The notes under the pieces were generated by a model. That model saw nothing but the letters and a program-made list of their open reading frames with translations. It made no database searches and was not told the origin of the DNA. A stretch of DNA of 64,000 bases from the NCBI RefSeq assembly GCF_000384415.1, contig NZ_ARVU01000001.1, positions 2,170,001-2,234,000 of the forward strand, in the 5' to 3' direction. Source of the stretch: Cycloclasticus pugetii PS-1 (GTDB lineage Bacteria; Pseudomonadota; Gammaproteobacteria; Methylococcales; Cycloclasticaceae). Shown here one piece after another: positions 1 to 64,000 of the stretch (the first letter of the stretch is position 1; each line of letters opens with the position of its first letter). A program made the position numbers and the translations under genes.

Positions 1-1
1 T

Positions 2-67
2 ATGCCGCAACAAGTTAAAGGCTATATAGATAACGAAGGTTTATTGGGGATGGGAGGTACCCTATAA
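2..67 (+). CDS. C-terminal tail of an unidentified protein (partial)
   Basis: The first 67 bases hold an open + strand frame that ends in TAA. It encodes a tail of about 21 residues ending in GLLGMGGTL. It enters from outside the window, so I read it as the end of an upstream gene rather than a complete peptide, although an ATG happens to sit at position 2. Too little is visible to name a family. A weak hairpin follows about 20 bases later. Confidence 0.35.
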   Translation: MPQQVKGYIDNEGLLGMGGTL

Positions 68-89
68 CACTAACTAAGTAGTATTTAGC

Positions 90-105
90 CCGCTATTATG
101 AGCGG
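90..105 (+). terminator. Weak hairpin after the left-edge gene
   Basis: CCGCT and AGCGG form a 5-bp stem around a 6-base loop, followed by the AT-rich ATTATTT. It lies between the end of the partial + strand gene and the end of the convergent - strand gene. The stem is short and the T-run poor, so termination is only possible. Confidence 0.25.
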
Positions 106-186
106 ATTATTTGACGAATTCTTATACAGGGCTAACCTAAGGCGCTGTGTTTCCAATCACTTTTTACGCCAGCTCTAACTGATTAT

Positions 187-888
187 TCAATCTTTTTTTA
201 ACTCAGGTTCATCCGAATCTTCCGGTGTATCAGGGCTACGCAACACCTCAACATGTCCGTCAAGCTGACCTATTTCAAGCTCTTCTTCAGCCTCTGGCTC
301 AATGGTTGGTGTCGCCGTATTAACACTCTTTACATCTGACTCTGACTGTTCACCAGCATCTCCGTCAGCACTATCTGAGTCAGCTAGCGCATCGAGATCA
401 AGCGAGACTTCAATATCATCATTTACTTGAACCGATTCTTGTTCGCTACCAACTGTTGTCTGCACAGGTTGAACTGGCTCTACCACTGGAGCAACTGGAA
501 CTTGTGTTGATGAAAGAATCTCAGCATTTAATAACCCCACATCCAAGTGCTCTGCTGATAAGCCATAAACGGCTTCGGAAAAGGAAGCAATATCCTTCAG
601 GTCTAAACTAAGTTGCGCTACCGCAAACTTTTTAACACAATTGGCTTCCGCACCCACCAAGCGATCGGCGTTTTGCCCTGCTTGATCAGCTGCAATTCCC
701 TGTGCTTTGAACGTGTTTTCTAGTGTTTCTTTTCTGCCTTGCGCTTCTTTATCGACCTTTTTAACCAGCCCTGCGACCTGACTCTGTAGGGCTTCCTTTT
801 TCTTATAGGCTTTAAACAAAAGCAAGCCAACAATCGCTGTTAAAACAAATACCAACTCAATTAATAAAATTAAAAACGACTCACTCAT
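187..888 (-). CDS. Membrane-anchored acidic protein, unknown function
   Basis: 233 residues. An N-terminal hydrophobic segment (about residues 5-25) is followed by KAYKKK, which predicts a single-span anchor with the rest in the cytoplasm. Residues 28-60 are charged and could form a coiled coil. The C-terminal half (about 130-233) is low-complexity and very acidic, rich in E, D, P and S, and probably disordered. I recognise no family. It lies 62 bp downstream of the von Willebrand A gene on the same strand, so the two are probably co-transcribed and may work together at the membrane. The start ATG precedes a convincing membrane anchor, and no alternative start looks better. Confidence 0.7.
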   Translation of the reverse strand: MSESFLILLIELVFVLTAIVGLLLFKAYKKKEALQSQVAGLVKKVDKEAQGRKETLENTFKAQGIAADQAGQNADRLVGAEANCVKKFAVAQLSLDLKDIASFSEAVYGLSAEHLDVGLLNAEILSSTQVPVAPVVEPVQPVQTTVGSEQESVQVNDDIEVSLDLDALADSDSADGDAGEQSESDVKSVNTATPTIEPEAEEELEIGQLDGHVEVLRSPDTPEDSDEPELKKD

Positions 889-950
889 TTAAATACTCCG
901 TTTATTCATCGCGTTAATATTACTCGCCGCATGGTATGTCACAAGCCGCC

Positions 951-2516
951 TTAAACCCCTAACGTTTTGCTCAACTGCTCATCCTTAACGGTCATTTTCT
1001 TCTTAAATAACTTAAAGCCAAAAAAACCAGCCACAGCTAACACTATATTAACAAGCAATACGACCCCGCTGGTTAAGGCCCAATTTGATGTTTCCTCTAC
1101 TGACTCAACAACAGGTTCAAGCTCACCCTCTCCGCCCGCTACAATACTGGACAAATCTGGACATTGAAAAATCTGCTGCTCTGTGAGCCCCTCTTCAGGC
1201 AGCACAATACCGGCTTGCTCAAGTACTTTATCGAACACCGGGTTGATTTCCACATAATTAACTTTAGGCTTTTGTTTGACATAAAAAGACAGCGTTTCTA
1301 TCCGCTCAAAGGTATTTCCAGCAGCCCTAACTATTAGCTCATAAGGGCCGACCTTAAGGTTTTTTCCAATATCAACAAAAAAATACCCGCCGTTGATCAT
1401 ATCTAACTGCATTGGAAGCACTTCTTTGTCCCCTCGTTGATTTATAATCTCGACCGTCGCATCGATAACATCTAACAGGTTGCTATTTTTCAGAAGCTTA
1501 CCTTTGTCTGTCATGAGCATTCTAATGCGTGTATCGGAACCCGAAAAAATCTCTTTTGGCATGTTTTCAACAGCCATTTGCAAATTCGTGGTGATGAAGA
1601 TTTCATTGTCTGGGTCAGCCGCTGCAATCAACCTCCACTCACCAGCCATTGGCTTAGTGACTGTCACAATGTCATATTTCTTTTCACGGTGCCAACTAAC
1701 ACCACTTCTATTACTGCTACGTCCAAAATCCATCCCCTCCGGGTCATCCAACTGCGTAGTACCAAAGCCTTTTTTTCTAAAAACAACTGCGGTGAATTGT
1801 CTTACGGTTTCATCAACTGTAAATGTATTCGCAATTAATGGGATACTATTTCTCTCAACCAAGCGTTTACTAACCCTCAGCAATGCTCGTTCTAGCTGTG
1901 CAGCTGTTTTGGCCACATCAAACCAACCGAGTGTTTCATTAGCCACTGTTTCTAAAAAAACAAGATCCGCATCATCAGAAAATCCAACCGTATGAACACT
2001 AACATCAACTTCCTTTAAACGCGCTACTTGGTAATTGAGTATTCGTTCTTTAGACGCCACATTATCTTTCATGAGTTTTCCTGACGTTACTTTTCCGTCG
2101 CTTAAAAGAACAATGTGCCGACGTGTATTCTTGTCTTTTTCTACCCAATCCAGCGAAGCCACCGCAAGCGCTTTTTCAATATCCCCTGTTTTATTAGATG
2201 ATTGAATTTTTCCTACATTCTTAAGAGCCTGCGTTTTCCACGAAATACCGGATTTACCCACTTTCATGATCTCTGTTGGCATCTCATCAAACATCCAAAT
2301 ACCAACGTTTGCATTATTCGGCAAGAGATTGATGAACAGTTTGAGCGCCGATATTCTATGGTTTTCTGGGTCACTTATTTTCATCCTCTCGGACACATCG
2401 ACCAAGACGCGAACTTCAATGGAATTATTTTTATTAAAATCTACGGCCTGAACAGATGTGACCATCAAGGCAAAAAGTAATAAACACGTTAGGGAAAAAT
2501 GCGTAATCTTTTTCAT
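951..2516 (-). CDS. Secreted von Willebrand factor A domain protein with C-terminal membrane anchor
   Basis: 521 residues. A signal peptide (about 1-24, ending VQA) precedes a vWA domain (about 32-220). The MIDAS loop reads DVSERM, where the classical form is DxSxS, so the final serine is replaced by methionine. LLSDG matches the later vWA strand. A beta-rich middle region follows (about 225-420), and the C-terminus has a hydrophobic span (about 480-503) with a KLFKKK stop-transfer. Most of the protein therefore faces the periplasm. It resembles the uncharacterised TIGR03503-type vWA proteins of gammaproteobacteria, but that link is from memory. The downstream acidic membrane protein is a plausible partner. 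Role unknown; metal binding may be weakened by the MIDAS change. Confidence 0.8.
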   Translation of the reverse strand: MKKITHFSLTCLLLFALMVTSVQAVDFNKNNSIEVRVLVDVSERMKISDPENHRISALKLFINLLPNNANVGIWMFDEMPTEIMKVGKSGISWKTQALKNVGKIQSSNKTGDIEKALAVASLDWVEKDKNTRRHIVLLSDGKVTSGKLMKDNVASKERILNYQVARLKEVDVSVHTVGFSDDADLVFLETVANETLGWFDVAKTAAQLERALLRVSKRLVERNSIPLIANTFTVDETVRQFTAVVFRKKGFGTTQLDDPEGMDFGRSSNRSGVSWHREKKYDIVTVTKPMAGEWRLIAAADPDNEIFITTNLQMAVENMPKEIFSGSDTRIRMLMTDKGKLLKNSNLLDVIDATVEIINQRGDKEVLPMQLDMINGGYFFVDIGKNLKVGPYELIVRAAGNTFERIETLSFYVKQKPKVNYVEINPVFDKVLEQAGIVLPEEGLTEQQIFQCPDLSSIVAGGEGELEPVVESVEETSNWALTSGVVLLVNIVLAVAGFFGFKLFKKKMTVKDEQLSKTLGV

Positions 2517-2663
2517 AAATCAGTTAAGCGCTATTTAAGCAGCCGTGAAATTGGTTATGTAGGTAAAGTGTATATCGGCAAGCGTTCAAATAACTTAAAT
2601 ATAAACCGTGCAGCAAGAAATAGGCGCTCGCTAATGGCACCAAAATATAACAAGATTTTCTGA
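2499..2663 (+). CDS. Possible small basic protein (54 codons) overlapping the vWA gene start
   Basis: An ATG preceded by AGGG at 5-base spacing opens a 54-codon frame that fills the gap between the vWA start and the pgk terminator. The product is strongly basic, with many K, R and N, ending MAPKYNKIF. It overlaps the first 18 bases of the vWA gene head-to-head. No family recognised. An open frame this long can arise by chance, so the ribosome site and the snug fit are the only support. Confidence 0.25.
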   Translation: MRNLFHKSVKRYLSSREIGYVGKVYIGKRSNNLNINRAARNRRSLMAPKYNKIF

Positions 2664-2675
2664 AATAACGTTGTT

Positions 2676-2694
2676 AAAGGCGCAACAACGCGCC
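2676..2694 (-). terminator. Terminator of the tkt-gap-pgk operon
   Basis: On the - strand GGCGC and GCGCC pair around GTTGTT, followed by TTTAAC. The hairpin starts 14 bases after the pgk stop, where the operon should end. The T-run is only three bases, so efficiency is uncertain. Confidence 0.5.
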
Positions 2695-2707
2695 AACGGC
2701 TCTGGTT

Positions 2708-3883
2708 TTAGGCGCTACGTTCAGCTAAAACTGATACAGCAGGCAAGGCCTTACCCTCTAAAAATTCCAAGAAAGCACCGCCACCTGTTGATATATAAGA
2801 GACCTGATCGGCAATGTCGTACTTATCCACTGCCGCTAACGTGTCGCCGCCACCTGCAATTGAAAAACCATCACTGTCTGCAATTGCCTGTGATAATACC
2901 TTTGTTCCACCTGCAAATTGGTCAAACTCGAACACGCCCAAAGGTCCATTCCAAACAATTGTTCCGGCCGCTTTAACGATACCCGCATATTGGGCAGCTG
3001 TTTGAGGGCCAACATCTAGGATTAAGTCATCCTCTTCAACATCTTTGACTGATTTGACTGTCGCTTCTGCTGCTTCTGAAAATGTTTTACCGCAAACCAC
3101 ATCAACCGGAACCGGGATGCTCGCACCATTCTGCTCTGCTTTTAACATTAACGCTTTCGCCTCATCAATCAAGTCTGGCTCATACAACGACTTGCCAACC
3201 GAATAACCTTGAGCGGCAATAAAAGTATTCGCTATACCACCGCCAACAATAAGTTGATCAACCTTGTCTAACATCGAGTCCAGCACCGTCAATTTAGTCG
3301 ACACTTTTGCACCACCTACTATCGCCAGCATCGGCTGAGCCGGTTCAAATAGAGCCTGACCTAAAGCATCTAATTCAGCTGATAATAACGGACCTGCGCA
3401 TGCAATCGGTGCAAATTTGGCAACGCCATGTGTTGAGGCTTGTGCGCGGTGAGCCGTGCCGAACGCATCCATCACAAACACATCACATAGAGCGGCCATT
3501 TTTTTCGACAACACTTCGTCATCTGCTTTTTCACCAACATTGAAACGTACATTTTCACAAAGAATAATATCACCCGGCTGACCACTGACCCCATCCAACC
3601 AATCTTTTTCTAAACGCACCGGTTTTCCCAACAAGGTAGACAAATGCTCTGCCACTGGTTTCAAACTAAAGGTCTCATCATACTGCCCTTCAATTGGGCG
3701 CCCGATATGTGACATTAACATCACCACCGCACCTGCATTGTGCGCCTGTTGGATGGTTGGCAGACTAGCCCTAATACGCGCATCACTGGTTACTTTCCCT
3801 GCCTTAATAGGCACATTCAAATCTTCTCTGATCAGTACGCGTTTGCCAGATAAATTTATATCTTGCATCTTTATAATCGTCAT
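2708..3883 (-). CDS. pgk: Phosphoglycerate kinase
   Basis: 391 residues, the usual bacterial length (E. coli 387). It transfers phosphate between 1,3-bisphosphoglycerate and ADP in glycolysis and gluconeogenesis. Visible motifs are the N-terminal [11 protein letters not shown] (substrate aspartate/asparagine), MSHIGRP, the hinge [10 protein letters not shown] and the C-terminal GGGDT nucleotide loop. It follows the GAPDH-like gene by 19 bases and is the last gene of a tkt - GAPDH-like - pgk operon, with a hairpin after the stop. The fructose-bisphosphate aldolase gene that often follows pgk in gammaproteobacteria is absent here. Cytoplasmic and almost certainly essential. Confidence 0.97.
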
Positions 3884-3902
3884 CTGAGTTCCTTTATGTT
3901 TC

Positions 3903-4874
3903 TTAATTCGTCATCATCGCTTGCGCGGTGTCCAGCATTCGATTTGAAAAGCCCCACTCATTATCAAACCAGCCAACGACCTTAACGAGCCGACCTGCTG
4001 TCACCTTAGTTTGCGTAGCATCAAAAACACACGAAGCAGGATGAACGCTAAAGTCTGTTGACACTGCATTTTCCTCACTATAGCCAAGCGCCCCTTGCAG
4101 ACTAGCACTGGCTGCCTGCCGCATTCGCTCATTAACCTCAGCGACTGTTGTCTGATTTTTACTGCTAAAGGTCACATCCAGCATCGCTACATTGATAGTA
4201 GATAAGCGAATAGAAAGCCCATCTATTTTTCCTTTCATGTGCGGCAACACTAGGCCAATAGAGTTTGGTGAATTTGTTTTAGTTGGAATCATGGGTATTT
4301 GCTCAACCATTGACTCATGCCTATCATCGTAAGCATGTAAAGTTGTGCTTAAACCGTACTCAACGCCCATCGCAGCATCTAAAACACTTACCATGTGGGC
4401 TAAACAATTTAATGTGCAAGAGCCATTTGAAACGACTTTATGTTCTGCTTTTAGATCTGCCTGGTTTACACCGTACACTATCGTGGCATCAACCTTATCA
4501 TCTGATAGGGCAGAAATAAGGACTTTTTTAGCCCCTGCCAAAATATGCATATGGGCGGGTTCTGCTTGAGTAAATTGCCCTGTACACTCGAGCACTACAT
4601 CAATATTCAGCGATTTCCAAGGCAGTTTTACAGGGTTTGCCTGTGACGAATAATGCACATCCCTACCTGCAATCAGTAGGGTGTTCTTATCAGTAGACAG
4701 CTTTATGTTCAGCCCAGACAAATCATTTTTTACATGCTCGGCTACGGTGCTAAATGACTCAATGTCATTAATGGCTACCACCTGAATCTGCTCTTGACGG
4801 TTGGACGCATACAGTGCCTTGAGTACACTGCGCCCAATTCGACCAAACCCATTAATGGCTATACGAATACCCAT
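3903..4874 (-). CDS. Divergent GAPDH/erythrose-4-phosphate dehydrogenase family enzyme
   Basis: 323 residues, about 10-15 shorter than usual. The Rossmann motif INGFGRIGR (7-15), AIND (35-38, NAD preference), CTG (97-99), the catalytic cysteine in SNGSCTLNC (C153) and histidine H180 are present, so catalysis is plausible. Three family features are altered: the usual YDSxHGxF is replaced by KNDLSG near residue 50; the stretch after H180 (the S-loop with its arginine-rich DLRRARAA) is about a dozen residues short; and the phosphate-binding STGAAKAV reads KTNSPNSIG (199-207). Parts resemble E. coli Epd ([18 protein letters not shown]), and tkt-epd-pgk is a known gammaproteobacterial order. It could serve glycolysis (GAPDH) or pyridoxal-phosphate synthesis (Epd). 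Sequence alone does not decide. Confidence 0.85.
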
Positions 4875-4886
4875 GAGTTTAGAAAC

Positions 4887-6890
4887 TTATATTAAGTTCT
4901 TTGCTGCTTCGACTAACTTTTCCGCTGTGATACCAAAGTATTCAAACAATTCTTTAGCCGGAGCCGATTCACCAAAACGGTCTAAGCCAATCACCGCACC
5001 TTGCAAGCCCACGTATTTATACCAAAGGCTTGTTGACCCTGCTTCTATCGCTACCCTTGCGGTTACTGAGGCAGGCAATATAGATTCTTTATACGCCATA
5101 TCTTGTCTATCAAAAAGGTCTGTACACGGCATAGATAGTACGCGAACCTTAACGCCTTCTGCTGCTAATACGTCAGCAGCGGTTGTCGCTAATTCAACTT
5201 CAGACCCCGTAGCCATTAAAATAACCTGCGGCTCACCTTCACAATCTTTAAGGATATAACCCCCTTTTGAAATAGCCGCCACTTGGTCAGCTGTGCGTGG
5301 CTGGTGCTGTACGTTTTGACGGGTAAAAATTAGCGCTGACGGCGTGCTTTCACTTTCAACCGCATACTTCCATGCAACAGCAGATTCAACCGCATCACAC
5401 GGACGCCATACATCTAAGTTTGGAATTAACCGTAAACTTGATACATGCTCAACCGATTGGTGTGTTGGTCCGTCTTCACCCAACCCTATCGAGTCATGCG
5501 TGAAAACAAAAATATTTCGTAATTTCATCAATGCCGCCATACGCACAGCATTACGAGCATAATCAGAAAATGTTAAAAACGTTGCGCCATAAGGAATAAA
5601 GCCGCCATGTAATGCAATGCCATTTTGAATTGCGCTCATGCCAAATTCACGCACGCCGTAATGAAGATAGTTGCCGTTGGCATTCGTCCCATCAACATCC
5701 GTACACCCTGACCATTTAGTTAAATTAGAGCCAGTTAAATCAGCTGATCCCCCTAAAAGCTCGGGCAATAAAGGACCGTAACCATTAAGTGTGTTTAATG
5801 ATGCTTTACGTGAGGCAATGGTTTCACCTGCCTGCTGCGCTGCCTGCACAAATGCCTCTGATTTTTCTGCCCAATCAGCACTTAACTCACCCGATAAACG
5901 ACGCAATAGTTCATCAGCTAGGTCTGGGTATTCAGCCACATAAGCTTCTAATAACTCTTCCCATTGAGCTTCTGCTTGTTCACCTTTATCGTTTGCATCC
6001 CACGCATTCTTTACCTCAGCTGGAATTTCAAAGGCAGGCGCTGTCCAACCTAATGCTTTTCTGGTAGCGGCTATTTCTTCGGCACCCAATGGAGCGCCAT
6101 GTACATGATGCGTCCCTTCTTTATTAGGCGCACCAGAGCCAATCACTGTTTTACAGCAAATTAACGTGGGTTTATTCGTTTCTTTTTGTGCTTGCTCAAT
6201 CGCCTGCTTGATGTCATTAGCATTATGCCCATCTACATCACGAACTACTTGCCAACCATAGGCTTCAAAACGTGCTGGCGTATCATCGGTAAACCAACCC
6301 TCTACATCGCCATCAATCGAGATACCGTTATCATCCCAAAACGCTATTAATTTGCCTAAGCCAAGCGTACCCGCATAAGAACATGCTTCATGCGAAATGC
6401 CCTCCATCAAGCAACCATCCCCCATAAAGGTATACGTGTAATGATCAACCACCTTGAAGTTAGGTTGATTAAATTGTGCAGCTAATACCTTTTCAGCTAA
6501 AGCCATACCCACCGCGTTGCTAATACCTTGACCTAAAGGACCTGTCGTTGTTTCTACCCCTGGCGCATATCCGTATTCTGGGTGACCCGGTGTTTTAGAG
6601 TGCAGCTGACGAAAATTACGAATGTCTTCAATATCTAAATCGTAACCCGACAAATGCAATAACGAATATAACAACATCGAGCCATGACCGTTCGATAATA
6701 CGAAGCGATCTCTATTCACCCAGTGTGGATTGGCTGGGTTATGCGACAAAAAGTCATTCCATAGTACTTCTGCAATATCTGCCATTCCCATCGGTGCACC
6801 GGGGTGTCCTGAGTTGGCTTGTTGGACAGCATCCATACTAAGGACACGAATAGCATTCGCTAGTGTTTGACGAGAAGGTCTTGGGCTCAT
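4887..6890 (-). CDS. tkt: Transketolase
   Basis: 667 residues, matching E. coli TktA (663). Thiamine-diphosphate enzyme that moves two-carbon units between sugar phosphates in the pentose phosphate and Calvin-type pathways. Visible: the N-terminal [10 protein letters not shown], the ThDP/Mg motif beginning GDGCLMEG, and the C-terminal pyrimidine-domain segment [16 protein letters not shown]. First gene of the operon, 12 bases ahead of the GAPDH-like gene, so it would supply erythrose-4-phosphate and glyceraldehyde-3-phosphate, the two possible substrates of that enzyme. Its promoter should lie in 6891-6999, but no clear -35/-10 pair stands out. Confidence 0.97.
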
Positions 6891-6999
6891 GATCTTTGCT
6901 TATTGTTAATCGATTGATAATCAGCGCGTAACGCACTAATTTTGAAATGGTGAATTTTACACTGAAGCGTTAAGAAGATATAGCGTTAGTAAGTCTCTC

Positions 7000-7164
7000 T
7001 TATTCTAACGTATTATCAAGTTTTTCCTTAACTTGCTGCTCATTCCATAGATCCAGTTGATTAAAGTAGTCCTCCCAAACGCACGGGCAACAGCTCCCTC
7101 CACCACAACAATCATCATTTTCTGGGCGTTTGGGTTTTAGTATTTTTTTTGGTATCACAGCCAT
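7000..7164 (-). CDS. Small cysteine-rich oxidoreductase-like domain protein (54 aa)
   Basis: A 54-codon gene in the tkt-dioxygenase gap. The product starts MAVIPKKILKPKRP, has the cluster DDCCGGGSCCPCVWEDY in the middle, and ends with a charged helix-like tail. The CCGxGC-PCVWDxY pattern after a Pro/Lys-rich lead-in is characteristic of the Pfam oxidoreductase-like family PF09791 (human OXLD1 has the same motif), identified from memory. The five cysteines within 10 residues suggest metal or redox function, but the biochemical role of the family is not established. It is transcribed away from the dioxygenase. No strong ribosome site precedes the ATG. Confidence 0.75.
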   Translation of the reverse strand: MAVIPKKILKPKRPENDDCCGGGSCCPCVWEDYFNQLDLWNEQQVKEKLDNTLE

Positions 7165-7270
7165 CACTTTAATATTATGGCAGCTTAAATTAAGTTATCG
7201 ATTACTCTTTTTATAAAAAATGCCTTGGATCAATCTTTTGCCCAACCTCATCGCTTTTACCAACCAAGCG

Positions 7271-7299
7271 TTAGACAAGCATCGGACTATAAATATATA
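7271..7299 (+). promoter_or_regulatory. Candidate sigma-70 promoter of the dioxygenase genes
   Basis: TTAGAC at 7271-7276 and TATATA at 7294-7299 are separated by 17 bases, 55 bases before the dioxygenase alpha-subunit ATG. The -10 lies within an AT-rich run, so its exact register could shift by a few bases. Confidence 0.4.
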
Positions 7300-7305
7300 C
7301 TAGAT

Positions 7306-7324
7306 GGATAGTTATTAATCATCC
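7306..7324 (+). promoter_or_regulatory. Imperfect palindrome, possible operator
   Basis: GGATAGTTATTAATCATCC is an interrupted palindrome: GGAT and TTA on the left pair with TAA and ATCC on the right (7 of 9 positions) about a central base. It begins 6 bases after the candidate -10, where the transcript would start. A regulator bound there could block or tune transcription of the dioxygenase. No regulator gene is adjacent. Confidence 0.3.
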
Positions 7325-7354
7325 TTCTCAAATTCAACACATAAGGGGAACATT

Positions 7355-8710
7355 ATGGGTAAAGTGGACGTTAGCCAACTGGTCGACAATACAACTGGTC
7401 GACAAAGTAGATCTATTTTTCATGAACAAGACATCTATGAGCAAGAACAAGAAAGAATCTTTGGCAAATGCTGGTTATTTTTAGCGCACGAAAGCCAAAT
7501 TCCTGATCCAGGTGACTATTTTAGGACCTTTATGGGTGAAGATGAGGTCCTCGTTATTCGCCAAAAAGACCAATCAGTCAAAGCCTTCCTTAACACCTGC
7601 ACCCATCGCGGCAACCGTGTTTGTAAGGCAGATAAAGGTAATGCCAAGCAGTTTACTTGTAGCTACCATGGGTGGAGCTTTGCCGCAGATGGCACGCTTC
7701 AATCTGTCCCGCTGGAGGAGGATGCTTATTACAATGAACTCGATAAATCCAAATTTGGCTTACACCCTGTTTGCAAGGTAGATAGCTATAAAGGATTAAT
7801 TTTTGGTAACTTTGACCCAGAATCACCGACTTTGGATGATTATTTGGGTGATATGAAATGGTACTTAGATGTTTGGCTCGACGCCATGCCAGAAGGCACC
7901 GAGTTAATCGGCTCAACGCAAAAAGTTGAATACCCTGTCAACTGGAAACTACCTGTCGAAAACGCCTGCGGCGATGGCTATCATATTGGCTGGGCTCATG
8001 CAGGTGTTATGACTGTTGCTACCTCAATGGACATTGAAAGCCTTTCTCTAGGCAATACTAAAGTAGATAGCTCAACTGCTATGGCTGGTGGTGGCATGAA
8101 TGGTCACTCGATTATTTCATCTCTTGATGGGCAATCAGGTTATGCGTTCTACCCTGATCCAAGCCTACCTGTTAGCTACCTTGAAGAAAACCGAGAGACT
8201 GTTATTTCACGCCTTGGCGAAACGCGTGGTAAGCAATTTTGGGGCTCGCAAATCAACATGACTATTTTCCCCAATGTGCAAATGTTACCGGGGCTTAATT
8301 GGTTCCGTGTTTATCATCCAAAAGGTCCAGGAAAAATGGAAATGTGGACGTGGGCGATGGTTGATAAAGAGATGTCAGACGAGTTAAAACAAACTGTGCT
8401 CGACAATGTTTGCCGAACATTTGGCGCCGCCGGCATGTTTGATAACGATGATGGTGAAAACTTTGCCGCCTGTACTTCACAAAACAGAGGCCTACAAACC
8501 CGCCAAAAAGATGTATACACCAATATGGGCTTAGGCAAAGAGTACTCACACCCTGAAATGCCTGGCGTCGTTAGTGACGGCCTTGTTGGTGAACAAAACC
8601 AACGATATTTCTACCGTCGCTGGCAAGAAATGATGGCAGCAAAAGATTGGAGCGCCGTTCCAAACTACAACAGCCTAGAAGAAGCAAATGCAACAAGAGG
8701 ACAAAACTAA
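7355..8710 (+). CDS. Aromatic-ring-hydroxylating dioxygenase, alpha (large) subunit
   Basis: 451 residues, typical for the family. The N-terminal Rieske domain carries the [2Fe-2S] ligands C82, H84, C102 and H105 (CTHRGNRVC and CSYHGW). The catalytic domain has the mononuclear iron motif GDGYHIGWAH (D207, H210, H215), and the expected third ligand, an aspartate, lies within FDNDDGENF (362-370). This subunit inserts both atoms of O2 into an aromatic ring to give cis-dihydrodiols. ATG follows AAGGGGA at good spacing. It overlaps the beta-subunit start by one base. Neither ferredoxin nor reductase lies nearby, so electrons must come from elsewhere in the genome. Substrate cannot be told; polycyclic, benzoate-like or salicylate-like compounds are all possible. 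Confidence 0.95.
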   Translation: MGKVDVSQLVDNTTGRQSRSIFHEQDIYEQEQERIFGKCWLFLAHESQIPDPGDYFRTFMGEDEVLVIRQKDQSVKAFLNTCTHRGNRVCKADKGNAKQFTCSYHGWSFAADGTLQSVPLEEDAYYNELDKSKFGLHPVCKVDSYKGLIFGNFDPESPTLDDYLGDMKWYLDVWLDAMPEGTELIGSTQKVEYPVNWKLPVENACGDGYHIGWAHAGVMTVATSMDIESLSLGNTKVDSSTAMAGGGMNGHSIISSLDGQSGYAFYPDPSLPVSYLEENRETVISRLGETRGKQFWGSQINMTIFPNVQMLPGLNWFRVYHPKGPGKMEMWTWAMVDKEMSDELKQTVLDNVCRTFGAAGMFDNDDGENFAACTSQNRGLQTRQKDVYTNMGLGKEYSHPEMPGVVSDGLVGEQNQRYFYRRWQEMMAAKDWSAVPNYNSLEEANATRGQN

Positions 8711-9243
8711 TGAGTCAACCATCTCCTTTTAAAAATGCTGTTGATGCGGACACCTACCAAACCTTCCAAACACTTCTGTATAAAGAAGCGCGTCTTCTTG
8801 ACCATGAAGAGTATGACCAATGGCTAGCGATGCTAACGGACGATATTTATTACTATATGCCCGTACCCGCTCGCTATTTACGTGAAGAAAAAAAGCAGGC
8901 TATCAAACCTCTCGACGCAAATATTTTTAATGACTATAAAAAACAATTAGAGCTACGTATTGCTCGCTTTGCGACGAATCTCGTTTGGTCTGAGAACCCT
9001 CAAAACATGATAAACCACGCAGTGTCTAATATAGAGGTGTTCCCTACAGAGGTTGAGGGTGAATGGAACGTTCTCTCTGTTGTTACCGTTCTTAGAAGCC
9101 GACTGGATGGCGTAGAAAAGCGCATGGTGGTATCGCGCGATGATATTTGGCGCCTTGAAGACAATAGCCTCAAGCTGGCTAAAAGAAGCATGTTGTTTAA
9201 TCACACTGTCGTCCCAGATAGTAACCTTAACTTCTTCTTCTAA
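8710..9243 (+). CDS. Aromatic-ring-hydroxylating dioxygenase, beta (small) subunit
   Basis: 177 residues from the ATG at 8710, which overlaps the alpha-subunit stop as TAATG. That coupling and the family's usual length favour this start over an in-frame ATG 63 bases upstream. The fold is the NTF2-like cone of ring-hydroxylase beta subunits. Typical features are the YxxLLYKEARLLD-like N-terminus and WLAMLTDDIYYYMPVP. It has a structural role in the alpha3beta3 hexamer and sometimes influences substrate choice. The C-terminus ends NLNFFF, as in many homologues. A strong terminator follows 15 bases after the stop, so the transcription unit holds just the two subunits. Confidence 0.93.
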   Translation: MSQPSPFKNAVDADTYQTFQTLLYKEARLLDHEEYDQWLAMLTDDIYYYMPVPARYLREEKKQAIKPLDANIFNDYKKQLELRIARFATNLVWSENPQNMINHAVSNIEVFPTEVEGEWNVLSVVTVLRSRLDGVEKRMVVSRDDIWRLEDNSLKLAKRSMLFNHTVVPDSNLNFFF

Positions 9244-9258
9244 TTCACCTAAATAAAA

Positions 9259-9290
9259 AAACGCCTATTGTTTTAAAACAATAGGCGTTT
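9259..9290. terminator. Bidirectional intrinsic terminator
   Basis: A perfect 16+16 base inverted repeat (AAACGCCTATTGTTTT and its complement) with A- and T-rich ends. It sits between the convergent dioxygenase beta-subunit gene and the SnoaL-like gene, and can end transcription from both sides. Confidence 0.9.
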
Positions 9291-9357
9291 CTTAGACCAG
9301 CTCATTAAGCACTGCAACCGAGCTATCTCCATTACATCATATGTGAACTCTTACTCT

Positions 9358-9789
9358 TTAATCCCAAGGGCCTTTCGAGTCTTTTGGAATAAAGCCCAGT
9401 GCTTTAAGAAAAGGCACAAAATCGACTGCATCCCACTCTTCAATATTCAATCCATCTTTTATTCGCATAATATGAATAGCGTCTAGGTCAACATATTCAT
9501 TTGTCGGTGCAACACCATTAAACTCGCCAACATGTTTCATGCGTAGTTTCATTCTGCTAACCACCTTGTCACCTTCAGCAATTTGATCATAAAAGTGCCG
9601 ATCAAAATCTGTCATTGACTCTTGCAGCTTCATATTCATAATCATATGTGCATCTTTATCCAACGGTTCTTTTGCCATCGGCAAGTGGAACAAATGATCT
9701 GGGTGCAGTAAATCTCTCATATCATCAAAGCGTTTGCTGTCCATCGCTGCAAAAAACTCCCTAACAATTTTTTTATTAACCTCAGACAT
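9358..9789 (-). CDS. SnoaL-like / NTF2-fold protein
   Basis: 143 residues. The start VREFFAAMDSKRFDDMRDLLHPDHLFHLP is typical of SnoaL-type NTF2-like proteins: two helices, then the first strand with histidines facing a pocket. A central GDKVVSRMKLRMKHVGEFNG and later AIHIMRIKDGLNIEEWDAVD match the strands that close the cone. Such proteins include polyketide cyclases, ester-cyclase-like enzymes and many of unknown function. It is convergent with the dioxygenase and shares its terminator, so a link to aromatic metabolism is possible but not shown. GAGAGAG before the ATG is a good ribosome site. Confidence 0.8.
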   Translation of the reverse strand: MSEVNKKIVREFFAAMDSKRFDDMRDLLHPDHLFHLPMAKEPLDKDAHMIMNMKLQESMTDFDRHFYDQIAEGDKVVSRMKLRMKHVGEFNGVAPTNEYVDLDAIHIMRIKDGLNIEEWDAVDFVPFLKALGFIPKDSKGPWD

Positions 9790-9852
9790 TCTCTCTCCTT
9801 ATTTTCTTATTATTGATTCATTAGCATAAAGTAATAATAGCGTTGGGAGGGG

Positions 9853-10215
9853 TTATTTATTTAATAAGTCTGCCAGCCCTGCAAAGGGGTGTTGCCTTAA
9901 CTCTTCTTTAGTTTTATCTTCAGTTAATGAGCCATATTGATGATCAAGTTGCCTTGAATGCTCATTGTCATGGCAGTAAATGCATAACAACTCCCAATTA
10001 CTCCCGTCCTCAGGGTTATTATCATGATCGTGATCTCGATGGTGTACCGTCAACTCATGCAGCGTCTGTTGAGAAAACTCTCTTGCGCAACGACCACAAA
10101 TCCAAGGGTACATTTTTAACGCTTTCGCACGGTAACCAGTATCTCGTTGCTCACGATCTTTTCGAGCATTACTAACAACCTGATCCACTGTTTTACTCAA
10201 CTTATCTGTTGGCAT
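9853..10215 (-). CDS. yajD: YajD-type HNH endonuclease-domain protein
   Basis: 120 residues, similar in length to E. coli YajD (115). The N-terminus ARKDREQRDTGYRAKALKMYP is characteristic of the family. CGRC and CIYCHDNEH provide the four zinc cysteines, and HHRDHDHDNNPEDGSNWELL holds the HNH catalytic core. The family is widespread in proteobacteria and its physiological substrate is not known. The ATG is preceded by GAGG. Nothing suggests an intein, intron or phage context. Confidence 0.85.
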   Translation of the reverse strand: MPTDKLSKTVDQVVSNARKDREQRDTGYRAKALKMYPWICGRCAREFSQQTLHELTVHHRDHDHDNNPEDGSNWELLCIYCHDNEHSRQLDHQYGSLTEDKTKEELRQHPFAGLADLLNK

Positions 10216-10309
10216 TTATGCCTCCTCAAAAGTTCTCAACAACCGATACCAACACTGTCTTATTGAAAATACTGTTATCACTTTAATTGGTGCTTGAGTA
10301 TCAGCAAAC

Positions 10310-11101
10310 TCACCGAGGCATTCTCGCCCAAATCCAGCCTTCTTTTTCTGCTAATGCTCGTTCCTGCTTGGTTCGCGGCCCCTCACTTTCAGCACGAATA
10401 AAGTGATAACCTGCTAGCACACAAACCACTGCATCCAAAATATCATCATCGGCGATAACTAATTCTTTATCCATTTCTGATACATTCATTAACTGACTAA
10501 GACCATCAAAAATCCAGCTTCGTTCTTTGCTGATTTCTTTCTTATAACTTGTTGCCGGAAGAAGCTGGCAAGATTTCAGAGTTACCGCAGGGTAAACCTC
10601 TATCGCACTAATAGGGTCAACTAGTTCAGCGGACCAAGCCAAAGGGATTGTCGTCCCTAACTGATCCGTTAACTCATCTATTAACATCAAGGCAGCATGC
10701 GCTGTTCTAGCAATACGGTCAGCACCCACATCTAAAGATTGCTTCCCTGCTTTTTCTTTTATAAAAAAGTCTGTTCTGCGGCGAAACATCTGGTGGGCAT
10801 CGGTACTCAGCGAAGCGCCCGCCATATGGCCGATTAACTCTTCGCCCAGTTTTACTGGCCAGCCTAAGGGGGAATCAAGTGCTATTAAGGTCTTAACATT
10901 GCCTTGTTCTTTTATCCAATTGGACACGACATTAGCAACAGATTCGTTTTTAGCTACCTTTCTAGCCTTCTCTATGCTTAATATGCCGTTCGAAACAGAG
11001 CCTAACGCAAGACCCACTTTATTTGATTGCGTCGCGCAATCTATACCAATGATTGATACAGAATTATTAGTAGCCGCTAAATGCTCAGAACCTCTCGTCA
11101 C
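10310..11101 (-). CDS. DUF429 domain protein (predicted nuclease fold)
   Basis: 263 residues. The beta-strand SIIGIDCATQSNKVGLALG near residue 15 and the later IALDSPLGWP match DUF429, a family with an RNase H-like fold and conserved acidic residues but no established function. The C-terminal AVVCVLAGYHF is also typical of the family. The start is GTG, with AGAGG about 6 bases upstream; this site decides the start. It is on the same strand as the YajD-like gene with a 94-base gap, so co-transcription is uncertain. Confidence 0.75.
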   Translation of the reverse strand: MTRGSEHLAATNNSVSIIGIDCATQSNKVGLALGSVSNGILSIEKARKVAKNESVANVVSNWIKEQGNVKTLIALDSPLGWPVKLGEELIGHMAGASLSTDAHQMFRRRTDFFIKEKAGKQSLDVGADRIARTAHAALMLIDELTDQLGTTIPLAWSAELVDPISAIEVYPAVTLKSCQLLPATSYKKEISKERSWIFDGLSQLMNVSEMDKELVIADDDILDAVVCVLAGYHFIRAESEGPRTKQERALAEKEGWIWARMPR

Positions 11102-11153
11102 TAAAACCTCTTTTCGCCAACTTAAGCGCCTTGAGTGAAAATAACGTGAAAGT

Positions 11154-12800
11154 TTAGTCTAATGCGTTAAACAGTAATATTCCACCCAGCACACCCAAAA
11201 CCCAAGTAGTTAAAGGCGCATCACCCAGCATTAACGGCGAAAAACCATCTAAGCCTAAAATAACCGCAGCTGAAATCAGTAAACTCCCACCACAAATTGC
11301 CATAATACTCTTACGGTGATTTTTAGCCATTTGCTGCTTTATTTCTTCTAGTTGCGCTGATCTCCACTTAACCTCAAGCTCACCTTTTGAAGCATCACTG
11401 AGTACTTGGTACATCATCTCTGGCAACTCTGGTAATTTTTCCCCCATCATCGGCAGGTGTTCTTTTAACTTATTGAAGGTCGCTTTTGGCCCTACTTTAT
11501 TTTTATACCATTCCTCTAAATACGGTTTAGCGGTTTGCCATAAATCCAAATCTGGATAAAGCTGTCGACCTAAGCCTTCAATATTCAATAAAGTTTTTTG
11601 TAACAAGACTAGTTGTGGCTGCACTTCCATATCGAAACGACGCGCCGTTTGAAAAAGGCGTAAGAGCAAATGACCGTACGAAATTTCTTTTAACGGCTTT
11701 TCGAATATCGGCTCACACACTGCACGAATCGCGCTTTCAAACTCATCAACACGGGTTTCTTTAGGCACCCAGCCCGATTCAATATGCAATTGCGCCACAC
11801 GGAGGTAGTCACGCTGAAAAAAGGCTAGGAAATTTTCTGCTAAATAGCGCTGGTCTTCAAGCGTCACGCTTCCCATAATACCGAAATCCACCGCAAGGTA
11901 TTTTGCATCATCAGAGGCGAAAATATTACCCGGATGCATATCGGCATGAAAAAAATTATCCCGAAATACTTGTGCGAAAAATATTTCCACGCCCCGTTCG
12001 GCAAGTAACTTTAAGTCAACACCTTTTTCACGCAATTGATCTATTTTGCCTATTGGTGTGCCATAGATTCGCTCCATCACCATCACATTTTGGCGCGTAT
12101 AATCCCAGTACACATCGGGCACATAAAGGTGCTCTGAATTCTCAAAGTTTCGTCGTAACTGCGAGGCATTCGCGGCTTCTCGAACAAGATCCAACTCATC
12201 ATGAATGGTATGGTCAAACTCTTTAACCACATCTAAGGGTTTTAACCGTTTGGCCTCACCCCAGTATTTATTAGCAAGTTCCGCCAGGGTATATAACAGA
12301 CCCACATCTGAATTAATAATTTTTTCAATTCCCGGACGAAGCACTTTGACAACAACATCTTCGCCGGTATGCAATGTTGCTGTATGCACTTGCGCCACAG
12401 AGGCTGATGCCAAGGGACTAGGTGAGAAAGTCGAAAACACCTCTTCTATCGGAACCTCTAACGAGCTTTCGATAATCTGGCGCGCTAAATCATCAGCAAA
12501 GGGTGGAACATTATCTTGTAAGCGCGACAGCTCTTCGCCAATATCAGGTGGCAATAAATCTTGCCGTGTTGATAAAATTTGGCCAAACTTCACAAAAATA
12601 GGCCCCAAATCTTCTAGTGCCTTACGAAGACGTTCACCACGCGAACCCTTTCGTTTACCTAAAAAATAGCTAGGGGATAAATAGGTTAAATAACGTAACG
12701 GCCTAAATAAATGTAAATTAAATACAAACTCATCGAGACCATAACGCAACAACACACGCTGAATTCGAATGAGCCGAAAGGCCGTTGTTGGGTTTATCAC
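11154..12800 (-). CDS. ubiB: Ubiquinone biosynthesis protein UbiB (atypical kinase/ATPase)
   Basis: 548 residues (E. coli 546). Membrane-associated ADCK/COQ8-family protein needed for coenzyme Q synthesis; it has ATPase activity and is thought to help lipid precursors reach the Ubi complex. Visible: the KFGQ motif (71-74) in [11 protein letters not shown], the alanine-rich loop ASASVAQVH, the catalytic HADMHPGN, the metal motif VDFGIMG, and two C-terminal hydrophobic segments (about 500-548). It follows ubiJ by 13 bases and closes the hslVU-ubi operon. Confidence 0.97.
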
Positions 12801-12813
12801 GTTACTTCCTTTT

Positions 12814-13437
12814 TCAGTCGTTTTCTAGGTTAAGCTTCGCCGCCATCAAGCGTTGGACTTTTGCCTCTAGCCGCTCAACAGATAATCGTAAGTCATCCAC
12901 ACCCGCTTTAAATTTATTCACTTCAAATTTAGAGGGCAATATATTTTGTTCTTCTCGAACATACTCTGATGCATTAATGGCGGTTGTCTTCGTTGTTTCT
13001 CGAACCCAAGCCGATACATCACGAACGAGGTTTCCAAATTGATGAGCCAATACATCACCTGTTATCTTCGATAATGGCTCTTCCCAGTCAACCTCTATCG
13101 CCTTAAGAAATGTTTGGAATTGAGCAGCCAACTCAGTATCGCCCTCTATCACCACATCGCCCGACAATAAGCTAGAGGTTGATGACTGTATATTCATCAT
13201 CGCCAATGCTAATGGTGTGCCTGAAATAGTGGCATCAGCTTTGCCCTCAAATACCTCTCGAATATCAAGCCCATCTGCGCTGATAATCATATAAAGGCTT
13301 AACTCTAGTTGCTGAAAATGTAATTCAATAACTCGACCTTCCATCCTAGCTAGCTGCTTAGGAACCTCTGGGTCGTAATCCAAATAACGGTTCACCGCTA
13401 TTTGCAATGGTTTCAAAAAAGGGCTGACTAATGACAC
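12814..13437 (-). CDS. ubiJ: Ubiquinone biosynthesis accessory factor UbiJ (SCP2 domain)
   Basis: 207 residues (E. coli 201). An SCP2-like lipid-binding domain occupies about 15-115, with hydrophobic strands such as [18 protein letters not shown], followed by a long helical tail with coiled-coil character (about 165-205, [22 protein letters not shown]). UbiJ scaffolds the soluble Ubi complex with UbiK and binds the hydrophobic ubiquinone intermediates. It sits between ubiE and ubiB, 5 bases after ubiE, which is the standard gammaproteobacterial arrangement. Confidence 0.93.
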
Positions 13438-13442
13438 AACAG

Positions 13443-14192
13443 CTACAGCTTATATCCCGTATGAACTGCCACAATACCACCCGTTAAGTTGTTCACTTGG
13501 CAACGCTCAAAGCCAGCTTCTTCCATCATACCTTTCAACGTGGATTGATCTGGATGCATACGAATTGATTCAGCGAGGTACTGGTAGCTATCACCATCTT
13601 TCGCAACTAATTCACCAATTTTAGGCAATAATTTGAATGAATACGCATCGTAAATCTTGTCTAAAAGTGGGTTGGTTGGCTTTGAAAACTCTAAAATCAA
13701 TAAGCGACCACCCGGTTTAAGTACATCAAACATCGAACGCAATGCGGCCTCTTTATCTGTAACATTTCTTAGTCCAAAACCGATACAAACCCGATCAAAC
13801 TGATTAGAGGCATAGGGCAAACACTCAGCATTTGCCAAATTGTAGGTAATGTTTGAAATATGACCTTTATCGATCATTCGATCACGGCCTACCCGTAGCA
13901 TTGCTTCATTTATATCTGCTAAAACAACTTTGCCGGTTTTTCCAACTCGTTTAGCAAACAGTGCTGACAGGTCTCCTGTTCCTCCGGCCAGATCAAGCAC
14001 CACATGTCCCGGCTTTACGTTCGCGATCTCTACGGTGAAGCGTTTCCACAACCGGTGAACACCCATCGACATTAAATCATTCATAATGTCGTACGACGGT
14101 GCAACCGAGTCAAAAACTTCTCGAACCTTAGTTACTTTTTCTGCAACGGGAACATCTTTAAAACCAAAATGAGTTGTCGTTTTATCTACCAT
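13443..14192 (-). CDS. ubiE: UbiE demethylmenaquinone/ubiquinone C-methyltransferase
   Basis: 249 residues (E. coli 251). SAM-dependent class I methyltransferase that methylates the benzoquinol ring in ubiquinone synthesis, and demethylmenaquinol where menaquinone is made. Motif I is [12 protein letters not shown] (65-76). The family signatures [18 protein letters not shown] and [11 protein letters not shown]-like [11 protein letters not shown] are visible. No menaquinone genes are in the window, so the ubiquinone role is the safer assignment. First of three consecutive ubi genes. Confidence 0.97.
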
Positions 14193-14218
14193 AGTAAAAC
14201 CCTTATAACCGCGCTGAT

Positions 14219-14575
14219 TTATGATGTCTGACGTTGATGGCCGGCTGCTTCAAGCCTGTTCAAATAATCCTGCCAGTTTTCTTCTTTATTCTCTGCCAAT
14301 TCAATAAGAAATGGCCATGAATACAAGCCTGTATCATGCTCATCACTGAATACAAGGCGAACGGCATAATTACCCACTGGCTCTATCGCAACAATATTGA
14401 CCGATTCTTTGCCAACTTGTAACACTTCTTGCCCAGGGCCATGCCCACGTACTTCTGCTGAGGGTGAAAATACGCGTAAGTATTCGCAACTCAATTTTAT
14501 TGTTCTACCATCATCAAAACTCAATGACAGCTCCCTGTTTTTTTGGTCTAGCACCAAATCTGTTATCGCTACCAT
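14219..14575 (-). CDS. DUF971 protein (gamma-butyrobetaine hydroxylase N-terminal-like)
   Basis: 118 residues. The whole protein is a DUF971 domain, also found at the N-terminus of gamma-butyrobetaine hydroxylases: strands carrying [27 protein letters not shown], then [25 protein letters not shown]. Stand-alone copies between hslU and ubiE are common in gammaproteobacteria and uncharacterised; DUF971 proteins have been linked to iron-sulfur cluster handling in some bacteria. It follows hslU by 7 bases and precedes ubiE by 26, so it is inside the operon. Confidence 0.88.
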
Positions 14576-14582
14576 GTTTTAC

Positions 14583-15914
14583 CTACAAAATATAACGCGA
14601 AAGATCTTCATCTGAAGCAAGCTCACCTAAGTGCTCGTCTACATACGCCGCGTCGATCACTTCATCTATCGGTGAGCCTGCCGGTGCGCGGAATGAAATC
14701 TCATCCAATAAACGCTCCAAAATTGTATGCAGACGACGAGCACCGATATTTTCAGTGCCTTCATTCACTTGCCAGGCCATTTCTGCAATCCGTGCCACCC
14801 CATCTTCTGTGAACTGCAAATTAACTTCTTCAGTTGCCAATAGGGCTGAATATTGCTCTGTTAACGAAGCATTTGGTTCTGTCAAAATACGCACAAAATC
14901 CGCTGCTACCAACGCATCTAGCTCAACTCGAATAGGGAATCGGCCTTGTAACTCGGGAATAAGATCTGAAGGCTTCGACACGTGAAACGCACCTGAGGCA
15001 ATAAATAAAATGTGGTCTGTTTTAACAGGGCCATACTTAGTCGTAACGGTACTCCCTTCAACTAAGGGTAACAAATCACGCTGAACGCCATCACGAGAAA
15101 CATCGGCACCGCCGCTATCACCTCGTTTACACACTTTATCCAGCTCATCTAAAAATACAATCCCCGTTTGCTCTAGGTTTTCTATTGCCTTGTGCTTTAG
15201 CTCATCGTCATTAACCAGTTTTGCCGCTTCTTCCTCGACCATCGCCACCAAAGCATGCTTAATGGACATTTTACGTTTCTTCTTTTTATCACCCGACATG
15301 TTTTGAAACATCCCTTGCAACTGGTTGGTCATTTCTTCCATACCAGGAGGTGCCATAATTTCCACACCCACGCTAGGCGCACTTATCTCGACTTCAATTT
15401 CCTTATCGTCTAATTCACCTTCACGCAGCTTTTTACGAAATTTTTGTCGTGTTGCATCACCCGTTGTATCGCTTGTATCGCTTGTATCTACGCTTTCAGC
15501 ACGCGGCAATAAAAGGTCTAGCACTCTGTCCTCGGCTGCATCTTCCGCTCTACGTTTGACTTTTCCCATCTCGACTTCACGGGTCATTTTAACGGCAATA
15601 TCAGCAAGATCACGTATAATAGAATCAACATCTCTACCGACATAACCCACCTCGGTAAATTTAGTTGCTTCAATTTTTATAAATGGCGCTTTGGCTAAGG
15701 TTGCTAAACGCCGCGCTATTTCTGTTTTACCAACGCCTGTTGGGCCAATCATTAAAATGTTCTTGGGCGTAATTTCACTGCGTAGATTCTCGGGTACTTG
15801 TGAGCGTCTCCACCGGTTTCTTAAGGCAATAGCTACGGCTCGTTTTGCCGCATTCTGCCCTACAATATGCTTATCAAGTTCATGCACAATTTCTTTTGGT
15901 GTCATTTGGCTCAT
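14583..15914 (-). CDS. hslU: ATP-dependent protease ATPase subunit HslU
   Basis: 443 residues, identical to the E. coli length. AAA+ unfoldase that caps the HslV peptidase and degrades misfolded or regulatory proteins in the cytoplasm. Walker A is GPTGVGKT (57-64), Walker B is IVFLDELDK, and the internal I-domain lies in between (about 110-240). The C-terminus ends LSRYIL, the short tail that inserts into HslV to activate it. It overlaps hslV by 4 bases (ATGA). Often heat-shock induced; I did not find a clear sigma-32 promoter upstream of hslV. Confidence 0.98.
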
Positions 15915-16465
15915 ATTACTTCTTTCCCCTCGGACGTTAATTCTTCTATCGTTTGGTTATGATTAGTATAAATGCAGATATCGCCGGCAATATTGAGTGA
16001 TTTTTCTACAATCTCACGGGCACTCAATTCTGTATTTTCTAATAACGCTTTGGCTGCTGATTGTGCAAAGGGGCCACCTGAACCGATGGCAATAAGATCT
16101 TGCTCCGGTTGAATCACATCACCATTACCCGAAATAATCAGCGAGTCTTTACTGTCTGCAATTGCCAGTAGCGCTTCCAACTTACGCAGCATCCGGTCTG
16201 TTCGCCAATCTTTAGCCATTTCAACCGCCGCGCGGGTTAAATTACCATGATGCTTTTCAAGCATGCCTTCAAAACGCTCAAACAAGGTAAATGCATCGGC
16301 TGTTGCACCCGCGAAGCCAGCAATAACATCCCCACTAGCAAGTTTACGAACTTTTCGAGCATTTCCTTTCATAATCGTATTGCCCAAGGTGACTTGCCCA
16401 TCACCACCTATTACGACACTATCACCTCGTCGCACAGAGACGATTGTTGTTCCTCTAAAATCCAC
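15911..16465 (-). CDS. hslV: ATP-dependent protease peptidase subunit HslV
   Basis: 184 residues (E. coli 176). Threonine peptidase, proteasome beta-like. The product begins [14 protein letters not shown], so the catalytic threonine follows a five-residue propeptide rather than a lone methionine. Such short extensions are seen in other proteobacteria and imply removal before activity. Start is GTG with GAGAG a few bases upstream; no ATG fits. GDGQVTLGN and [13 protein letters not shown] are family motifs. First gene of the hslV-hslU-DUF971-ubiE-ubiJ-ubiB operon. Confidence 0.96.
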
Positions 16466-16601
16466 GATAATCTCTCATTTAAACTATTGACCCTTTATTT
16501 TACACAATAATCATGCCTTAGCGTGCATCCCTATTTGTTTAGCTAGTATTCATAGTTCTTATGATATTCTTACCCAATGTGTAAAACAGGGAGTGATTAT
16601 T

Positions 16602-17261
16602 GTGGATGAATTAAACCAAATTTCTCAAACACTGGCCTTGAGCATGGGCGCAGCGTGGGGGAGCGGTATCAATTTATACGCTACACTCTTAACCCTTGGT
16701 TACTTAGCGCATACTGGTCATATTGATTTGCCGCCTGATTTATTGATTGTAGCGGATCCGCTAGTAATGACCGCTGCTGGATTAATGTATGCAGTTGAGT
16801 TTTTTGCCGATAAGGTGCCCGGCGTAGATACCGGCTGGGATACCATCCATACTTTCGTGAGAATTCCTGCTGGCGCTATGTTAGCTGCTGGTGCTATTGG
16901 TGACATTGGCCCTGCCGCTGAAATTGCAGCAGCCATCGTTGGTGGAAGCTTAGCTGGTGCGACGCATGCCACAAAAACAGGTAGCCGTGCGTTAATAAAC
17001 ACATCACCCGAACCGTTCACCAACTGGACCGCCTCTATTATGGAAGATATCGCCGTTTTTGCAGGTGTTTGGGCGTCCATCCAACATCCGACCTTTTTTA
17101 TGGTCGGTTTAGTTTTATTTATCCTCTTAATGATTTGGGCACTACCAAAATTATGGCGTGCAATAAAACGCGTATTTACATTTTTAGGCAAGCTATTTGG
17201 CCCCTCTAACAATGATATCTTAGAGACACCCTCGGATGGTAAATTGCCAAAGCCAGACTAA
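16602..17261 (+). CDS. DUF4126 integral membrane protein
   Basis: About 219 residues. LSMGAAWGSGINLYATLLTLG at the N-terminus, then DTGWDTIHTFVRIPAGAMLAAGAIGD, match DUF4126, an uncharacterised multi-span family. Four or five hydrophobic segments are visible, with the last at about 170-190 followed by a basic tail. I prefer the GTG at 16602 because AGGGAG lies 8 bases upstream; the GTG at 16593 would overlap that ribosome site. The gene stands alone and converges on xerC with 8 bases between the stops. Confidence 0.8.
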   Translation: MDELNQISQTLALSMGAAWGSGINLYATLLTLGYLAHTGHIDLPPDLLIVADPLVMTAAGLMYAVEFFADKVPGVDTGWDTIHTFVRIPAGAMLAAGAIGDIGPAAEIAAAIVGGSLAGATHATKTGSRALINTSPEPFTNWTASIMEDIAVFAGVWASIQHPTFFMVGLVLFILLMIWALPKLWRAIKRVFTFLGKLFGPSNNDILETPSDGKLPKPD

Positions 17262-17269
17262 ACCAAAAC

Positions 17270-18178
17270 TTATTTCTTTTTCGGCTTAGCCTTTGGGTGC
17301 GCTTTATCGTAAACCGACGCTAGGTGTTGAAAATCTAAGTGCGTGTATACTTGCGTGGTACTAATATTACTGTGACCTAATAATTCTTGCACCGCTCGAA
17401 GGTCTTGGCTTGACTCCAACATATGACTCGCAAATGAGTGTCGTAACATATGTGGGTGCAAGCGCCCTTGCAAGCCTTGGCGTTTTCGCCATCGCTCTAA
17501 ACGCGACTGAATACTTCTTGTGCTTAAGCGTAAACCTGTCTTTCCGACAAACAACGCCATTTCACCCGTTTTAACCTTATCCATCCGCACTGCTAACCAT
17601 TTACGAATAGCGTTGACAGCCTTCCGGCCCAACGGTAATAAGCGGGACTTACCTCCTTTTCCGTTGACAACATGAACCGTTCGGCTACTTAAGTCCAAGT
17701 CCATTAAATCTATATTCGCTAATTCACTGACCCGTAGACCCGACGAGTAAAGCAGTTCCCACATCGCTACATCACGAATTTCCAGGTCATCATTGGGGAC
17801 CGCCTCTAACAGACTATTAATCTGGTCGACATCCAACACCTTAGGTAAGGTTTTCGCTGATTTCGGCGCTCGAATACCAGACGCAGGGTTATTCAACAGC
17901 ACATTGGTTTTAATGAGATAACTAAAAAAGCTCCGACAGGCCGATAATTCGCGCTGCAAACTTCGAGCACTCAAGCCTTTTCGGTGTCGCTGTGCGACAA
18001 AACGCCGAACATGGTGTGGATCAAGTTGCGACCATGAAACGAGCTCATTCTCATCACAATAATTAACTAATTGAGATAAGTCACGCGCATAGGCTTGTAA
18101 CGTATTTAAAGAGAATCTACGCTCAACGTTTAATGCATCTAAAAACTGCTGACGTGCCTCAACAGCCGCTGGTTCCAT
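17270..18178 (-). CDS. xerC: Tyrosine recombinase XerC
   Basis: 302 residues (E. coli 298). Works with XerD at dif to resolve chromosome dimers. All catalytic residues are visible: R149 (SSGLRVSEL), K174 (GKGGK), H243 and R246 (HMLRHSF), H269 (LLGHSN) and nucleophile Y278 (TTQVYTH). The N-terminal SAM-like core-binding domain spans about 1-95. Position after lysA-dapF-DUF484, with a 2-base gap, is the classical xerC locus and separates it from XerD and phage integrases. Confidence 0.97.
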   Translation of the reverse strand: MEPAAVEARQQFLDALNVERRFSLNTLQAYARDLSQLVNYCDENELVSWSQLDPHHVRRFVAQRHRKGLSARSLQRELSACRSFFSYLIKTNVLLNNPASGIRAPKSAKTLPKVLDVDQINSLLEAVPNDDLEIRDVAMWELLYSSGLRVSELANIDLMDLDLSSRTVHVVNGKGGKSRLLPLGRKAVNAIRKWLAVRMDKVKTGEMALFVGKTGLRLSTRSIQSRLERWRKRQGLQGRLHPHMLRHSFASHMLESSQDLRAVQELLGHSNISTTQVYTHLDFQHLASVYDKAHPKAKPKKK

Positions 18179-18180
18179 CG

Positions 18181-18885
18181 TTACTCTTTTATCTCTTGCA
18201 GTGAGTTAAGCCGTTTGGCAACCAGCTCCCCAAGGTGCTCTAAAAACAAGGTACCCATGGTTGTGTGAAAACGGTCTGAATCCTTACTGCCTATGGCCAA
18301 TATGCCATCTTGTTGGGCGACCTTGAGTGGAATCAGCGCAGCAGACTTAACCTCATCCGCTTGTTGATTAAACAACGCCTTCGCCTGTGCGTGTGTCGGC
18401 AAGCCACACTTAATCTTCTGTGACTCAAGCAAGCGTTTAAAATGCTCTAACTGAGGATTATCTTTTTGCCAGAGAACATCACTGATGGGGAAGACACTGT
18501 CGCTATTTTCGTCTACTAAGCGAATAGCAAAAAACTCTGCACCGAAACATTCTCGCAGGGTGTCATCAAGTGTTGCGAATACATCTTCCACACAACGAGC
18601 ATCAATTAATGTGGTTGTTAACTGCTGCATCCGCCCGAATAAGGCATCATTTTCACGCGCAATCGCTAACAGGCCTTCAAGTTGCTTTTGAGACTTTTCG
18701 TTTTTATCTCGTAAAATTGCTAGTTGACGCATCGTAAGAGAAACCACGCCACCGTGCTGCTCTACCACTTGAATATCGTCGAGTAACTCTGGATATTGAT
18801 TAAAAAAATCTGGTGTGGTTAACAAGTATTCACGGACTTGTTCAGCCGTTAACCCTTCTGTTGTTGCAGTTGCTTGTGTACTCAT
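18181..18885 (-). CDS. DUF484 family protein
   Basis: 234 residues. An N-terminal helical segment (VREYLLTTPDFFNQYPELLDDI), a coiled coil (about 50-85), and a GAF-like C-terminal domain (about 90-230) define DUF484, which almost always lies between dapF and xerC in gammaproteobacteria. Its function is not established. The start overlaps the dapF stop as ATGA. Confidence 0.93.
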   Translation of the reverse strand: MSTQATATTEGLTAEQVREYLLTTPDFFNQYPELLDDIQVVEQHGGVVSLTMRQLAILRDKNEKSQKQLEGLLAIARENDALFGRMQQLTTTLIDARCVEDVFATLDDTLRECFGAEFFAIRLVDENSDSVFPISDVLWQKDNPQLEHFKRLLESQKIKCGLPTHAQAKALFNQQADEVKSAALIPLKVAQQDGILAIGSKDSDRFHTTMGTLFLEHLGELVAKRLNSLQEIKE

Positions 18886-19709
18886 ATATCAATCATACCA
18901 TCAAAAACAAATGTCGCCGGCCCGCTCATCATTACCGGAGCCCCTTCACCTTGCCAATCAATCGTTAATTCGCCACCGGTTAGGGCAACCGTTGTTGGCG
19001 TGGTTACTTTACCCAATCGAACTGCGGCAACAACCGCCGCACAAGCACCGCTTCCACAAGCCAAGGTTTCACCGGCGCCGCGCTCATAAACACGTAATGC
19101 GAGGCTATCCGGCCCCGTTATTTCACTAAAACCAATATTCGCCCGCTCTGGGAAAAGGCTATGACTTTCCAGCGCGGCGCCCACTGCCTCGACCTCTGCT
19201 GTCGCGACATTTTCAACTTGAAGTACTGCATGAGGATTACCCATTGATAACGCTGAAAACGCTACGGTCCTATCCAATACATCAACGCTGTATTGTAATT
19301 GTTGTTGCTTCGCTATTAATGGAACATTTGCCGGGTCGAGTTTTGGAACCCCCATATCAACCGTTACCAACTGTTCCTCATTAACCGTTAAAACCAACTC
19401 ACCGGCGTCTGTTTCCACTCGAATTGAGCGTTTATTGGTTAAGCCTTTTTGTGTCACGAATAGCGCAAAACAACGTGCGCCATTACCACACTGAGAAACC
19501 TCACTACCATCTGCGTTATAAATAACATAACGAAAGTCCGCACTCATTTTTGCCGGTTCTACTAAGAGTAGTTGGTCAAAGCCAATACCGTAGTGGCGAT
19601 CGGCTAAGGCTTTAATTTGCTCGGCCGTTAGCTGAACCGTTTGGTTTATGGCATCAATAACAACAAAGTCATTACCTAAGCCATGCATTTTACTAAAGTT
19701 AATTAACAA
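18882..19709 (-). CDS. dapF: Diaminopimelate epimerase
   Basis: 275 residues (E. coli 274). Converts LL- to meso-diaminopimelate for lysine and peptidoglycan. The two catalytic cysteines are C74 (CGNGARC) and C218 (ACGSGAC). The start is TTG, with GAGG 7 bases upstream inside the lysA tail; the reading begins MLINFSKMHGLGNDF as in homologues. It overlaps lysA by 7 bases, which suggests translational coupling. Confidence 0.97.
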   Translation of the reverse strand: MLINFSKMHGLGNDFVVIDAINQTVQLTAEQIKALADRHYGIGFDQLLLVEPAKMSADFRYVIYNADGSEVSQCGNGARCFALFVTQKGLTNKRSIRVETDAGELVLTVNEEQLVTVDMGVPKLDPANVPLIAKQQQLQYSVDVLDRTVAFSALSMGNPHAVLQVENVATAEVEAVGAALESHSLFPERANIGFSEITGPDSLALRVYERGAGETLACGSGACAAVVAAVRLGKVTTPTTVALTGGELTIDWQGEGAPVMMSGPATFVFDGMIDI

Positions 19710-20974
19710 CCTGCGTCCTCAGTTTCATTCGGTAATAGTGCTTCGTTTTGCCATAAGCTTTCTAACCGTTGTCGTGCGCCAATTAAGTGGATCTGCTCTC
19801 CATCCACCATAACCTCAGCAGCACTTGGTCTTGAATTGTAATTCGAGCTCATTGTGAACCCATAAGCGCCCGCAGAACGGACCGCTAATAAATCGCCTTC
19901 TTCAATAGCCAGCTCACGGTCTTTTCCTAAAAAATCACCTGTTTCACAAACTGGACCAACAATATCATAACAAGCTGTTTTAGCTGTTGACGTTAAATTA
20001 ACAGGCACAATATTTTGCCACGCTTGATATAGTGCAGGGCGCATCAAGTCATTCATCGCTGCATCTACAATAGCAAACCGCTTACCTTCTACCGGTTTAA
20101 TATATTCAACCTTAGTCACTAAAATACCTGCATTTCCGGCAATTGCACGGCCTGGTTCTAATAATATTTCATAGGGCAGATCGCCTAGCTTTTGGTACAA
20201 GGCTTTTACATAGTCGGCAGGCAATGGTGGTTGCTCGTCTCGATAACAAATACCAAGACCTCCACCTAAATCCAGATGATCAATACGAATACCCACACCT
20301 TGTAACCGATCCAATAAACTTAATACCCGATCCAGCGCATCCACAAACGGCGCAACATCCGTTAACTGCGAGCCTATATGGCAATCTAAGCCCGTAATAT
20401 TCAAATGCGGCAACGCATTCGCGCGTTGATACTCCATAAAGGCTGTTTCAATATCTAAGCCAAATTTATTTTCTTTTAACCCCGTAGAAATATAAGGGTG
20501 CGTTTGCGCATCTACATCAGGGTTAACGCGAATAGAAATATTCGCAATATGACCTAACTCACCCGCAATTTCATTGATACGGTCTAACTCTGCAGAGACT
20601 TCCACATTAAAACAACGAATACCAACGTCTAACGCCCTGCGTATTTCATCATGCCGTTTACCAACCCCTGAGAAAACAATTTTTTCAGGCTGCCCACCCG
20701 CTGTTAACACACGTTCTAACTCACCGATAGACACAATATCAAACCCTGAACCTAAGCGTGCTAGTACATTTAGCACCGCAATGTTCGAGTTCGCTTTAAC
20801 CGCATAACATATTAAGTGCGGACGTCCTTCAAAGGCTTGATCAAATGCCTTCCAGTGGCGTTCCAATGTCGCCCGGGAATAAATATAGGTGGGGCTAGAG
20901 AATTGCTCTACGATTGATTGAACCGAAACATTTTCCGCAAAAAGTTGCTTATCTTGGTACTGAAAATAATCCAT
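19703..20974 (-). CDS. lysA: Diaminopimelate decarboxylase
   Basis: 423 residues. PLP-dependent fold-III enzyme making L-lysine from meso-diaminopimelate. K60 in CYAVKANSN carries the cofactor; LDLGGGLGI and EPGRAIAGNAG bind phosphate; CETGDFLGK holds the active-site cysteine of the other subunit. It overlaps the lptM stop by one base (TAATG). Confidence 0.97.
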   Translation of the reverse strand: MDYFQYQDKQLFAENVSVQSIVEQFSSPTYIYSRATLERHWKAFDQAFEGRPHLICYAVKANSNIAVLNVLARLGSGFDIVSIGELERVLTAGGQPEKIVFSGVGKRHDEIRRALDVGIRCFNVEVSAELDRINEIAGELGHIANISIRVNPDVDAQTHPYISTGLKENKFGLDIETAFMEYQRANALPHLNITGLDCHIGSQLTDVAPFVDALDRVLSLLDRLQGVGIRIDHLDLGGGLGICYRDEQPPLPADYVKALYQKLGDLPYEILLEPGRAIAGNAGILVTKVEYIKPVEGKRFAIVDAAMNDLMRPALYQAWQNIVPVNLTSTAKTACYDIVGPVCETGDFLGKDRELAIEEGDLLAVRSAGAYGFTMSSNYNSRPSAAEVMVDGEQIHLIGARQRLESLWQNEALLPNETEDAGC

Positions 20975-21093
20975 TACAAACCTAATTCTTGTGCGATTTG
21001 ATTACTCGGCATATACAGCGGCCCTTTCTGTCCACAAGCAGCTAGCATGGCCAGTAACCCACAAATTAGCATCATTTTTAATAAACGCGACAT
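20974..21093 (-). CDS. lptM: LptM/YifL-type small lipoprotein (39 aa)
   Basis: A 39-residue lipoprotein. The signal peptide has the lipobox LAAC, then GQKGPLYMP, the hallmark of YifL, renamed LptM in E. coli, which assists assembly of the LptDE lipopolysaccharide translocon. AAAGGGT precedes the ATG. Its stop overlaps the lysA start, matching the conserved lptM-lysA-dapF order. Confidence 0.9.
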   Translation of the reverse strand: MSRLLKMMLICGLLAMLAACGQKGPLYMPSNQIAQELGL

Positions 21094-21190
21094 TTTGTAC
21101 CCTTTAATTATTTCAGTAATCGACAGTATAAACGTTTGGCATTTTTTGGCATACTCTAACCCTTTCTAGAAACCAATTGAACCTATCGCC

Positions 21191-21862
21191 ATGCTAGCTA
21201 CCCGACTTCCTGCCATTATCTCAAACCCAAACACACCTATTCGTTGTTCCGTTATTTGGCTACATGGCCTAGGCGCTAATGGCAATGATTTTGCACCCAT
21301 CGTATCTGAGCTAGGTATTCAAGATGAACTAGGCATACGGTTCGTCTTTCCTCATGCCCCTTCCATCGCGGTAACTATCAACGGCGGCGCTGTCATGCCC
21401 GCTTGGTATGACATTACCGAAATGGACTTAATGAAACGTGCCGACAATGCTGGCATTGTATCGTCAAGCAAAACCATTACTGACATGATCAATGACGAAA
21501 TCGCGACAGGCATTGAGCCTTCAAAAATTGTTATTGCTGGCTTTTCTCAAGGTGGGGTCATCGCTTTTGACGCAGGCCTACGCTTTCCTGAAACGCTTGC
21601 AGGCATTATGGCTCTTTCAACCTATATTCCTATGCAAGATACATTGCCAACCGCTGAACAAAGCGGTCACGCTAAGATTCCAATTTTCTATGGGCACGGT
21701 GACTTTGATCCTGTGATACCAATTGAACAAGCAGACTCATCACGCCGCTTTCTTGAAGCGTCAGGCTATTGTGTTGACTGGCATGCTTACCCGATGGAAC
21801 ACTCCGTTTGCCCACAAGAAATTCATCACATTAAAGATTGGTTAACAACCGTGCTGTCTTGA
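21191..21862 (+). CDS. Alpha/beta-hydrolase carboxylesterase (acyl-protein-thioesterase-like)
   Basis: 223 residues. Phospholipase/carboxylesterase family: the oxyanion segment WLHGLGANGNDF, nucleophile S119 in AGFSQGG, D172 in HGDFDPVIP and H203 in PMEHSVCPQE form the triad. No signal peptide, so it is cytoplasmic. Homologues hydrolyse short acyl esters; the natural substrate is unknown. It is divergent from lptM with about 97 bases between the starts. Confidence 0.92.
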   Translation: MLATRLPAIISNPNTPIRCSVIWLHGLGANGNDFAPIVSELGIQDELGIRFVFPHAPSIAVTINGGAVMPAWYDITEMDLMKRADNAGIVSSSKTITDMINDEIATGIEPSKIVIAGFSQGGVIAFDAGLRFPETLAGIMALSTYIPMQDTLPTAEQSGHAKIPIFYGHGDFDPVIPIEQADSSRRFLEASGYCVDWHAYPMEHSVCPQEIHHIKDWLTTVLS

Positions 21863-21996
21863 CAAGCACTGACTTTTTATCAAAAAAAAATTTCCTTCGA
21901 TAACAGCACAAGCCCAATAAAGACGGAGACCCTCATTCACCCATTTCATTTGGACATCGCCACACTTTCAAACAAAACCCTAATATGATTTCCCCG

Positions 21997-22029
21997 TTTA
22001 AGGCTTCCTTAATATTACGTCACTACAAT
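21997..22029 (+). promoter_or_regulatory. PmrA-box-like direct repeat and -10 before eptC
   Basis: TTTAAG, five bases, CTTAAT (21997-22013) fits the YTTAAK-N5-YTTAAK pattern I recall for PmrA boxes. A -10-like TACAAT follows at 22024-22029, putting the -35 inside the repeat, as at activator-dependent promoters. It lies 32 bases before the eptC ATG. No pmrAB genes are in the window. Confidence 0.4.
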
Positions 22030-22061
22030 GCAAACCATGCATCTACTGATATAGGAACCTT

Positions 22062-23756
22062 ATGTCATCAAACTTTAGTTGGAAATCGTTAGGCAAGCTT
22101 TACCTGTATTTTTTTTATTTCTCTGGGTTAAGCCAAATCTTAATTTATGCTGCAGGCATGTCAAATACAGTTGGCATACGGCAAGCTTTATTTATATCGA
22201 CTATTTGGCTGGTTCCCAATTTAATTTGGCCTCAATATACGCGCAAAATTTCAGCCTTTATTGGCCTATTAATTTGGCCTGCCTCTCTAGTTAGCCTCAG
22301 TTATTTTTACATCTACGGGCAAGATTTTTCTCAAAGCGTACTTTTCATCATTTTTGAATCAAATGTCTCAGAAAGTAAGGAATTTATAGAATCATACCTT
22401 GATTATAAAATCATTCTCTTGGCTATCACTCATGCTCTCACGGGTATCTACTTATGGCGCCAAATAACGCCCGTTTATCTACCTAGATTAAATAAGCTCA
22501 TTACTATTTGTATTGTTTCACTGATCTTTGGAGGTGGTTTTTTAAAACCCCTCATCGTTTATGGCAAAAGCTGGGATTATTCTATTAAATCATTTCAAGA
22601 TAAAATTGAGCCTGCGGCACCTTGGAATATGATTGCTGGTTATTTTAAATACACAAAAGTGTTAGACGCAATGAATGAACAGTTGGCGGAAAGCACTCAA
22701 ATACCGCCTCTAAGTAACCTTGTTTATTCAAATAATAAGCAAACCATGGTGCTTGTCATAGGAGAGTCAACTAACTCACAAAGAATGAGTTTATATGGGT
22801 ACTCTCGCCACACAACTCCTCTGTTAGATAATATGCAGCACGAATTACTGACATATACCGATGTGATTAGCCCAAGACCTTCTACAATTGAAGCTTTACA
22901 ACAAGTGCTAACATTCGCCGACCAGAAAAACCCTGATGTTTACTTAACCAAGCCAACTCTAATAAACATGATGCGTCAAGCTGGTTATAAATCGCTTTGG
23001 ATTACAAACCAACAAACACAAACAAAGCGCAACACCTTATTACTCACCTTCTCCCAGCAAGCAGATGAGCAAGTATATTTAAACAACAACCGTGTTCAAA
23101 ACTCTAGTCAGCTTGATGATGGTGTCCTAAAGCCATTCAAAAACGCCTTAAGTAATAGTGATGGCCCAACATTTATTGTCGTACACCTACTTGGGACGCA
23201 CCGTAAATACAATTATCGTTATCCAGAAAGTTTCAAACAATTTACTGGTCGCGCTGGTATGCCAGACTGGGTACCAGATGAACACGCTGAGGAATACAAT
23301 GATTATGATAACGCTATCTTATTCAATGACTACGTTGTCTCAAGCTTAATTAACATTCTAAAAGAGACCTCAACAAACAGTTCTTTAGTGTATTTCTCAG
23401 ATCATGGAGAAGAAGTTTACGACACAAAAGATGATTTATTTTGTGGCAGGAATGAAGGCAAACCAACACCCGCAATGTATACCGTCCCTTTTATTGCCTG
23501 GCTATCTCCTGAATGGAAAAAAATGCATCCAACCTCTTCAATTCAAAAAACCCTAAACCACCCTTATCAAACGTCTGACTTTATTTATAGTTGGGCTGAC
23601 TTGGCAGGCATAGATTTCATAGGTAATAACCCGACTAGAAGTATCTTTAATAAACATTTTATTGCTAGGAAACGTATGATTGGTTCACCATTCACCCCAA
23701 AGAAAATGATTGATTTTGTTTCTATCTCTCACAAACAAGAACTTACGCTAAATTAA
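22062..23756 (+). CDS. eptC: EptC/CptA-type phosphoethanolamine transferase
   Basis: 564 residues. Inner-membrane enzyme with about five N-terminal hydrophobic segments (about 12-160) and a periplasmic sulfatase-fold domain. VIGEST (E235), SRPSTIEALQQ (nucleophile T275), HLLGTHRKYNYRYP and FSDHGEE give the metal and catalytic residues. The sequence around these motifs is closest to E. coli EptC/CptA, which adds phosphoethanolamine to core heptose, rather than to EptA or MCR, so the target is probably LPS core. The product, diacylglycerol, would be recycled by DgkA, encoded 33 bases downstream. A PmrA-like site lies upstream. Confidence 0.92.
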   Translation: MSSNFSWKSLGKLYLYFFYFSGLSQILIYAAGMSNTVGIRQALFISTIWLVPNLIWPQYTRKISAFIGLLIWPASLVSLSYFYIYGQDFSQSVLFIIFESNVSESKEFIESYLDYKIILLAITHALTGIYLWRQITPVYLPRLNKLITICIVSLIFGGGFLKPLIVYGKSWDYSIKSFQDKIEPAAPWNMIAGYFKYTKVLDAMNEQLAESTQIPPLSNLVYSNNKQTMVLVIGESTNSQRMSLYGYSRHTTPLLDNMQHELLTYTDVISPRPSTIEALQQVLTFADQKNPDVYLTKPTLINMMRQAGYKSLWITNQQTQTKRNTLLLTFSQQADEQVYLNNNRVQNSSQLDDGVLKPFKNALSNSDGPTFIVVHLLGTHRKYNYRYPESFKQFTGRAGMPDWVPDEHAEEYNDYDNAILFNDYVVSSLINILKETSTNSSLVYFSDHGEEVYDTKDDLFCGRNEGKPTPAMYTVPFIAWLSPEWKKMHPTSSIQKTLNHPYQTSDFIYSWADLAGIDFIGNNPTRSIFNKHFIARKRMIGSPFTPKKMIDFVSISHKQELTLN

Positions 23757-23789
23757 CCGTCAAATACTAACTTTTCTTAGGAAACCACC

Positions 23790-24149
23790 TTGGCCGGACA
23801 AAACTTAAAGGGTATACAACGGCTAAAAGCAGCTTGGAGCAACTCGCTGGCAGGAGTAAAGGCATGTTGGGCACATGAAGAAGCCTTTAGACAGGAGGTA
23901 GTACTGACTGTACTAGCCACCCCCTTAGCCTTTTATATCACCGAGATACCTACTGAAAGAGCCTTGCTTATCGGTAGTTTGCTACTTCTCCTTATAATAG
24001 AATTAATAAATTCTGCAGTCGAAGCAACGGTAGATAGAATCGGGCTCGAGTACCACGAGTTATCTGGAAAGGCTAAAGATATAGCTTCAGCTGCCGTATT
24101 ATTCGGCAGCTTATTAGTTGCTTTAACCTGGCTTTTAATTCTACTTTAA
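23790..24149 (+). CDS. dgkA: Diacylglycerol kinase
   Basis: 119 residues (E. coli 121). Small trimeric membrane kinase with three spans. The signature ELINSAVEATVDRIG followed by SGKAKDIASAAV holds the metal and ATP residues. The start is TTG with AGGA 7 bases upstream; no ATG fits. It follows eptC directly on the same strand, and phosphorylates the diacylglycerol released from phosphatidylethanolamine by phosphoethanolamine transferases, returning it to phospholipid synthesis. Confidence 0.95.
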   Translation: MAGQNLKGIQRLKAAWSNSLAGVKACWAHEEAFRQEVVLTVLATPLAFYITEIPTERALLIGSLLLLLIIELINSAVEATVDRIGLEYHELSGKAKDIASAAVLFGSLLVALTWLLILL

Positions 24150-24197
24150 ATACAATAATCTATTGTTAACTCTCTTCTTTCACTAAACATACAAACC

Positions 24198-25079
24198 ATG
24201 AACCTTCGGGATTTAAAATACATTGTTGCTGTCGCAGAAACAAAAAGCTTTGTTAAGGCCGCCGAACAATGCTTTGTTAGCCAACCCACGTTGAGCATGC
24301 AAATTAAAAAGCTCGAAAATTCATTAAATATTAAAATTTTTGAACGTAACAACAAACATGTTTTAGTCACCGAGATAGGCAAGCAGGTTATTGAAACGGC
24401 AAAGCGTATCTTGCAAGATGCTGAACACATCAGCATTTTAGCAAAACATGAACAAGACCCTTTCGCCGGTGATTTTACATTAGGCGCATTTCCTACCATC
24501 GCCCCTTATATTCTTCCCAAACTAATTCCACTTATTAAAAAAAAGCTTCCTAACCTGCGTTTAATCTTAGTAGAAGAAAAAACTGACATCTTGCTCCATA
24601 AACTAAAAACGGGGCTCATCGATGCAGCACTACTAGCCGGCCCTATCCATGATGAAAGCTTGATCGCAGAAAATTTATTTGATGACGAATTTAAACTCGC
24701 TGTGGCAACGAACCATCCGTTAGCCGAACAAACCATCATTAATCCAGATGAATTAACCAATCAACCCTTGCTCTTATTAGACGAAGGGCACTGTCTAAGA
24801 GACCAGGCCTTACAGTTTTGCCAGCTCAGCGGTATAGATGAAGAACAAAATGTAAGGGCCACCAGCCTTGAAACATTGAGACAAATGGTCATTGCTGGCA
24901 CAGGCATTACGTTTATACCTACGATTGCGATTCAAAACAATGATGACAATATTCGCTACATACCTTTTGAAGAACCTAAACCGAAACGCACTATTTATTT
25001 AGTCAGCCGACAAACAAACCCACGCACTGAGCTTATAAAACAGCTCAAAAACCTTTGTGTTAACAAAAATCAACTATAG
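24198..25079 (+). CDS. oxyR: Hydrogen-peroxide-sensing regulator OxyR
   Basis: 293 residues. LysR-type HTH at about 1-60 (AEQCFVSQPTLSMQIKKLE). The redox pair is at C199 and C208 in EGHCLRDQALQFC, exactly the E. coli OxyR positions, so peroxide should form the activating disulfide. It stands between dgkA and a peroxiredoxin gene, whose promoter carries an OxyR-like operator that begins at the last codons of oxyR. Likely activates that gene and others. Confidence 0.95.
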   Translation: MNLRDLKYIVAVAETKSFVKAAEQCFVSQPTLSMQIKKLENSLNIKIFERNNKHVLVTEIGKQVIETAKRILQDAEHISILAKHEQDPFAGDFTLGAFPTIAPYILPKLIPLIKKKLPNLRLILVEEKTDILLHKLKTGLIDAALLAGPIHDESLIAENLFDDEFKLAVATNHPLAEQTIINPDELTNQPLLLLDEGHCLRDQALQFCQLSGIDEEQNVRATSLETLRQMVIAGTGITFIPTIAIQNNDDNIRYIPFEEPKPKRTIYLVSRQTNPRTELIKQLKNLCVNKNQL

Positions 25080-25112
25080 ATAATACCTATTAAATTAATA
25101 ATAACAATTGAT
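25076..25112 (+). promoter_or_regulatory. OxyR operator upstream of the peroxiredoxin gene
   Basis: ATAGATAATACCTAT (25076-25090) matches the first half of the OxyR consensus ATAGnTnnnAnCTAT at every fixed position. Seven bases later a degenerate second half, ATAA-N7-TGAT, completes the 37-base spacing. It starts at the stop codon of oxyR and abuts a candidate -35 of the peroxiredoxin promoter. Confidence 0.65.
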
Positions 25113-25141
25113 TTTACCTGATAAAACATCAAGACTAAACT
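25113..25141 (+). promoter_or_regulatory. Candidate peroxiredoxin promoter
   Basis: TTTACC (25113-25118), 17 bases, TAAACT (25136-25141). Each hexamer matches the sigma-70 consensus at 4 of 6 positions. The weak promoter adjoining an OxyR site is what an activated gene would have. Confidence 0.4.
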
Positions 25142-25188
25142 ATCACTTGTAGCGATAAACCAACCATTTAAACCAATAGGAGATATCT

Positions 25189-25704
25189 ATGACACAATTA
25201 GTACCTCAGTGCACGTTCAAAACACGCGTAAGAGATACCAGCATTGAAGGTGACAACCCTTTTCGCTGGCAAGACCTCACAACAGATGACATCTTTGCTG
25301 GTAAAAAAATTGTTCTTTTTGCATTACCCGGTGCCTTTACACCCACTTGTTCAAGCACCCATCTACCGGGCTTTGAAGCCAAGCATGCAGAGTTAAAAGC
25401 AAAAGGTGTTGACGAAGTTTACTGCTTAAGCGTGAATGACGCCTTTACCATGTACCAATGGAGTAAAAACCTTGGTATTAAAAACGTGAAAATGCTACCC
25501 GATGGTAATGGTGAGTTCACACGTTTAATGAACATGCTGGTTAAAAAAGAGAACTTGGGCTTCGGTGAGCGTTCTTGGCGCTACGCTATGATCGTTGATG
25601 ATGGAAAGATCACTGCTTTATTCAGTGAACCAGGAAAAGAAGACAACTGCGCAGATGACCCTTTTACCTGCAGTGATGTTGATACTGTTCTTAAGCAACT
25701 TTAA
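25189..25704 (+). CDS. Peroxiredoxin (Prx5-like, AhpC/TSA superfamily)
   Basis: 171 residues. Peroxidatic cysteine C54 in PGAFTPTCSSTHLPGF, the Prx5 signature; conserved arginine in RSWRYAM. Further cysteines occur at C8, in EVYCLSVND and in the C-terminal DNCADDPFTCSD, so an intramolecular disulfide or glutathione-dependent cycle is possible. Reduces H2O2 and organic peroxides. AGGAGATATCT precedes the ATG. OxyR lies upstream, with its operator between the genes, and a strong terminator follows. Confidence 0.94.
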   Translation: MTQLVPQCTFKTRVRDTSIEGDNPFRWQDLTTDDIFAGKKIVLFALPGAFTPTCSSTHLPGFEAKHAELKAKGVDEVYCLSVNDAFTMYQWSKNLGIKNVKMLPDGNGEFTRLMNMLVKKENLGFGERSWRYAMIVDDGKITALFSEPGKEDNCADDPFTCSDVDTVLKQL

Positions 25705-25719
25705 ATTAAGCCTTACAAA

Positions 25720-25745
25720 CCCCCAGCCTTTTTAAAGGCTGGGGG
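25720..25745. terminator. Intrinsic terminator between prx and cyaA
   Basis: CCCCCAGCCTT and AAGGCTGGGGG form a perfect 11-bp stem with a short T/A loop, between the convergent peroxiredoxin and adenylate cyclase genes. GC-rich stem with moderately T-rich flanks. Confidence 0.85.
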
Positions 25746-25780
25746 CTCATTTCTTTAGTCGTCGTTAATACCTTAAAGCC

Positions 25781-28621
25781 TTAAACGTTTAGCTTTTTCT
25801 CTATGCGTTGCTTGTAATTTAGATAATGAACCATTTGCAGCGCATCATCACTGCTTGCCCCGAGTTCATAATACGGAACATCGATATCAGTAATATATAT
25901 TGGGTACTTTTCTGCAGATTTTCGTGCCTGCACGATAAACCGCGATACACTGCTATACAGCTGATCACCCTGCTCAAGGCTTGAGAACACTTGATCGTTG
26001 CAATAAATATATGTCCCTTTGGTCTGTTCATCATAAACCACCCGAACATTTATCATATCCGGTTCTACCTTATCGGACACGAACACTTGCTTATGCCCCC
26101 AATGTTGGCCAATTTTCTCCAGTTTATAACACATTATTTCCGCATCAAAAGCGGTACTACTTAATTGCTCAGCACCCAGTCCTCGGCGATGAAAAACACT
26201 ATCAATTAATACCCGATACGATTGCAATAATGACGTTTCGTACACAAATGTCTGCTCGTCAAAAAACATCGAACCGTTCTCATCTAAAATATAAACTTGC
26301 GCCTTATTATCACCGAGTTGACTGTAATAAAGGTTTGTATGACCTGCCTTATGATGTCTATAAATAACAGGCAGTAAGCCTTTTGGGTCAATTTTATTAT
26401 CAAAATATACTGGACTAAAAACTGGCTGAGGCCTTGCTAGCTCTTCAAACAAATGATTTTCCGCTACGCCGGTGGCTGTCATTTTGCCATCGTTAACCTG
26501 CATAATATAGAACGAGCGAGCCAGCTGAATAACAAAACGTGGTGACACACCATGCGCATATTGTCTAAAAACAATCGCCACTTCTTTAAACAACGCTTGT
26601 ATTCGCTTAGCGACACTCATCGCTCTGGGCGAGTTATAACTAGCACTGACCAAACGTGGAAGCACTTGTGCAGGACCGAGTGTTTTATGGTCAAAAATAT
26701 CACAAAAACAATTCATTAGACCGGTTGCTGACTCGTATTTACCAATAATAACTTCGTTCCAGGAATTGCGTAGCAGCATGTCTACCGTATACACCAAGTT
26801 CCGCCGCTGAGAGCCAAAACTTAAGGCATCTGACCGCTCACTGGTTAGGTTCACCCCTTTTTCAGTGAAACTACTCATTGAATCTAAACCTGAATTAATC
26901 ACTAACAGGACATCTGTCACCACTGACTCATGACAATACGCCTTCAAGTGAACCGGTTTTTTTGGCAGCGCATCAAAAAACGACTGGATCGAATGCAGTG
27001 TCTGCGCGACTTCGCGTGAACTTATCTGGCTTGCCCCCGGGTTTAAGGCAACCTTTGTTCTGCTACCGACTACGCCATTATCAACACTCCACGCTATCAA
27101 GCCAATTAAGCTAGGGGCCTGTCGTATAAATTGCTCATCGCGCCCCTCTCCCAGCCTATTTAATAGCCAGCTTGTTTGCGTATTTTTCACTACCTGCGTT
27201 AATACAACTTTAGTTTCAGGCTGTAACAAGGTGTGTTTGATCGTAGAGCGCTCTAATTTACTAGGACGTTTTTCAAACGTCGCGTTAAGCTTTCTTCCTA
27301 ATAGCAGGAACTCTTCATTATCACGCCTTGATTTTTCGACTCTCTGTTTTGCAAACTTCACCAACAAGCGATAACTGTATGTCAGCTCATGAGTTAAACG
27401 CTGTTTTTCTTGTTGTGCTTGGGAAATATTCCAGCCCTTATTGTCCAACGAATGTTTAATGTAATCAGGCAACGGCTGGCATTTAGCCAGCATGTCACTA
27501 AAAACACGTTGTCGCCAATCGGGCGTAGCCGCTATACGCGCATGCTCATTAAGCTTGCTGAAAAAACAATACCGCATTAAGTTCAAACGCTCAGGCTCGT
27601 CCCTTCCAATGAAGTACGCTTCAAGCACATCATACAAAATAAGGTAAGCATCGAGTTTATTAGCATCTGACTCACCTGCATACACTCGTTCCTTCATTAA
27701 TAATGCAGCCCAATGAGAACTGGGGTACTGGTCAACATACGATTCCATTAACATCAGCTTTAATAGCGACTTATAAGGCGAGTCGATCGCCTTGTATAAG
27801 TGCCAAAATGAGGCCCCTAAAAACTCTTCGGCAGGAACCTTTTCAAGCCCTCCAAAATCAATGACATCATGCTGATCAATAAAGCGCTGCTTTAATAAAT
27901 TATCAACAAACACTTGATAGTTGTTTTCTTCTGTTGGTGGTACCAGCCACCACACTGGGTAACGACCAGCAACATACAAGGCGGTACGGTAAAACTCTTC
28001 TAATAATAAATGATGCTGCGTACTGCCACTGCTTTCTGAGGACAAGGGCGTTGCTTCACCTTGTTTAAATTTTTCCGCATTCATCAAAAAGAAATGCACT
28101 TCAAGGCCTAGCGTTGTTGCCCACTTTTCAATACTACTGGCTTTTTCTTGCAACAGCGCCAAGGCGCTCGTTGATAAAGTTGGCGCATAGCACAGCCATA
28201 AATCCATATCACTGTCTTTAACATATGCAATACTGCCAACACTCCCCATCAAAAAAATGGACTCAATGCCGAAAGCACGTTTGGCTCGTTTGCTATAAAC
28301 AAAGCCTTTACCCAACTTTTTAGCTTTATCAATGGAAAGCTTATCTGGCGAATAATCAGCAATACCGGCAGGCGTTTCGCTGGACACATAACCGGGCAAC
28401 ACAGGGTGATTAACGTGAAATAACAACGGTAATAATTCTAAGAATATTTTCTGCCGAGGGGTAACAGCATCTATAGCCCGTTGCATTTTTAACTTATGAA
28501 GGTTTAAAAATCGCTGCTTGACTACTTTTAAATCTTTCTTACTAATATCACCATTCGGGCCGACAAGGCTGATGCATTTTAAATGACGCCCCTGAACAGG
28601 TTTTTTTACTGAACCAACCAT
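25781..28621 (-). CDS. cyaA: Class I adenylate cyclase
   Basis: 946 residues, above the 848 of E. coli CyaA and close to the Pseudomonas type. The N-terminal catalytic domain has the nucleotidyltransferase motif MGSVGSIAYVKDSDMD, with G126-S127 and the metal aspartates D138 and D140. The C-terminal half is the regulatory region of the family. Makes cAMP from ATP for CRP-type control. It begins 3 bases after a degenerate GGDEF gene on the same strand, so both are on one transcript. No crp gene is in the window. Confidence 0.95.
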   Translation of the reverse strand: MVGSVKKPVQGRHLKCISLVGPNGDISKKDLKVVKQRFLNLHKLKMQRAIDAVTPRQKIFLELLPLLFHVNHPVLPGYVSSETPAGIADYSPDKLSIDKAKKLGKGFVYSKRAKRAFGIESIFLMGSVGSIAYVKDSDMDLWLCYAPTLSTSALALLQEKASSIEKWATTLGLEVHFFLMNAEKFKQGEATPLSSESSGSTQHHLLLEEFYRTALYVAGRYPVWWLVPPTEENNYQVFVDNLLKQRFIDQHDVIDFGGLEKVPAEEFLGASFWHLYKAIDSPYKSLLKLMLMESYVDQYPSSHWAALLMKERVYAGESDANKLDAYLILYDVLEAYFIGRDEPERLNLMRYCFFSKLNEHARIAATPDWRQRVFSDMLAKCQPLPDYIKHSLDNKGWNISQAQQEKQRLTHELTYSYRLLVKFAKQRVEKSRRDNEEFLLLGRKLNATFEKRPSKLERSTIKHTLLQPETKVVLTQVVKNTQTSWLLNRLGEGRDEQFIRQAPSLIGLIAWSVDNGVVGSRTKVALNPGASQISSREVAQTLHSIQSFFDALPKKPVHLKAYCHESVVTDVLLVINSGLDSMSSFTEKGVNLTSERSDALSFGSQRRNLVYTVDMLLRNSWNEVIIGKYESATGLMNCFCDIFDHKTLGPAQVLPRLVSASYNSPRAMSVAKRIQALFKEVAIVFRQYAHGVSPRFVIQLARSFYIMQVNDGKMTATGVAENHLFEELARPQPVFSPVYFDNKIDPKGLLPVIYRHHKAGHTNLYYSQLGDNKAQVYILDENGSMFFDEQTFVYETSLLQSYRVLIDSVFHRRGLGAEQLSSTAFDAEIMCYKLEKIGQHWGHKQVFVSDKVEPDMINVRVVYDEQTKGTYIYCNDQVFSSLEQGDQLYSSVSRFIVQARKSAEKYPIYITDIDVPYYELGASSDDALQMVHYLNYKQRIEKKLNV

Positions 28622-28624
28622 CCG

Positions 28625-29422
28625 CTACATGACTGCCGTCAGATCGATATCATCTCGTAGTGCTTGTAACATTGCCTGAGTCGTATCCCCTTTTGACCAT
28701 TCGGTTAGCCCAACCGAAAAAGAAACTGGGCGGCCATCACCTTTGGCAAACAAGGACAAATGCGGCTCTTCATTAAATTTTTTTAACAATGAAGCAGCAG
28801 ATTGATAATTGGTCTCGGGCAGTATCACCAGAAAGGTATGAGGATCCAGCATGCCAATTTGATCGGCCCAGCGCAGCTGGTCTTTAAGAAAATAAGCAAT
28901 GCGTTTGACGCAACGCGAGAATAGTTGGCTATCCATTTGATCTGGAAAAAAATAACTGATTCTTAACAACGATAACGGGTTATCGTAACGACGACTACGA
29001 CTAATATGCCCATCCAGCATTTCAACAATCACATCATTACTCATCATCCCAGTTGTTGGGTCTTTTAAGTTTAAGCCAGACAAATCATCCTGTAGTCGTC
29101 TGCACTCATTACCAATAATGACTAAGTCCGTACAATCATGAAAAAAGTAGATATCGTACTCAGGCGTCTTGATATGTTCGCGTCTGAGCCACCGTTGCTG
29201 AGTTTGCTGCGGCGGCACAGGAAAGGGGTTACCGGCGCTCAGTAACAAAGAAGTCAACTCACTACTTTTGAACGTCGTACTATCTTGTATTTCTTCTTGT
29301 TGAAGCAAAGATAACAGGTAAGGGTTAAGCCATTGAACGCCTTGCTCATTCATTACCAACACACCAAAATCTGCAACGTCTAGTGCTTGCTGTCCCCACC
29401 CTCCTGACAATGAATCAAACAT
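28625..29422 (-). CDS. PAS-like / degenerate GGDEF protein
   Basis: 265 residues. Residues 10-100 resemble a small PAS-like sensor (VADFGVLVMNEQGVQWLNPYL). Residues 118-265 have the GGDEF-domain layout: the DPTTGMMSND entry, then RYDNPLSLLRISYF, RWADQIGMLDPHTFLVILPET and VSFSVGLTEW. The catalytic RYGGDEF is replaced by QIGMLDPHTF (188-197), so diguanylate cyclase activity is very unlikely. It may bind a nucleotide or protein instead. Being 3 bases ahead of cyaA, it could tune cAMP synthesis. A perfect 14-base palindrome lies just before its ATG. Confidence 0.8.
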   Translation of the reverse strand: MFDSLSGGWGQQALDVADFGVLVMNEQGVQWLNPYLLSLLQQEEIQDSTTFKSSELTSLLLSAGNPFPVPPQQTQQRWLRREHIKTPEYDIYFFHDCTDLVIIGNECRRLQDDLSGLNLKDPTTGMMSNDVIVEMLDGHISRSRRYDNPLSLLRISYFFPDQMDSQLFSRCVKRIAYFLKDQLRWADQIGMLDPHTFLVILPETNYQSAASLLKKFNEEPHLSLFAKGDGRPVSFSVGLTEWSKGDTTQAMLQALRDDIDLTAVM

Positions 29423-29436
29423 CTTTTAGCTAAAAG
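29423..29436. repeat. Perfect 14-base palindrome at the GGDEF-cyaA ribosome site
   Basis: CTTTTAGCTAAAAG is a perfect palindrome that abuts the ATG of the GGDEF gene. It covers the position of the ribosome site, which otherwise shows only AAAAG. It could be an operator or a weak RNA hairpin that limits translation. Confidence 0.4.
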
Positions 29437-29505
29437 TTACTGTTATTAGTCGTACCCTAAGTATTGCTGATTTTTTCAAAAATACTGTTTTTTCTTAGCT
29501 TTTCT

Positions 29506-30897
29506 TCATTCTGCTAACAACGTCTTTGCATCCATTATTGCTTGGCGTACTTGATTTGGCGCTGTTCCACCCAAATGGTTTCGCGCACACACAGAGCCCT
29601 CTAGGGTCAGCACCTGAAAGACATCATCGCCGATGTCTTGTGAAAAGCCCTGCAACTCGTCAAGCGACAACTCCGATAAATCACGGCCCGTTTCAGTTCC
29701 TAAGCGCACTGCCAACCCTACAATTTCGTGTGCATCTCTAAATGCAATGCCTTTACCTACCAAGTAATCTGCCAAATCTGTTGCTGTGGAAAAGCCTTGT
29801 TTAGCGGCCTTCAGCATCGATGCTTTTACTGGCTTAATATTCGGCACCATATCGGCAAACGCACGCAAAGACCCTAAAACCGTATCGACGGTATCAAACA
29901 ACGGCTCTTTATCTTCTTGGTTATCTTTGTTGTAGGCTAAGGGTTGGGACTTCATCAGCGTTAACAACGACACCAAGTGACCGTTTACGCGCCCTGTTTT
30001 ACCGCGCACCAATTCAGGCACATCGGGGTTTTTCTTTTGCGGCATGATCGATGAACCGGTACAAAACGCGTCTGGCAAATCAACAAAATTAAATTGCGCG
30101 CTCGTCCATAAAACAATTTCTTCTGAAAAGCGAGATAAGTGCGTCATCAACAAGGCAGAGGCCGCACAAAATTCTATTGCAAAATCACGGTCACTAACAC
30201 CATCTAAAGAATTGGCTGACGGGCGAGAAAAACCCAACAATTCTGCCGTCATAAAGCGGTCAATCGGGTAACTCGTTCCGGCTAACGCGGCTGACCCCAG
30301 CGGCATAACATTAACCCGTTTTGCACAATCTGCAAACCGTTCGGCATCACGCTTTAGCATTTCAAACCACGCCATTAAGTGATGCCCAAAGGTGACCGGT
30401 TGCGCCACTTGTAGGTGTGTAAAGCCAGGCATAATCGTATCAGTATGCTGTTCGGCCAAACTGACCAGACCTTGTTGTAAACGCTTCAACTCTGATTGAA
30501 TCATCCCTAGCTGGTCACGCAAAAACAAACGAATATCTGTCGCCACCTGATCATTACGTGAACGCCCTGTATGCAGCTTTTTACCTGCCATACCGATACG
30601 TTCGGTTAACGCCGCCTCAATGTTCATGTGCACATCTTCCAATGCAACAGACCATTCAAACTCACCCGCTTGAATACAGCTTAAGATATCCGCTAAGCCT
30701 TCCTCTATCTGCTGACATTCTTGCTCAGTTAGAATCCCCACCTTGGTCAACATTTTGGCGTGAGCGACTGAGCCTTGAATATCATACGGTGCTAGACGTT
30801 GATCAAAATCAACGGAGGCTGTAAATGCCTGAACAAAGGCGTCGGTGCTTTCAGTGAAGCGGCCGCCCCACAATTTATTTTGTTTATCTAGTGACAT
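29506..30897 (-). CDS. argH: Argininosuccinate lyase
   Basis: 463 residues (E. coli 457). Splits argininosuccinate into arginine and fumarate. The fumarase/aspartase superfamily signature [11 protein letters not shown] is intact, and [12 protein letters not shown] and [10 protein letters not shown] are typical. Divergent from algZ with 91 bases between the starts, as in Pseudomonas. Confidence 0.98.
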
Positions 30898-30988
30898 GTC
30901 TTTAGCTACAAAAGTGAATTTTCGCCTAGTATATCACTTAAGAATCGCTTACTTTAGAACGAATAGAACATAGGCTAGCACTTCCAGC

Positions 30989-32044
30989 ATGGACAAAAGT
31001 TCTCTCACACAACAAGCTTATTTTTTGCCGGACATGTGTCTTGCTAAGAATGTCCTGTATCTCACGCTTATTTCTCAATTACTGGCCATTATTCTTGCCT
31101 TAAATACCAGCTTTATAAGTGGTGACTTTTGGGTAGCGCTTAGTTTAAATGCCTTGTTTATTTTATGGGTTGCCTTTACATGCGCTGCTATTTTTTGCGC
31201 TTTGAAAGAAAAAATAAACCGTTGTTCTTCAACCCAGATATGTCTTCTGATGTTTTTCACCATCAACCTTACAACCTTGTTCATTACCTGGGTCATCTCT
31301 TTTTTATTACCCCAGCTAGACCTATTTGCAAGTTCCCCAAATAGCTACCTTAGTATCTATTTAAGAAATACGGGTATCAGTATTATCTTTAGCCTTATTT
31401 TATTACGCTTTCTATACATTCAATTTCAATGGCGCAGACAAATAAAGGCAGAAGCCGATGCACAACTTGATGCATTACAGGCCCGTATTCGACCACATTT
31501 TTTATTTAATAGCCTAAATACCATTGCCAGCCTAACGCGAATAGACCCACCCTTGGCTGAGTCGCTGACAGAAGACTTAGCTGAATTATTTCGAGCTAAT
31601 ATGCAAACCTCTAAACGACTGATTCCTTTTAGCCAAGAACTTGCTTTCATTCAACAATATTTAAATATCGAGCAAACCCGTTTAGGTGATCGGTTAACCA
31701 TACGGTTAGATATTTCAAACATCCCAAGCGATGCCCTCATCCCGCCGTTAAGCATTCAACCTATCATTGAAAATGCCGTTTACCATGGTATTGAAACGGT
31801 CGGTGACGGCGGCGAGCTGAATATTTCTGGCAGTATGGAAAAAAGTATTATTCGTTTACTCGTCAAAAACCCTATTGGCAATGAACACGCATCAAAGGAG
31901 CGAGGCGGAAACAAGATGGCCTTGCATAATATCCGCCTTCGAATGGAGCAATGCTTCCCAGGGCAAAGCCAGTTACTGGTCAGCTCAAGCGATTTAGAAT
32001 TCCAGACCCAACTTAAATTTCCATACCAAAAGTCCCTCTTATGA
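30989..32044 (+). CDS. algZ: AlgZ/FimS-type membrane sensor kinase
   Basis: 351 residues. Four hydrophobic spans (about 22-42, 49-71, 85-109, 127-145), then a LytS-type His_kinase domain with the phospho-acceptor H170 in RPHFLFNSLN and the N-box QPIIENAVYHG. It overlaps the AlgR-type regulator by 4 bases (ATGA), so the pair works together. The argH-algZ-algR-hemC order is the Pseudomonas one, where this system controls alginate and type IV pili. Targets here are unknown. Confidence 0.9.
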   Translation: MDKSSLTQQAYFLPDMCLAKNVLYLTLISQLLAIILALNTSFISGDFWVALSLNALFILWVAFTCAAIFCALKEKINRCSSTQICLLMFFTINLTTLFITWVISFLLPQLDLFASSPNSYLSIYLRNTGISIIFSLILLRFLYIQFQWRRQIKAEADAQLDALQARIRPHFLFNSLNTIASLTRIDPPLAESLTEDLAELFRANMQTSKRLIPFSQELAFIQQYLNIEQTRLGDRLTIRLDISNIPSDALIPPLSIQPIIENAVYHGIETVGDGGELNISGSMEKSIIRLLVKNPIGNEHASKERGGNKMALHNIRLRMEQCFPGQSQLLVSSSDLEFQTQLKFPYQKSLL

Positions 32045-32781
32045 AAATCTTAATTGCAGATGATGAACCACTGGCAAGGCAACGTTTAAAAAGACTAGTC
32101 GATGCAATTAGCAGCCACCACACTGTCTATGCCGATGCCAGTAATGGGGTTGACGCATTAAAGCAATGCATTGATATTCAACCTGAGCTGGCTTTACTGG
32201 ATATTCGCATGCCAAAAATGGATGGTTTGCAAACCGCTACTGAAATAGCAAACGCTCAATTAAAAACACGGGTAGTCTTTGTCACCGCCTACGACGAATA
32301 CGCTATTGAGGCTTTTGATAAAAATGCCATTGATTATTTGCTTAAGCCGGTTAAACAAGCTCGATTAGATCAAGCCATTGATAAAGCAGCGCAATACATG
32401 GCGCAGCCCATCGATATCAAACAAGCCGCGCCATTATTATCACGACCACGCCAACACCTTTGCGCTCATACACATCATGGCCTTAAAGTCCTGAACGTCA
32501 ACGATATCTTATTCTTCAAAGCTGACCATAAATACGTTCTCGCGTCGACTGCAACAGAGTCGATATTAATCGAAGACTCGCTGAAATTACTGGAGGAAGA
32601 ATTCGGCACACAATTCTTTCGCATTCATCGTAATGCCCTGGTTAATACAACTGCCATACACGCTATTACAAAATCTGCCTCGGGCCAATTCGAGCTGCAG
32701 CTTAAAGGCTATAAAGACACCTTGAGCATCAGTCGACGACACCAAGCCGAATTAAACCGTTTTCTGCGACAGAAAGACTGA
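32041..32781 (+). CDS. algR: AlgR-type LytTR response regulator
   Basis: 246 residues. Receiver domain with D54 in ALLDIRMPKMDG and K in LLKPVK; LytTR DNA-binding domain at about 140-245 (FFRIHRNALVNT, SISRRHQAELNRFL). Partner of the upstream AlgZ. No direct target sites were identified. Confidence 0.93.
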   Translation: MKILIADDEPLARQRLKRLVDAISSHHTVYADASNGVDALKQCIDIQPELALLDIRMPKMDGLQTATEIANAQLKTRVVFVTAYDEYAIEAFDKNAIDYLLKPVKQARLDQAIDKAAQYMAQPIDIKQAAPLLSRPRQHLCAHTHHGLKVLNVNDILFFKADHKYVLASTATESILIEDSLKLLEEEFGTQFFRIHRNALVNTTAIHAITKSASGQFELQLKGYKDTLSISRRHQAELNRFLRQKD

Positions 32782-32846
32782 GTCTCCTTAAACATGTCGT
32801 CACCGGCTGATATAATCCGTCTATCTCACAACCCTTTGTTACCGTC

Positions 32847-33776
32847 ATGTCTCTGATTAAAATCGCAACTCGCAAAAGCCCATTAGCCCTTTGGCAAGCT
32901 GAACACGTCGCTAAATTGCTAAAAGCATCACACCCTTCACTTGAAATTGAGTTGGTTAAAATGGTCACCCAAGGTGACAAAATTCTTGACACCCCCTTAG
33001 CAAAAATTGGTGGTAAAGGCCTTTTTATTAAAGAGCTTGAGCAGGGAATGCTAAATGGTGATGCAGACCTCGCCGTTCACTCGATGAAAGATGTACCCGC
33101 TCAAGTACCAGAGGGCTTTGAAATTGGCGCTATTTTGTCACGTGAAGACCCTCGGGATGCCTTTGTTTCCAACGCCTACTCAAGCATTAACGATTTACCC
33201 ATAGGCGCTGTTGTTGGCACCTCAAGTCTTAGGCGTCAGAGCCAGCTACTTAAAATGCGCCCTGACTTACACATCAAATCACTTCGAGGAAACGTAAATA
33301 GTCGCCTGCAAAAGTTAGATAACGGCGATTATGATGCCATTATTCTTGCTGCAGCGGGTCTGATTCGCCTTGGCTTTGAGAACAGAATAAAAATGCCCCT
33401 TCCGGTTAACACATTGTTGGCGGCTATTGGCCAAGGCGCTATCGGCATAGAATGTAGGCAGGGCGACACGGCAACACTAGCGCTCATTGAATGCTTACAT
33501 GACAAGCCTACAGCTATTCGTGTGCAGGCCGAACGCGCCATGAATTTCACACTGGAAGGTGGGTGCCAAGCCCCCATCGCGGGGCACGCAAGGATTAAAG
33601 GTGATATTTTACGCCTACATGGTTTGGTCGCAGAACCTGATGGCAGTGTAATGATCACTGAACAACTAGAAGGCCCCCTTGAGGATGCAGAAAAGATTGG
33701 CGTTACCGTTGCTAACCGTCTCTTAGCTGCCGGTGCTAAGGAGATTCTAGACAAACTGTACGATCATGCAGAGTAA
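32847..33776 (+). CDS. hemC: Porphobilinogen deaminase (hydroxymethylbilane synthase)
   Basis: 309 residues (E. coli 313). Polymerises four porphobilinogens into hydroxymethylbilane. C240 in [13 protein letters not shown] binds the dipyrromethane cofactor, and D82 in HSMKDVP is catalytic. Overlaps hemD by 11 bases. The sixty-five-base gap after algR may hold its promoter. Confidence 0.97.
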
Positions 33777-34509
33777 TGAAAAAACTGTCTTAGTCACGCG
33801 GCCGGCCCATCAATCAGATCACCTATGTGGCCTGTTAACGGCAGCAGGCTTTACACCAATTCGCTACCCAACCATAGCGATTCAAGCTGTTGAAAATACA
33901 GCGCATATTAGCAACACTTTATACCAGCATAGTAACTACGATTACCTGATTTTTATCAGTGCAAATGCAGTTATACAGGCCGATCGCCTAATAGATCATC
34001 AATGGCAAAAAACACCTTCTGGCATGATTGCCATTGGGCCTAAAACAGCCGACACGCTGGACCAACTCGGTTTAAAACCTGCCATTACTGCCGCTAAACC
34101 CTTTAATTCTGAGCGCCTACTTACACAGCTTCCAAGCGACCTTAAGCAAAAAAAAGGGCTCATCATTAAAGGCAAAGGAGGCCGTACTTTATTGGCTGAA
34201 CAACTACAAAAACGCGGCATGACCGTTGATACTCTTGACGTATACCAACGCACATTACCTAATAATTACAAGACAAGCCACAACAAGAAACCCGCCTACA
34301 TCACTATCACTAGTCAACTGGCCTTAGACAACCTATTTCTAATCCCGCCAAGGCCTATTGATGAGCTTAAACAACAGTGTACTTTCGTGGTCTTTAGCGA
34401 ACGACTTGCCCGCTACGCCAGCAGTCTTGACTGCCAACATCTGCTCATTAGTCATGGGGCTAGCGATAAAGGCTTAGTCTCTGCCATCAACCAAGACAAA
34501 AAACGCTAA
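33766..34509 (+). CDS. hemD: Uroporphyrinogen-III synthase
   Basis: 247 residues, standard length. The family is poorly conserved, but [17 protein letters not shown] at the N-terminus, FISANAV and [18 protein letters not shown] are typical, and it follows hemC with an 11-base overlap. Cyclises hydroxymethylbilane with inversion of ring D. Confidence 0.94.
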
Positions 34510-34631
34510 CAAATTTTTTTAAGCATCGTAGCTGTTTCGGCGCTATACTGAAGAGGACCATAACTGACTTTACAACCATTAGGCTCTATGTATTGAAATG
34601 ACCTAATCTTTATCACTCACGGATATCTGTC

Positions 34632-35885
34632 ATGAATGACTCATCAAAACAGGAAGCGCACACTGAAGACAAACCTAACCCTAAGGCAAGCAGTAAGCAG
34701 CCTGAAAAGGTAGTGGCAAAGACATCATCTACTAATCAGCCCAAACAAAAATCAAGAAGTGCGATTGCTTGGCTGGCCATTTTTTTAGTTATTCTGGCCA
34801 CCATGGCTGGGTACCTCGCCTTTAAGCAACTCACTCAACACATTAGTCAACTGTCGAGCAGCATCGACGCACTTAAAAACGACACGTCCGGAGCTTCAAA
34901 CGAACTCCAATCTAAAACCCGTCAAGTTAGCAATCAGTTATCAGACCTTAACTCACACGTTGAGCAGCTCGAGCAGTCGGCAGATGAAAGGATCACTTTA
35001 TTACAACAACAAGTCGGCAAAAATAGGCGTCAATGGCTTATTGCTGAAGCTGAGTATTTAGTGAGTGTGGCCAATACCCGCTTACAATTAGCCGGAGACG
35101 TTGATACCGCCATTGTTGCTCTACAGACCGCTGATCAACGACTTAAAGAAAATGGCGACCCCCTAACATTTGCCATTCGTCAACAAATAGCAAAAGAAAT
35201 AAACCTTCTCAACAGTACCGTCTTACCAGATACGGTAGGTCTTTCGTCGCAACTTTTGGCCCTAGAAGACGCCGTTTCTAACATGGGTATTAAAGCGCCT
35301 CATGCCGGTACCGCTCAAGCACCTGAAATTGGTAAAGGTGATACCTCCCCTATTCCAGAAAATATTCAAGACACCCTTAACGATGCTTGGGAGAGCTTCA
35401 GTAAATTAATCGTCGTTCGGCGCAGCGATAAACCTTTAGCCGCGTTGATGACACCAGAGCGCATTGAACTGATTAGAAAAAATTTAGCCTTAAAGCTTGA
35501 ATCAGCCAGGCTAGCCTTAATTAACCAGCAACAAGCCCTTTACACTGCGAACATCGCCATTGCTAAAACTTGGCTAGGTGATTACTTTGATCATAACAAC
35601 CCTGCTGTAAAAACGGCCCTTAAGCAACTTGATAAGCTTGAAAATACAGTCATCAAAGCTGAGCTTCCCTCTATTGCCTTATCGTTAAAGATGCTGCGCG
35701 ATTTGCCCCTATTAAGCATGTCAGCCGAAGACAGTACCGCCCCTTCAATCACTATTACTACCCCTGCTTCCATAGAAAAAAAGGATCTCAGCTCACAGCC
35801 ACCAGCTGAAGAACCAGCCCCCCTCGCAATAGACAATAACATGCCAACTTCGGCAGCTCCGGAACCTACTAAAGCAGAGCAATAG
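34632..35885 (+). CDS. hemX: HemX-like membrane protein
   Basis: 417 residues. A charged, disordered N-terminus (1-48), one membrane span (about 50-68, AIAWLAIFLVILATMAG), a periplasmic coiled coil (about 75-130) and the conserved RQWLIAEAEYLVSVANTRLQL of PF04375. The C-terminal 40 residues are rich in P, T and A. Although named for uroporphyrin-III C-methyltransferase, this family has no methyltransferase domain; its role beside hemY is unclear. Lies 122 bases after hemD. Confidence 0.9.
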   Translation: MNDSSKQEAHTEDKPNPKASSKQPEKVVAKTSSTNQPKQKSRSAIAWLAIFLVILATMAGYLAFKQLTQHISQLSSSIDALKNDTSGASNELQSKTRQVSNQLSDLNSHVEQLEQSADERITLLQQQVGKNRRQWLIAEAEYLVSVANTRLQLAGDVDTAIVALQTADQRLKENGDPLTFAIRQQIAKEINLLNSTVLPDTVGLSSQLLALEDAVSNMGIKAPHAGTAQAPEIGKGDTSPIPENIQDTLNDAWESFSKLIVVRRSDKPLAALMTPERIELIRKNLALKLESARLALINQQQALYTANIAIAKTWLGDYFDHNNPAVKTALKQLDKLENTVIKAELPSIALSLKMLRDLPLLSMSAEDSTAPSITITTPASIEKKDLSSQPPAEEPAPLAIDNNMPTSAAPEPTKAEQ

Positions 35886-35896
35886 AGGCAAGCACT

Positions 35897-37117
35897 ATGA
35901 AACTAATACTTCTTCTCATACTCGCTCTAGTCATCGCTAGTGGACTTGCTTATCAGGTACATCTGGAACCTGGATACGCCCTTTTAACTTATGGGCACGT
36001 ATCCATTGAGACGTCTCTGGCAGTCCTGTTGTTTGTTACATTGATTATTTTCATTGGTTTTTATTTCTCTTTAAGAGCCCTGCTCACTCTTAAACGTAGT
36101 CCCAAAAGCATCAGCAGATGGAACCAAAAACGTAAAACGACCCGCTCACAAAAAGAAATTAATAAGGGCCTGATTAATTCTGCCGAAGGCAATTGGCAGC
36201 GCTCTGAAAAACTCTTAGTCAAGCATGCTGAACAAAGTGACACCCCTTTACTGAACTACCTTAGCGCCGCCCATGCCGCCCAGTCTCAAGGCGCTTATAA
36301 TCGCCGAGATGAATATTTATTTAAGGCAGGCAAGACGTTGCCCGACCAAATACATGCCATTCAACTAACACGTGCTAAGTTACAACTCGCCGCTGGTCAA
36401 TTTGAACAGGCGCTTGCCACACTGCAACAGCTAAGAACAGCAACACCTAGCCACCCTATTGTTTTAACGTTGTTAATGAAAACACATCTACAGTTAAACG
36501 AGTGGGAAGCTCTTTATCATTTACTACCATCAATAAAAAACAACCGAAAAATTGCTTCACAAGAGTGGCTACCGGTTGAAGAAAAAGTGTTAACACAGTT
36601 ATTTTCAAACAACCTTGAGTCTGGCCAATTAACGCTTAGTATGATTTGGAAGGCACTCGACAAAAAACAGAAGCTAAACCCTCGTTACCTGATCGCTTAC
36701 ACTTCTCAACTGATTCGCACAGGCGATAATGCCACCGCTGAAGAGCTATTGATTAAGGGCCTAAATGCACAAGCAAACCCTGACTTACTGGCTCGGTATA
36801 TGCAATTAACTATTCCAGCAGAAAAAAAACAGCAGCAGCTAGAAAAATGGTTACGAAAACATGGGGCCAGCAGCGAATTTTTTAATGCACTGGCGCAACT
36901 TTGCATAGAGCAAGAGCATTGGAGCAAAGCTAAATCATACCTAGACGACAGTATTTCACTGCAACCGTCTAGCTTAGCCTATCTGCTATTAGGCCAAGTG
37001 CAAGAACAGTTAGGCGACCCTAATAACGAGGCAAGCGCCCACTATAAAACGGGGCTTGAGCTGAGCATAAACGCAAACAAACTAAACCTGGCTCCATCAA
37101 CAAGCCAATCCAGCTAA
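35897..37117 (+). CDS. hemY: HemY-like TPR membrane protein
   Basis: 406 residues. Two N-terminal spans (about 1-19 and 40-62), then the HemY_N domain and tetratricopeptide-like helices to the end (for example [17 protein letters not shown]). It is not the oxygen-dependent protoporphyrinogen oxidase of the same name in Gram-positives. Starts 11 bases after hemX. The stop overlaps the convergent ubiD stop by four bases. Confidence 0.93.
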
Positions 37118-38580
37118 TCTAGCCCTAAGGTTGACCATAGTTCGTCAATCTTAAGCTTAACCGGTACGCTCATTTCAATCGGCTTACCCCATTCTCGCGT
37201 GGTTTCCCCTGGCCATTTATTTGTCGCATCCAAACCCATTTTTGAACCTAAGCCAGAAACTGGCGACGCAAAATCTAAATAATCAATCGGCGTGTTTTCA
37301 ATCAACGTCGTATCTCTGGATGGATCAACACGTGTGGTCATGGCCCAAATAACTGATTCCCAATCACGAATATCCACATCATCATCCGTCACAATAACAA
37401 ACTTGGTATACATAAATTGCCGTAAAAATGACCAAATACCAAACATGATTCGTTTTGCATGCCCTGGGTATTGCTTTTTAATGCTGACTATCGCCATCCG
37501 ATAAGAACAGCCTTCTGGTGGTAAGTAAAAGTCTTGAATTTCAGGAAATTGTTTTTTTAAAATCGGCACAAATACTTCATTCAACGAAACACCCAAAATA
37601 GCAGGCTCATCAGGTGGCTTGCCCGTATAGGTTGAATGATAGATAGGGTTTTTACGATGCGTTATTTTTTCAATCGTAAAAACAGGAAAGCGTTCAACTT
37701 CATTGTAGTAGCCTGTGTGGTCACCAAACGGCCCTTCATCTGCCATTTCATCAGGGTATAAATAGCCCTCCAGAACAATCTCAGCACTAGAAGGAACTTG
37801 TAGATCATGCGTTAAGCAATCTGCAATTTCTGTTTTAGAACCACGTAATAACCCTGCAAATGCATATTCTGATAACGCATCCGGCACAGGCGTTACCGCC
37901 GCCAAAATGGTGGCAGGGTCAGCGCCCAACACAACGGCTATTGGAAAGGGCTCCCCTGGGTGCTCTGCTTGCCATGCTTTAAAATCTAGCGCTCCGCCTC
38001 TATGCGCTAACCACCGCATAATGACTTTATTGCGCCCAATCACCTGTTGGCGATAAATACCTAGGTTCTGCCGTTTTGCTAATGGCCCCTTAGTAATGAC
38101 TAATGGCCACGTAATCAGTGGCCCCGCATCATCAGGCCAACATGTTTGAATCGGAAAATCAGCCAAATTAACAGCCTCTCCTTCAATAACAACCTGCTGG
38201 CACACGGGTTTTTTAACCACCTTTGGCGCCATATTAAGTACTTGCTTATAAACCGGTAATTTTGCCCAAGCATCCTTTACACCTTCTGGTGGCTCAGGTT
38301 CTTTAAGTGCTGCCAGCACTTCACCGACATCCCTTAATGCACTAACAGTATCTTGCCCCATCCCTAAAGCAACCCGTTTCGGCGTTCCGAATAAATTAGC
38401 TAAAACCGGTATCGAATAACCTTTAGGGTTTTCAAATAGTATTGCTGGTCCTTCCTGTTTCAACACCCGGTCACATATCTCTGTCATCTCAAGATGAGGG
38501 TCAACCTCTTGATTGACTCGCTTTAACTCACCTAACTGTTCAAGTTTTGAGATAAAATCACGTAAATCCTTATAATCCAT
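37114..38580 (-). CDS. ubiD: 3-octaprenyl-4-hydroxybenzoate carboxy-lyase UbiD
   Basis: 488 residues (E. coli 497). Prenylated-FMN-dependent decarboxylase in ubiquinone synthesis. The N-terminal [18 protein letters not shown], the cofactor-site segment starting [11 protein letters not shown], and the catalytic E-rich [13 protein letters not shown] are visible. It needs the UbiX flavin prenyltransferase, which is not in the window. Divergent from the tusA-like gene with 62 bases between the starts. Confidence 0.97.
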
Positions 38581-38642
38581 ACTTACTTTAGACTGTTCAT
38601 TATGATGAGATTATAAAGTAACACCAATATAAAAACTAAGAT

Positions 38643-38873
38643 ATGAAATACGATATAACACTGGATGCGAAAGGCTTAAACTGCCCGCTACCGTTATTAA
38701 GACTCAAGCAACAGCTTCAAAAATCTAGCCCGGGCGACATTATTAAAATGTTAGCAACCGACCCTGCCTCTCATCTTGATGTTGGCGTGTTTATTGATAA
38801 ATCAAAGCATCAAATGTTAAGACATGAACGCGATGATGATATTCAATGCTTTTACATTAAAGTGGCCGATTAA
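38643..38873 (+). CDS. TusA/SirA-like sulfur-transfer protein
   Basis: 76 residues. GLNCPLPLLRLKQQL carries the CPxP motif of the TusA family; the cysteine accepts persulfide. E. coli TusA (81 residues) delivers sulfur for tRNA thiolation, but related small proteins serve other sulfur or redox pathways, so I leave the symbol open. Strong terminator follows. Confidence 0.88.
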   Translation: MKYDITLDAKGLNCPLPLLRLKQQLQKSSPGDIIKMLATDPASHLDVGVFIDKSKHQMLRHERDDDIQCFYIKVAD

Positions 38874-38901
38874 TAGAACTACTGCTTACATCACCAAAAT
38901 G

Positions 38902-38933
38902 CAACAAAGGCGCTAATCAAAGCGCCTTTGTTG
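38902..38933. terminator. Bidirectional intrinsic terminator
   Basis: CAACAAAGGCGCT and AGCGCCTTTGTTG form a perfect 13-bp stem around AATCAA, between the convergent tusA-like gene and the SH3-domain gene. Confidence 0.85.
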
Positions 38934-38943
38934 TTGGAAATGC

Positions 38944-39579
38944 TTAAATTCTAAACCCACCATGCCGTTTCAGCTGACGGGCATCTTGAAATTTTATACC
39001 CAGATACACGCCAATAAGCATACTAAGAACCAATAACAACAGACTTAGTCCTGTAAAAGAAAAGCTGACTGGCTCATTATCTGTTGGTGGCACCGTTTTT
39101 GTCACATTGTCTACCAACTGGCGTTGCTCATTCTCTTGCTGTAGCTGTTGAATAGTCTTTTTCGCCTTAGCCAACGCCTCTTGTAGTTCTTCAGTGATAC
39201 GTTGATCGTTCTTTTGCTCATTCGGCACAACCTCTTCAGTCGGCTGATTTAATTTCGTTAATGTCGCTTCTGCACGATCTAACTTTTCTTGAAGCTGCCT
39301 GTATTTACTTTGAAGTGAAAGCAGCCTAACCTTTGCCGGCTTTTCTTCTGATAAAAACCGTTTTTCAACCCACCCCGTTTCACCACCCACCAACTGCACT
39401 TTTACAAAGCCCTTAGCCTCACCTATTAATTCAACAGGTGTGCCACTTGGGAGTAACTGTGTAGGTTGTTCACTATTATTAGGTTCAGCATACATGCCAG
39501 CTAATAATTTATCGGTTATATGTGCTGCATTCGCCATGGCTGGCAAAAACAACAGCAAAAAGAAAACGTGCTTTAACAT
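38944..39579 (-). CDS. SH3-domain coiled-coil membrane protein (TIGR04211-type)
   Basis: 211 residues from the ATG at 39579. Signal peptide to about residue 18 (FLPAMANA), bacterial SH3 domain (about 25-80; SGTPVELIGEAKGFVKVQL, GWVEKRFL), coiled coil (about 88-165), a span (about 172-192) and a short basic tail. The layout matches YgiM/TIGR04211 proteins of unknown function. A TTG four codons upstream is possible but would overlap prlC; the ATG leaves a one-base gap. Confidence 0.85.
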   Translation of the reverse strand: MLKHVFFLLLFLPAMANAAHITDKLLAGMYAEPNNSEQPTQLLPSGTPVELIGEAKGFVKVQLVGGETGWVEKRFLSEEKPAKVRLLSLQSKYRQLQEKLDRAEATLTKLNQPTEEVVPNEQKNDQRITEELQEALAKAKKTIQQLQQENEQRQLVDNVTKTVPPTDNEPVSFSFTGLSLLLLVLSMLIGVYLGIKFQDARQLKRHGGFRI

Positions 39580-39580
39580 C

Positions 39581-41620
39581 TTATGCTGCAATGCCTGAAT
39601 GCTTCAAGAGAGCATCTATTGTTGGCTTTCTTCCTCTAAACGCTGTAAATAATTCAAGCGCATCATCGCTCCCTCCCTTTTCTAAAATGTTGTGTAAAAA
39701 AGAACGCCCTGTTTGCTCATCAAAGATTCCTTTTTCTTCAAACAACGAAAAAGCATCGCTAGATAGAACCTCCGCCCACTTATAACTGTAATAGCCTGCC
39801 GCATAACCTCCTGCAAAAATATGTGAAAAGCTATTCGGAAAACGATTAAATTCTGGTGTTTTAACAACACTAACATCCGCTCTAACTTGTTCCAACACAT
39901 CATAAATTTGCGAATCGTTTGTTGCGTCATATTCCAAATGAATTCGAAAATCAAATATTGAAAACTCAATCTGCCTCACCATCTGCATACCCGACTGAAA
40001 GTTCTTCGCTGCCAACATTTTTTCAAATATTTCCTGTGGCAGTACCTCACCCGTTTTATAGTGACCAGAAATTAACGGCATTACCTCTGCTTGCCAGCAC
40101 CAGTTTTCCATAAACTGGCTAGGTAACTCAACGGCATCCCATTCCACACCATGTATGCCGGACACACTTAAGTAATCAACTTGTGTCAGCATATGGTGCA
40201 AGCCATGTCCAAACTCATGAAAGAGCGTTTCTACTTCGCCATGAGTTAGCAACGATGGGTCTTCACCGATAGGTGGGGTGAAATTACACGTTAGATACGC
40301 AACCGGCGTTTGCACCCCGTCTTTCTTTTTAAAACGGGTCACGCACTCATCCATCCAGGCCCCTCCTCGCTTATGCGGACGAGCAAAAAGATCAATAAAG
40401 AACCGACCTCGGTGAACACCTTTTTCATCCGTAATGGAAAAAAGCTGCACATCTTTATGCCAGGTATTAACGTCTTTTACTTCTGAAATATTAAGCCCAT
40501 ACAGTTTCTCAACCACCTTAAACATCCCTGTTAATACACGATTTGCAGGAAAATATGGCTTCACTTCTTCTTGAGAAAACTGATACCTCTCTTGACGTAG
40601 CTTTTCTGAATAATAAGCGACATCCCACGATTCAACAGCACCTTTATGTCCTTGCTTAGCAGCGAAGTCACATAAGGTCGCATAATCTTTTTTAGCCATT
40701 GGCAAAGAGCTATCGGCCAATTGATTTAAAAATGTCAGTACATCCTCAGGCTTATCGGCCATTTTGGTGGCCAACGATAAATGAGCATAACTTTTGTAAC
40801 CTAACAATTGTGCCTTTTCATGTCGCAAGCCCACGATGTCTTTCATCAACTGTGAATTATCCCAGCTTTCTTTGCCAGTTCCTTGATCAGACGCCCTTGT
40901 TACAAAAGCATGATGTATGGCATAGCGTAACTCACGGTTATCTGCATACGTCATAATTGCCATATAGCACGGGAACTCTAACGTCAGCATCCAACCGTCT
41001 TGATCCTTTTGCTGCGCTGTTTGACGGAGTAGATCCATCGCCGATGCGGGCAAGCCTTGCAAATCAGCCTCATCTGTCACCAATTGGCTCCAATCATTGG
41101 TGGCATCCATTAAATTTTCTTCAAATTGGTTCGTTAATGTCGACAATTGCTGCGATATATCCATATAACGTTGTTTTTTATCACTCGGCAAAGCCACCCC
41201 CGACAACTCAAAGTCGCGCAACGCATTATCAATAATCTTTTTTTGTGCCGTGCTCAATACCTTATACTCAGCCCCTTTTTTAATCGAAAGATAAGCAAGG
41301 TAGAGCTCTTTATTTTGGCCAATTTCTGTTGAGTATTCGCTGAGCTTAGGTAAACAATTAGAATACGCTTCACGCCACTCGTCATTGTTCATCACCGAGT
41401 TTAAGTGACTGACTGGCGACCACACTCGGTTTAAATAATCATCCATCAATTCAATCGGGTGCACCAGGTTTTCCCAACTGTATTCTTTGCCCCCCTCAAG
41501 CAAAGAAGTTATTTCTCTTTTGTTTTTTGCTAGCACCTCATTAATAGCTGGCTCAATATCGGCTGCAGTTATTTCACTAAAGTGCGGAAGCTCAAATTCT
41601 TCTAATAAAGGGTTTGTCAT
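39581..41620 (-). CDS. prlC: Oligopeptidase A
   Basis: 679 residues from the ATG at 41620 (E. coli 680). I chose this start because the protein then begins MTNPLLEEFELPHF like homologues; a start 12 codons upstream would add an AT-rich, hydrophobic tail. M3 zinc metallopeptidase with FHEFGHGLHHML (HExxH form HEFGH). Degrades peptides, including signal-peptide remnants, in the cytoplasm. The SH3 gene follows immediately. Confidence 0.96.
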   Translation of the reverse strand: MTNPLLEEFELPHFSEITAADIEPAINEVLAKNKREITSLLEGGKEYSWENLVHPIELMDDYLNRVWSPVSHLNSVMNNDEWREAYSNCLPKLSEYSTEIGQNKELYLAYLSIKKGAEYKVLSTAQKKIIDNALRDFELSGVALPSDKKQRYMDISQQLSTLTNQFEENLMDATNDWSQLVTDEADLQGLPASAMDLLRQTAQQKDQDGWMLTLEFPCYMAIMTYADNRELRYAIHHAFVTRASDQGTGKESWDNSQLMKDIVGLRHEKAQLLGYKSYAHLSLATKMADKPEDVLTFLNQLADSSLPMAKKDYATLCDFAAKQGHKGAVESWDVAYYSEKLRQERYQFSQEEVKPYFPANRVLTGMFKVVEKLYGLNISEVKDVNTWHKDVQLFSITDEKGVHRGRFFIDLFARPHKRGGAWMDECVTRFKKKDGVQTPVAYLTCNFTPPIGEDPSLLTHGEVETLFHEFGHGLHHMLTQVDYLSVSGIHGVEWDAVELPSQFMENWCWQAEVMPLISGHYKTGEVLPQEIFEKMLAAKNFQSGMQMVRQIEFSIFDFRIHLEYDATNDSQIYDVLEQVRADVSVVKTPEFNRFPNSFSHIFAGGYAAGYYSYKWAEVLSSDAFSLFEEKGIFDEQTGRSFLHNILEKGGSDDALELFTAFRGRKPTIDALLKHSGIAA

Positions 41621-41757
41621 ATTTTTATACAGTTGAAAAATAAAGTATTTTCGCATGCTTCAGTGCAGCTTCCAAGCCTCAACACTTTGCATAACGAATA
41701 CTTAAACTAAGAAGCCTAGCTGACTGCCAAAGAAAATCGACACTGGTCTTTAGAAAA

Positions 41758-42696
41758 CTAGCCCATACGCACATTCATCATCCACAGCGCCACCCCACTT
41801 ATCGCAAAAAACAAACACAGCGACACCCAAGATTTATATTGAAACCTCGCGGTAAGCACTGCCTCATTTTTTGTTGAAATTAAAAATGGTTTACGGCTAC
41901 TCATTGGTCTTTCAATTATATGCTCAACAGGTCCACGATGCTGACGGGCTAACTCCTCTGCCAACTGGTGTTTTGCAATAAGAACAGCCTTTTCCCACTC
42001 CGCTGAATCAATGTGCCCATCGCGGTCTTCATCAAAACGGTTTAATAGCATCCGCGGGTTGCTTTTCCATTGCCTTAATATCGCCGCTAAAGACTCATCC
42101 TTTGTTGGCAACGCCAGTTCCTTAAACGACTTAAAGTCACCAAGAACATACAATTGATCACCTTCATGAATGCGTTTTTCGCTATAACGGTATCGCTTAG
42201 CAAGAGCAAACGCACTTGAACTAAAGCCTTTTGGACCTGTGGTTGGAAAAGGTGAACTGCCATACCAAGTATCAGAAACCGAATGGATTACTTCAGCATC
42301 ATCTGGGTTAACAATTGCCCGCCCCGTTTTACCATGCAGAGAAAACACGCCGTCACTAATACCAGTTTCAAAAAGGCTCCAACTGGTACGGCTACGCCCC
42401 CGCACATAATGCGACTGTTTCTCTTCTACTTTATACCAATACCAAACACAGCTTTGCTTCGTTAAGGGCGCAATAATAGGCTCGCCAGGTAATAATCTAG
42501 CGATGCCAGCAAACTCGTTATAACCTTGTGATGCCGACCTGATCAGTGCCGTCGGCGTGTCCTGCATAATGCGATAACGCCACAAATAACGAAAATAAAA
42601 ATATAGGCAGGCCAAGGAAATTAGGCATGTAGCAATAAAATATACCCAAAACTCATCAGCCGGCAAGCGTTCAATGGCCTCTGCCCACTCATTCAT
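41758..42696 (-). CDS. GIDE-domain membrane protein with EF-hand
   Basis: 312 residues. One N-terminal span (about 17-37), a GIDE-like domain (about 50-190; GIARLLPGEPIIAPLTKQSCVWYWYKVEE) and a C-terminal span (about 290-308). Between them is a canonical EF-hand loop, D222 to E233 (DEDRDGHIDSAE), with Ca2+ ligands at all usual positions. GIDE (MUL1-like) domains in bacteria lack the RING finger and are of unknown function. One-base overlap with the lemA gene implies joint expression. Confidence 0.85.
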   Translation of the reverse strand: MNEWAEAIERLPADEFWVYFIATCLISLACLYFYFRYLWRYRIMQDTPTALIRSASQGYNEFAGIARLLPGEPIIAPLTKQSCVWYWYKVEEKQSHYVRGRSRTSWSLFETGISDGVFSLHGKTGRAIVNPDDAEVIHSVSDTWYGSSPFPTTGPKGFSSSAFALAKRYRYSEKRIHEGDQLYVLGDFKSFKELALPTKDESLAAILRQWKSNPRMLLNRFDEDRDGHIDSAEWEKAVLIAKHQLAEELARQHRGPVEHIIERPMSSRKPFLISTKNEAVLTARFQYKSWVSLCLFFAISGVALWMMNVRMG

Positions 42697-43268
42697 TATT
42701 CAAATAATTTTTTAACATTAACATCGGCCGTTTGTGACGCTTCAAACTCTAATAAATCAAAATCATTAAAGTTAAAGAATTTTGCTATCAATACATCTGG
42801 AAATTGCTCAATACGGACATTATTTAAATTCACGCTTTCATTATAAAATTCACGTCGGTCCGCGATGTTATTCTCTAGCTGACTTATTCTATTTTGCAGC
42901 TCTTTAAACGACTCATTTGCTTTTAGTTCAGGGTAGGCTTCGGCAACGGCAAATAGGTTCATGAGACCTTGCCGCATCTGTGTTTCCGCCTTCCCTAATG
43001 CCGCCACATCTGACTCGCCTAGGGCATTTGAAACGCCCGAGCGCGCCAACATAACTTTTTCCAAGGTGTCTTGCTCATGTTTCATGTATTGCCGACACGT
43101 TTCAACCAATTTTGGTAACTCATCATGTCGCTGCTTAAGCAACACATCAATGTTTGACCACGCTTTTGATACGCTATGTTTCAAGCTCACTAAGCTGTTA
43201 TACAACGCTATTCCATAGCCCACTAAGACAACAATAACGGCCAATGCCATAAATCCTGATACACTCAT
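42696..43268 (-). CDS. lemA: LemA family protein
   Basis: 190 residues. N-terminal span (about 7-27), then YNSLVSLKHSVSKAWSNIDVLLKQRHDELPKL, the LemA signature, and a four-helix domain ending RREFYNESVNLNNVRIEQFPDVLIAKFFNF. Membrane protein of unknown role, widely conserved. Precedes the GIDE gene with TAATG-like one-base overlap and is divergent from the carbonic-anhydrase-like gene. Confidence 0.95.
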   Translation of the reverse strand: MSVSGFMALAVIVVLVGYGIALYNSLVSLKHSVSKAWSNIDVLLKQRHDELPKLVETCRQYMKHEQDTLEKVMLARSGVSNALGESDVAALGKAETQMRQGLMNLFAVAEAYPELKANESFKELQNRISQLENNIADRREFYNESVNLNNVRIEQFPDVLIAKFFNFNDFDLLEFEASQTADVNVKKLFE

Positions 43269-43320
43269 GTCTTTCTCCCTTTAACAAATACTCACTAAAG
43301 TATAGAACAGGAAATCGCAC

Positions 43321-43857
43321 ATGCACGTTAAATCTTTTGACTCTAAAACACCGCGAACTGAAGACTCTACCTTTATCCACGATACCGCCGTTGTTATTGG
43401 CGACGTTGAACTTGCTGCCGATGTGTCTATTTGGCCATTAGCCGTTGTTCGTGGCGACATTCATAGTATTAAAATTGGTCGTCGTTCTAATATTCAAGAT
43501 GGTAGCGTTATACACGTTACCCATGCCAGTGACTTTAACCCAGGGGGCTACCCTGTTGTGATTGGAGAAGACGTAACCGTTGGGCATAAGGTGACACTGC
43601 ATGGCTGCACCATTGGTAATCGTTGCCTGATTGGAATGGGCGCTATTGTGATGGATGGCGCTATCGTCAATGACCAAGTGATAATTGGTGCTGGGAGTCT
43701 TGTCCCTCCGGGAAAGGTATTAGAAAGTGGCTATTTATATATTGGCTCTCCAGTCAAAAAAGCTCGGCCCATTAATGAAAAAGAAGCCCAGTTTTTAGCC
43801 TATTCACCGCAGAACTATGTTCGATTGAAAAATAAATACCTTAACGAGGCAACCTAA
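43321..43857 (+). CDS. Gamma-carbonic-anhydrase-like hexapeptide protein (YrdA family)
   Basis: 178 residues. Left-handed beta-helix repeats (for example SIKIGRRSNIQDGSVIHV). Metal-binding histidines of the family appear in VIHVTH and VTVGHKVTLHGC. YrdA-type proteins form trimers and bind zinc, but carbonic anhydrase activity is often absent. AGGA precedes the ATG. Confidence 0.93.
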   Translation: MHVKSFDSKTPRTEDSTFIHDTAVVIGDVELAADVSIWPLAVVRGDIHSIKIGRRSNIQDGSVIHVTHASDFNPGGYPVVIGEDVTVGHKVTLHGCTIGNRCLIGMGAIVMDGAIVNDQVIIGAGSLVPPGKVLESGYLYIGSPVKKARPINEKEAQFLAYSPQNYVRLKNKYLNEAT

Positions 43858-43916
43858 TGCGTTTCTTCAACTAAACTGAAAGGTATCATTCATTCATTAT
43901 CCTAAGGGCTACTGTC

Positions 43917-45089
43917 ATGCGTCATTTCTCGTTTGCTCGACAACCCATACTAAACCGCTCCTTAGAGCTTCACGCCTATGAATTTTTGTATCGCCCGATT
44001 GAAGATGAAAAGCAACAAACACATTCTCTTACTGCTGAGGTTATCGCTTCTTCTGCCTTAGACTTAGGGTTACAAAAAGCAGCAAACAACCACTTTGTTT
44101 TTATCAATATATCGTATGAAGATTTATTTAGCCCTCTGATTGAAGCTCTGCCTTCTGAGCAAGTTATCTTAGAGTTATTAGAAGACATTCAACCTGACGC
44201 TAGTCTTATCGAAAGAGCTCAAGAGCTTTCAGAAAAGGGATTTACTTTCGCTCTTGATGACTTCGTGTACAGCCCAAAATGGGACCCTTTAATCGAATTA
44301 GCCTCTATTATTAAGTTTGATTTAACCCTCACCTCCATCGAGGTCAACAAAGCCTTAATTGAAAAACTCCAACCTTGTGCTATACAATTTTTAGCTGAAA
44401 AAATAGAGACCTTCGACGACTTCAATGCCTATAAGCAAATAGGCTGCGAGCTATTTCAGGGATATTTCTTTTCAAGACCAGAGTTAATAAAAGGGCGTAC
44501 TGTTAGCGCTAGCACGTTTGCTATCATCCAACTTCTAGCCCATGTTAACCAGGTGGACATTTCAATGTCTGAACTCGAAAGCACCATTGAAAAGGACCCT
44601 AATCTTACCCATATGCTTTTAAAGTATTTAAACTCTGCCAGCTTCTCGTTCAAAAACCCCATTGAACGAATTAAACAAGCCATTGTTATCTTAGGTATTG
44701 ATGAAACAAAGAAGTGGGCGACATTAATTAGCTTGCGCAGCATCCCTTCTAAACCCTTAGAGCTTATAAAGCATGCCTTAGTACGTGCTAAATTGGCAGA
44801 AAACATTGCCGTAAAGAACGACAAAGCACACCCAAACAGCTATTTTCTAATGGGGCTGCTGTCTACATTGGATGCCTTATTAGACATGACAATGAAGGAG
44901 GCCGTTAAACCCCTACCCTTGAAAAGTGAGATTATAGACGCCTTAGTTGAACAAAAAGGTGAGATGGGTGAGGTCTTAAAAATAATCATTAAACATGAGC
45001 AGCAACTTAATTGGCCCATAGGTGATAACTATTCAAACGACTATTTAAAAGCATGCCAATGGGCTGATGATGCTAGCTCATCCATTTAA
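43917..45089 (+). CDS. EAL-HDOD domain signalling protein
   Basis: 390 residues. N-terminal EAL domain (about 1-190) and C-terminal HDOD domain (about 195-380), as in the YuxH/CdgJ group. The EAL triad reads EFL, but several catalytic-type residues remain: ILELLED, ALDDF, IIKFDL, LAEKIET, QGYFF. EAL-HDOD proteins studied are mostly inactive and act by binding partners, so enzymatic breakdown of c-di-GMP is uncertain. Isolated gene. Confidence 0.88.
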   Translation: MRHFSFARQPILNRSLELHAYEFLYRPIEDEKQQTHSLTAEVIASSALDLGLQKAANNHFVFINISYEDLFSPLIEALPSEQVILELLEDIQPDASLIERAQELSEKGFTFALDDFVYSPKWDPLIELASIIKFDLTLTSIEVNKALIEKLQPCAIQFLAEKIETFDDFNAYKQIGCELFQGYFFSRPELIKGRTVSASTFAIIQLLAHVNQVDISMSELESTIEKDPNLTHMLLKYLNSASFSFKNPIERIKQAIVILGIDETKKWATLISLRSIPSKPLELIKHALVRAKLAENIAVKNDKAHPNSYFLMGLLSTLDALLDMTMKEAVKPLPLKSEIIDALVEQKGEMGEVLKIIIKHEQQLNWPIGDNYSNDYLKACQWADDASSSI

Positions 45090-45120
45090 CTTTACAAGCT
45101 CAACAGCATTTCAATGCGCT

Positions 45121-45932
45121 TTACTTTAGCCCCTTTAAGACGGCTGAAGTCTCAGGCATAACTCCACGCCAAAGATGAAACGCATGCGCTGCTTGCTCGA
45201 CTAACATACCCCGACCATCCACTGATAAGCGGGCGCCTTCTTGCATACCCCAACACACAAATGCTGTCGGCTGCTCACTATACGCCAAATCATAGCAAAC
45301 CCCGTTCGGCGACAATAAGCCATTTGCTATCTCAGGCAAAGAACCACTTAAACTGGCCGATGTCGCATTAATGATCAAATCAAATTGCTTTCCTGCTAAG
45401 TCTTCATAACTTGAAGACTGAATTCGGCCCAATGAAGAAAATAAAACTTCCATTGCTTTTGCTTTTGAGACAGTTCTATTAGCCAAATAAAGTTGCCTAG
45501 GCTTTGCCTCGAGCAACGGCCCTAGTATTCCACGAGATGCTCCGCCAGCACCCAACACAAGGACTCGCTGATCATCTATCTCCACCCCTAAATTTGTGCA
45601 AAGGTCAGTTAACAGCCCTATACCATCGGTATTATCACCTAATAAAGAACCATCGTCTAAACGCTTAATCGTATTAACCGCCCCACTAAATTTAGCGCGC
45701 TGTGTTAATTGGTCTACTGCTTCATATGCGAGCTCTTTCAAAGGTACGGTGCAATTAACACCTTTTCCACCAGCCTTAAAAAAATCAGCAAGCGCTTCAT
45801 TAAACACGTCGGGCTTCACTTCCTGCGCCTCATAGCTTAATTGCTGCCCAGTCTGATCAGCAAACTGTCGGTGAATAATAGGTGATAAACTGTGCCCAAT
45901 GGGAAACCCAAATACTGCGTAGCGATCCGTCA

Positions 45933-45933
<1 letters not shown>
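45121..45933 (-). CDS. aroE: Shikimate dehydrogenase
   Basis: 270 residues (E. coli 272). FPIGHSLSP and VNCTVPLKE (catalytic lysine) bind shikimate; VLGAGGASRGI is the NADP Rossmann loop. NTDGIGLLTDL holds the catalytic aspartate. It reduces dehydroshikimate. The start overlaps the hemB stop by one base. Confidence 0.97.
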
Positions 45934-46964
<1,031 letters not shown>

Positions 46965-47162
46965 CTATAATCATTTTTGACATTTTAACGACTTAGTCGA
47001 CAAAACACTGTAGAAAAATTAAACTGATCGACTATACTTTTTACAAACACAGATCAAAGGCCGCTTAATTAAACACCTAATAAACTTTAATTAAGTATTG
47101 TATCTTGCCCGACAATGCCTACACTAGCGTCTTTTTACAACCCCTGCCACCAGAGAGGGGCA

Positions 47163-47255
47163 ATGACGATAAATGAAGCTGCAATAGGACAAGAAAATAA
47201 TCTATTCCAGGGGATAACCCGGCACTACAAAATAAGAACAGGATATAGACAATGA
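47163..47255 (+). CDS. Possible 30-codon leader overlapping the mlaC-like start
   Basis: An ATG after GAGGGG opens 30 codons whose TGA overlaps the ATG of the next gene (ATGA). CCCCT (47141-47145) can pair with the AGGGG (47156-47160) of its ribosome site. The arrangement suggests translational coupling, but the downstream gene has its own AGGA at good spacing, and the frame is short. The remaining gap after hemB (46959-47162) shows no other gene. Confidence 0.25.
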   Translation: MTINEAAIGQENNLFQGITRHYKIRTGYRQ

Positions 47256-47917
47256 ACAAACTAAAAGGTTTTTTAACCGTCGGGCTCTTCGCCTTTGCAT
47301 TAACAATTAGCTCATTTGCAAGCGCTGAAGACTTAAACCCTCCTCAACAAGTCATCCAAGAAACATCTGACCTGTTACACGACATCCTTCAAAAGGATAA
47401 AAGTAAACTCGATGACCTTGATTATGTTTTTCAGTTGGTCAACGAAGTACTTGAACCTCGTGTTGATTTAAATAAAATTTCTAGACTTGTTTTAGGTAAA
47501 CACTGGCGTAAAGCAAGCGAAGAGCAAAAAACCTCATTCCAAAAAGAGTTCAAGGGCTTATTGGTAAATACTTACGCCACTGCCTTTAAAGAATTTGATG
47601 AATGGACCATACATTTCATACCAATGACCTTCGACCCAACAGACACAAGGCTAATGGTTAAAACTGAAATTATTCAACCTTCTCGTCCACCCGTTGCTGT
47701 TAATTACCGAATGGCCCTTAACAAAGCTGGCGAATGGAAAGCGTATGATGTGATCATCGAAGGGATTAGCATGGTAACTAATTACAAAGCGAGCTTTTCT
47801 AAAACCATCAAAAGCGCCGGTGGACTCGATCAAGTTATTCAACAATTAGCCGAAAAAAACAAGTTATCAGAAACAGACAGCCAACTTGTTCGAGAAGAAA
47901 CGAGCAACAAGTCTTAA
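47252..47917 (+). CDS. MlaC/Ttg2D-like phospholipid-binding periplasmic protein
   Basis: 221 residues. Signal peptide ends around ASA (about 1-25). PF05494 features: QQVIQETSDLLHDIL near the N-terminus, VNEVLEPRVDLNKISRLVLGKHWRKAS, and WKAYDVIIEGISMVTNYKASF near the C-terminus. MlaC carries phospholipids between the outer-membrane MlaA and inner-membrane MlaFEDB. None of those partners is nearby, so this is an isolated copy, either the main MlaC or a paralogue. ACAGGA with 8-base spacing precedes the ATG. Confidence 0.9.
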   Translation: MNKLKGFLTVGLFAFALTISSFASAEDLNPPQQVIQETSDLLHDILQKDKSKLDDLDYVFQLVNEVLEPRVDLNKISRLVLGKHWRKASEEQKTSFQKEFKGLLVNTYATAFKEFDEWTIHFIPMTFDPTDTRLMVKTEIIQPSRPPVAVNYRMALNKAGEWKAYDVIIEGISMVTNYKASFSKTIKSAGGLDQVIQQLAEKNKLSETDSQLVREETSNKS

Positions 47918-47929
47918 TAACAGCTCTGT

Positions 47930-48856
<927 letters not shown>

Positions 48857-48861
48857 TTAGG

Positions 48862-49416
48862 TTAACGTAATTGCTTATTTAAAAAGGGGTCGATGATTCG
48901 GCTGGGATTCAAAAAGCCACCTACTTGGCCACTTATTGTATAAACATTTTTCGACAAAAACTTTAGACGCGCTTGATACGCCGTTCTTACTGCCTCACAA
49001 CCCGACATGTTAGCACTAGTAGACACAATCGCTGTACCAGCTAACTGGCACAGCTCTTTAGCTAGGCCATGCTGTGTCAAACGAACCGCTATATTACTCC
49101 GCCCACCTGTCAACCATGCTGGCACCGATGTTTTTGCAGGCAGTAACCAAGTTGTTGGCTCCGATACCTGGCCCTTTATTTTTGACATAAGGTCATCAGA
49201 TAAAGGCTGCACATAAGGTTCAAGTTGACAAAAATCAGATGCGATAAGAATCAAGCCTTTACTAACCGATCGCCCTTTTAAATCTAACAGTCGATAAACT
49301 GCCCCTTCGTTCAATGGGTCGCAGCCTAACCCAAACACGGCCTCTGTTGGGTAGGCTACAAGACCACCGGCTTGAAGTTGAGCAACAAACCGTTTTTTTT
49401 GCCAAACTGATGGCAC
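48862..49416 (-). CDS. tsaC: Threonylcarbamoyl-AMP synthase TsaC
   Basis: 184 residues from a GTG at 49416 (E. coli 190). The upstream open frame runs into purE, so I chose the GTG 7 bases after the purE stop, with AAGGGT about 10 bases before it. The protein then begins near the conserved AYPTEAVFGLGCDP. Later STSANMSG matches the YrdC/Sua5 fold. Makes threonylcarbamoyl-AMP for the tRNA t6A modification. Confidence 0.93.
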   Translation of the reverse strand: MPSVWQKKRFVAQLQAGGLVAYPTEAVFGLGCDPLNEGAVYRLLDLKGRSVSKGLILIASDFCQLEPYVQPLSDDLMSKIKGQVSEPTTWLLPAKTSVPAWLTGGRSNIAVRLTQHGLAKELCQLAGTAIVSTSANMSGCEAVRTAYQARLKFLSKNVYTISGQVGGFLNPSRIIDPFLNKQLR

Positions 49417-49423
49417 AACCGGA

Positions 49424-49942
49424 TTACCCTTGTTGAAGCTTTTCTTGCAGGGCTTGGTTTTTCTTAATAACAGCTTCGCCTGACGCTTTTCTATCTGCAC
49501 GTACTCGTTGTGCAACGCCCTCATCAAACAAGCCGATAATTTGAGCGGCAAGATAAGCCGCATTTTTTGCACCCGGCTTACCAATCGCTACACTAGCAAC
49601 AGGGATACCTGCTGGCATTTGTACGGTCGACAATAATGCATCTTGCCCTTGTAAAGAACCCGCATCAAGCGGCACACCAATAACAGGCTTAACGGTATTA
49701 GCCGCCACTGCTCCTGCTAAATGAGCAGCCAGACCTGCTGCTGCAATAAAGACCGCGCAACCTCTCTTATCGGCATCGGTAACGTAGGCATGTGTTTCTA
49801 CTGGCGTTCTATGTGCTGAGGTCACTCTCACCTCATATGGTATGTCTAATCCTTTTAATACATCCAGTGTTGCCTGCATAACAGGAAAGTCAGAGTCAGA
49901 GCCCATTAAAACGGCTACAAATGTTTTATTATCTTGCATCAT
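49424..49942 (-). CDS. purE: N5-carboxyaminoimidazole ribonucleotide mutase PurE
   Basis: 172 residues. MGSDSDFPVM (phosphate/substrate loop), SAHRTP and AAGLAAHLAG are the class I PurE motifs. Purine biosynthesis step. PurK, its usual partner, is not in the window. 15 bases after topA. Confidence 0.97.
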   Translation of the reverse strand: MMQDNKTFVAVLMGSDSDFPVMQATLDVLKGLDIPYEVRVTSAHRTPVETHAYVTDADKRGCAVFIAAAGLAAHLAGAVAANTVKPVIGVPLDAGSLQGQDALLSTVQMPAGIPVASVAIGKPGAKNAAYLAAQIIGLFDEGVAQRVRADRKASGEAVIKKNQALQEKLQQG

Positions 49943-49957
49943 TTACCTTTTAATTTA

Positions 49958-52249
49958 TTAAGTTTTAGCCATTTCTTCGCATGGCGTTACGTAGGAACAT
50001 TCTTGTTGTGGACAGACTTTTTCAGTGCCACGTCTTTTAGTTGTTTTTAATGTCAAAATAGGCCAATTACAATTTGGGCATGGCTCATTAATCGGCTCAT
50101 TCCATAATGCATATTTACACTTAGGATAATTAGAGCACGAGTAGAATATTTTACCCTTTCGAGATTTACGTTCAAGTATTGTTCCCTTTTTACAATCAGG
50201 ACAAACAACATTCGTGTCTTTTGGTTTCTCCAAAGGTTCCATATGCTTACAATCTGGGTAAGCACTACAACCTATAAATTTGCCATATCGACCGGTGCGA
50301 ATAATTAAATTAGATTCACACTTTGGGCATTTTCTCCCTTCAACAACTTCAGGCTCTGCAGAAGCGGCATCATCATTCAAGTTACGCGTATAACTGCATT
50401 CGGGGTAATCCGTACAGCCAATAAACCGTCCATTTCTACCCAAGCGAATCGATAGCTGTTTACCGCACTCTGGACACTTTTCCTCCAGCGCCTCTTGCGT
50501 AACATCGCTACGTTGAACACTGACTTCCTTATCATCAATCAGTGTTTTAAATGGCTGCCAAAACGTCTTCATTAATGGCAACCACTGCATTTCACCTCTT
50601 GAAACGGCATCCAGGCCATCTTCTAATTTAGCGGTGAAGTCATAATCCACATAATTCGTAAAATGCTGCGTTAAAAATTTATTTACAATTCGCCCAACAT
50701 CAGTCGGATAAAAGCGTTTCGTTTCTAGCTCTACATAGTCGCGATTTTGTAATGTTGAAATAATCGATGCATAGGTCGATGGCCGGCCAATTCCATGCTC
50801 TTCAAGCGCTTTAACTAGGCTTGCCTCACCATAACGAGGGGGCGGTTCAGTAAAATGTTGGTTCGCTATCACCTCTTGCAAATCAACTAGCGCACCTTCT
50901 TCCAGAGGTGGTAACATTTTTTCCTTATTGTCATCATCCTCTTTACTGTCATCTTTACCTTCAAGATACACTGACATGAAACCGGGTTTATTTACCGTTG
51001 AACCTGTGGCCCGAAAAACATAGCCCTTGCCGCAGGTTAGGTCTGCACTCACCCCATCAATCAACGCATGAACCATTTGGCTGGCCACCACGCGTTTCCA
51101 GATCAATAAATAGAGTTTATATTGGTCATTCGACAACGACCCTCTAATTTCATCAGGAATCCTTGCTGCTGAGCTTGGACGAATAGCCTCATGGGCTTCT
51201 TGAGCATTTTTTGATTTAGTTTTGTAAACCGGCGCTTGTTTAGGTAGATTCTCTTTACCATAACGCAATTCAATCAATTGACGAATTTCATCAACCGCTT
51301 CAGCCGCTAAGTTCACCGAATCTGTTCGCATATACGTTATCAGACCAATTGATTCTGAACCGATGGTTACCCCTTCATAAAGCTGCTGAGCAATCTGCAT
51401 GGTCTTTTTAGTTGTAAAACCTAACTTTCTAGATGCTTCTTGCTGAAGTGTGGAGGTTGTAAAGGGGGCGGCTGGGTTACGTTTACGCTGTTTTTTTTGT
51501 AGCTTTTTAACCAATAATTTATTGGCGGCAACAGCCACAATATCGTCTTTTATTTTATTCGCATCCGCCGCGTTTTCGACACTAAACTGGGTCAGCTTTT
51601 CGCCATCCACATGTGTTAGCTTGGCTTTAAAAGATTGGTTAGCCGCCTTAGTTGCCGCTTCAATACTCCAATATTCACGACTATTGAAAGCTTCTATTTC
51701 TAATTCACGTTCAACAATTAATCTTAACGCTGGGCTTTGAACCCGCCCAGCAGATAAGCCGCGTCTGATTTTTTTCCATAACAACGGCGACAAATTAAAA
51801 CCAACCAAATAATCGAGTGCGCGTCTAGCTTGCTGCGCATCAACCATATCCATTGATAATTCACGCGGCTCCTGTATCGCTTTTTGAATTGATTTTTTAG
51901 TAATCTCATGAAAAACCACTCGATGTACCGGCTTATCTTTGAGCAGTTTTTTTTCCTTTAATAACTCAGAAACATGCCATGAAATGGCCTCACCCTCTCT
52001 ATCCGGGTCGGTTGCAAGATAAAGCTCATCGGCTTTTTTCATCGCCTTTGTAATCGCCTGCACATGACGCTGATTCCTTTCGACCAAAGAATACTTCATC
52101 GCAAAATCATGGTCCGGGTCTACCGCGCCCTCCTTCGGAACCAAGTCCCTCACGTGGCCATATGACGCTAGAACAGTAAATCCTTTGCCTAAATATTTTT
52201 CAATGGTTTTTGCTTTTGCTGGCGATTCAACAATGACAAGAGCTGACAT
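49958..52249 (-). CDS. topA: DNA topoisomerase I
   Basis: 763 residues (E. coli 865; shorter because the C-terminal extension is trimmed). Type IA enzyme that relaxes negative supercoils. VIVESPAKAKTIEKYLG (Toprim), DPDREGEA, and the active tyrosine in IGLITYMRTDS. At least three C4 zinc modules follow (CPECGK...CTDYPEC, CPKCES...CSAYPDC, CPDCKK...CSNYPKC), plus a fourth cysteine pair region. Confidence 0.98.
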   Translation of the reverse strand: MSALVIVESPAKAKTIEKYLGKGFTVLASYGHVRDLVPKEGAVDPDHDFAMKYSLVERNQRHVQAITKAMKKADELYLATDPDREGEAISWHVSELLKEKKLLKDKPVHRVVFHEITKKSIQKAIQEPRELSMDMVDAQQARRALDYLVGFNLSPLLWKKIRRGLSAGRVQSPALRLIVERELEIEAFNSREYWSIEAATKAANQSFKAKLTHVDGEKLTQFSVENAADANKIKDDIVAVAANKLLVKKLQKKQRKRNPAAPFTTSTLQQEASRKLGFTTKKTMQIAQQLYEGVTIGSESIGLITYMRTDSVNLAAEAVDEIRQLIELRYGKENLPKQAPVYKTKSKNAQEAHEAIRPSSAARIPDEIRGSLSNDQYKLYLLIWKRVVASQMVHALIDGVSADLTCGKGYVFRATGSTVNKPGFMSVYLEGKDDSKEDDDNKEKMLPPLEEGALVDLQEVIANQHFTEPPPRYGEASLVKALEEHGIGRPSTYASIISTLQNRDYVELETKRFYPTDVGRIVNKFLTQHFTNYVDYDFTAKLEDGLDAVSRGEMQWLPLMKTFWQPFKTLIDDKEVSVQRSDVTQEALEEKCPECGKQLSIRLGRNGRFIGCTDYPECSYTRNLNDDAASAEPEVVEGRKCPKCESNLIIRTGRYGKFIGCSAYPDCKHMEPLEKPKDTNVVCPDCKKGTILERKSRKGKIFYSCSNYPKCKYALWNEPINEPCPNCNWPILTLKTTKRRGTEKVCPQQECSYVTPCEEMAKT

Positions 52250-52257
52250 AATAAGAC

Positions 52258-52734
52258 CTAATGAAGTTCGAATGGAGTATCGCCGTAAACCAGCTCCTCC
52301 ATTTGTGAATAATGACCTTCCATGCCAGATTGACTAAACAGCACCATTAACGCGACCCACTTCACATGATCTACAGAAAGAAGCGCATCACCCAAGGCCA
52401 TCGCTCTATCAATTATCAGCTCACGGCGTGTTAAGTCGATAATCCCTGTCTGCTCTAAAAACAACAAGAAGCCTTGCGCATCAACATCAAAACGTAATCG
52501 TTCTTCGGCTGAATAAACCCGGATCGCACTTTGACCAACATAGTTCTCCATCACCTGCGATGGTTGAGTCGTTAACTCACCCATCCAATCAAAGGCTCGA
52601 TCAACATAGTTTTCTGTAAACCCTGCTTCCAGCAATTCAGTTTTTAACTTGCCTTGCTCAAGGGCCTTTTCATCGCCCGCATCAATATAATGCTCGAACA
52701 AATACACAAGTACTTCAAAAATAGTTTCTTTCAT
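52258..52734 (-). CDS. smg: Smg family protein (DUF494)
   Basis: 158 residues (E. coli Smg 157). The start MKETIFEVLVYLFEHYID and the helical ETNYVDRAFDWMGELT-like ENYVDRAFDWMGEL are characteristic. Function unknown; conserved between dprA and topA in gammaproteobacteria. 8 bases separate it from topA. Confidence 0.96.
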   Translation of the reverse strand: MKETIFEVLVYLFEHYIDAGDEKALEQGKLKTELLEAGFTENYVDRAFDWMGELTTQPSQVMENYVGQSAIRVYSAEERLRFDVDAQGFLLFLEQTGIIDLTRRELIIDRAMALGDALLSVDHVKWVALMVLFSQSGMEGHYSQMEELVYGDTPFELH

Positions 52735-52755
52735 TTATTTTAATTTTATCTCTAT

Positions 52756-53916
52756 TTATTCGGCTGAACACCGATAGAAAAGGCCTCCAGGCGCAGATGA
52801 CACTAAACCTTGAAGCTCCAATACCAGTAACATAGACGAAATCTCTTCGGCTGTAAAATTAGTTTCTGTTATTAGTTCATCTACGGAGGTGGGGTCAAAC
52901 GCAATTTTTTCAAGTAAAACAGCATAATCACCCGTTATTGATGTCTTATTCAACCTAAGCTCTTCGTTCTGCCCATCATCTTCATTGAGAGCCGCCAACG
53001 ATAAGTTACCTAACTCTTCAAGTACATCTTCAGCCGTTTCAACTAATTTAGCCCCTTGTCGGATCAAATGATGGCAGCCTTTTGCAAGCGGATTGTGAAT
53101 CGACCCGGGGATTGCAAACACTTCCCGGCCTTGCTCCATTGCATGTTTTGCTGTTATCAAGGTTCCACTCTTTATCGCCGCCTCAACCACCAAAACACCC
53201 AAGCTTAAGCCGCTAATAATTCTATTCCTTCTCGGAAAATAACCCGGTTTTGGTTGTGTGCCAATTGGAAATTCCGACACCAACGCACCAGATTTAATAA
53301 TTTCTTCAGCCAACGGCTTGTGACCAGCGGGGTAAACCCTATCGAGCCCTGTAGCAGCGACAGCGATTGTTTTTCCGCCGGCCTCTAAAACACCTTCATG
53401 CGCCGCTTGATCAACGCCTAATGCTAAACCACTCGTTACTGTTAAGCCAAAGGTGGCAAAGCTTTTTGAAAATGCATGCGCTGTTTTCATGGCCATTGGT
53501 GAAGGGTTTCTTGTTCCTACCATGGCTATTTGCAAAGATCCTAACAAGCTACGATTACCACGAATAAATAAAATAGGCGGCGGGTCTGGAATTTCTTTAA
53601 GCAAAAGCGGGTAATCTTCATCGTACCAACACATAAGGTGACAATCTTCACGTTTGAGCCAGTTTAAATCTGGCTCAATTTCACGCTCATCCAGGTTTTT
53701 TATTTGCTGAATAACCGCTGAAGAAAGCCCAGCCTGCTTGAGCGATGCTGCGGAGGCGCCAAGAACATTTTCCGGCGTACCAAAGACCTCCAATAACGAT
53801 AAATATGTTTTAGCACCAACGCCAGTAATTCGCCATAAAGCTAACCAAGGACGATAATCAGAAGCAAGAATGCTCGCTGAAGAAACTCGCCCGTCTTCCC
53901 CGTTAGAGCTATCCAA
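52756..53916 (-). CDS. dprA: DNA-processing protein DprA/Smf
   Basis: 386 residues. Rossmann-like domain (about 110-320): GNRSLLGSLQIAMVGTRNPSP, SGLALGVDQAAHEG, NRIISGLSLGVLVVEAAIKSGTLITA. N-terminal helical domain and C-terminal winged-helix (about 325-386). Loads RecA onto incoming single-stranded DNA in transformation; also present in non-competent species. 2 bases before the LysM gene stop. Confidence 0.95.
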   Translation of the reverse strand: MDSSNGEDGRVSSASILASDYRPWLALWRITGVGAKTYLSLLEVFGTPENVLGASAASLKQAGLSSAVIQQIKNLDEREIEPDLNWLKREDCHLMCWYDEDYPLLLKEIPDPPPILFIRGNRSLLGSLQIAMVGTRNPSPMAMKTAHAFSKSFATFGLTVTSGLALGVDQAAHEGVLEAGGKTIAVAATGLDRVYPAGHKPLAEEIIKSGALVSEFPIGTQPKPGYFPRRNRIISGLSLGVLVVEAAIKSGTLITAKHAMEQGREVFAIPGSIHNPLAKGCHHLIRQGAKLVETAEDVLEELGNLSLAALNEDDGQNEELRLNKTSITGDYAVLLEKIAFDPTSVDELITETNFTAEEISSMLLVLELQGLVSSAPGGLFYRCSAE

Positions 53917-53918
53917 TA

Positions 53919-54941
53919 CTAAGGGGTATGAACAACATCGTGGCGGTGTATCACGCGAGAGCTTTCCATCACGAGACCATAGCTGACTCGGTCAAACACC
54001 CTAAATACCATTAACACGCCGGCCTTTTCATCCGGTAACGTCACTTCTGCGCCACCACCAGCAATGATGTCTCTAACCGTTTCGCCTGCTCGATCAATTT
54101 GTAACACATGACCCACTTCAACGCCGTCTTGTTCGCCACGGTCAATCACCACAACATCATATTTTGCTACTTTCGACACACCATCAACGATTCCAACAAT
54201 TTGCCCTCTAATATTGCTCTTTGGCGCATGAGGGAAGTAGTTTTGAACAATCGGTCCTTCGATAGCCGGTAATAAACGATCACCTTTTCGTACTTCACGC
54301 GTTGATTTAGACAACATCACAGTCGCTGGGTCTCCTTTCAGCTCTACCGTCGACTCTGCAATATAGACCGCCTCGAAACCCAATGACTCCCCAGTTTCTC
54401 CATCCAAATATTCTTCGCCTTGTCGCACAATAATGTAGCCATCGGCTATGCCGTCTTGAAATGAACGGACATACGCTTTGTAGCCCGGACTTCCGAGAAT
54501 ATGCTCATCATCAAATGCCACGACATAAGGCGCAGACTCATACTCCTCTTGCGTCATCACTCTTGGACTATTTAAAAAGGGTGCAATGGCATCAATCGGT
54601 ATTGCAGGAATGGCATCCGCTAAACTAGAACGCCGAATTGAGGGTGATAATTTCCCATCACCTCTTTTTAAAGTCAACCTTGGCACGCCATCTACAAAAG
54701 ACAACTCAATAATATCGCCGGGGTAAATTAAGTGTGGGTTCGCAATTTGATCATTCGCTTGCCATATATCTGGCCAACGCCATGGCGTTTGTAGGAAACG
54801 TGCAGAAATACCCCAAAGTGTATCTCCTTTTACAACCACGTAGCGATCCGGGTGTGATGGGTTCAGCTTAATATCGTTTGCCAGTACACTCCAACTCAAC
54901 AACACTCCAACCACTAACACTAATAATTTTTTCATGGCCAC
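53919..54941 (-). CDS. LysM-domain secreted protein
   Basis: 340 residues. Signal peptide (about 1-21, ending VLA), then LysM (about 33-80; VVVKGDTLWGISARFLQTPWRWPDIWQANDQ), followed by a beta-rich region of unknown fold. Homologues sit upstream of dprA in many gammaproteobacteria and are thought to bind peptidoglycan. The ATG at 54935 (two codons later) is an equally possible start. It diverges from def with 134 bases between starts. Confidence 0.93.
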   Translation of the reverse strand: MAMKKLLVLVVGVLLSWSVLANDIKLNPSHPDRYVVVKGDTLWGISARFLQTPWRWPDIWQANDQIANPHLIYPGDIIELSFVDGVPRLTLKRGDGKLSPSIRRSSLADAIPAIPIDAIAPFLNSPRVMTQEEYESAPYVVAFDDEHILGSPGYKAYVRSFQDGIADGYIIVRQGEEYLDGETGESLGFEAVYIAESTVELKGDPATVMLSKSTREVRKGDRLLPAIEGPIVQNYFPHAPKSNIRGQIVGIVDGVSKVAKYDVVVIDRGEQDGVEVGHVLQIDRAGETVRDIIAGGGAEVTLPDEKAGVLMVFRVFDRVSYGLVMESSRVIHRHDVVHTP

Positions 54942-55075
54942 GATCTTCCTTTTATTGGCGATTTAATAACATTCTAAGTCTAGCTTAAAATATTGACTAT
55001 TCAAAGTTTAACCTAAATTCGTTAGAATTCACTCTAAACAATTGGCCACCGTCGCATATTTCACCCCCTTCCAAT

Positions 55076-55606
55076 ATGACAAAATTAAATATTCTGCATT
55101 TTCCTGACAAACGGCTACGAACAAAAGCCACCGATATCACCGTCTTTGATGACGAATTGAGGCAATTTATTCGCGATATGTTTGAAACCATGTACGCAGC
55201 GCCCGGTATTGGACTTGCCGCAACGCAGGTGAATTACCATAAACGCCTCATTGTCATTGACGTCTCTGAAGATAAAAACGAACAGCTTTGCCTCATTAAC
55301 CCAGTTATCACTCATAAAGAAGGCATTGAAGTAATGCAAGAAGGCTGTCTATCGGTCCCTGGATTTTATGAAGACGTAGAAAGAGCAGAGTCAGTAACGA
55401 TTAGCGCTCAAGATGAACATGGCAAGCCTTTCGAGCTAACAGCTGACGATTTATTGGCCGTATGCATTCAACATGAAATAGATCATTTAGACGGAAAATT
55501 ATTTGTCGATTACCTGTCTCCTTTAAAACGCAATCGCATTCGAAAGAAGCTAGTGCGAATGGATAAAGAACGAGCCGAACAAACAACTCAATCCAACTCG
55601 CTATAG
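55076..55606 (+). CDS. def: Peptide deformylase
   Basis: 176 residues (E. coli 169). Removes the formyl group from nascent proteins. [17 protein letters not shown] and QHEIDHLDG supply the metal cysteine and histidines. Starts the def-fmt-rsmB series. Confidence 0.98.
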
Positions 55607-55619
55607 CTGGCCTTTAAAC

Positions 55620-56543
55620 ATGAACATTATATTTGCAGGCACGCCTGATTTTTCGGTGCCAACGCTTCAAGCGCTTATAGCTAGTCAGCATCATGTCTGC
55701 GCTGTTTATACACAACCAGACCGACCGGCCGGCCGGGGACGAAAAGTTCAACTTAGCCCCGTCAAACAATGCGCATTGGACGCTAATATACCCATTGAAC
55801 AGCCCGTTAACTTCAAATCAGCAGCATCGATAACAACGCTAGAACAGTATCAGGCAGACCTTATGATTGTTGTCGCCTACGGTATTATTTTGCCAGACCT
55901 TGTCTTGAATACACCCAAATTTGGCTGCATTAACATCCATGCCTCCTTATTGCCTCGCTGGCGCGGCGCCGCACCTATTCAACGTGCTATTTTATCGGGC
56001 GATAAAGAAACCGGCATTACCTTAATGCAAATGGATACCGGCCTCGACACCGGAGATATGTTGTCAAAAACTGTTCTCCCTATTCAGCCCGAGGACACTT
56101 CCAGCAGCCTCCACAATAAATTATCGACCTTAGGCGCCAACGCCTTAATAGATTTACTGCCCCTCGTTGACGCACAACAACTTAGCCCGAGCCGCCAAAA
56201 CAACAATGAAGCGACCTATGCTCACAAACTCAGTAAGCAAGAAGCCCTGATAGATTGGAGCAAGCCAGCTGCTGACGTTCAACGCAGCATTCAAGGTTAC
56301 AACCCATGGCCGGTAGCCCACACGCTTCTCAACAACAAACCCTTACGCATTTGGCAGGCAACCGTCACCCAACTTCCCACTTCCGGGCAGCCAGGAGAGG
56401 TTAACACTGAGAAAAATAAATTATTTGTTGCCTGTGGCGATTACTTCATTGAAGTTAACGAGCTTCAACCTGCTAATAAACGGCGCATGTCCGCGTCCGA
56501 CTACCTATCTGCACATCACATCAACGCATTAACATTAGGCTAA
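55620..56543 (+). CDS. fmt: Methionyl-tRNA formyltransferase
   Basis: 307 residues (E. coli 315). FAGTPDFSVPTL at the N-terminus, then INIHASLLPRWRGAAPI with the catalytic site and the C-terminal tRNA-binding domain (about 205-307). 13 bases after def. Confidence 0.97.
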   Translation: MNIIFAGTPDFSVPTLQALIASQHHVCAVYTQPDRPAGRGRKVQLSPVKQCALDANIPIEQPVNFKSAASITTLEQYQADLMIVVAYGIILPDLVLNTPKFGCINIHASLLPRWRGAAPIQRAILSGDKETGITLMQMDTGLDTGDMLSKTVLPIQPEDTSSSLHNKLSTLGANALIDLLPLVDAQQLSPSRQNNNEATYAHKLSKQEALIDWSKPAADVQRSIQGYNPWPVAHTLLNNKPLRIWQATVTQLPTSGQPGEVNTEKNKLFVACGDYFIEVNELQPANKRRMSASDYLSAHHINALTLG

Positions 56544-56544
56544 G

Positions 56545-57861
56545 ATGAACGCAAAGAAAAACACTAGCCATTCTGCCCGGGAAACGGCTGTTCTTGTTAT
56601 ATGCGCCGTTATCCAACACGGCAAATCACTCACCGATGCCTTAAGTTTAAGTGAAAATTTAGAGCCTCGTGAAAAGGCATTCTGTCGAGAACTTTGCTAC
56701 GGCACTCTTCGTTGGCACAGTCGTCTCGATGCCATTCTCCACCTTTTATTGAAGAAACCCTTTAAAGCTAAAGACTTGGATATTACTGTACTGGCCTTAA
56801 TCGGCTTGTACCAAATTATTTATCTCAGCACACCTGACCACGCCGCCGTATCAGAGACTGTAAGCCAATGTAAACGTGGAAAAAAAAGCTGGGCGAACGG
56901 TGTGCTTAATGGCGTTTTACGCAACTTTTTACGCAACAGAGAATCACTTGAAAAAACCGTTGACGAACAACTTAACCAACGCTTCTCTCATCCAGATTGG
57001 CTCGTCAAAGAAATATCAAAAAGTTGGGGACAGCAAACTAAAAAAATTCTTGCCGCAAACAACCAGTACCCGCCCATGTCCATTCGGGTTAATCAAAAAA
57101 TAGTCACGCGAGACCACTATCTACAGCAATTAAGCGACAACGCTATTCACGCAACAAAAAACCCTTTCAACACAGTAGGTTTAACACTGGAAAAACCGGT
57201 CAATGTTGATCAACTGCCTGACTTCTGGCAGGGTGCCTCTTCAGTACAAGACGGCGCAGCTCAACTGGCGGCTGAACTGTTAGACATTAAAGGCGGACAA
57301 CGCATATTAGACGTCTGCGCAGCGCCAGGCGGTAAAGCAGCCCATATTTTAGAACAGGCCGCCGGCACCGTTTCTCTGCTAGCGCTTGATATTGATGAAA
57401 AGCGCAATCAACGTGTTCTAGAAAACCTTCAACGATTAAAGCTCAACGCTGAGGTCATGACCGTTGATGCACTAGAAGCCGACGAATGGTTTGATGAAAA
57501 ACCTTTTCAACGCATTCTACTAGATGCACCCTGCTCCGCTACAGGCGTAATCAGACGCCACCCCGACATTAAAATATTACGTCAACCATCCGACATTCCT
57601 GCTCTTATCGAACTACAAAGCAAGCTATTAAAAACCATCTGGCCCTTGCTCGATAAAAAGGGTGTGCTTTTATATGCAACCTGCTCTATATTATCAGCTG
57701 AAAACAGCCAACAAATATCTACTTTTCTGGCCGAACACCCTGATGCAAAAGAAATTAAAATAAATGCTGAATGGGGTCACACTTGTGAACATGGCCAGCA
57801 AATTTTACCGGGTGATAACAATATGGATGGTTTTTATTACGCATGTTTAACAAAAATCTAA
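56545..57861 (+). CDS. rsmB: 16S rRNA (cytosine-967-C5)-methyltransferase RsmB
   Basis: 438 residues (E. coli 429). NusB-like N-terminal domain (about 1-140) and SAM domain with DVCAAPGGKAAHILE. Catalytic cysteines are in DAPCSATG and ATCSI. Starts one base after the fmt stop. Confidence 0.97.
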   Translation: MNAKKNTSHSARETAVLVICAVIQHGKSLTDALSLSENLEPREKAFCRELCYGTLRWHSRLDAILHLLLKKPFKAKDLDITVLALIGLYQIIYLSTPDHAAVSETVSQCKRGKKSWANGVLNGVLRNFLRNRESLEKTVDEQLNQRFSHPDWLVKEISKSWGQQTKKILAANNQYPPMSIRVNQKIVTRDHYLQQLSDNAIHATKNPFNTVGLTLEKPVNVDQLPDFWQGASSVQDGAAQLAAELLDIKGGQRILDVCAAPGGKAAHILEQAAGTVSLLALDIDEKRNQRVLENLQRLKLNAEVMTVDALEADEWFDEKPFQRILLDAPCSATGVIRRHPDIKILRQPSDIPALIELQSKLLKTIWPLLDKKGVLLYATCSILSAENSQQISTFLAEHPDAKEIKINAEWGHTCEHGQQILPGDNNMDGFYYACLTKI

Positions 57862-58439
57862 TGCCGGCGATTCGCTTTTATTGTCGACTCTCCTTCTTCA
57901 TGCTTTTTTTTGCTTGCCTGCTATTACCAGCAAACCTACTGGCCGATGAAAAACCCAATATCACCATAAAAACAGCCACACTAACGCAGCAAGACAGCAC
58001 TTTTTTGCTCAACAGTCTTATAGTCTATAACCTCAGCGATGAAGCCATCGAAGCTTTGCACAACGGAGTCACTCTTACCTTCAACATTGACCTTTCAATC
58101 ACTGAACCTAGAAAATGGCTTTGGAACAAACACCATACAAACCTCACCCTACCCTATCAACTGAGATACCATACTTTAGCTAAAATCTATCAAGTCTCTG
58201 ATACCACCAATAATATACGACTTAACTTTTCCAGCCTTTCGGCAGCGCTTCACTCATTAGGCACACTGACTGACATCCCTATATACACATTAACAAACAG
58301 CCCTCACATTAATGCCAATGCTTCTTTAAACGCCTACCTAAATATTGAAGCATTACCACTTCCAATGCGCCCTTTAGCTTATATAACCCCTGGCTGGCAC
58401 TTACGTAGCAATACCTTTCAATGGCCACTAGCCCAGTAA
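57861..58439 (+). CDS. DUF4390 secreted protein
   Basis: 192 residues from the ATG at 57861, which overlaps the rsmB stop as TAATG. A start 6 codons earlier is possible. Signal peptide (about 1-28), then an all-beta region (NITIKTATLTQQDSTFLLN and others) typical of DUF4390, found between rsmB and ntrY. Unknown function. Overlaps ntrY by 19 bases. Confidence 0.88.
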   Translation: MPAIRFYCRLSFFMLFFACLLLPANLLADEKPNITIKTATLTQQDSTFLLNSLIVYNLSDEAIEALHNGVTLTFNIDLSITEPRKWLWNKHHTNLTLPYQLRYHTLAKIYQVSDTTNNIRLNFSSLSAALHSLGTLTDIPIYTLTNSPHINANASLNAYLNIEALPLPMRPLAYITPGWHLRSNTFQWPLAQ

Positions 58440-60568
58440 AAAAGAGAGCCTATTTTATTCCCGCAGGTGTGTTACTCAGCCTGCTATTTAGCCTGTACTT
58501 GATGAGCCATGCAACAGAGTCTAACTCTCAATTCAATGGCTTGTTTTCTGCACTTATTCTGATCAATATCGCAGGCACTATTTTCTTATTCGGACTGCTA
58601 TTCTCAAACATTCGCTGGCTTTGGCAACAGTTTTCAACTCAAGCCGTTGGTTCACGTATTACGGTACACATTGTGCTGCTTTTTTTTGCCATTTCTGTGA
58701 TCCCAACTGGCATTGTTTTTTACTTTTCTAGTCAGCTCCTACACCAAAGTATTGACAGTTGGTTTGATGCAAAAATAGACACCGCGATGGAAAGCTCATT
58801 AACACTGAGCCGCCGATCCCTAGATAACCGTACTCTTTCCTTAATGAAGGAGACTCGTCAATTAGCTAGTCAGCTAGAAAGCGAACCAGATATCTTTTTA
58901 TCGCTAACCTTAGCCGGCCTACGCGCACAAACCAATGCCAATGAACTCACCGCCTTTTCAAGACAAGGGCAGATTATTGCCACAACTAACATTGATCCCA
59001 GCGTACTCATTCCCAATACGCCTGACAGTTCAACGCTTCTGCTCGCCAAACAAAACCGAGAATTTATTGGCTTCGAACCTAGCTCCGATAAAGGCTTAAT
59101 TGTCCGCAGCATCGTGGAAATTAAAAACACCAATCCAAGGCGCTACCTACAAGCCATCTATGAGATACCCGAAGATATTAGTCAATTAGCCGACTCGGTA
59201 GAAGATGCTTATACGACCTATCAAGAATTCAGTTATTTACGAGACTCTTTAAAGTTTAGTTTCACCCTGACACTCTCTCTTGCTCTACTATTTAGCATTT
59301 TAGCTGCTAGCTGGGCAGCCTTTGTGTTTGCAAGAGAACTAGTCGCACCGATTCGCCAATTAGTTAAAGGCACTCAAGCTATTGCCGAAGGGAATTACGA
59401 AAAGAAACTAAAAACCAATCGAAAAGACGAACTTGGCTTCCTTATTAATTCTTTTAATGCCATGACATTGCGAATATCTAGCTCTCGACAAGCAGCCTAT
59501 AACGCCCAACGAGACGCGGAGAACCAACATGCTCATTTAGAAACCATATTAAGCCACCTTTCTAATGGCGTTTTAGGCTTTGACCTTACGTTACGACTTA
59601 AAACAACCAATTATGGTGCCAACCAGATTCTCGAACACCCCTTATCGGCCTGTATTGAATACTCACTTGCCGACATTGCCGCTAAATTCCCAGAACTAGA
59701 AGCCTTTACCAGTTTACTGATTGATAATTTTTCCGCTAAAGAAAAAGAGTGGCAACGAGAATTCATCTTCTATATTAACCATCAAAAGAAAACTCTACGT
59801 CTAAAAGGCACTCCCTTGTATGCCGCCGATAAAACATTATCTGGTTACGTGTTAATTTTTGATGATGTTACCCCCATTATCCAGTCACAAAGAAACGCGG
59901 CGTGGAGCGAAGTCGCTCAACGTCTAGCACATGAAATTAAAAACCCCTTAACCCCGATTCAATTATCTGCTGAACGGCTACAAAGAAAACTTCACTCACA
60001 GCTCAATGATGATGCCAATAAAGTACTGAAAAAATCGACAGAGACCATCGTACAACAGGTCAGCGCCTTAAAAAGCATGGTCAATGACTTTTCGAATTTC
60101 GCACGCCCACCACAGTCCAAACCCCAAGTGATATCAATAAGCCAGCTTATCGATGACATCGCTTCTTTGTATCAAGGCCAAGTTCAACACCTTATAGTAA
60201 CTATTGATAACGATTTACCCAACGCCTATGCAGACCCAGTTCGATTACGACAAGTTTTCATTAACCTGATAAAAAATGCGCAAGAAGCCATTGCTGACGA
60301 CGAATTTGGAGAAATCAACATATCGGCCAACTACAATAAAGCCAATGATTCAATCGAGATTTGTATTGCTGATAATGGCCCAGGCGTAGATAATTCCGAT
60401 ATTGAACGCATTTTCGAACCCTATGCGACGACCAAAGAGAAAGGTACTGGGCTTGGACTGGCTATTGTTAAAAAAATCATCGAGGAACATGGCGGCACGA
60501 TCATTACCAAGCCGGTTACTCCACACGGGGCTAATTTCATTATTCAACTCCCTATTACGACTCCCTAA
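58421..60568 (+). CDS. ntrY: NtrY-type membrane sensor histidine kinase
   Basis: 715 residues. N-terminal spans (about 10-28, 40-62, 80-105), a periplasmic-like loop, a span near 285-305, HAMP (about 308-360), PAS (about 375-480), the phospho-histidine in AHEIKNPLTP and HATPase motifs NLIKNAQEAI, DNGPGV and GTGLGL. Pairs with the next gene. Confidence 0.95.
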   Translation: MATSPVKKRAYFIPAGVLLSLLFSLYLMSHATESNSQFNGLFSALILINIAGTIFLFGLLFSNIRWLWQQFSTQAVGSRITVHIVLLFFAISVIPTGIVFYFSSQLLHQSIDSWFDAKIDTAMESSLTLSRRSLDNRTLSLMKETRQLASQLESEPDIFLSLTLAGLRAQTNANELTAFSRQGQIIATTNIDPSVLIPNTPDSSTLLLAKQNREFIGFEPSSDKGLIVRSIVEIKNTNPRRYLQAIYEIPEDISQLADSVEDAYTTYQEFSYLRDSLKFSFTLTLSLALLFSILAASWAAFVFARELVAPIRQLVKGTQAIAEGNYEKKLKTNRKDELGFLINSFNAMTLRISSSRQAAYNAQRDAENQHAHLETILSHLSNGVLGFDLTLRLKTTNYGANQILEHPLSACIEYSLADIAAKFPELEAFTSLLIDNFSAKEKEWQREFIFYINHQKKTLRLKGTPLYAADKTLSGYVLIFDDVTPIIQSQRNAAWSEVAQRLAHEIKNPLTPIQLSAERLQRKLHSQLNDDANKVLKKSTETIVQQVSALKSMVNDFSNFARPPQSKPQVISISQLIDDIASLYQGQVQHLIVTIDNDLPNAYADPVRLRQVFINLIKNAQEAIADDEFGEINISANYNKANDSIEICIADNGPGVDNSDIERIFEPYATTKEKGTGLGLAIVKKIIEEHGGTIITKPVTPHGANFIIQLPITTP

Positions 60569-60596
60569 AAAAACCTAATCATTACGGATACACTTT

Positions 60597-61964
60597 ATGA
60601 ACAAACCTCATATTCTTGTTATTGACGACGAACCCGATATTCGCAGCCTAATTAGGGATATTCTCGAAGATGAAGACTATGAAGTATCTACTGCTGATAG
60701 CGCTGTAACCGCTCAGCAAGCACGTCATGAGTGTCGCCATGACTTAATTTTACTGGATATTTGGATGCCGAATACCGACGGCGTCACCTTATTAAAAGAC
60801 TGGTCTACATCGGGAGATTTATCTTGCCCGGTCATTATGATGTCTGGGCACGGCACCGTTGAAACCGCTGTGGAAGCCACGCGTTTAGGCGCTTATGACT
60901 TTCTAGAAAAGCCATTATCCATTGCCAAACTATTACTGACCATTGAACGCGCACTGGAAGCTGAAAAACTTAAACAAGAGAATATCGACCTTAAACAATA
61001 TTCAAATACCATTCAGGAGCCTCTTGGCAGCAGCCCACAAATTCAACAACTTCTTGAGCAGGCACGCCGACTCGGACAGCATGACACTCGCATATTATTA
61101 ACGGGCGAACCTGGTAGCGGTAAAGAAACACTCGCACGATATATTCACGAACATAGCACCAGAAAACAAGGGCCTTTTATAGAGTTGAATACAGGCATTA
61201 TCACTTCCCATAATGCCTTAGAAGAATTTTTTGGTCGTGAAGACGGCGACTCTATTCACTACGGTTTATTGGAAAAAGCAAACCACGGTACCTTGTTCAT
61301 CGATGAAATTGGTGACATGGACAGTGAAACCCAACACCGCTTACTGAGTGCATTAGAATCTAAATCATTTCAACGCATTGGCGGCCACGAAGAGGTTAAA
61401 GCTGATGTAAGAGTTATCGCCTCGACCCGACGAGACCTGGAAGAAGCCATTCAAAATGGTCAATTTAGAAAAGACTTATACTATTTACTGAATGTCGCCT
61501 GCCTTCATTTGCCCTCGTTAAAAGATAGAAAAGAGGATATCCCTTTACTATTAGATTTCTATCTCCAGCACTACATAAAGCGAGAAAACTTACCAAAACG
61601 TAAATTCACCATTGCGGCGCAACAATTTTTAAGCGATTATACGTGGTTAGGGAATATACGCGAACTAAGGAATGTGGTTCAACGCCTCTTAATACTAGGC
61701 ATTGGGGACGAGATCGGTCTAACTGAAGTCAAAACAACGCTCGGTGAATCTGCAAGATCCGTCATAACATCAAACGACATACCAATCTTTTATGATTTAC
61801 CCCTTAAAGATGCTAGAGCACAATTTGAAAAAGCCTACCTTGATTACCACCTTGATCAGCACAAAGGCAGCGTTACTAAACTGGCTGAAACAACTGGCAT
61901 GGAAAGAACTCACCTTTACCGCAAACTTCATGCCTTGGGCATTGAGTTTAAAGGAAAACGCTAA
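60597..61964 (+). CDS. ntrX: NtrX-type response regulator without the sigma-54 GAFTGA loop
   Basis: 455 residues. Receiver with D54 (LILLDIWMP), AAA+ with Walker A GEPGSGKE (170-177) and Walker B GTLFIDEIGDM (231-241), and a Fis-type HTH (about 415-450). The place of GAFTGA (about 213-220) reads GREDGDSI, so contact with sigma-54 should fail and it probably acts as a sigma-70-type regulator. 28 bases after ntrY. Confidence 0.93.
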   Translation: MNKPHILVIDDEPDIRSLIRDILEDEDYEVSTADSAVTAQQARHECRHDLILLDIWMPNTDGVTLLKDWSTSGDLSCPVIMMSGHGTVETAVEATRLGAYDFLEKPLSIAKLLLTIERALEAEKLKQENIDLKQYSNTIQEPLGSSPQIQQLLEQARRLGQHDTRILLTGEPGSGKETLARYIHEHSTRKQGPFIELNTGIITSHNALEEFFGREDGDSIHYGLLEKANHGTLFIDEIGDMDSETQHRLLSALESKSFQRIGGHEEVKADVRVIASTRRDLEEAIQNGQFRKDLYYLLNVACLHLPSLKDRKEDIPLLLDFYLQHYIKRENLPKRKFTIAAQQFLSDYTWLGNIRELRNVVQRLLILGIGDEIGLTEVKTTLGESARSVITSNDIPIFYDLPLKDARAQFEKAYLDYHLDQHKGSVTKLAETTGMERTHLYRKLHALGIEFKGKR

Positions 61965-61985
61965 CTCGCGCTATCGCTGTATCCT

Positions 61986-63377
61986 ATGAGAATTATTATT
62001 TTAGGGGCCGGTCGAGTAGGCTCTACTGTTGCCAGCAACTTGTCTAGCGAAAATATCGATATCACACTGATTGATAAAGATCAAAAAGTAATAGACGCTG
62101 TCTGTGAAAGGCTTGATGTTTCAGCCATTTGCGGCAATGTCTCTCATCCAGATGTCTTAGAAAGCGCCGGCACCAAGTATGCCGATATCATCATCGCAGC
62201 AACAGACAGCGATGAAACAAATATGACCGCTTGCCAAGTCGCTCACTACTTATTTAAGGTCCCGAAAAAAATCGCGCGCGTAAGAGCAAGAACCTTCATT
62301 GACGTTCAAGAACAACTTTTTAACCCTAACGCCATCCCAATTGACGTTATTATCAACCCCGAAAATGAGATCGTACAATTTATAAAAAACCTCATTTTGC
62401 ATCCCGGCTCACAGCAAGTTTTATCCTTCGCTAACGGCGTCCTCAGCCTTGTAGAAACAAAATGCAACCGAGATTGCGCATTAGTCGGAAAATCACTTGA
62501 TGATTTGACCCGTTTATTACGTGGCGTTTACGCCAGAATAGCGCTCATTTATAGAGATAGCGAAATCATCATTCCCAACTATCACACCATTATTGAAGAA
62601 CACGATCGCGTTTTCTTTATTGCGCCATCTAAGGATATTCAGCAAGTACTGAGCGTACTCTTCAATCAAGATAAAGCCTATAAACGATTAATTATTGCAG
62701 GTGGTGGCCGTATTGGTCTTGGTTTAGCTAAAGAGCTTGAGAACACCTTACAAGTTAAAATCATCACTAAAAGCAGCGAAAAAGCCTACGAGCTATCAGA
62801 ACAGTTAGACCATAGTATCGTACTGTCCGGCGACACTACAGACGAAGCCTTTTTGCTGGATGAAAACATTGACAGAACCGATGTCTTTTGCACGCTGACA
62901 AGCGACGATGAAACGAATATTCTATGTTCCATGTTGGCCAAAAGCCTTGGCGCAAAGGTTGTCATGAGCTTAGTCGATAGAAATGCCTATATGAGCATGG
63001 TAGATAACGGGGCCATTGATAATGTCATTTACCCTCAACACACCACCATTGGAAAAATATTATCGCATATCAGACAAGGCGCTATTGCGAGTGTCCATTC
63101 TTTATTGCGGGGCAAAGCCGAAGCATTTGAAGCGATTGTCTCAAGTAGGGGACAAAAGAATAACCTCGATGGTCAAGCCATACGGGATGTTAAGCTACCT
63201 AACGGCAGCATGATTATTGGTTTAGTAAGAGAGAATATTTCCATTCCAGCAAGACAGGATGTCATTATTAAAAGTGGTGACCACCTGATTATTTTTGTTG
63301 CAGATAAGTCTTTAATTCACCAGGTAGAGGCGCTTTTTCAGCCGCCAAAATCCTTCCTTCGCCGATTTATTAATTAA
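61986..63377 (+). CDS. trkA: Trk potassium uptake regulator TrkA
   Basis: 463 residues (E. coli 458). Two RCK units, each with a nucleotide-binding Rossmann motif: IILGAGRVGSTVASNL (N-terminal) and IIAGGGRIGLGLAKEL (about residue 237). Peripheral membrane subunit that gates TrkH. 2-base gap before trkH. Confidence 0.97.
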   Translation: MRIIILGAGRVGSTVASNLSSENIDITLIDKDQKVIDAVCERLDVSAICGNVSHPDVLESAGTKYADIIIAATDSDETNMTACQVAHYLFKVPKKIARVRARTFIDVQEQLFNPNAIPIDVIINPENEIVQFIKNLILHPGSQQVLSFANGVLSLVETKCNRDCALVGKSLDDLTRLLRGVYARIALIYRDSEIIIPNYHTIIEEHDRVFFIAPSKDIQQVLSVLFNQDKAYKRLIIAGGGRIGLGLAKELENTLQVKIITKSSEKAYELSEQLDHSIVLSGDTTDEAFLLDENIDRTDVFCTLTSDDETNILCSMLAKSLGAKVVMSLVDRNAYMSMVDNGAIDNVIYPQHTTIGKILSHIRQGAIASVHSLLRGKAEAFEAIVSSRGQKNNLDGQAIRDVKLPNGSMIIGLVRENISIPARQDVIIKSGDHLIIFVADKSLIHQVEALFQPPKSFLRRFIN

Positions 63378-63379
63378 AC

Positions 63380-64000
63380 ATGCATTACAACGTTATTAGA
63401 CGCGTATCAGGTCTATTATTAGGCCTATTTAGCATCACCATGCTACCACCCATAGCCGTGTCTTTTATTTACGACGAACAAAACCACCAACCGTTTTTGA
63501 TCGGTTTTTTTACTATTTTCCTAACCGGCTTTGTGCTCTGGTTAAGCGCCAAAAATGCTAAAGGAGATTTAAGAACACGAGATGGCTTCGTTATTGCTAC
63601 TCTTTTCTGGGTTAGCCTTGGACTGTCCGGAGCCATCCCACTATATTTCTCTAGTCTGCCTTCCTTGTCATTAACCGATTCTATATTTGAATCCATTTCA
63701 GGCTTAACCACTACTGGGGCAACAGTTATTACAGGGCTCGATACGCTGCCAAAGTCTATTCTTTTTTACCGTCAACAACTCCAGTGGTTTGGTGGCATGG
63801 GTATTGTCGTACTCGCCGTTGCCGTCTTACCTATGCTGGGCATCGGTGGAATGCAGCTTTATAAAACTGAGATGCCTGGGCCCGTTAAAGATGCAAAATT
63901 GACACCCCGTATCACCGAAACAGCCAAAGCACTATGGGAGATCTATCTTGGCTTAACCATCGCATGTACACTGGCCTATTGGATCGGTGGCATGACATTT
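63380..64000 (+). CDS. trkH: Trk potassium channel subunit TrkH (3-prime end outside window)
   Basis: 207 codons are visible and the frame runs on past the right edge. Begins MHYNVIRRVSGLLLGLFSITML and shows at least four membrane spans. SGLTTTGATVITGLD is the first selectivity-filter loop and FGGMGIVVLAVAVLPMLG follows, both typical of TrkH. Two bases after trkA, forming a K+ uptake pair. Confidence 0.93.
   Translation, partial: MHYNVIRRVSGLLLGLFSITMLPPIAVSFIYDEQNHQPFLIGFFTIFLTGFVLWLSAKNAKGDLRTRDGFVIATLFWVSLGLSGAIPLYFSSLPSLSLTDSIFESISGLTTTGATVITGLDTLPKSILFYRQQLQWFGGMGIVVLAVAVLPMLGIGGMQLYKTEMPGPVKDAKLTPRITETAKALWEIYLGLTIACTLAYWIGGMTF

Follow-up and report, generated by a model that had tools for sequence, protein, structure and literature searches.

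The window, i.e. the whole stretch of 64,000 nucleotides that was analysed, belongs to the genome of Cycloclasticus pugetii PS-1, a single contig of 2,383,924 bases. We saw that the genes tkt, gap and pgk follow one another in this order, as the original prediction had it (Table 1); all three are on the minus strand, which the prediction had left unspecified. The open reading frame of gap starts with ATG and runs from 4874 down to 3903; the plus strand across the same positions is interrupted by stops. Both domains of the family were present in the product above the Pfam gathering scores (Gp_dh_N: 93.1, gathering score 31.7; Gp_dh_C: 115.6, gathering score 24.4). We characterized the gene as the type I GAPDH-like gene of a tkt-gap-pgk operon.

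Table 1. Genes of the operon and features of the gap gene (positions in the window)
Feature	Position	Strand	Basis
tkt, transketolase; upstream operon gene, 12 bp gap	4887..6890	-	TIGR00232, 999.1 bits vs cut-off 682.25
gap, GAPDH-family gene with shortened S-loop, 323 aa	3903..4874	-	ORF; Pfam Gp_dh_N and Gp_dh_C above cut-off; NCBIfam
pgk, phosphoglycerate kinase; downstream operon gene, 19 bp gap	2708..3883	-	Pfam PGK, 481.8 bits
S-loop stretch, catalytic His180 to Pro197, 16 residues between vs 27-28	4284..4334	-	alignment; residues 180-196
Loop in place of STGAAKAVxx, codons 199-208	4251..4280	-	alignment; coordinates from residue numbers
Codon of catalytic Cys153	4416..4418	-	alignment; invariant in 36-row alignment

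Some other genes of the window may be mentioned. A VWA-domain protein is encoded downstream of pgk (951-2516, minus strand); its TIGR03503 score, 93.1 bits, is far under the cut-off of 305.6. The alpha (Rieske) and beta subunits of a ring-hydroxylating dioxygenase are encoded on the plus strand (7355-8710 and 8716-9243, respectively), which fits a degrader of aromatic hydrocarbons; SnoaL-like, HNH and DUF429 proteins are encoded consecutively at 9358-11101 (minus strand).

Residues changed and retained in the gap protein

Few enzymes are as conserved as GAPDH, whose S-loop bears inter-subunit and coenzyme contacts. Residues are numbered here as in E. coli GapA, with the catalytic Cys as 149; the numbers of the window protein are given separately. 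Alignment showed that the YDSxHGxF motif is absent (NDLSG is found in place of YDSTHG of GapA) and that STGAAKAV is replaced by KTNSPNSI. Only 16 residues separate His176 (window His180) from Pro205 (window Pro197) in the window protein, compared with 28 in GapA and 27 in Epd, a deficit of 12 and 11 residues, respectively. On the other hand, the catalytic residues and the NAD pocket are retained: Cys149 (window 153), His176 (window 180), Asn313 (window 305) and the INGFGRIGR motif. The original prediction, which had named the two lost motifs, about a dozen missing S-loop residues and the intact catalytic and NAD-binding parts, was thus borne out by the alignment. The window protein also has Asp at position 179 (Thr in GapA), Leu at 151 (instead of Thr) and Asn at 209 (instead of Gly); Ser148, Cys149, Thr150, His176, Thr208, Arg231 and Asn313 are conserved in it as well as in all 11 operon copies found in the genus.

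According to passages of PMC8615399, the Ps site of E. coli GAPDH is made of Thr180, Thr182 and Arg232, and the 'new Pi' site of Ser149, Thr151 and Thr209 (with Met counted in both cases); the S-loop is linked there to NAD entry. The Ps-site set is incomplete in the window protein, with Asp at 179, Thr/Asp181 inside the deletion and Arg231 retained; the Pi-site set is complete, the side chains of Ser148, Thr150 and Thr208 being intact. The claim that substrate-phosphate contacts are altered could therefore be kept in part: it holds for the loop, for Thr179 and for the deleted position 181, but not for Arg231 and the Pi-site residues.

An AlphaFold model of the window protein had mean pLDDT 91.6 and pTM 0.90, with pLDDT below 50 at residues 186-189; its best PDB matches were type I GAPDHs, followed by Epd of E. 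coli. In a control model of an ordinary betaproteobacterial GAPDH from the same rows (L039), S-loop residues 190-195 also had pLDDT below 50. Low model confidence was dropped as evidence on the S-loop, and, because of the same control, the models say nothing on loop order or on the tetramer.

A variant of one genus: full, shortened and absent copies

In an alignment of 86 rows we counted 27-28 S-loop residues in 83 rows and 34 in one; the other rows, with 16 and 22 residues, were the Cycloclasticus records L036 and L037, the closest named relatives of the operon gap (65 and 62%, respectively). Each of the four solved structures aligned to the window protein has the extra loop residues. The genus consists of marine bacteria that degrade oil. 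Among 18 of its genomes, the operon gap was full-length, with a 27-residue loop, in four (G003, G005, G009, G014); it was shortened, with a loop of 16-22 residues, in seven (G000, G001, G004, G006, G012, G015, G017); and it was absent in the remaining seven (G002, G007, G008, G010, G011, G013, G016). In a class-wide search of 369 genomes the matches listed were screened by eye for short ones, and nine loci from among the shortest and three from among the best were taken; no shortened S-loop was found among these 12 sampled loci, all of which have 27 residues. As the shortening recurs in seven genomes with open frames, a sequencing artefact or frameshift was excluded. No account of a Cycloclasticus GAPDH or of a shortened S-loop was recognised in titles and abstract openings of the open-access literature. 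The S-loop-shortened GAPDH is a genuine variant, limited to one genus among the rows and loci compared.

The short copies share more than the loop length. Position 179 is Asp or Asn in all seven of them and Thr in all four full copies (Met in E. coli Epd); position 209 is Lys or Arg in the four full copies and Lys in E. coli Epd. The YDSxHG motif was eroded in different ways among the short copies.

In the genomes with no gap the distance from the end of tkt to pgk is 19-42 bp; no gap match was found between the two genes in any of the seven, and the junction is visible in each, including the four genomes that are only 73-83% complete. Presence of gap is likely the older state, since tkt-gap-pgk is found in two genomes of another family of the same order (G023 and G029). 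A species tree of tkt and pgk had support too poor for use alone; instead we used 12 proteins, namely tkt, pgk, a second, long GAPDH (see below) and nine proteins around pdxJ. On this tree presence and absence of gap take a minimum of four changes, and forcing the seven gap-absent genomes together made the tree 217.9 log units worse (p-AU 2.6e-5). With a single grouping rejected, absence is not one event on this tree; support for its deep branches is weak, and genes may have been exchanged between lineages. In the outgroup-rooted tree the full-loop lineages were basal, with bootstraps there of only 26-58, for which reason we call the order of events full, short, lost no more than likely; in the unrooted tree the four full-loop genomes were grouped at 92/96. 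No pattern was seen by eye in the genus genomes between loss of gap and the second gap gene or PdxJ. As a separate observation, G003 (L134/L137) and G009 are 77% identical in Pgk, 91% in tkt and 85% in gap, suggestive of a mixed bin or of exchange in the draft genome G003.

The short copies change fast in comparison with their operon neighbours. Median values of the protein distance in gap, divided by the mean of those in pgk and tkt, were 3.54 for 21 short-short pairs (range 2.23-5.01) and 1.34 for six full-full pairs (0.89-1.76); mean distances to five GAPDH outgroups were 0.83-0.97 for short and 0.59-0.71 for full copies. By the Nei-Gojobori method, dN/dS in the short pair G001-G017 was 0.105 for gap, 0.055 for pgk and 0.032 for tkt; in the full pair G005-G014 the values were 0.037, 0.039 and 0.045, respectively, and in the full pair G009-G003 0.065 for gap and 0.036 for tkt (pgk was not computable). 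Three further short pairs gave 0.108-0.128 for gap, each with dS >2, and for G000-G015 the gap value was not computable; the short-pair range of 0.105-0.128 thus comes from four of five pairs. In the one unsaturated short pair the dN/dS of gap was two to three times that of the operon neighbours. Values for distant pairs were set aside, as dS was undefined in 4 of 21 comparisons, absurd in one and >2 in several.

All seven short copies have open frames (322-331 codons), and 133 of 323 columns are invariant among them, catalytic residues included; Q78, S176, L179 and P203 are invariant in the seven short rows and occur in none of 14 comparison rows. As judged from sequence comparison, the short copies appear to be still held as proteins by selection, though a low dN/dS says little about function where dS is saturated, as it is (>2) in three of the four pairs.

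Family assignment, other GAPDH genes and the vitamin B6 route

The window protein scored below the cut-off of every NCBIfam model considered. For GAPDH-I (TIGR01534) it had 288.2 bits versus the curated equivalog cut-off of 367.2; for Epd, 300.8 bits versus 530.55 (TIGR01532) and 315.7 bits versus 539 (PRK13535), the latter nevertheless being its top NCBIfam score. The full-loop sister from G009 passed GAPDH-I with 389.8 bits and scored higher for Epd, 420.3 bits, but under the Epd cut-off; two betaproteobacterial proteins, L038 and L039, had 434.8 and 429.3 bits for GAPDH-I. Assignment to the ArsJ-associated GAPDH (NF033735) failed at 236.2 bits versus 450, the neighbours being tkt and pgk rather than arsJ, and assignment to the long GAPDH (NF006139) failed at 138.3 bits versus 431, the window protein having 323 aa.

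With type I GAPDHs (TIGR01534; of the betaproteobacterial/methanotroph kind, PDB 3gnq, 9pg6, 1obf) the window protein shares the fold (Foldseek TM 0.92-0.94, 46-49% identity), the catalytic Cys and His, Asn313, Arg231, Ser148/Thr150/Thr208 and the site between tkt and pgk; it differs in the absence of 11-12 S-loop residues and of YDSxHG, in the changes Thr179 to Asp, Gly209 to Asn and Thr151 to Leu, and in its sub-cut-off score. With Epd (TIGR01532, PRK13535; PDB 2x5j, 2xf8) it has in common the superfamily, the top NCBIfam score and a residue other than Gly at position 209, as in E. coli Epd; also, the E. coli order epd-pgk resembles the gap-pgk order here. It is set apart from Epd by both failed cut-offs, by the position outside the Epd clade in free trees, by the 27-residue loop of Epd and by the lack of PdxB (PF11890) in the genus. 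The full-loop operon copies (G003, G005, G009, G014) share with it the operon, the clade and the altered 209-214 loop; however, their S-loop, YDSxHG and Thr179 are intact, and their pace of change is about that of pgk and tkt.

Two trees were built, one with two long outgroup rows and another with E. coli GapA in their place. In both, the 11 Cycloclasticus rows formed one clade (100/99-100/100), with the short copies together (100/100), and the Epd clade of 14 rows, including E. coli Epd (100/100), contained no Cycloclasticus rows. When Cycloclasticus and the Epd clade were held together, log-likelihood was 7.34 lower (p-AU 0.141). The operon gap thus appears to be outside the Epd clade; both a sister position to Epd and nearness to other type I GAPDHs are possible, and, as the sister position was not rejected, the wording 'GapA-type, not Epd, by descent' was softened. 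A plain Epd was set aside on account of the two failed cut-offs, the placement outside the clade and the lack of PdxB (PF11890). The choice among GAPDH, Epd or an enzyme of another aldehyde, which the original prediction had left open, could be narrowed by this placement and by the absence of PdxB (PF11890), but not closed, given the best NCBIfam score to an Epd model and the p-AU value.

PdxJ is present in 18 of 18 genus genomes (in the window's genome, pdxJ is at C1:1115822-1116520). A search of the window's genome, the one examined for PdxS, gave no match, and PdxB, as detected by PF11890, was found in none of the 18, with E. coli and Bacteroides ihuae positive among 14 controls. The presence of PdxJ in all genomes along with this lack of PdxB (PF11890) leaves the vitamin B6 route, as it is known, apparently incomplete in the genus. 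Passages of PMC9997740 state that many organisms possessing PdxJ lack Epd and PdxB/PdxR, and that PdxR can stand in for PdxB. Since seven genomes with PdxJ have no operon gap, this gene is not the sole source of the erythrose-4-phosphate (E4P) step in the genus.

A search for a second gap gene, proposed along with the original prediction, revealed two further GAPDH-family genes in the same genome. One codes for the long GAPDH (NF006139/PRK08289; C1:561156-562169, 481 aa, 788.9 bits versus a cut-off of 431), which shares the GAPDH catalytic module and differs by an N-terminal extension, a canonical S-loop and TGAAKAV. It is present with no stops in all 18 genus genomes, the other 17 copies being 86-94% identical to the one of the window's genome; no other GAPDH-family match was found in G016, a genome of 98% completeness. 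The long GAPDH of pseudomonads has a gluconeogenic function. The other gene (L002, C1:1410993-1411982) codes for the ArsJ-associated GAPDH (NF033735, 574.4 bits versus a cut-off of 450) and lies beside arsJ (NF033734, 607.4 bits versus 400), a known arsenate-export pair; the protein is of the same GAPDH family but, unlike the window protein, has an S-loop of canonical length. On contig C3 of G004 we also observed four matches to the GAPDH family, of which two have 33-36% identity.

Role of the operon gap

The explanation that we favour, at about even odds (probability ∼0.5), is that the operon gap is a GAPDH that no longer has the central role and has become, through remodelling, an accessory and dispensable dehydrogenase linked to NAD. 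It is supported by the three GAPDH-family genes of the genome, the constant presence of an intact long GAPDH, the loss of the operon copy in seven genomes, the fast change of the short copies at low dN/dS, the catalytic residues retained in all 11 operon copies, and the residues at 179 and at the four positions peculiar to the short copies. The long GAPDH would have taken over the central triose-phosphate step, and the operon copy would have been freed as a result; its role would be accessory, because relatives live without it. NAD would be bound in the retained Rossmann pocket, Cys153 would attack the aldehyde with His180 as the base, and the thioacyl formed on Cys153 would then react with phosphate or water. 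Since Thr179 is missing and the S-loop is shorter, Arg223 would be left to grip the substrate phosphate, and the contribution of the neighbour subunit to the NAD site would be smaller. We expect that the shortening of the S-loop loosens both the inter-subunit NAD contact and the phosphate pocket, and thus leads to poor turnover of glyceraldehyde-3-phosphate (G3P) and to a different substrate range. E4P would be the first candidate substrate, because type I GAPDHs oxidise it slowly as a side reaction; for B. subtilis GapA, a passage in PMC12445079 gives an efficiency with E4P >200-fold lower than with G3P. Several observations count against remodelling: the variability of the loop among the seven short copies (16-22 residues) looks more like lost constraint than like a new fold, the repeated loss means that the function of the operon gap is not needed, the top NCBIfam score is to an Epd model rather than to GAPDH-I, and shared ancestry with Epd is compatible with the likelihood test.

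Loop variability and repeated loss bear also on decay, which we estimate to be about half as likely as remodelling into an accessory dehydrogenase. With the flux carried by the long GAPDH, selection on the operon copy would have weakened; the gene would still be translated, do little and be heading for loss. The faster change of the gap protein in comparison with pgk and tkt, the varied loop lengths, the separate erosion of YDSxHG in each short copy and the absence of the gene in 7 of 18 genomes, with at least four changes on the 12-protein tree, are all consistent with it; however, every short copy has kept an open frame, dN/dS is about 0.1 rather than near 1, and the invariant columns include the catalytic residues.

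It is unlikely that the enzyme is an E4P dehydrogenase that supplies the synthesis of vitamin B6, whether convergent with Epd or its sister. PRK13535 gives the top score for the window protein and likewise for the full-loop sister, Lys or Arg at position 209 recalls E. coli Epd, PdxJ is universal in the genus with PdxS not found in the window's genome, and a grouping with the Epd clade is tolerated by the likelihood test; on the other hand, both Epd cut-offs were missed, free trees place the gene outside the Epd clade, E. coli Epd has Met at position 179 where the short copies have Asp or Asn, PdxB (PF11890) is lacking and seven genomes have PdxJ with no operon gap. Less probable still is an ordinary phosphorylating GAPDH that tolerates the shortened S-loop with little effect. 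Such an enzyme would agree with the retained Ser148, Thr150, Thr208, Arg231, Cys149, His176 and Asn313, and with a confident model of predicted GAPDH fold whose best PDB matches are named GAPDH; yet the GAPDH-I cut-off, passed by the full-loop sister, was missed, Thr179 was lost, the loop has 27-28 residues in the other compared rows bar the one of 34, and relatives dispense with the gene. Moonlighting is known for GAPDH, and one could think of a product that has ceased to be an enzyme and serves in binding or regulation instead; we consider it very improbable, as the catalytic residues are conserved in all 11 operon copies.

One could speculate, though we regard it as doubtful, that the short-loop proteins are a distinct Cycloclasticus enzyme for another aldehyde, one that no longer forms a tetramer through the S-loop or grips the phosphate of G3P and that has kept only its thioacyl chemistry and the cluster for inorganic phosphate. 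If so, the S-loop, long held essential for cross-subunit binding of NAD, can be lost in nature. With gap full, shortened or absent at a single place in the operon, and with a second GAPDH that is always there, the genus offers a natural series for studying the purpose of the S-loop and the way in which an essential enzyme turns optional. For annotation it means that the operon gap of Cycloclasticus should not be taken for its glycolytic GAPDH.
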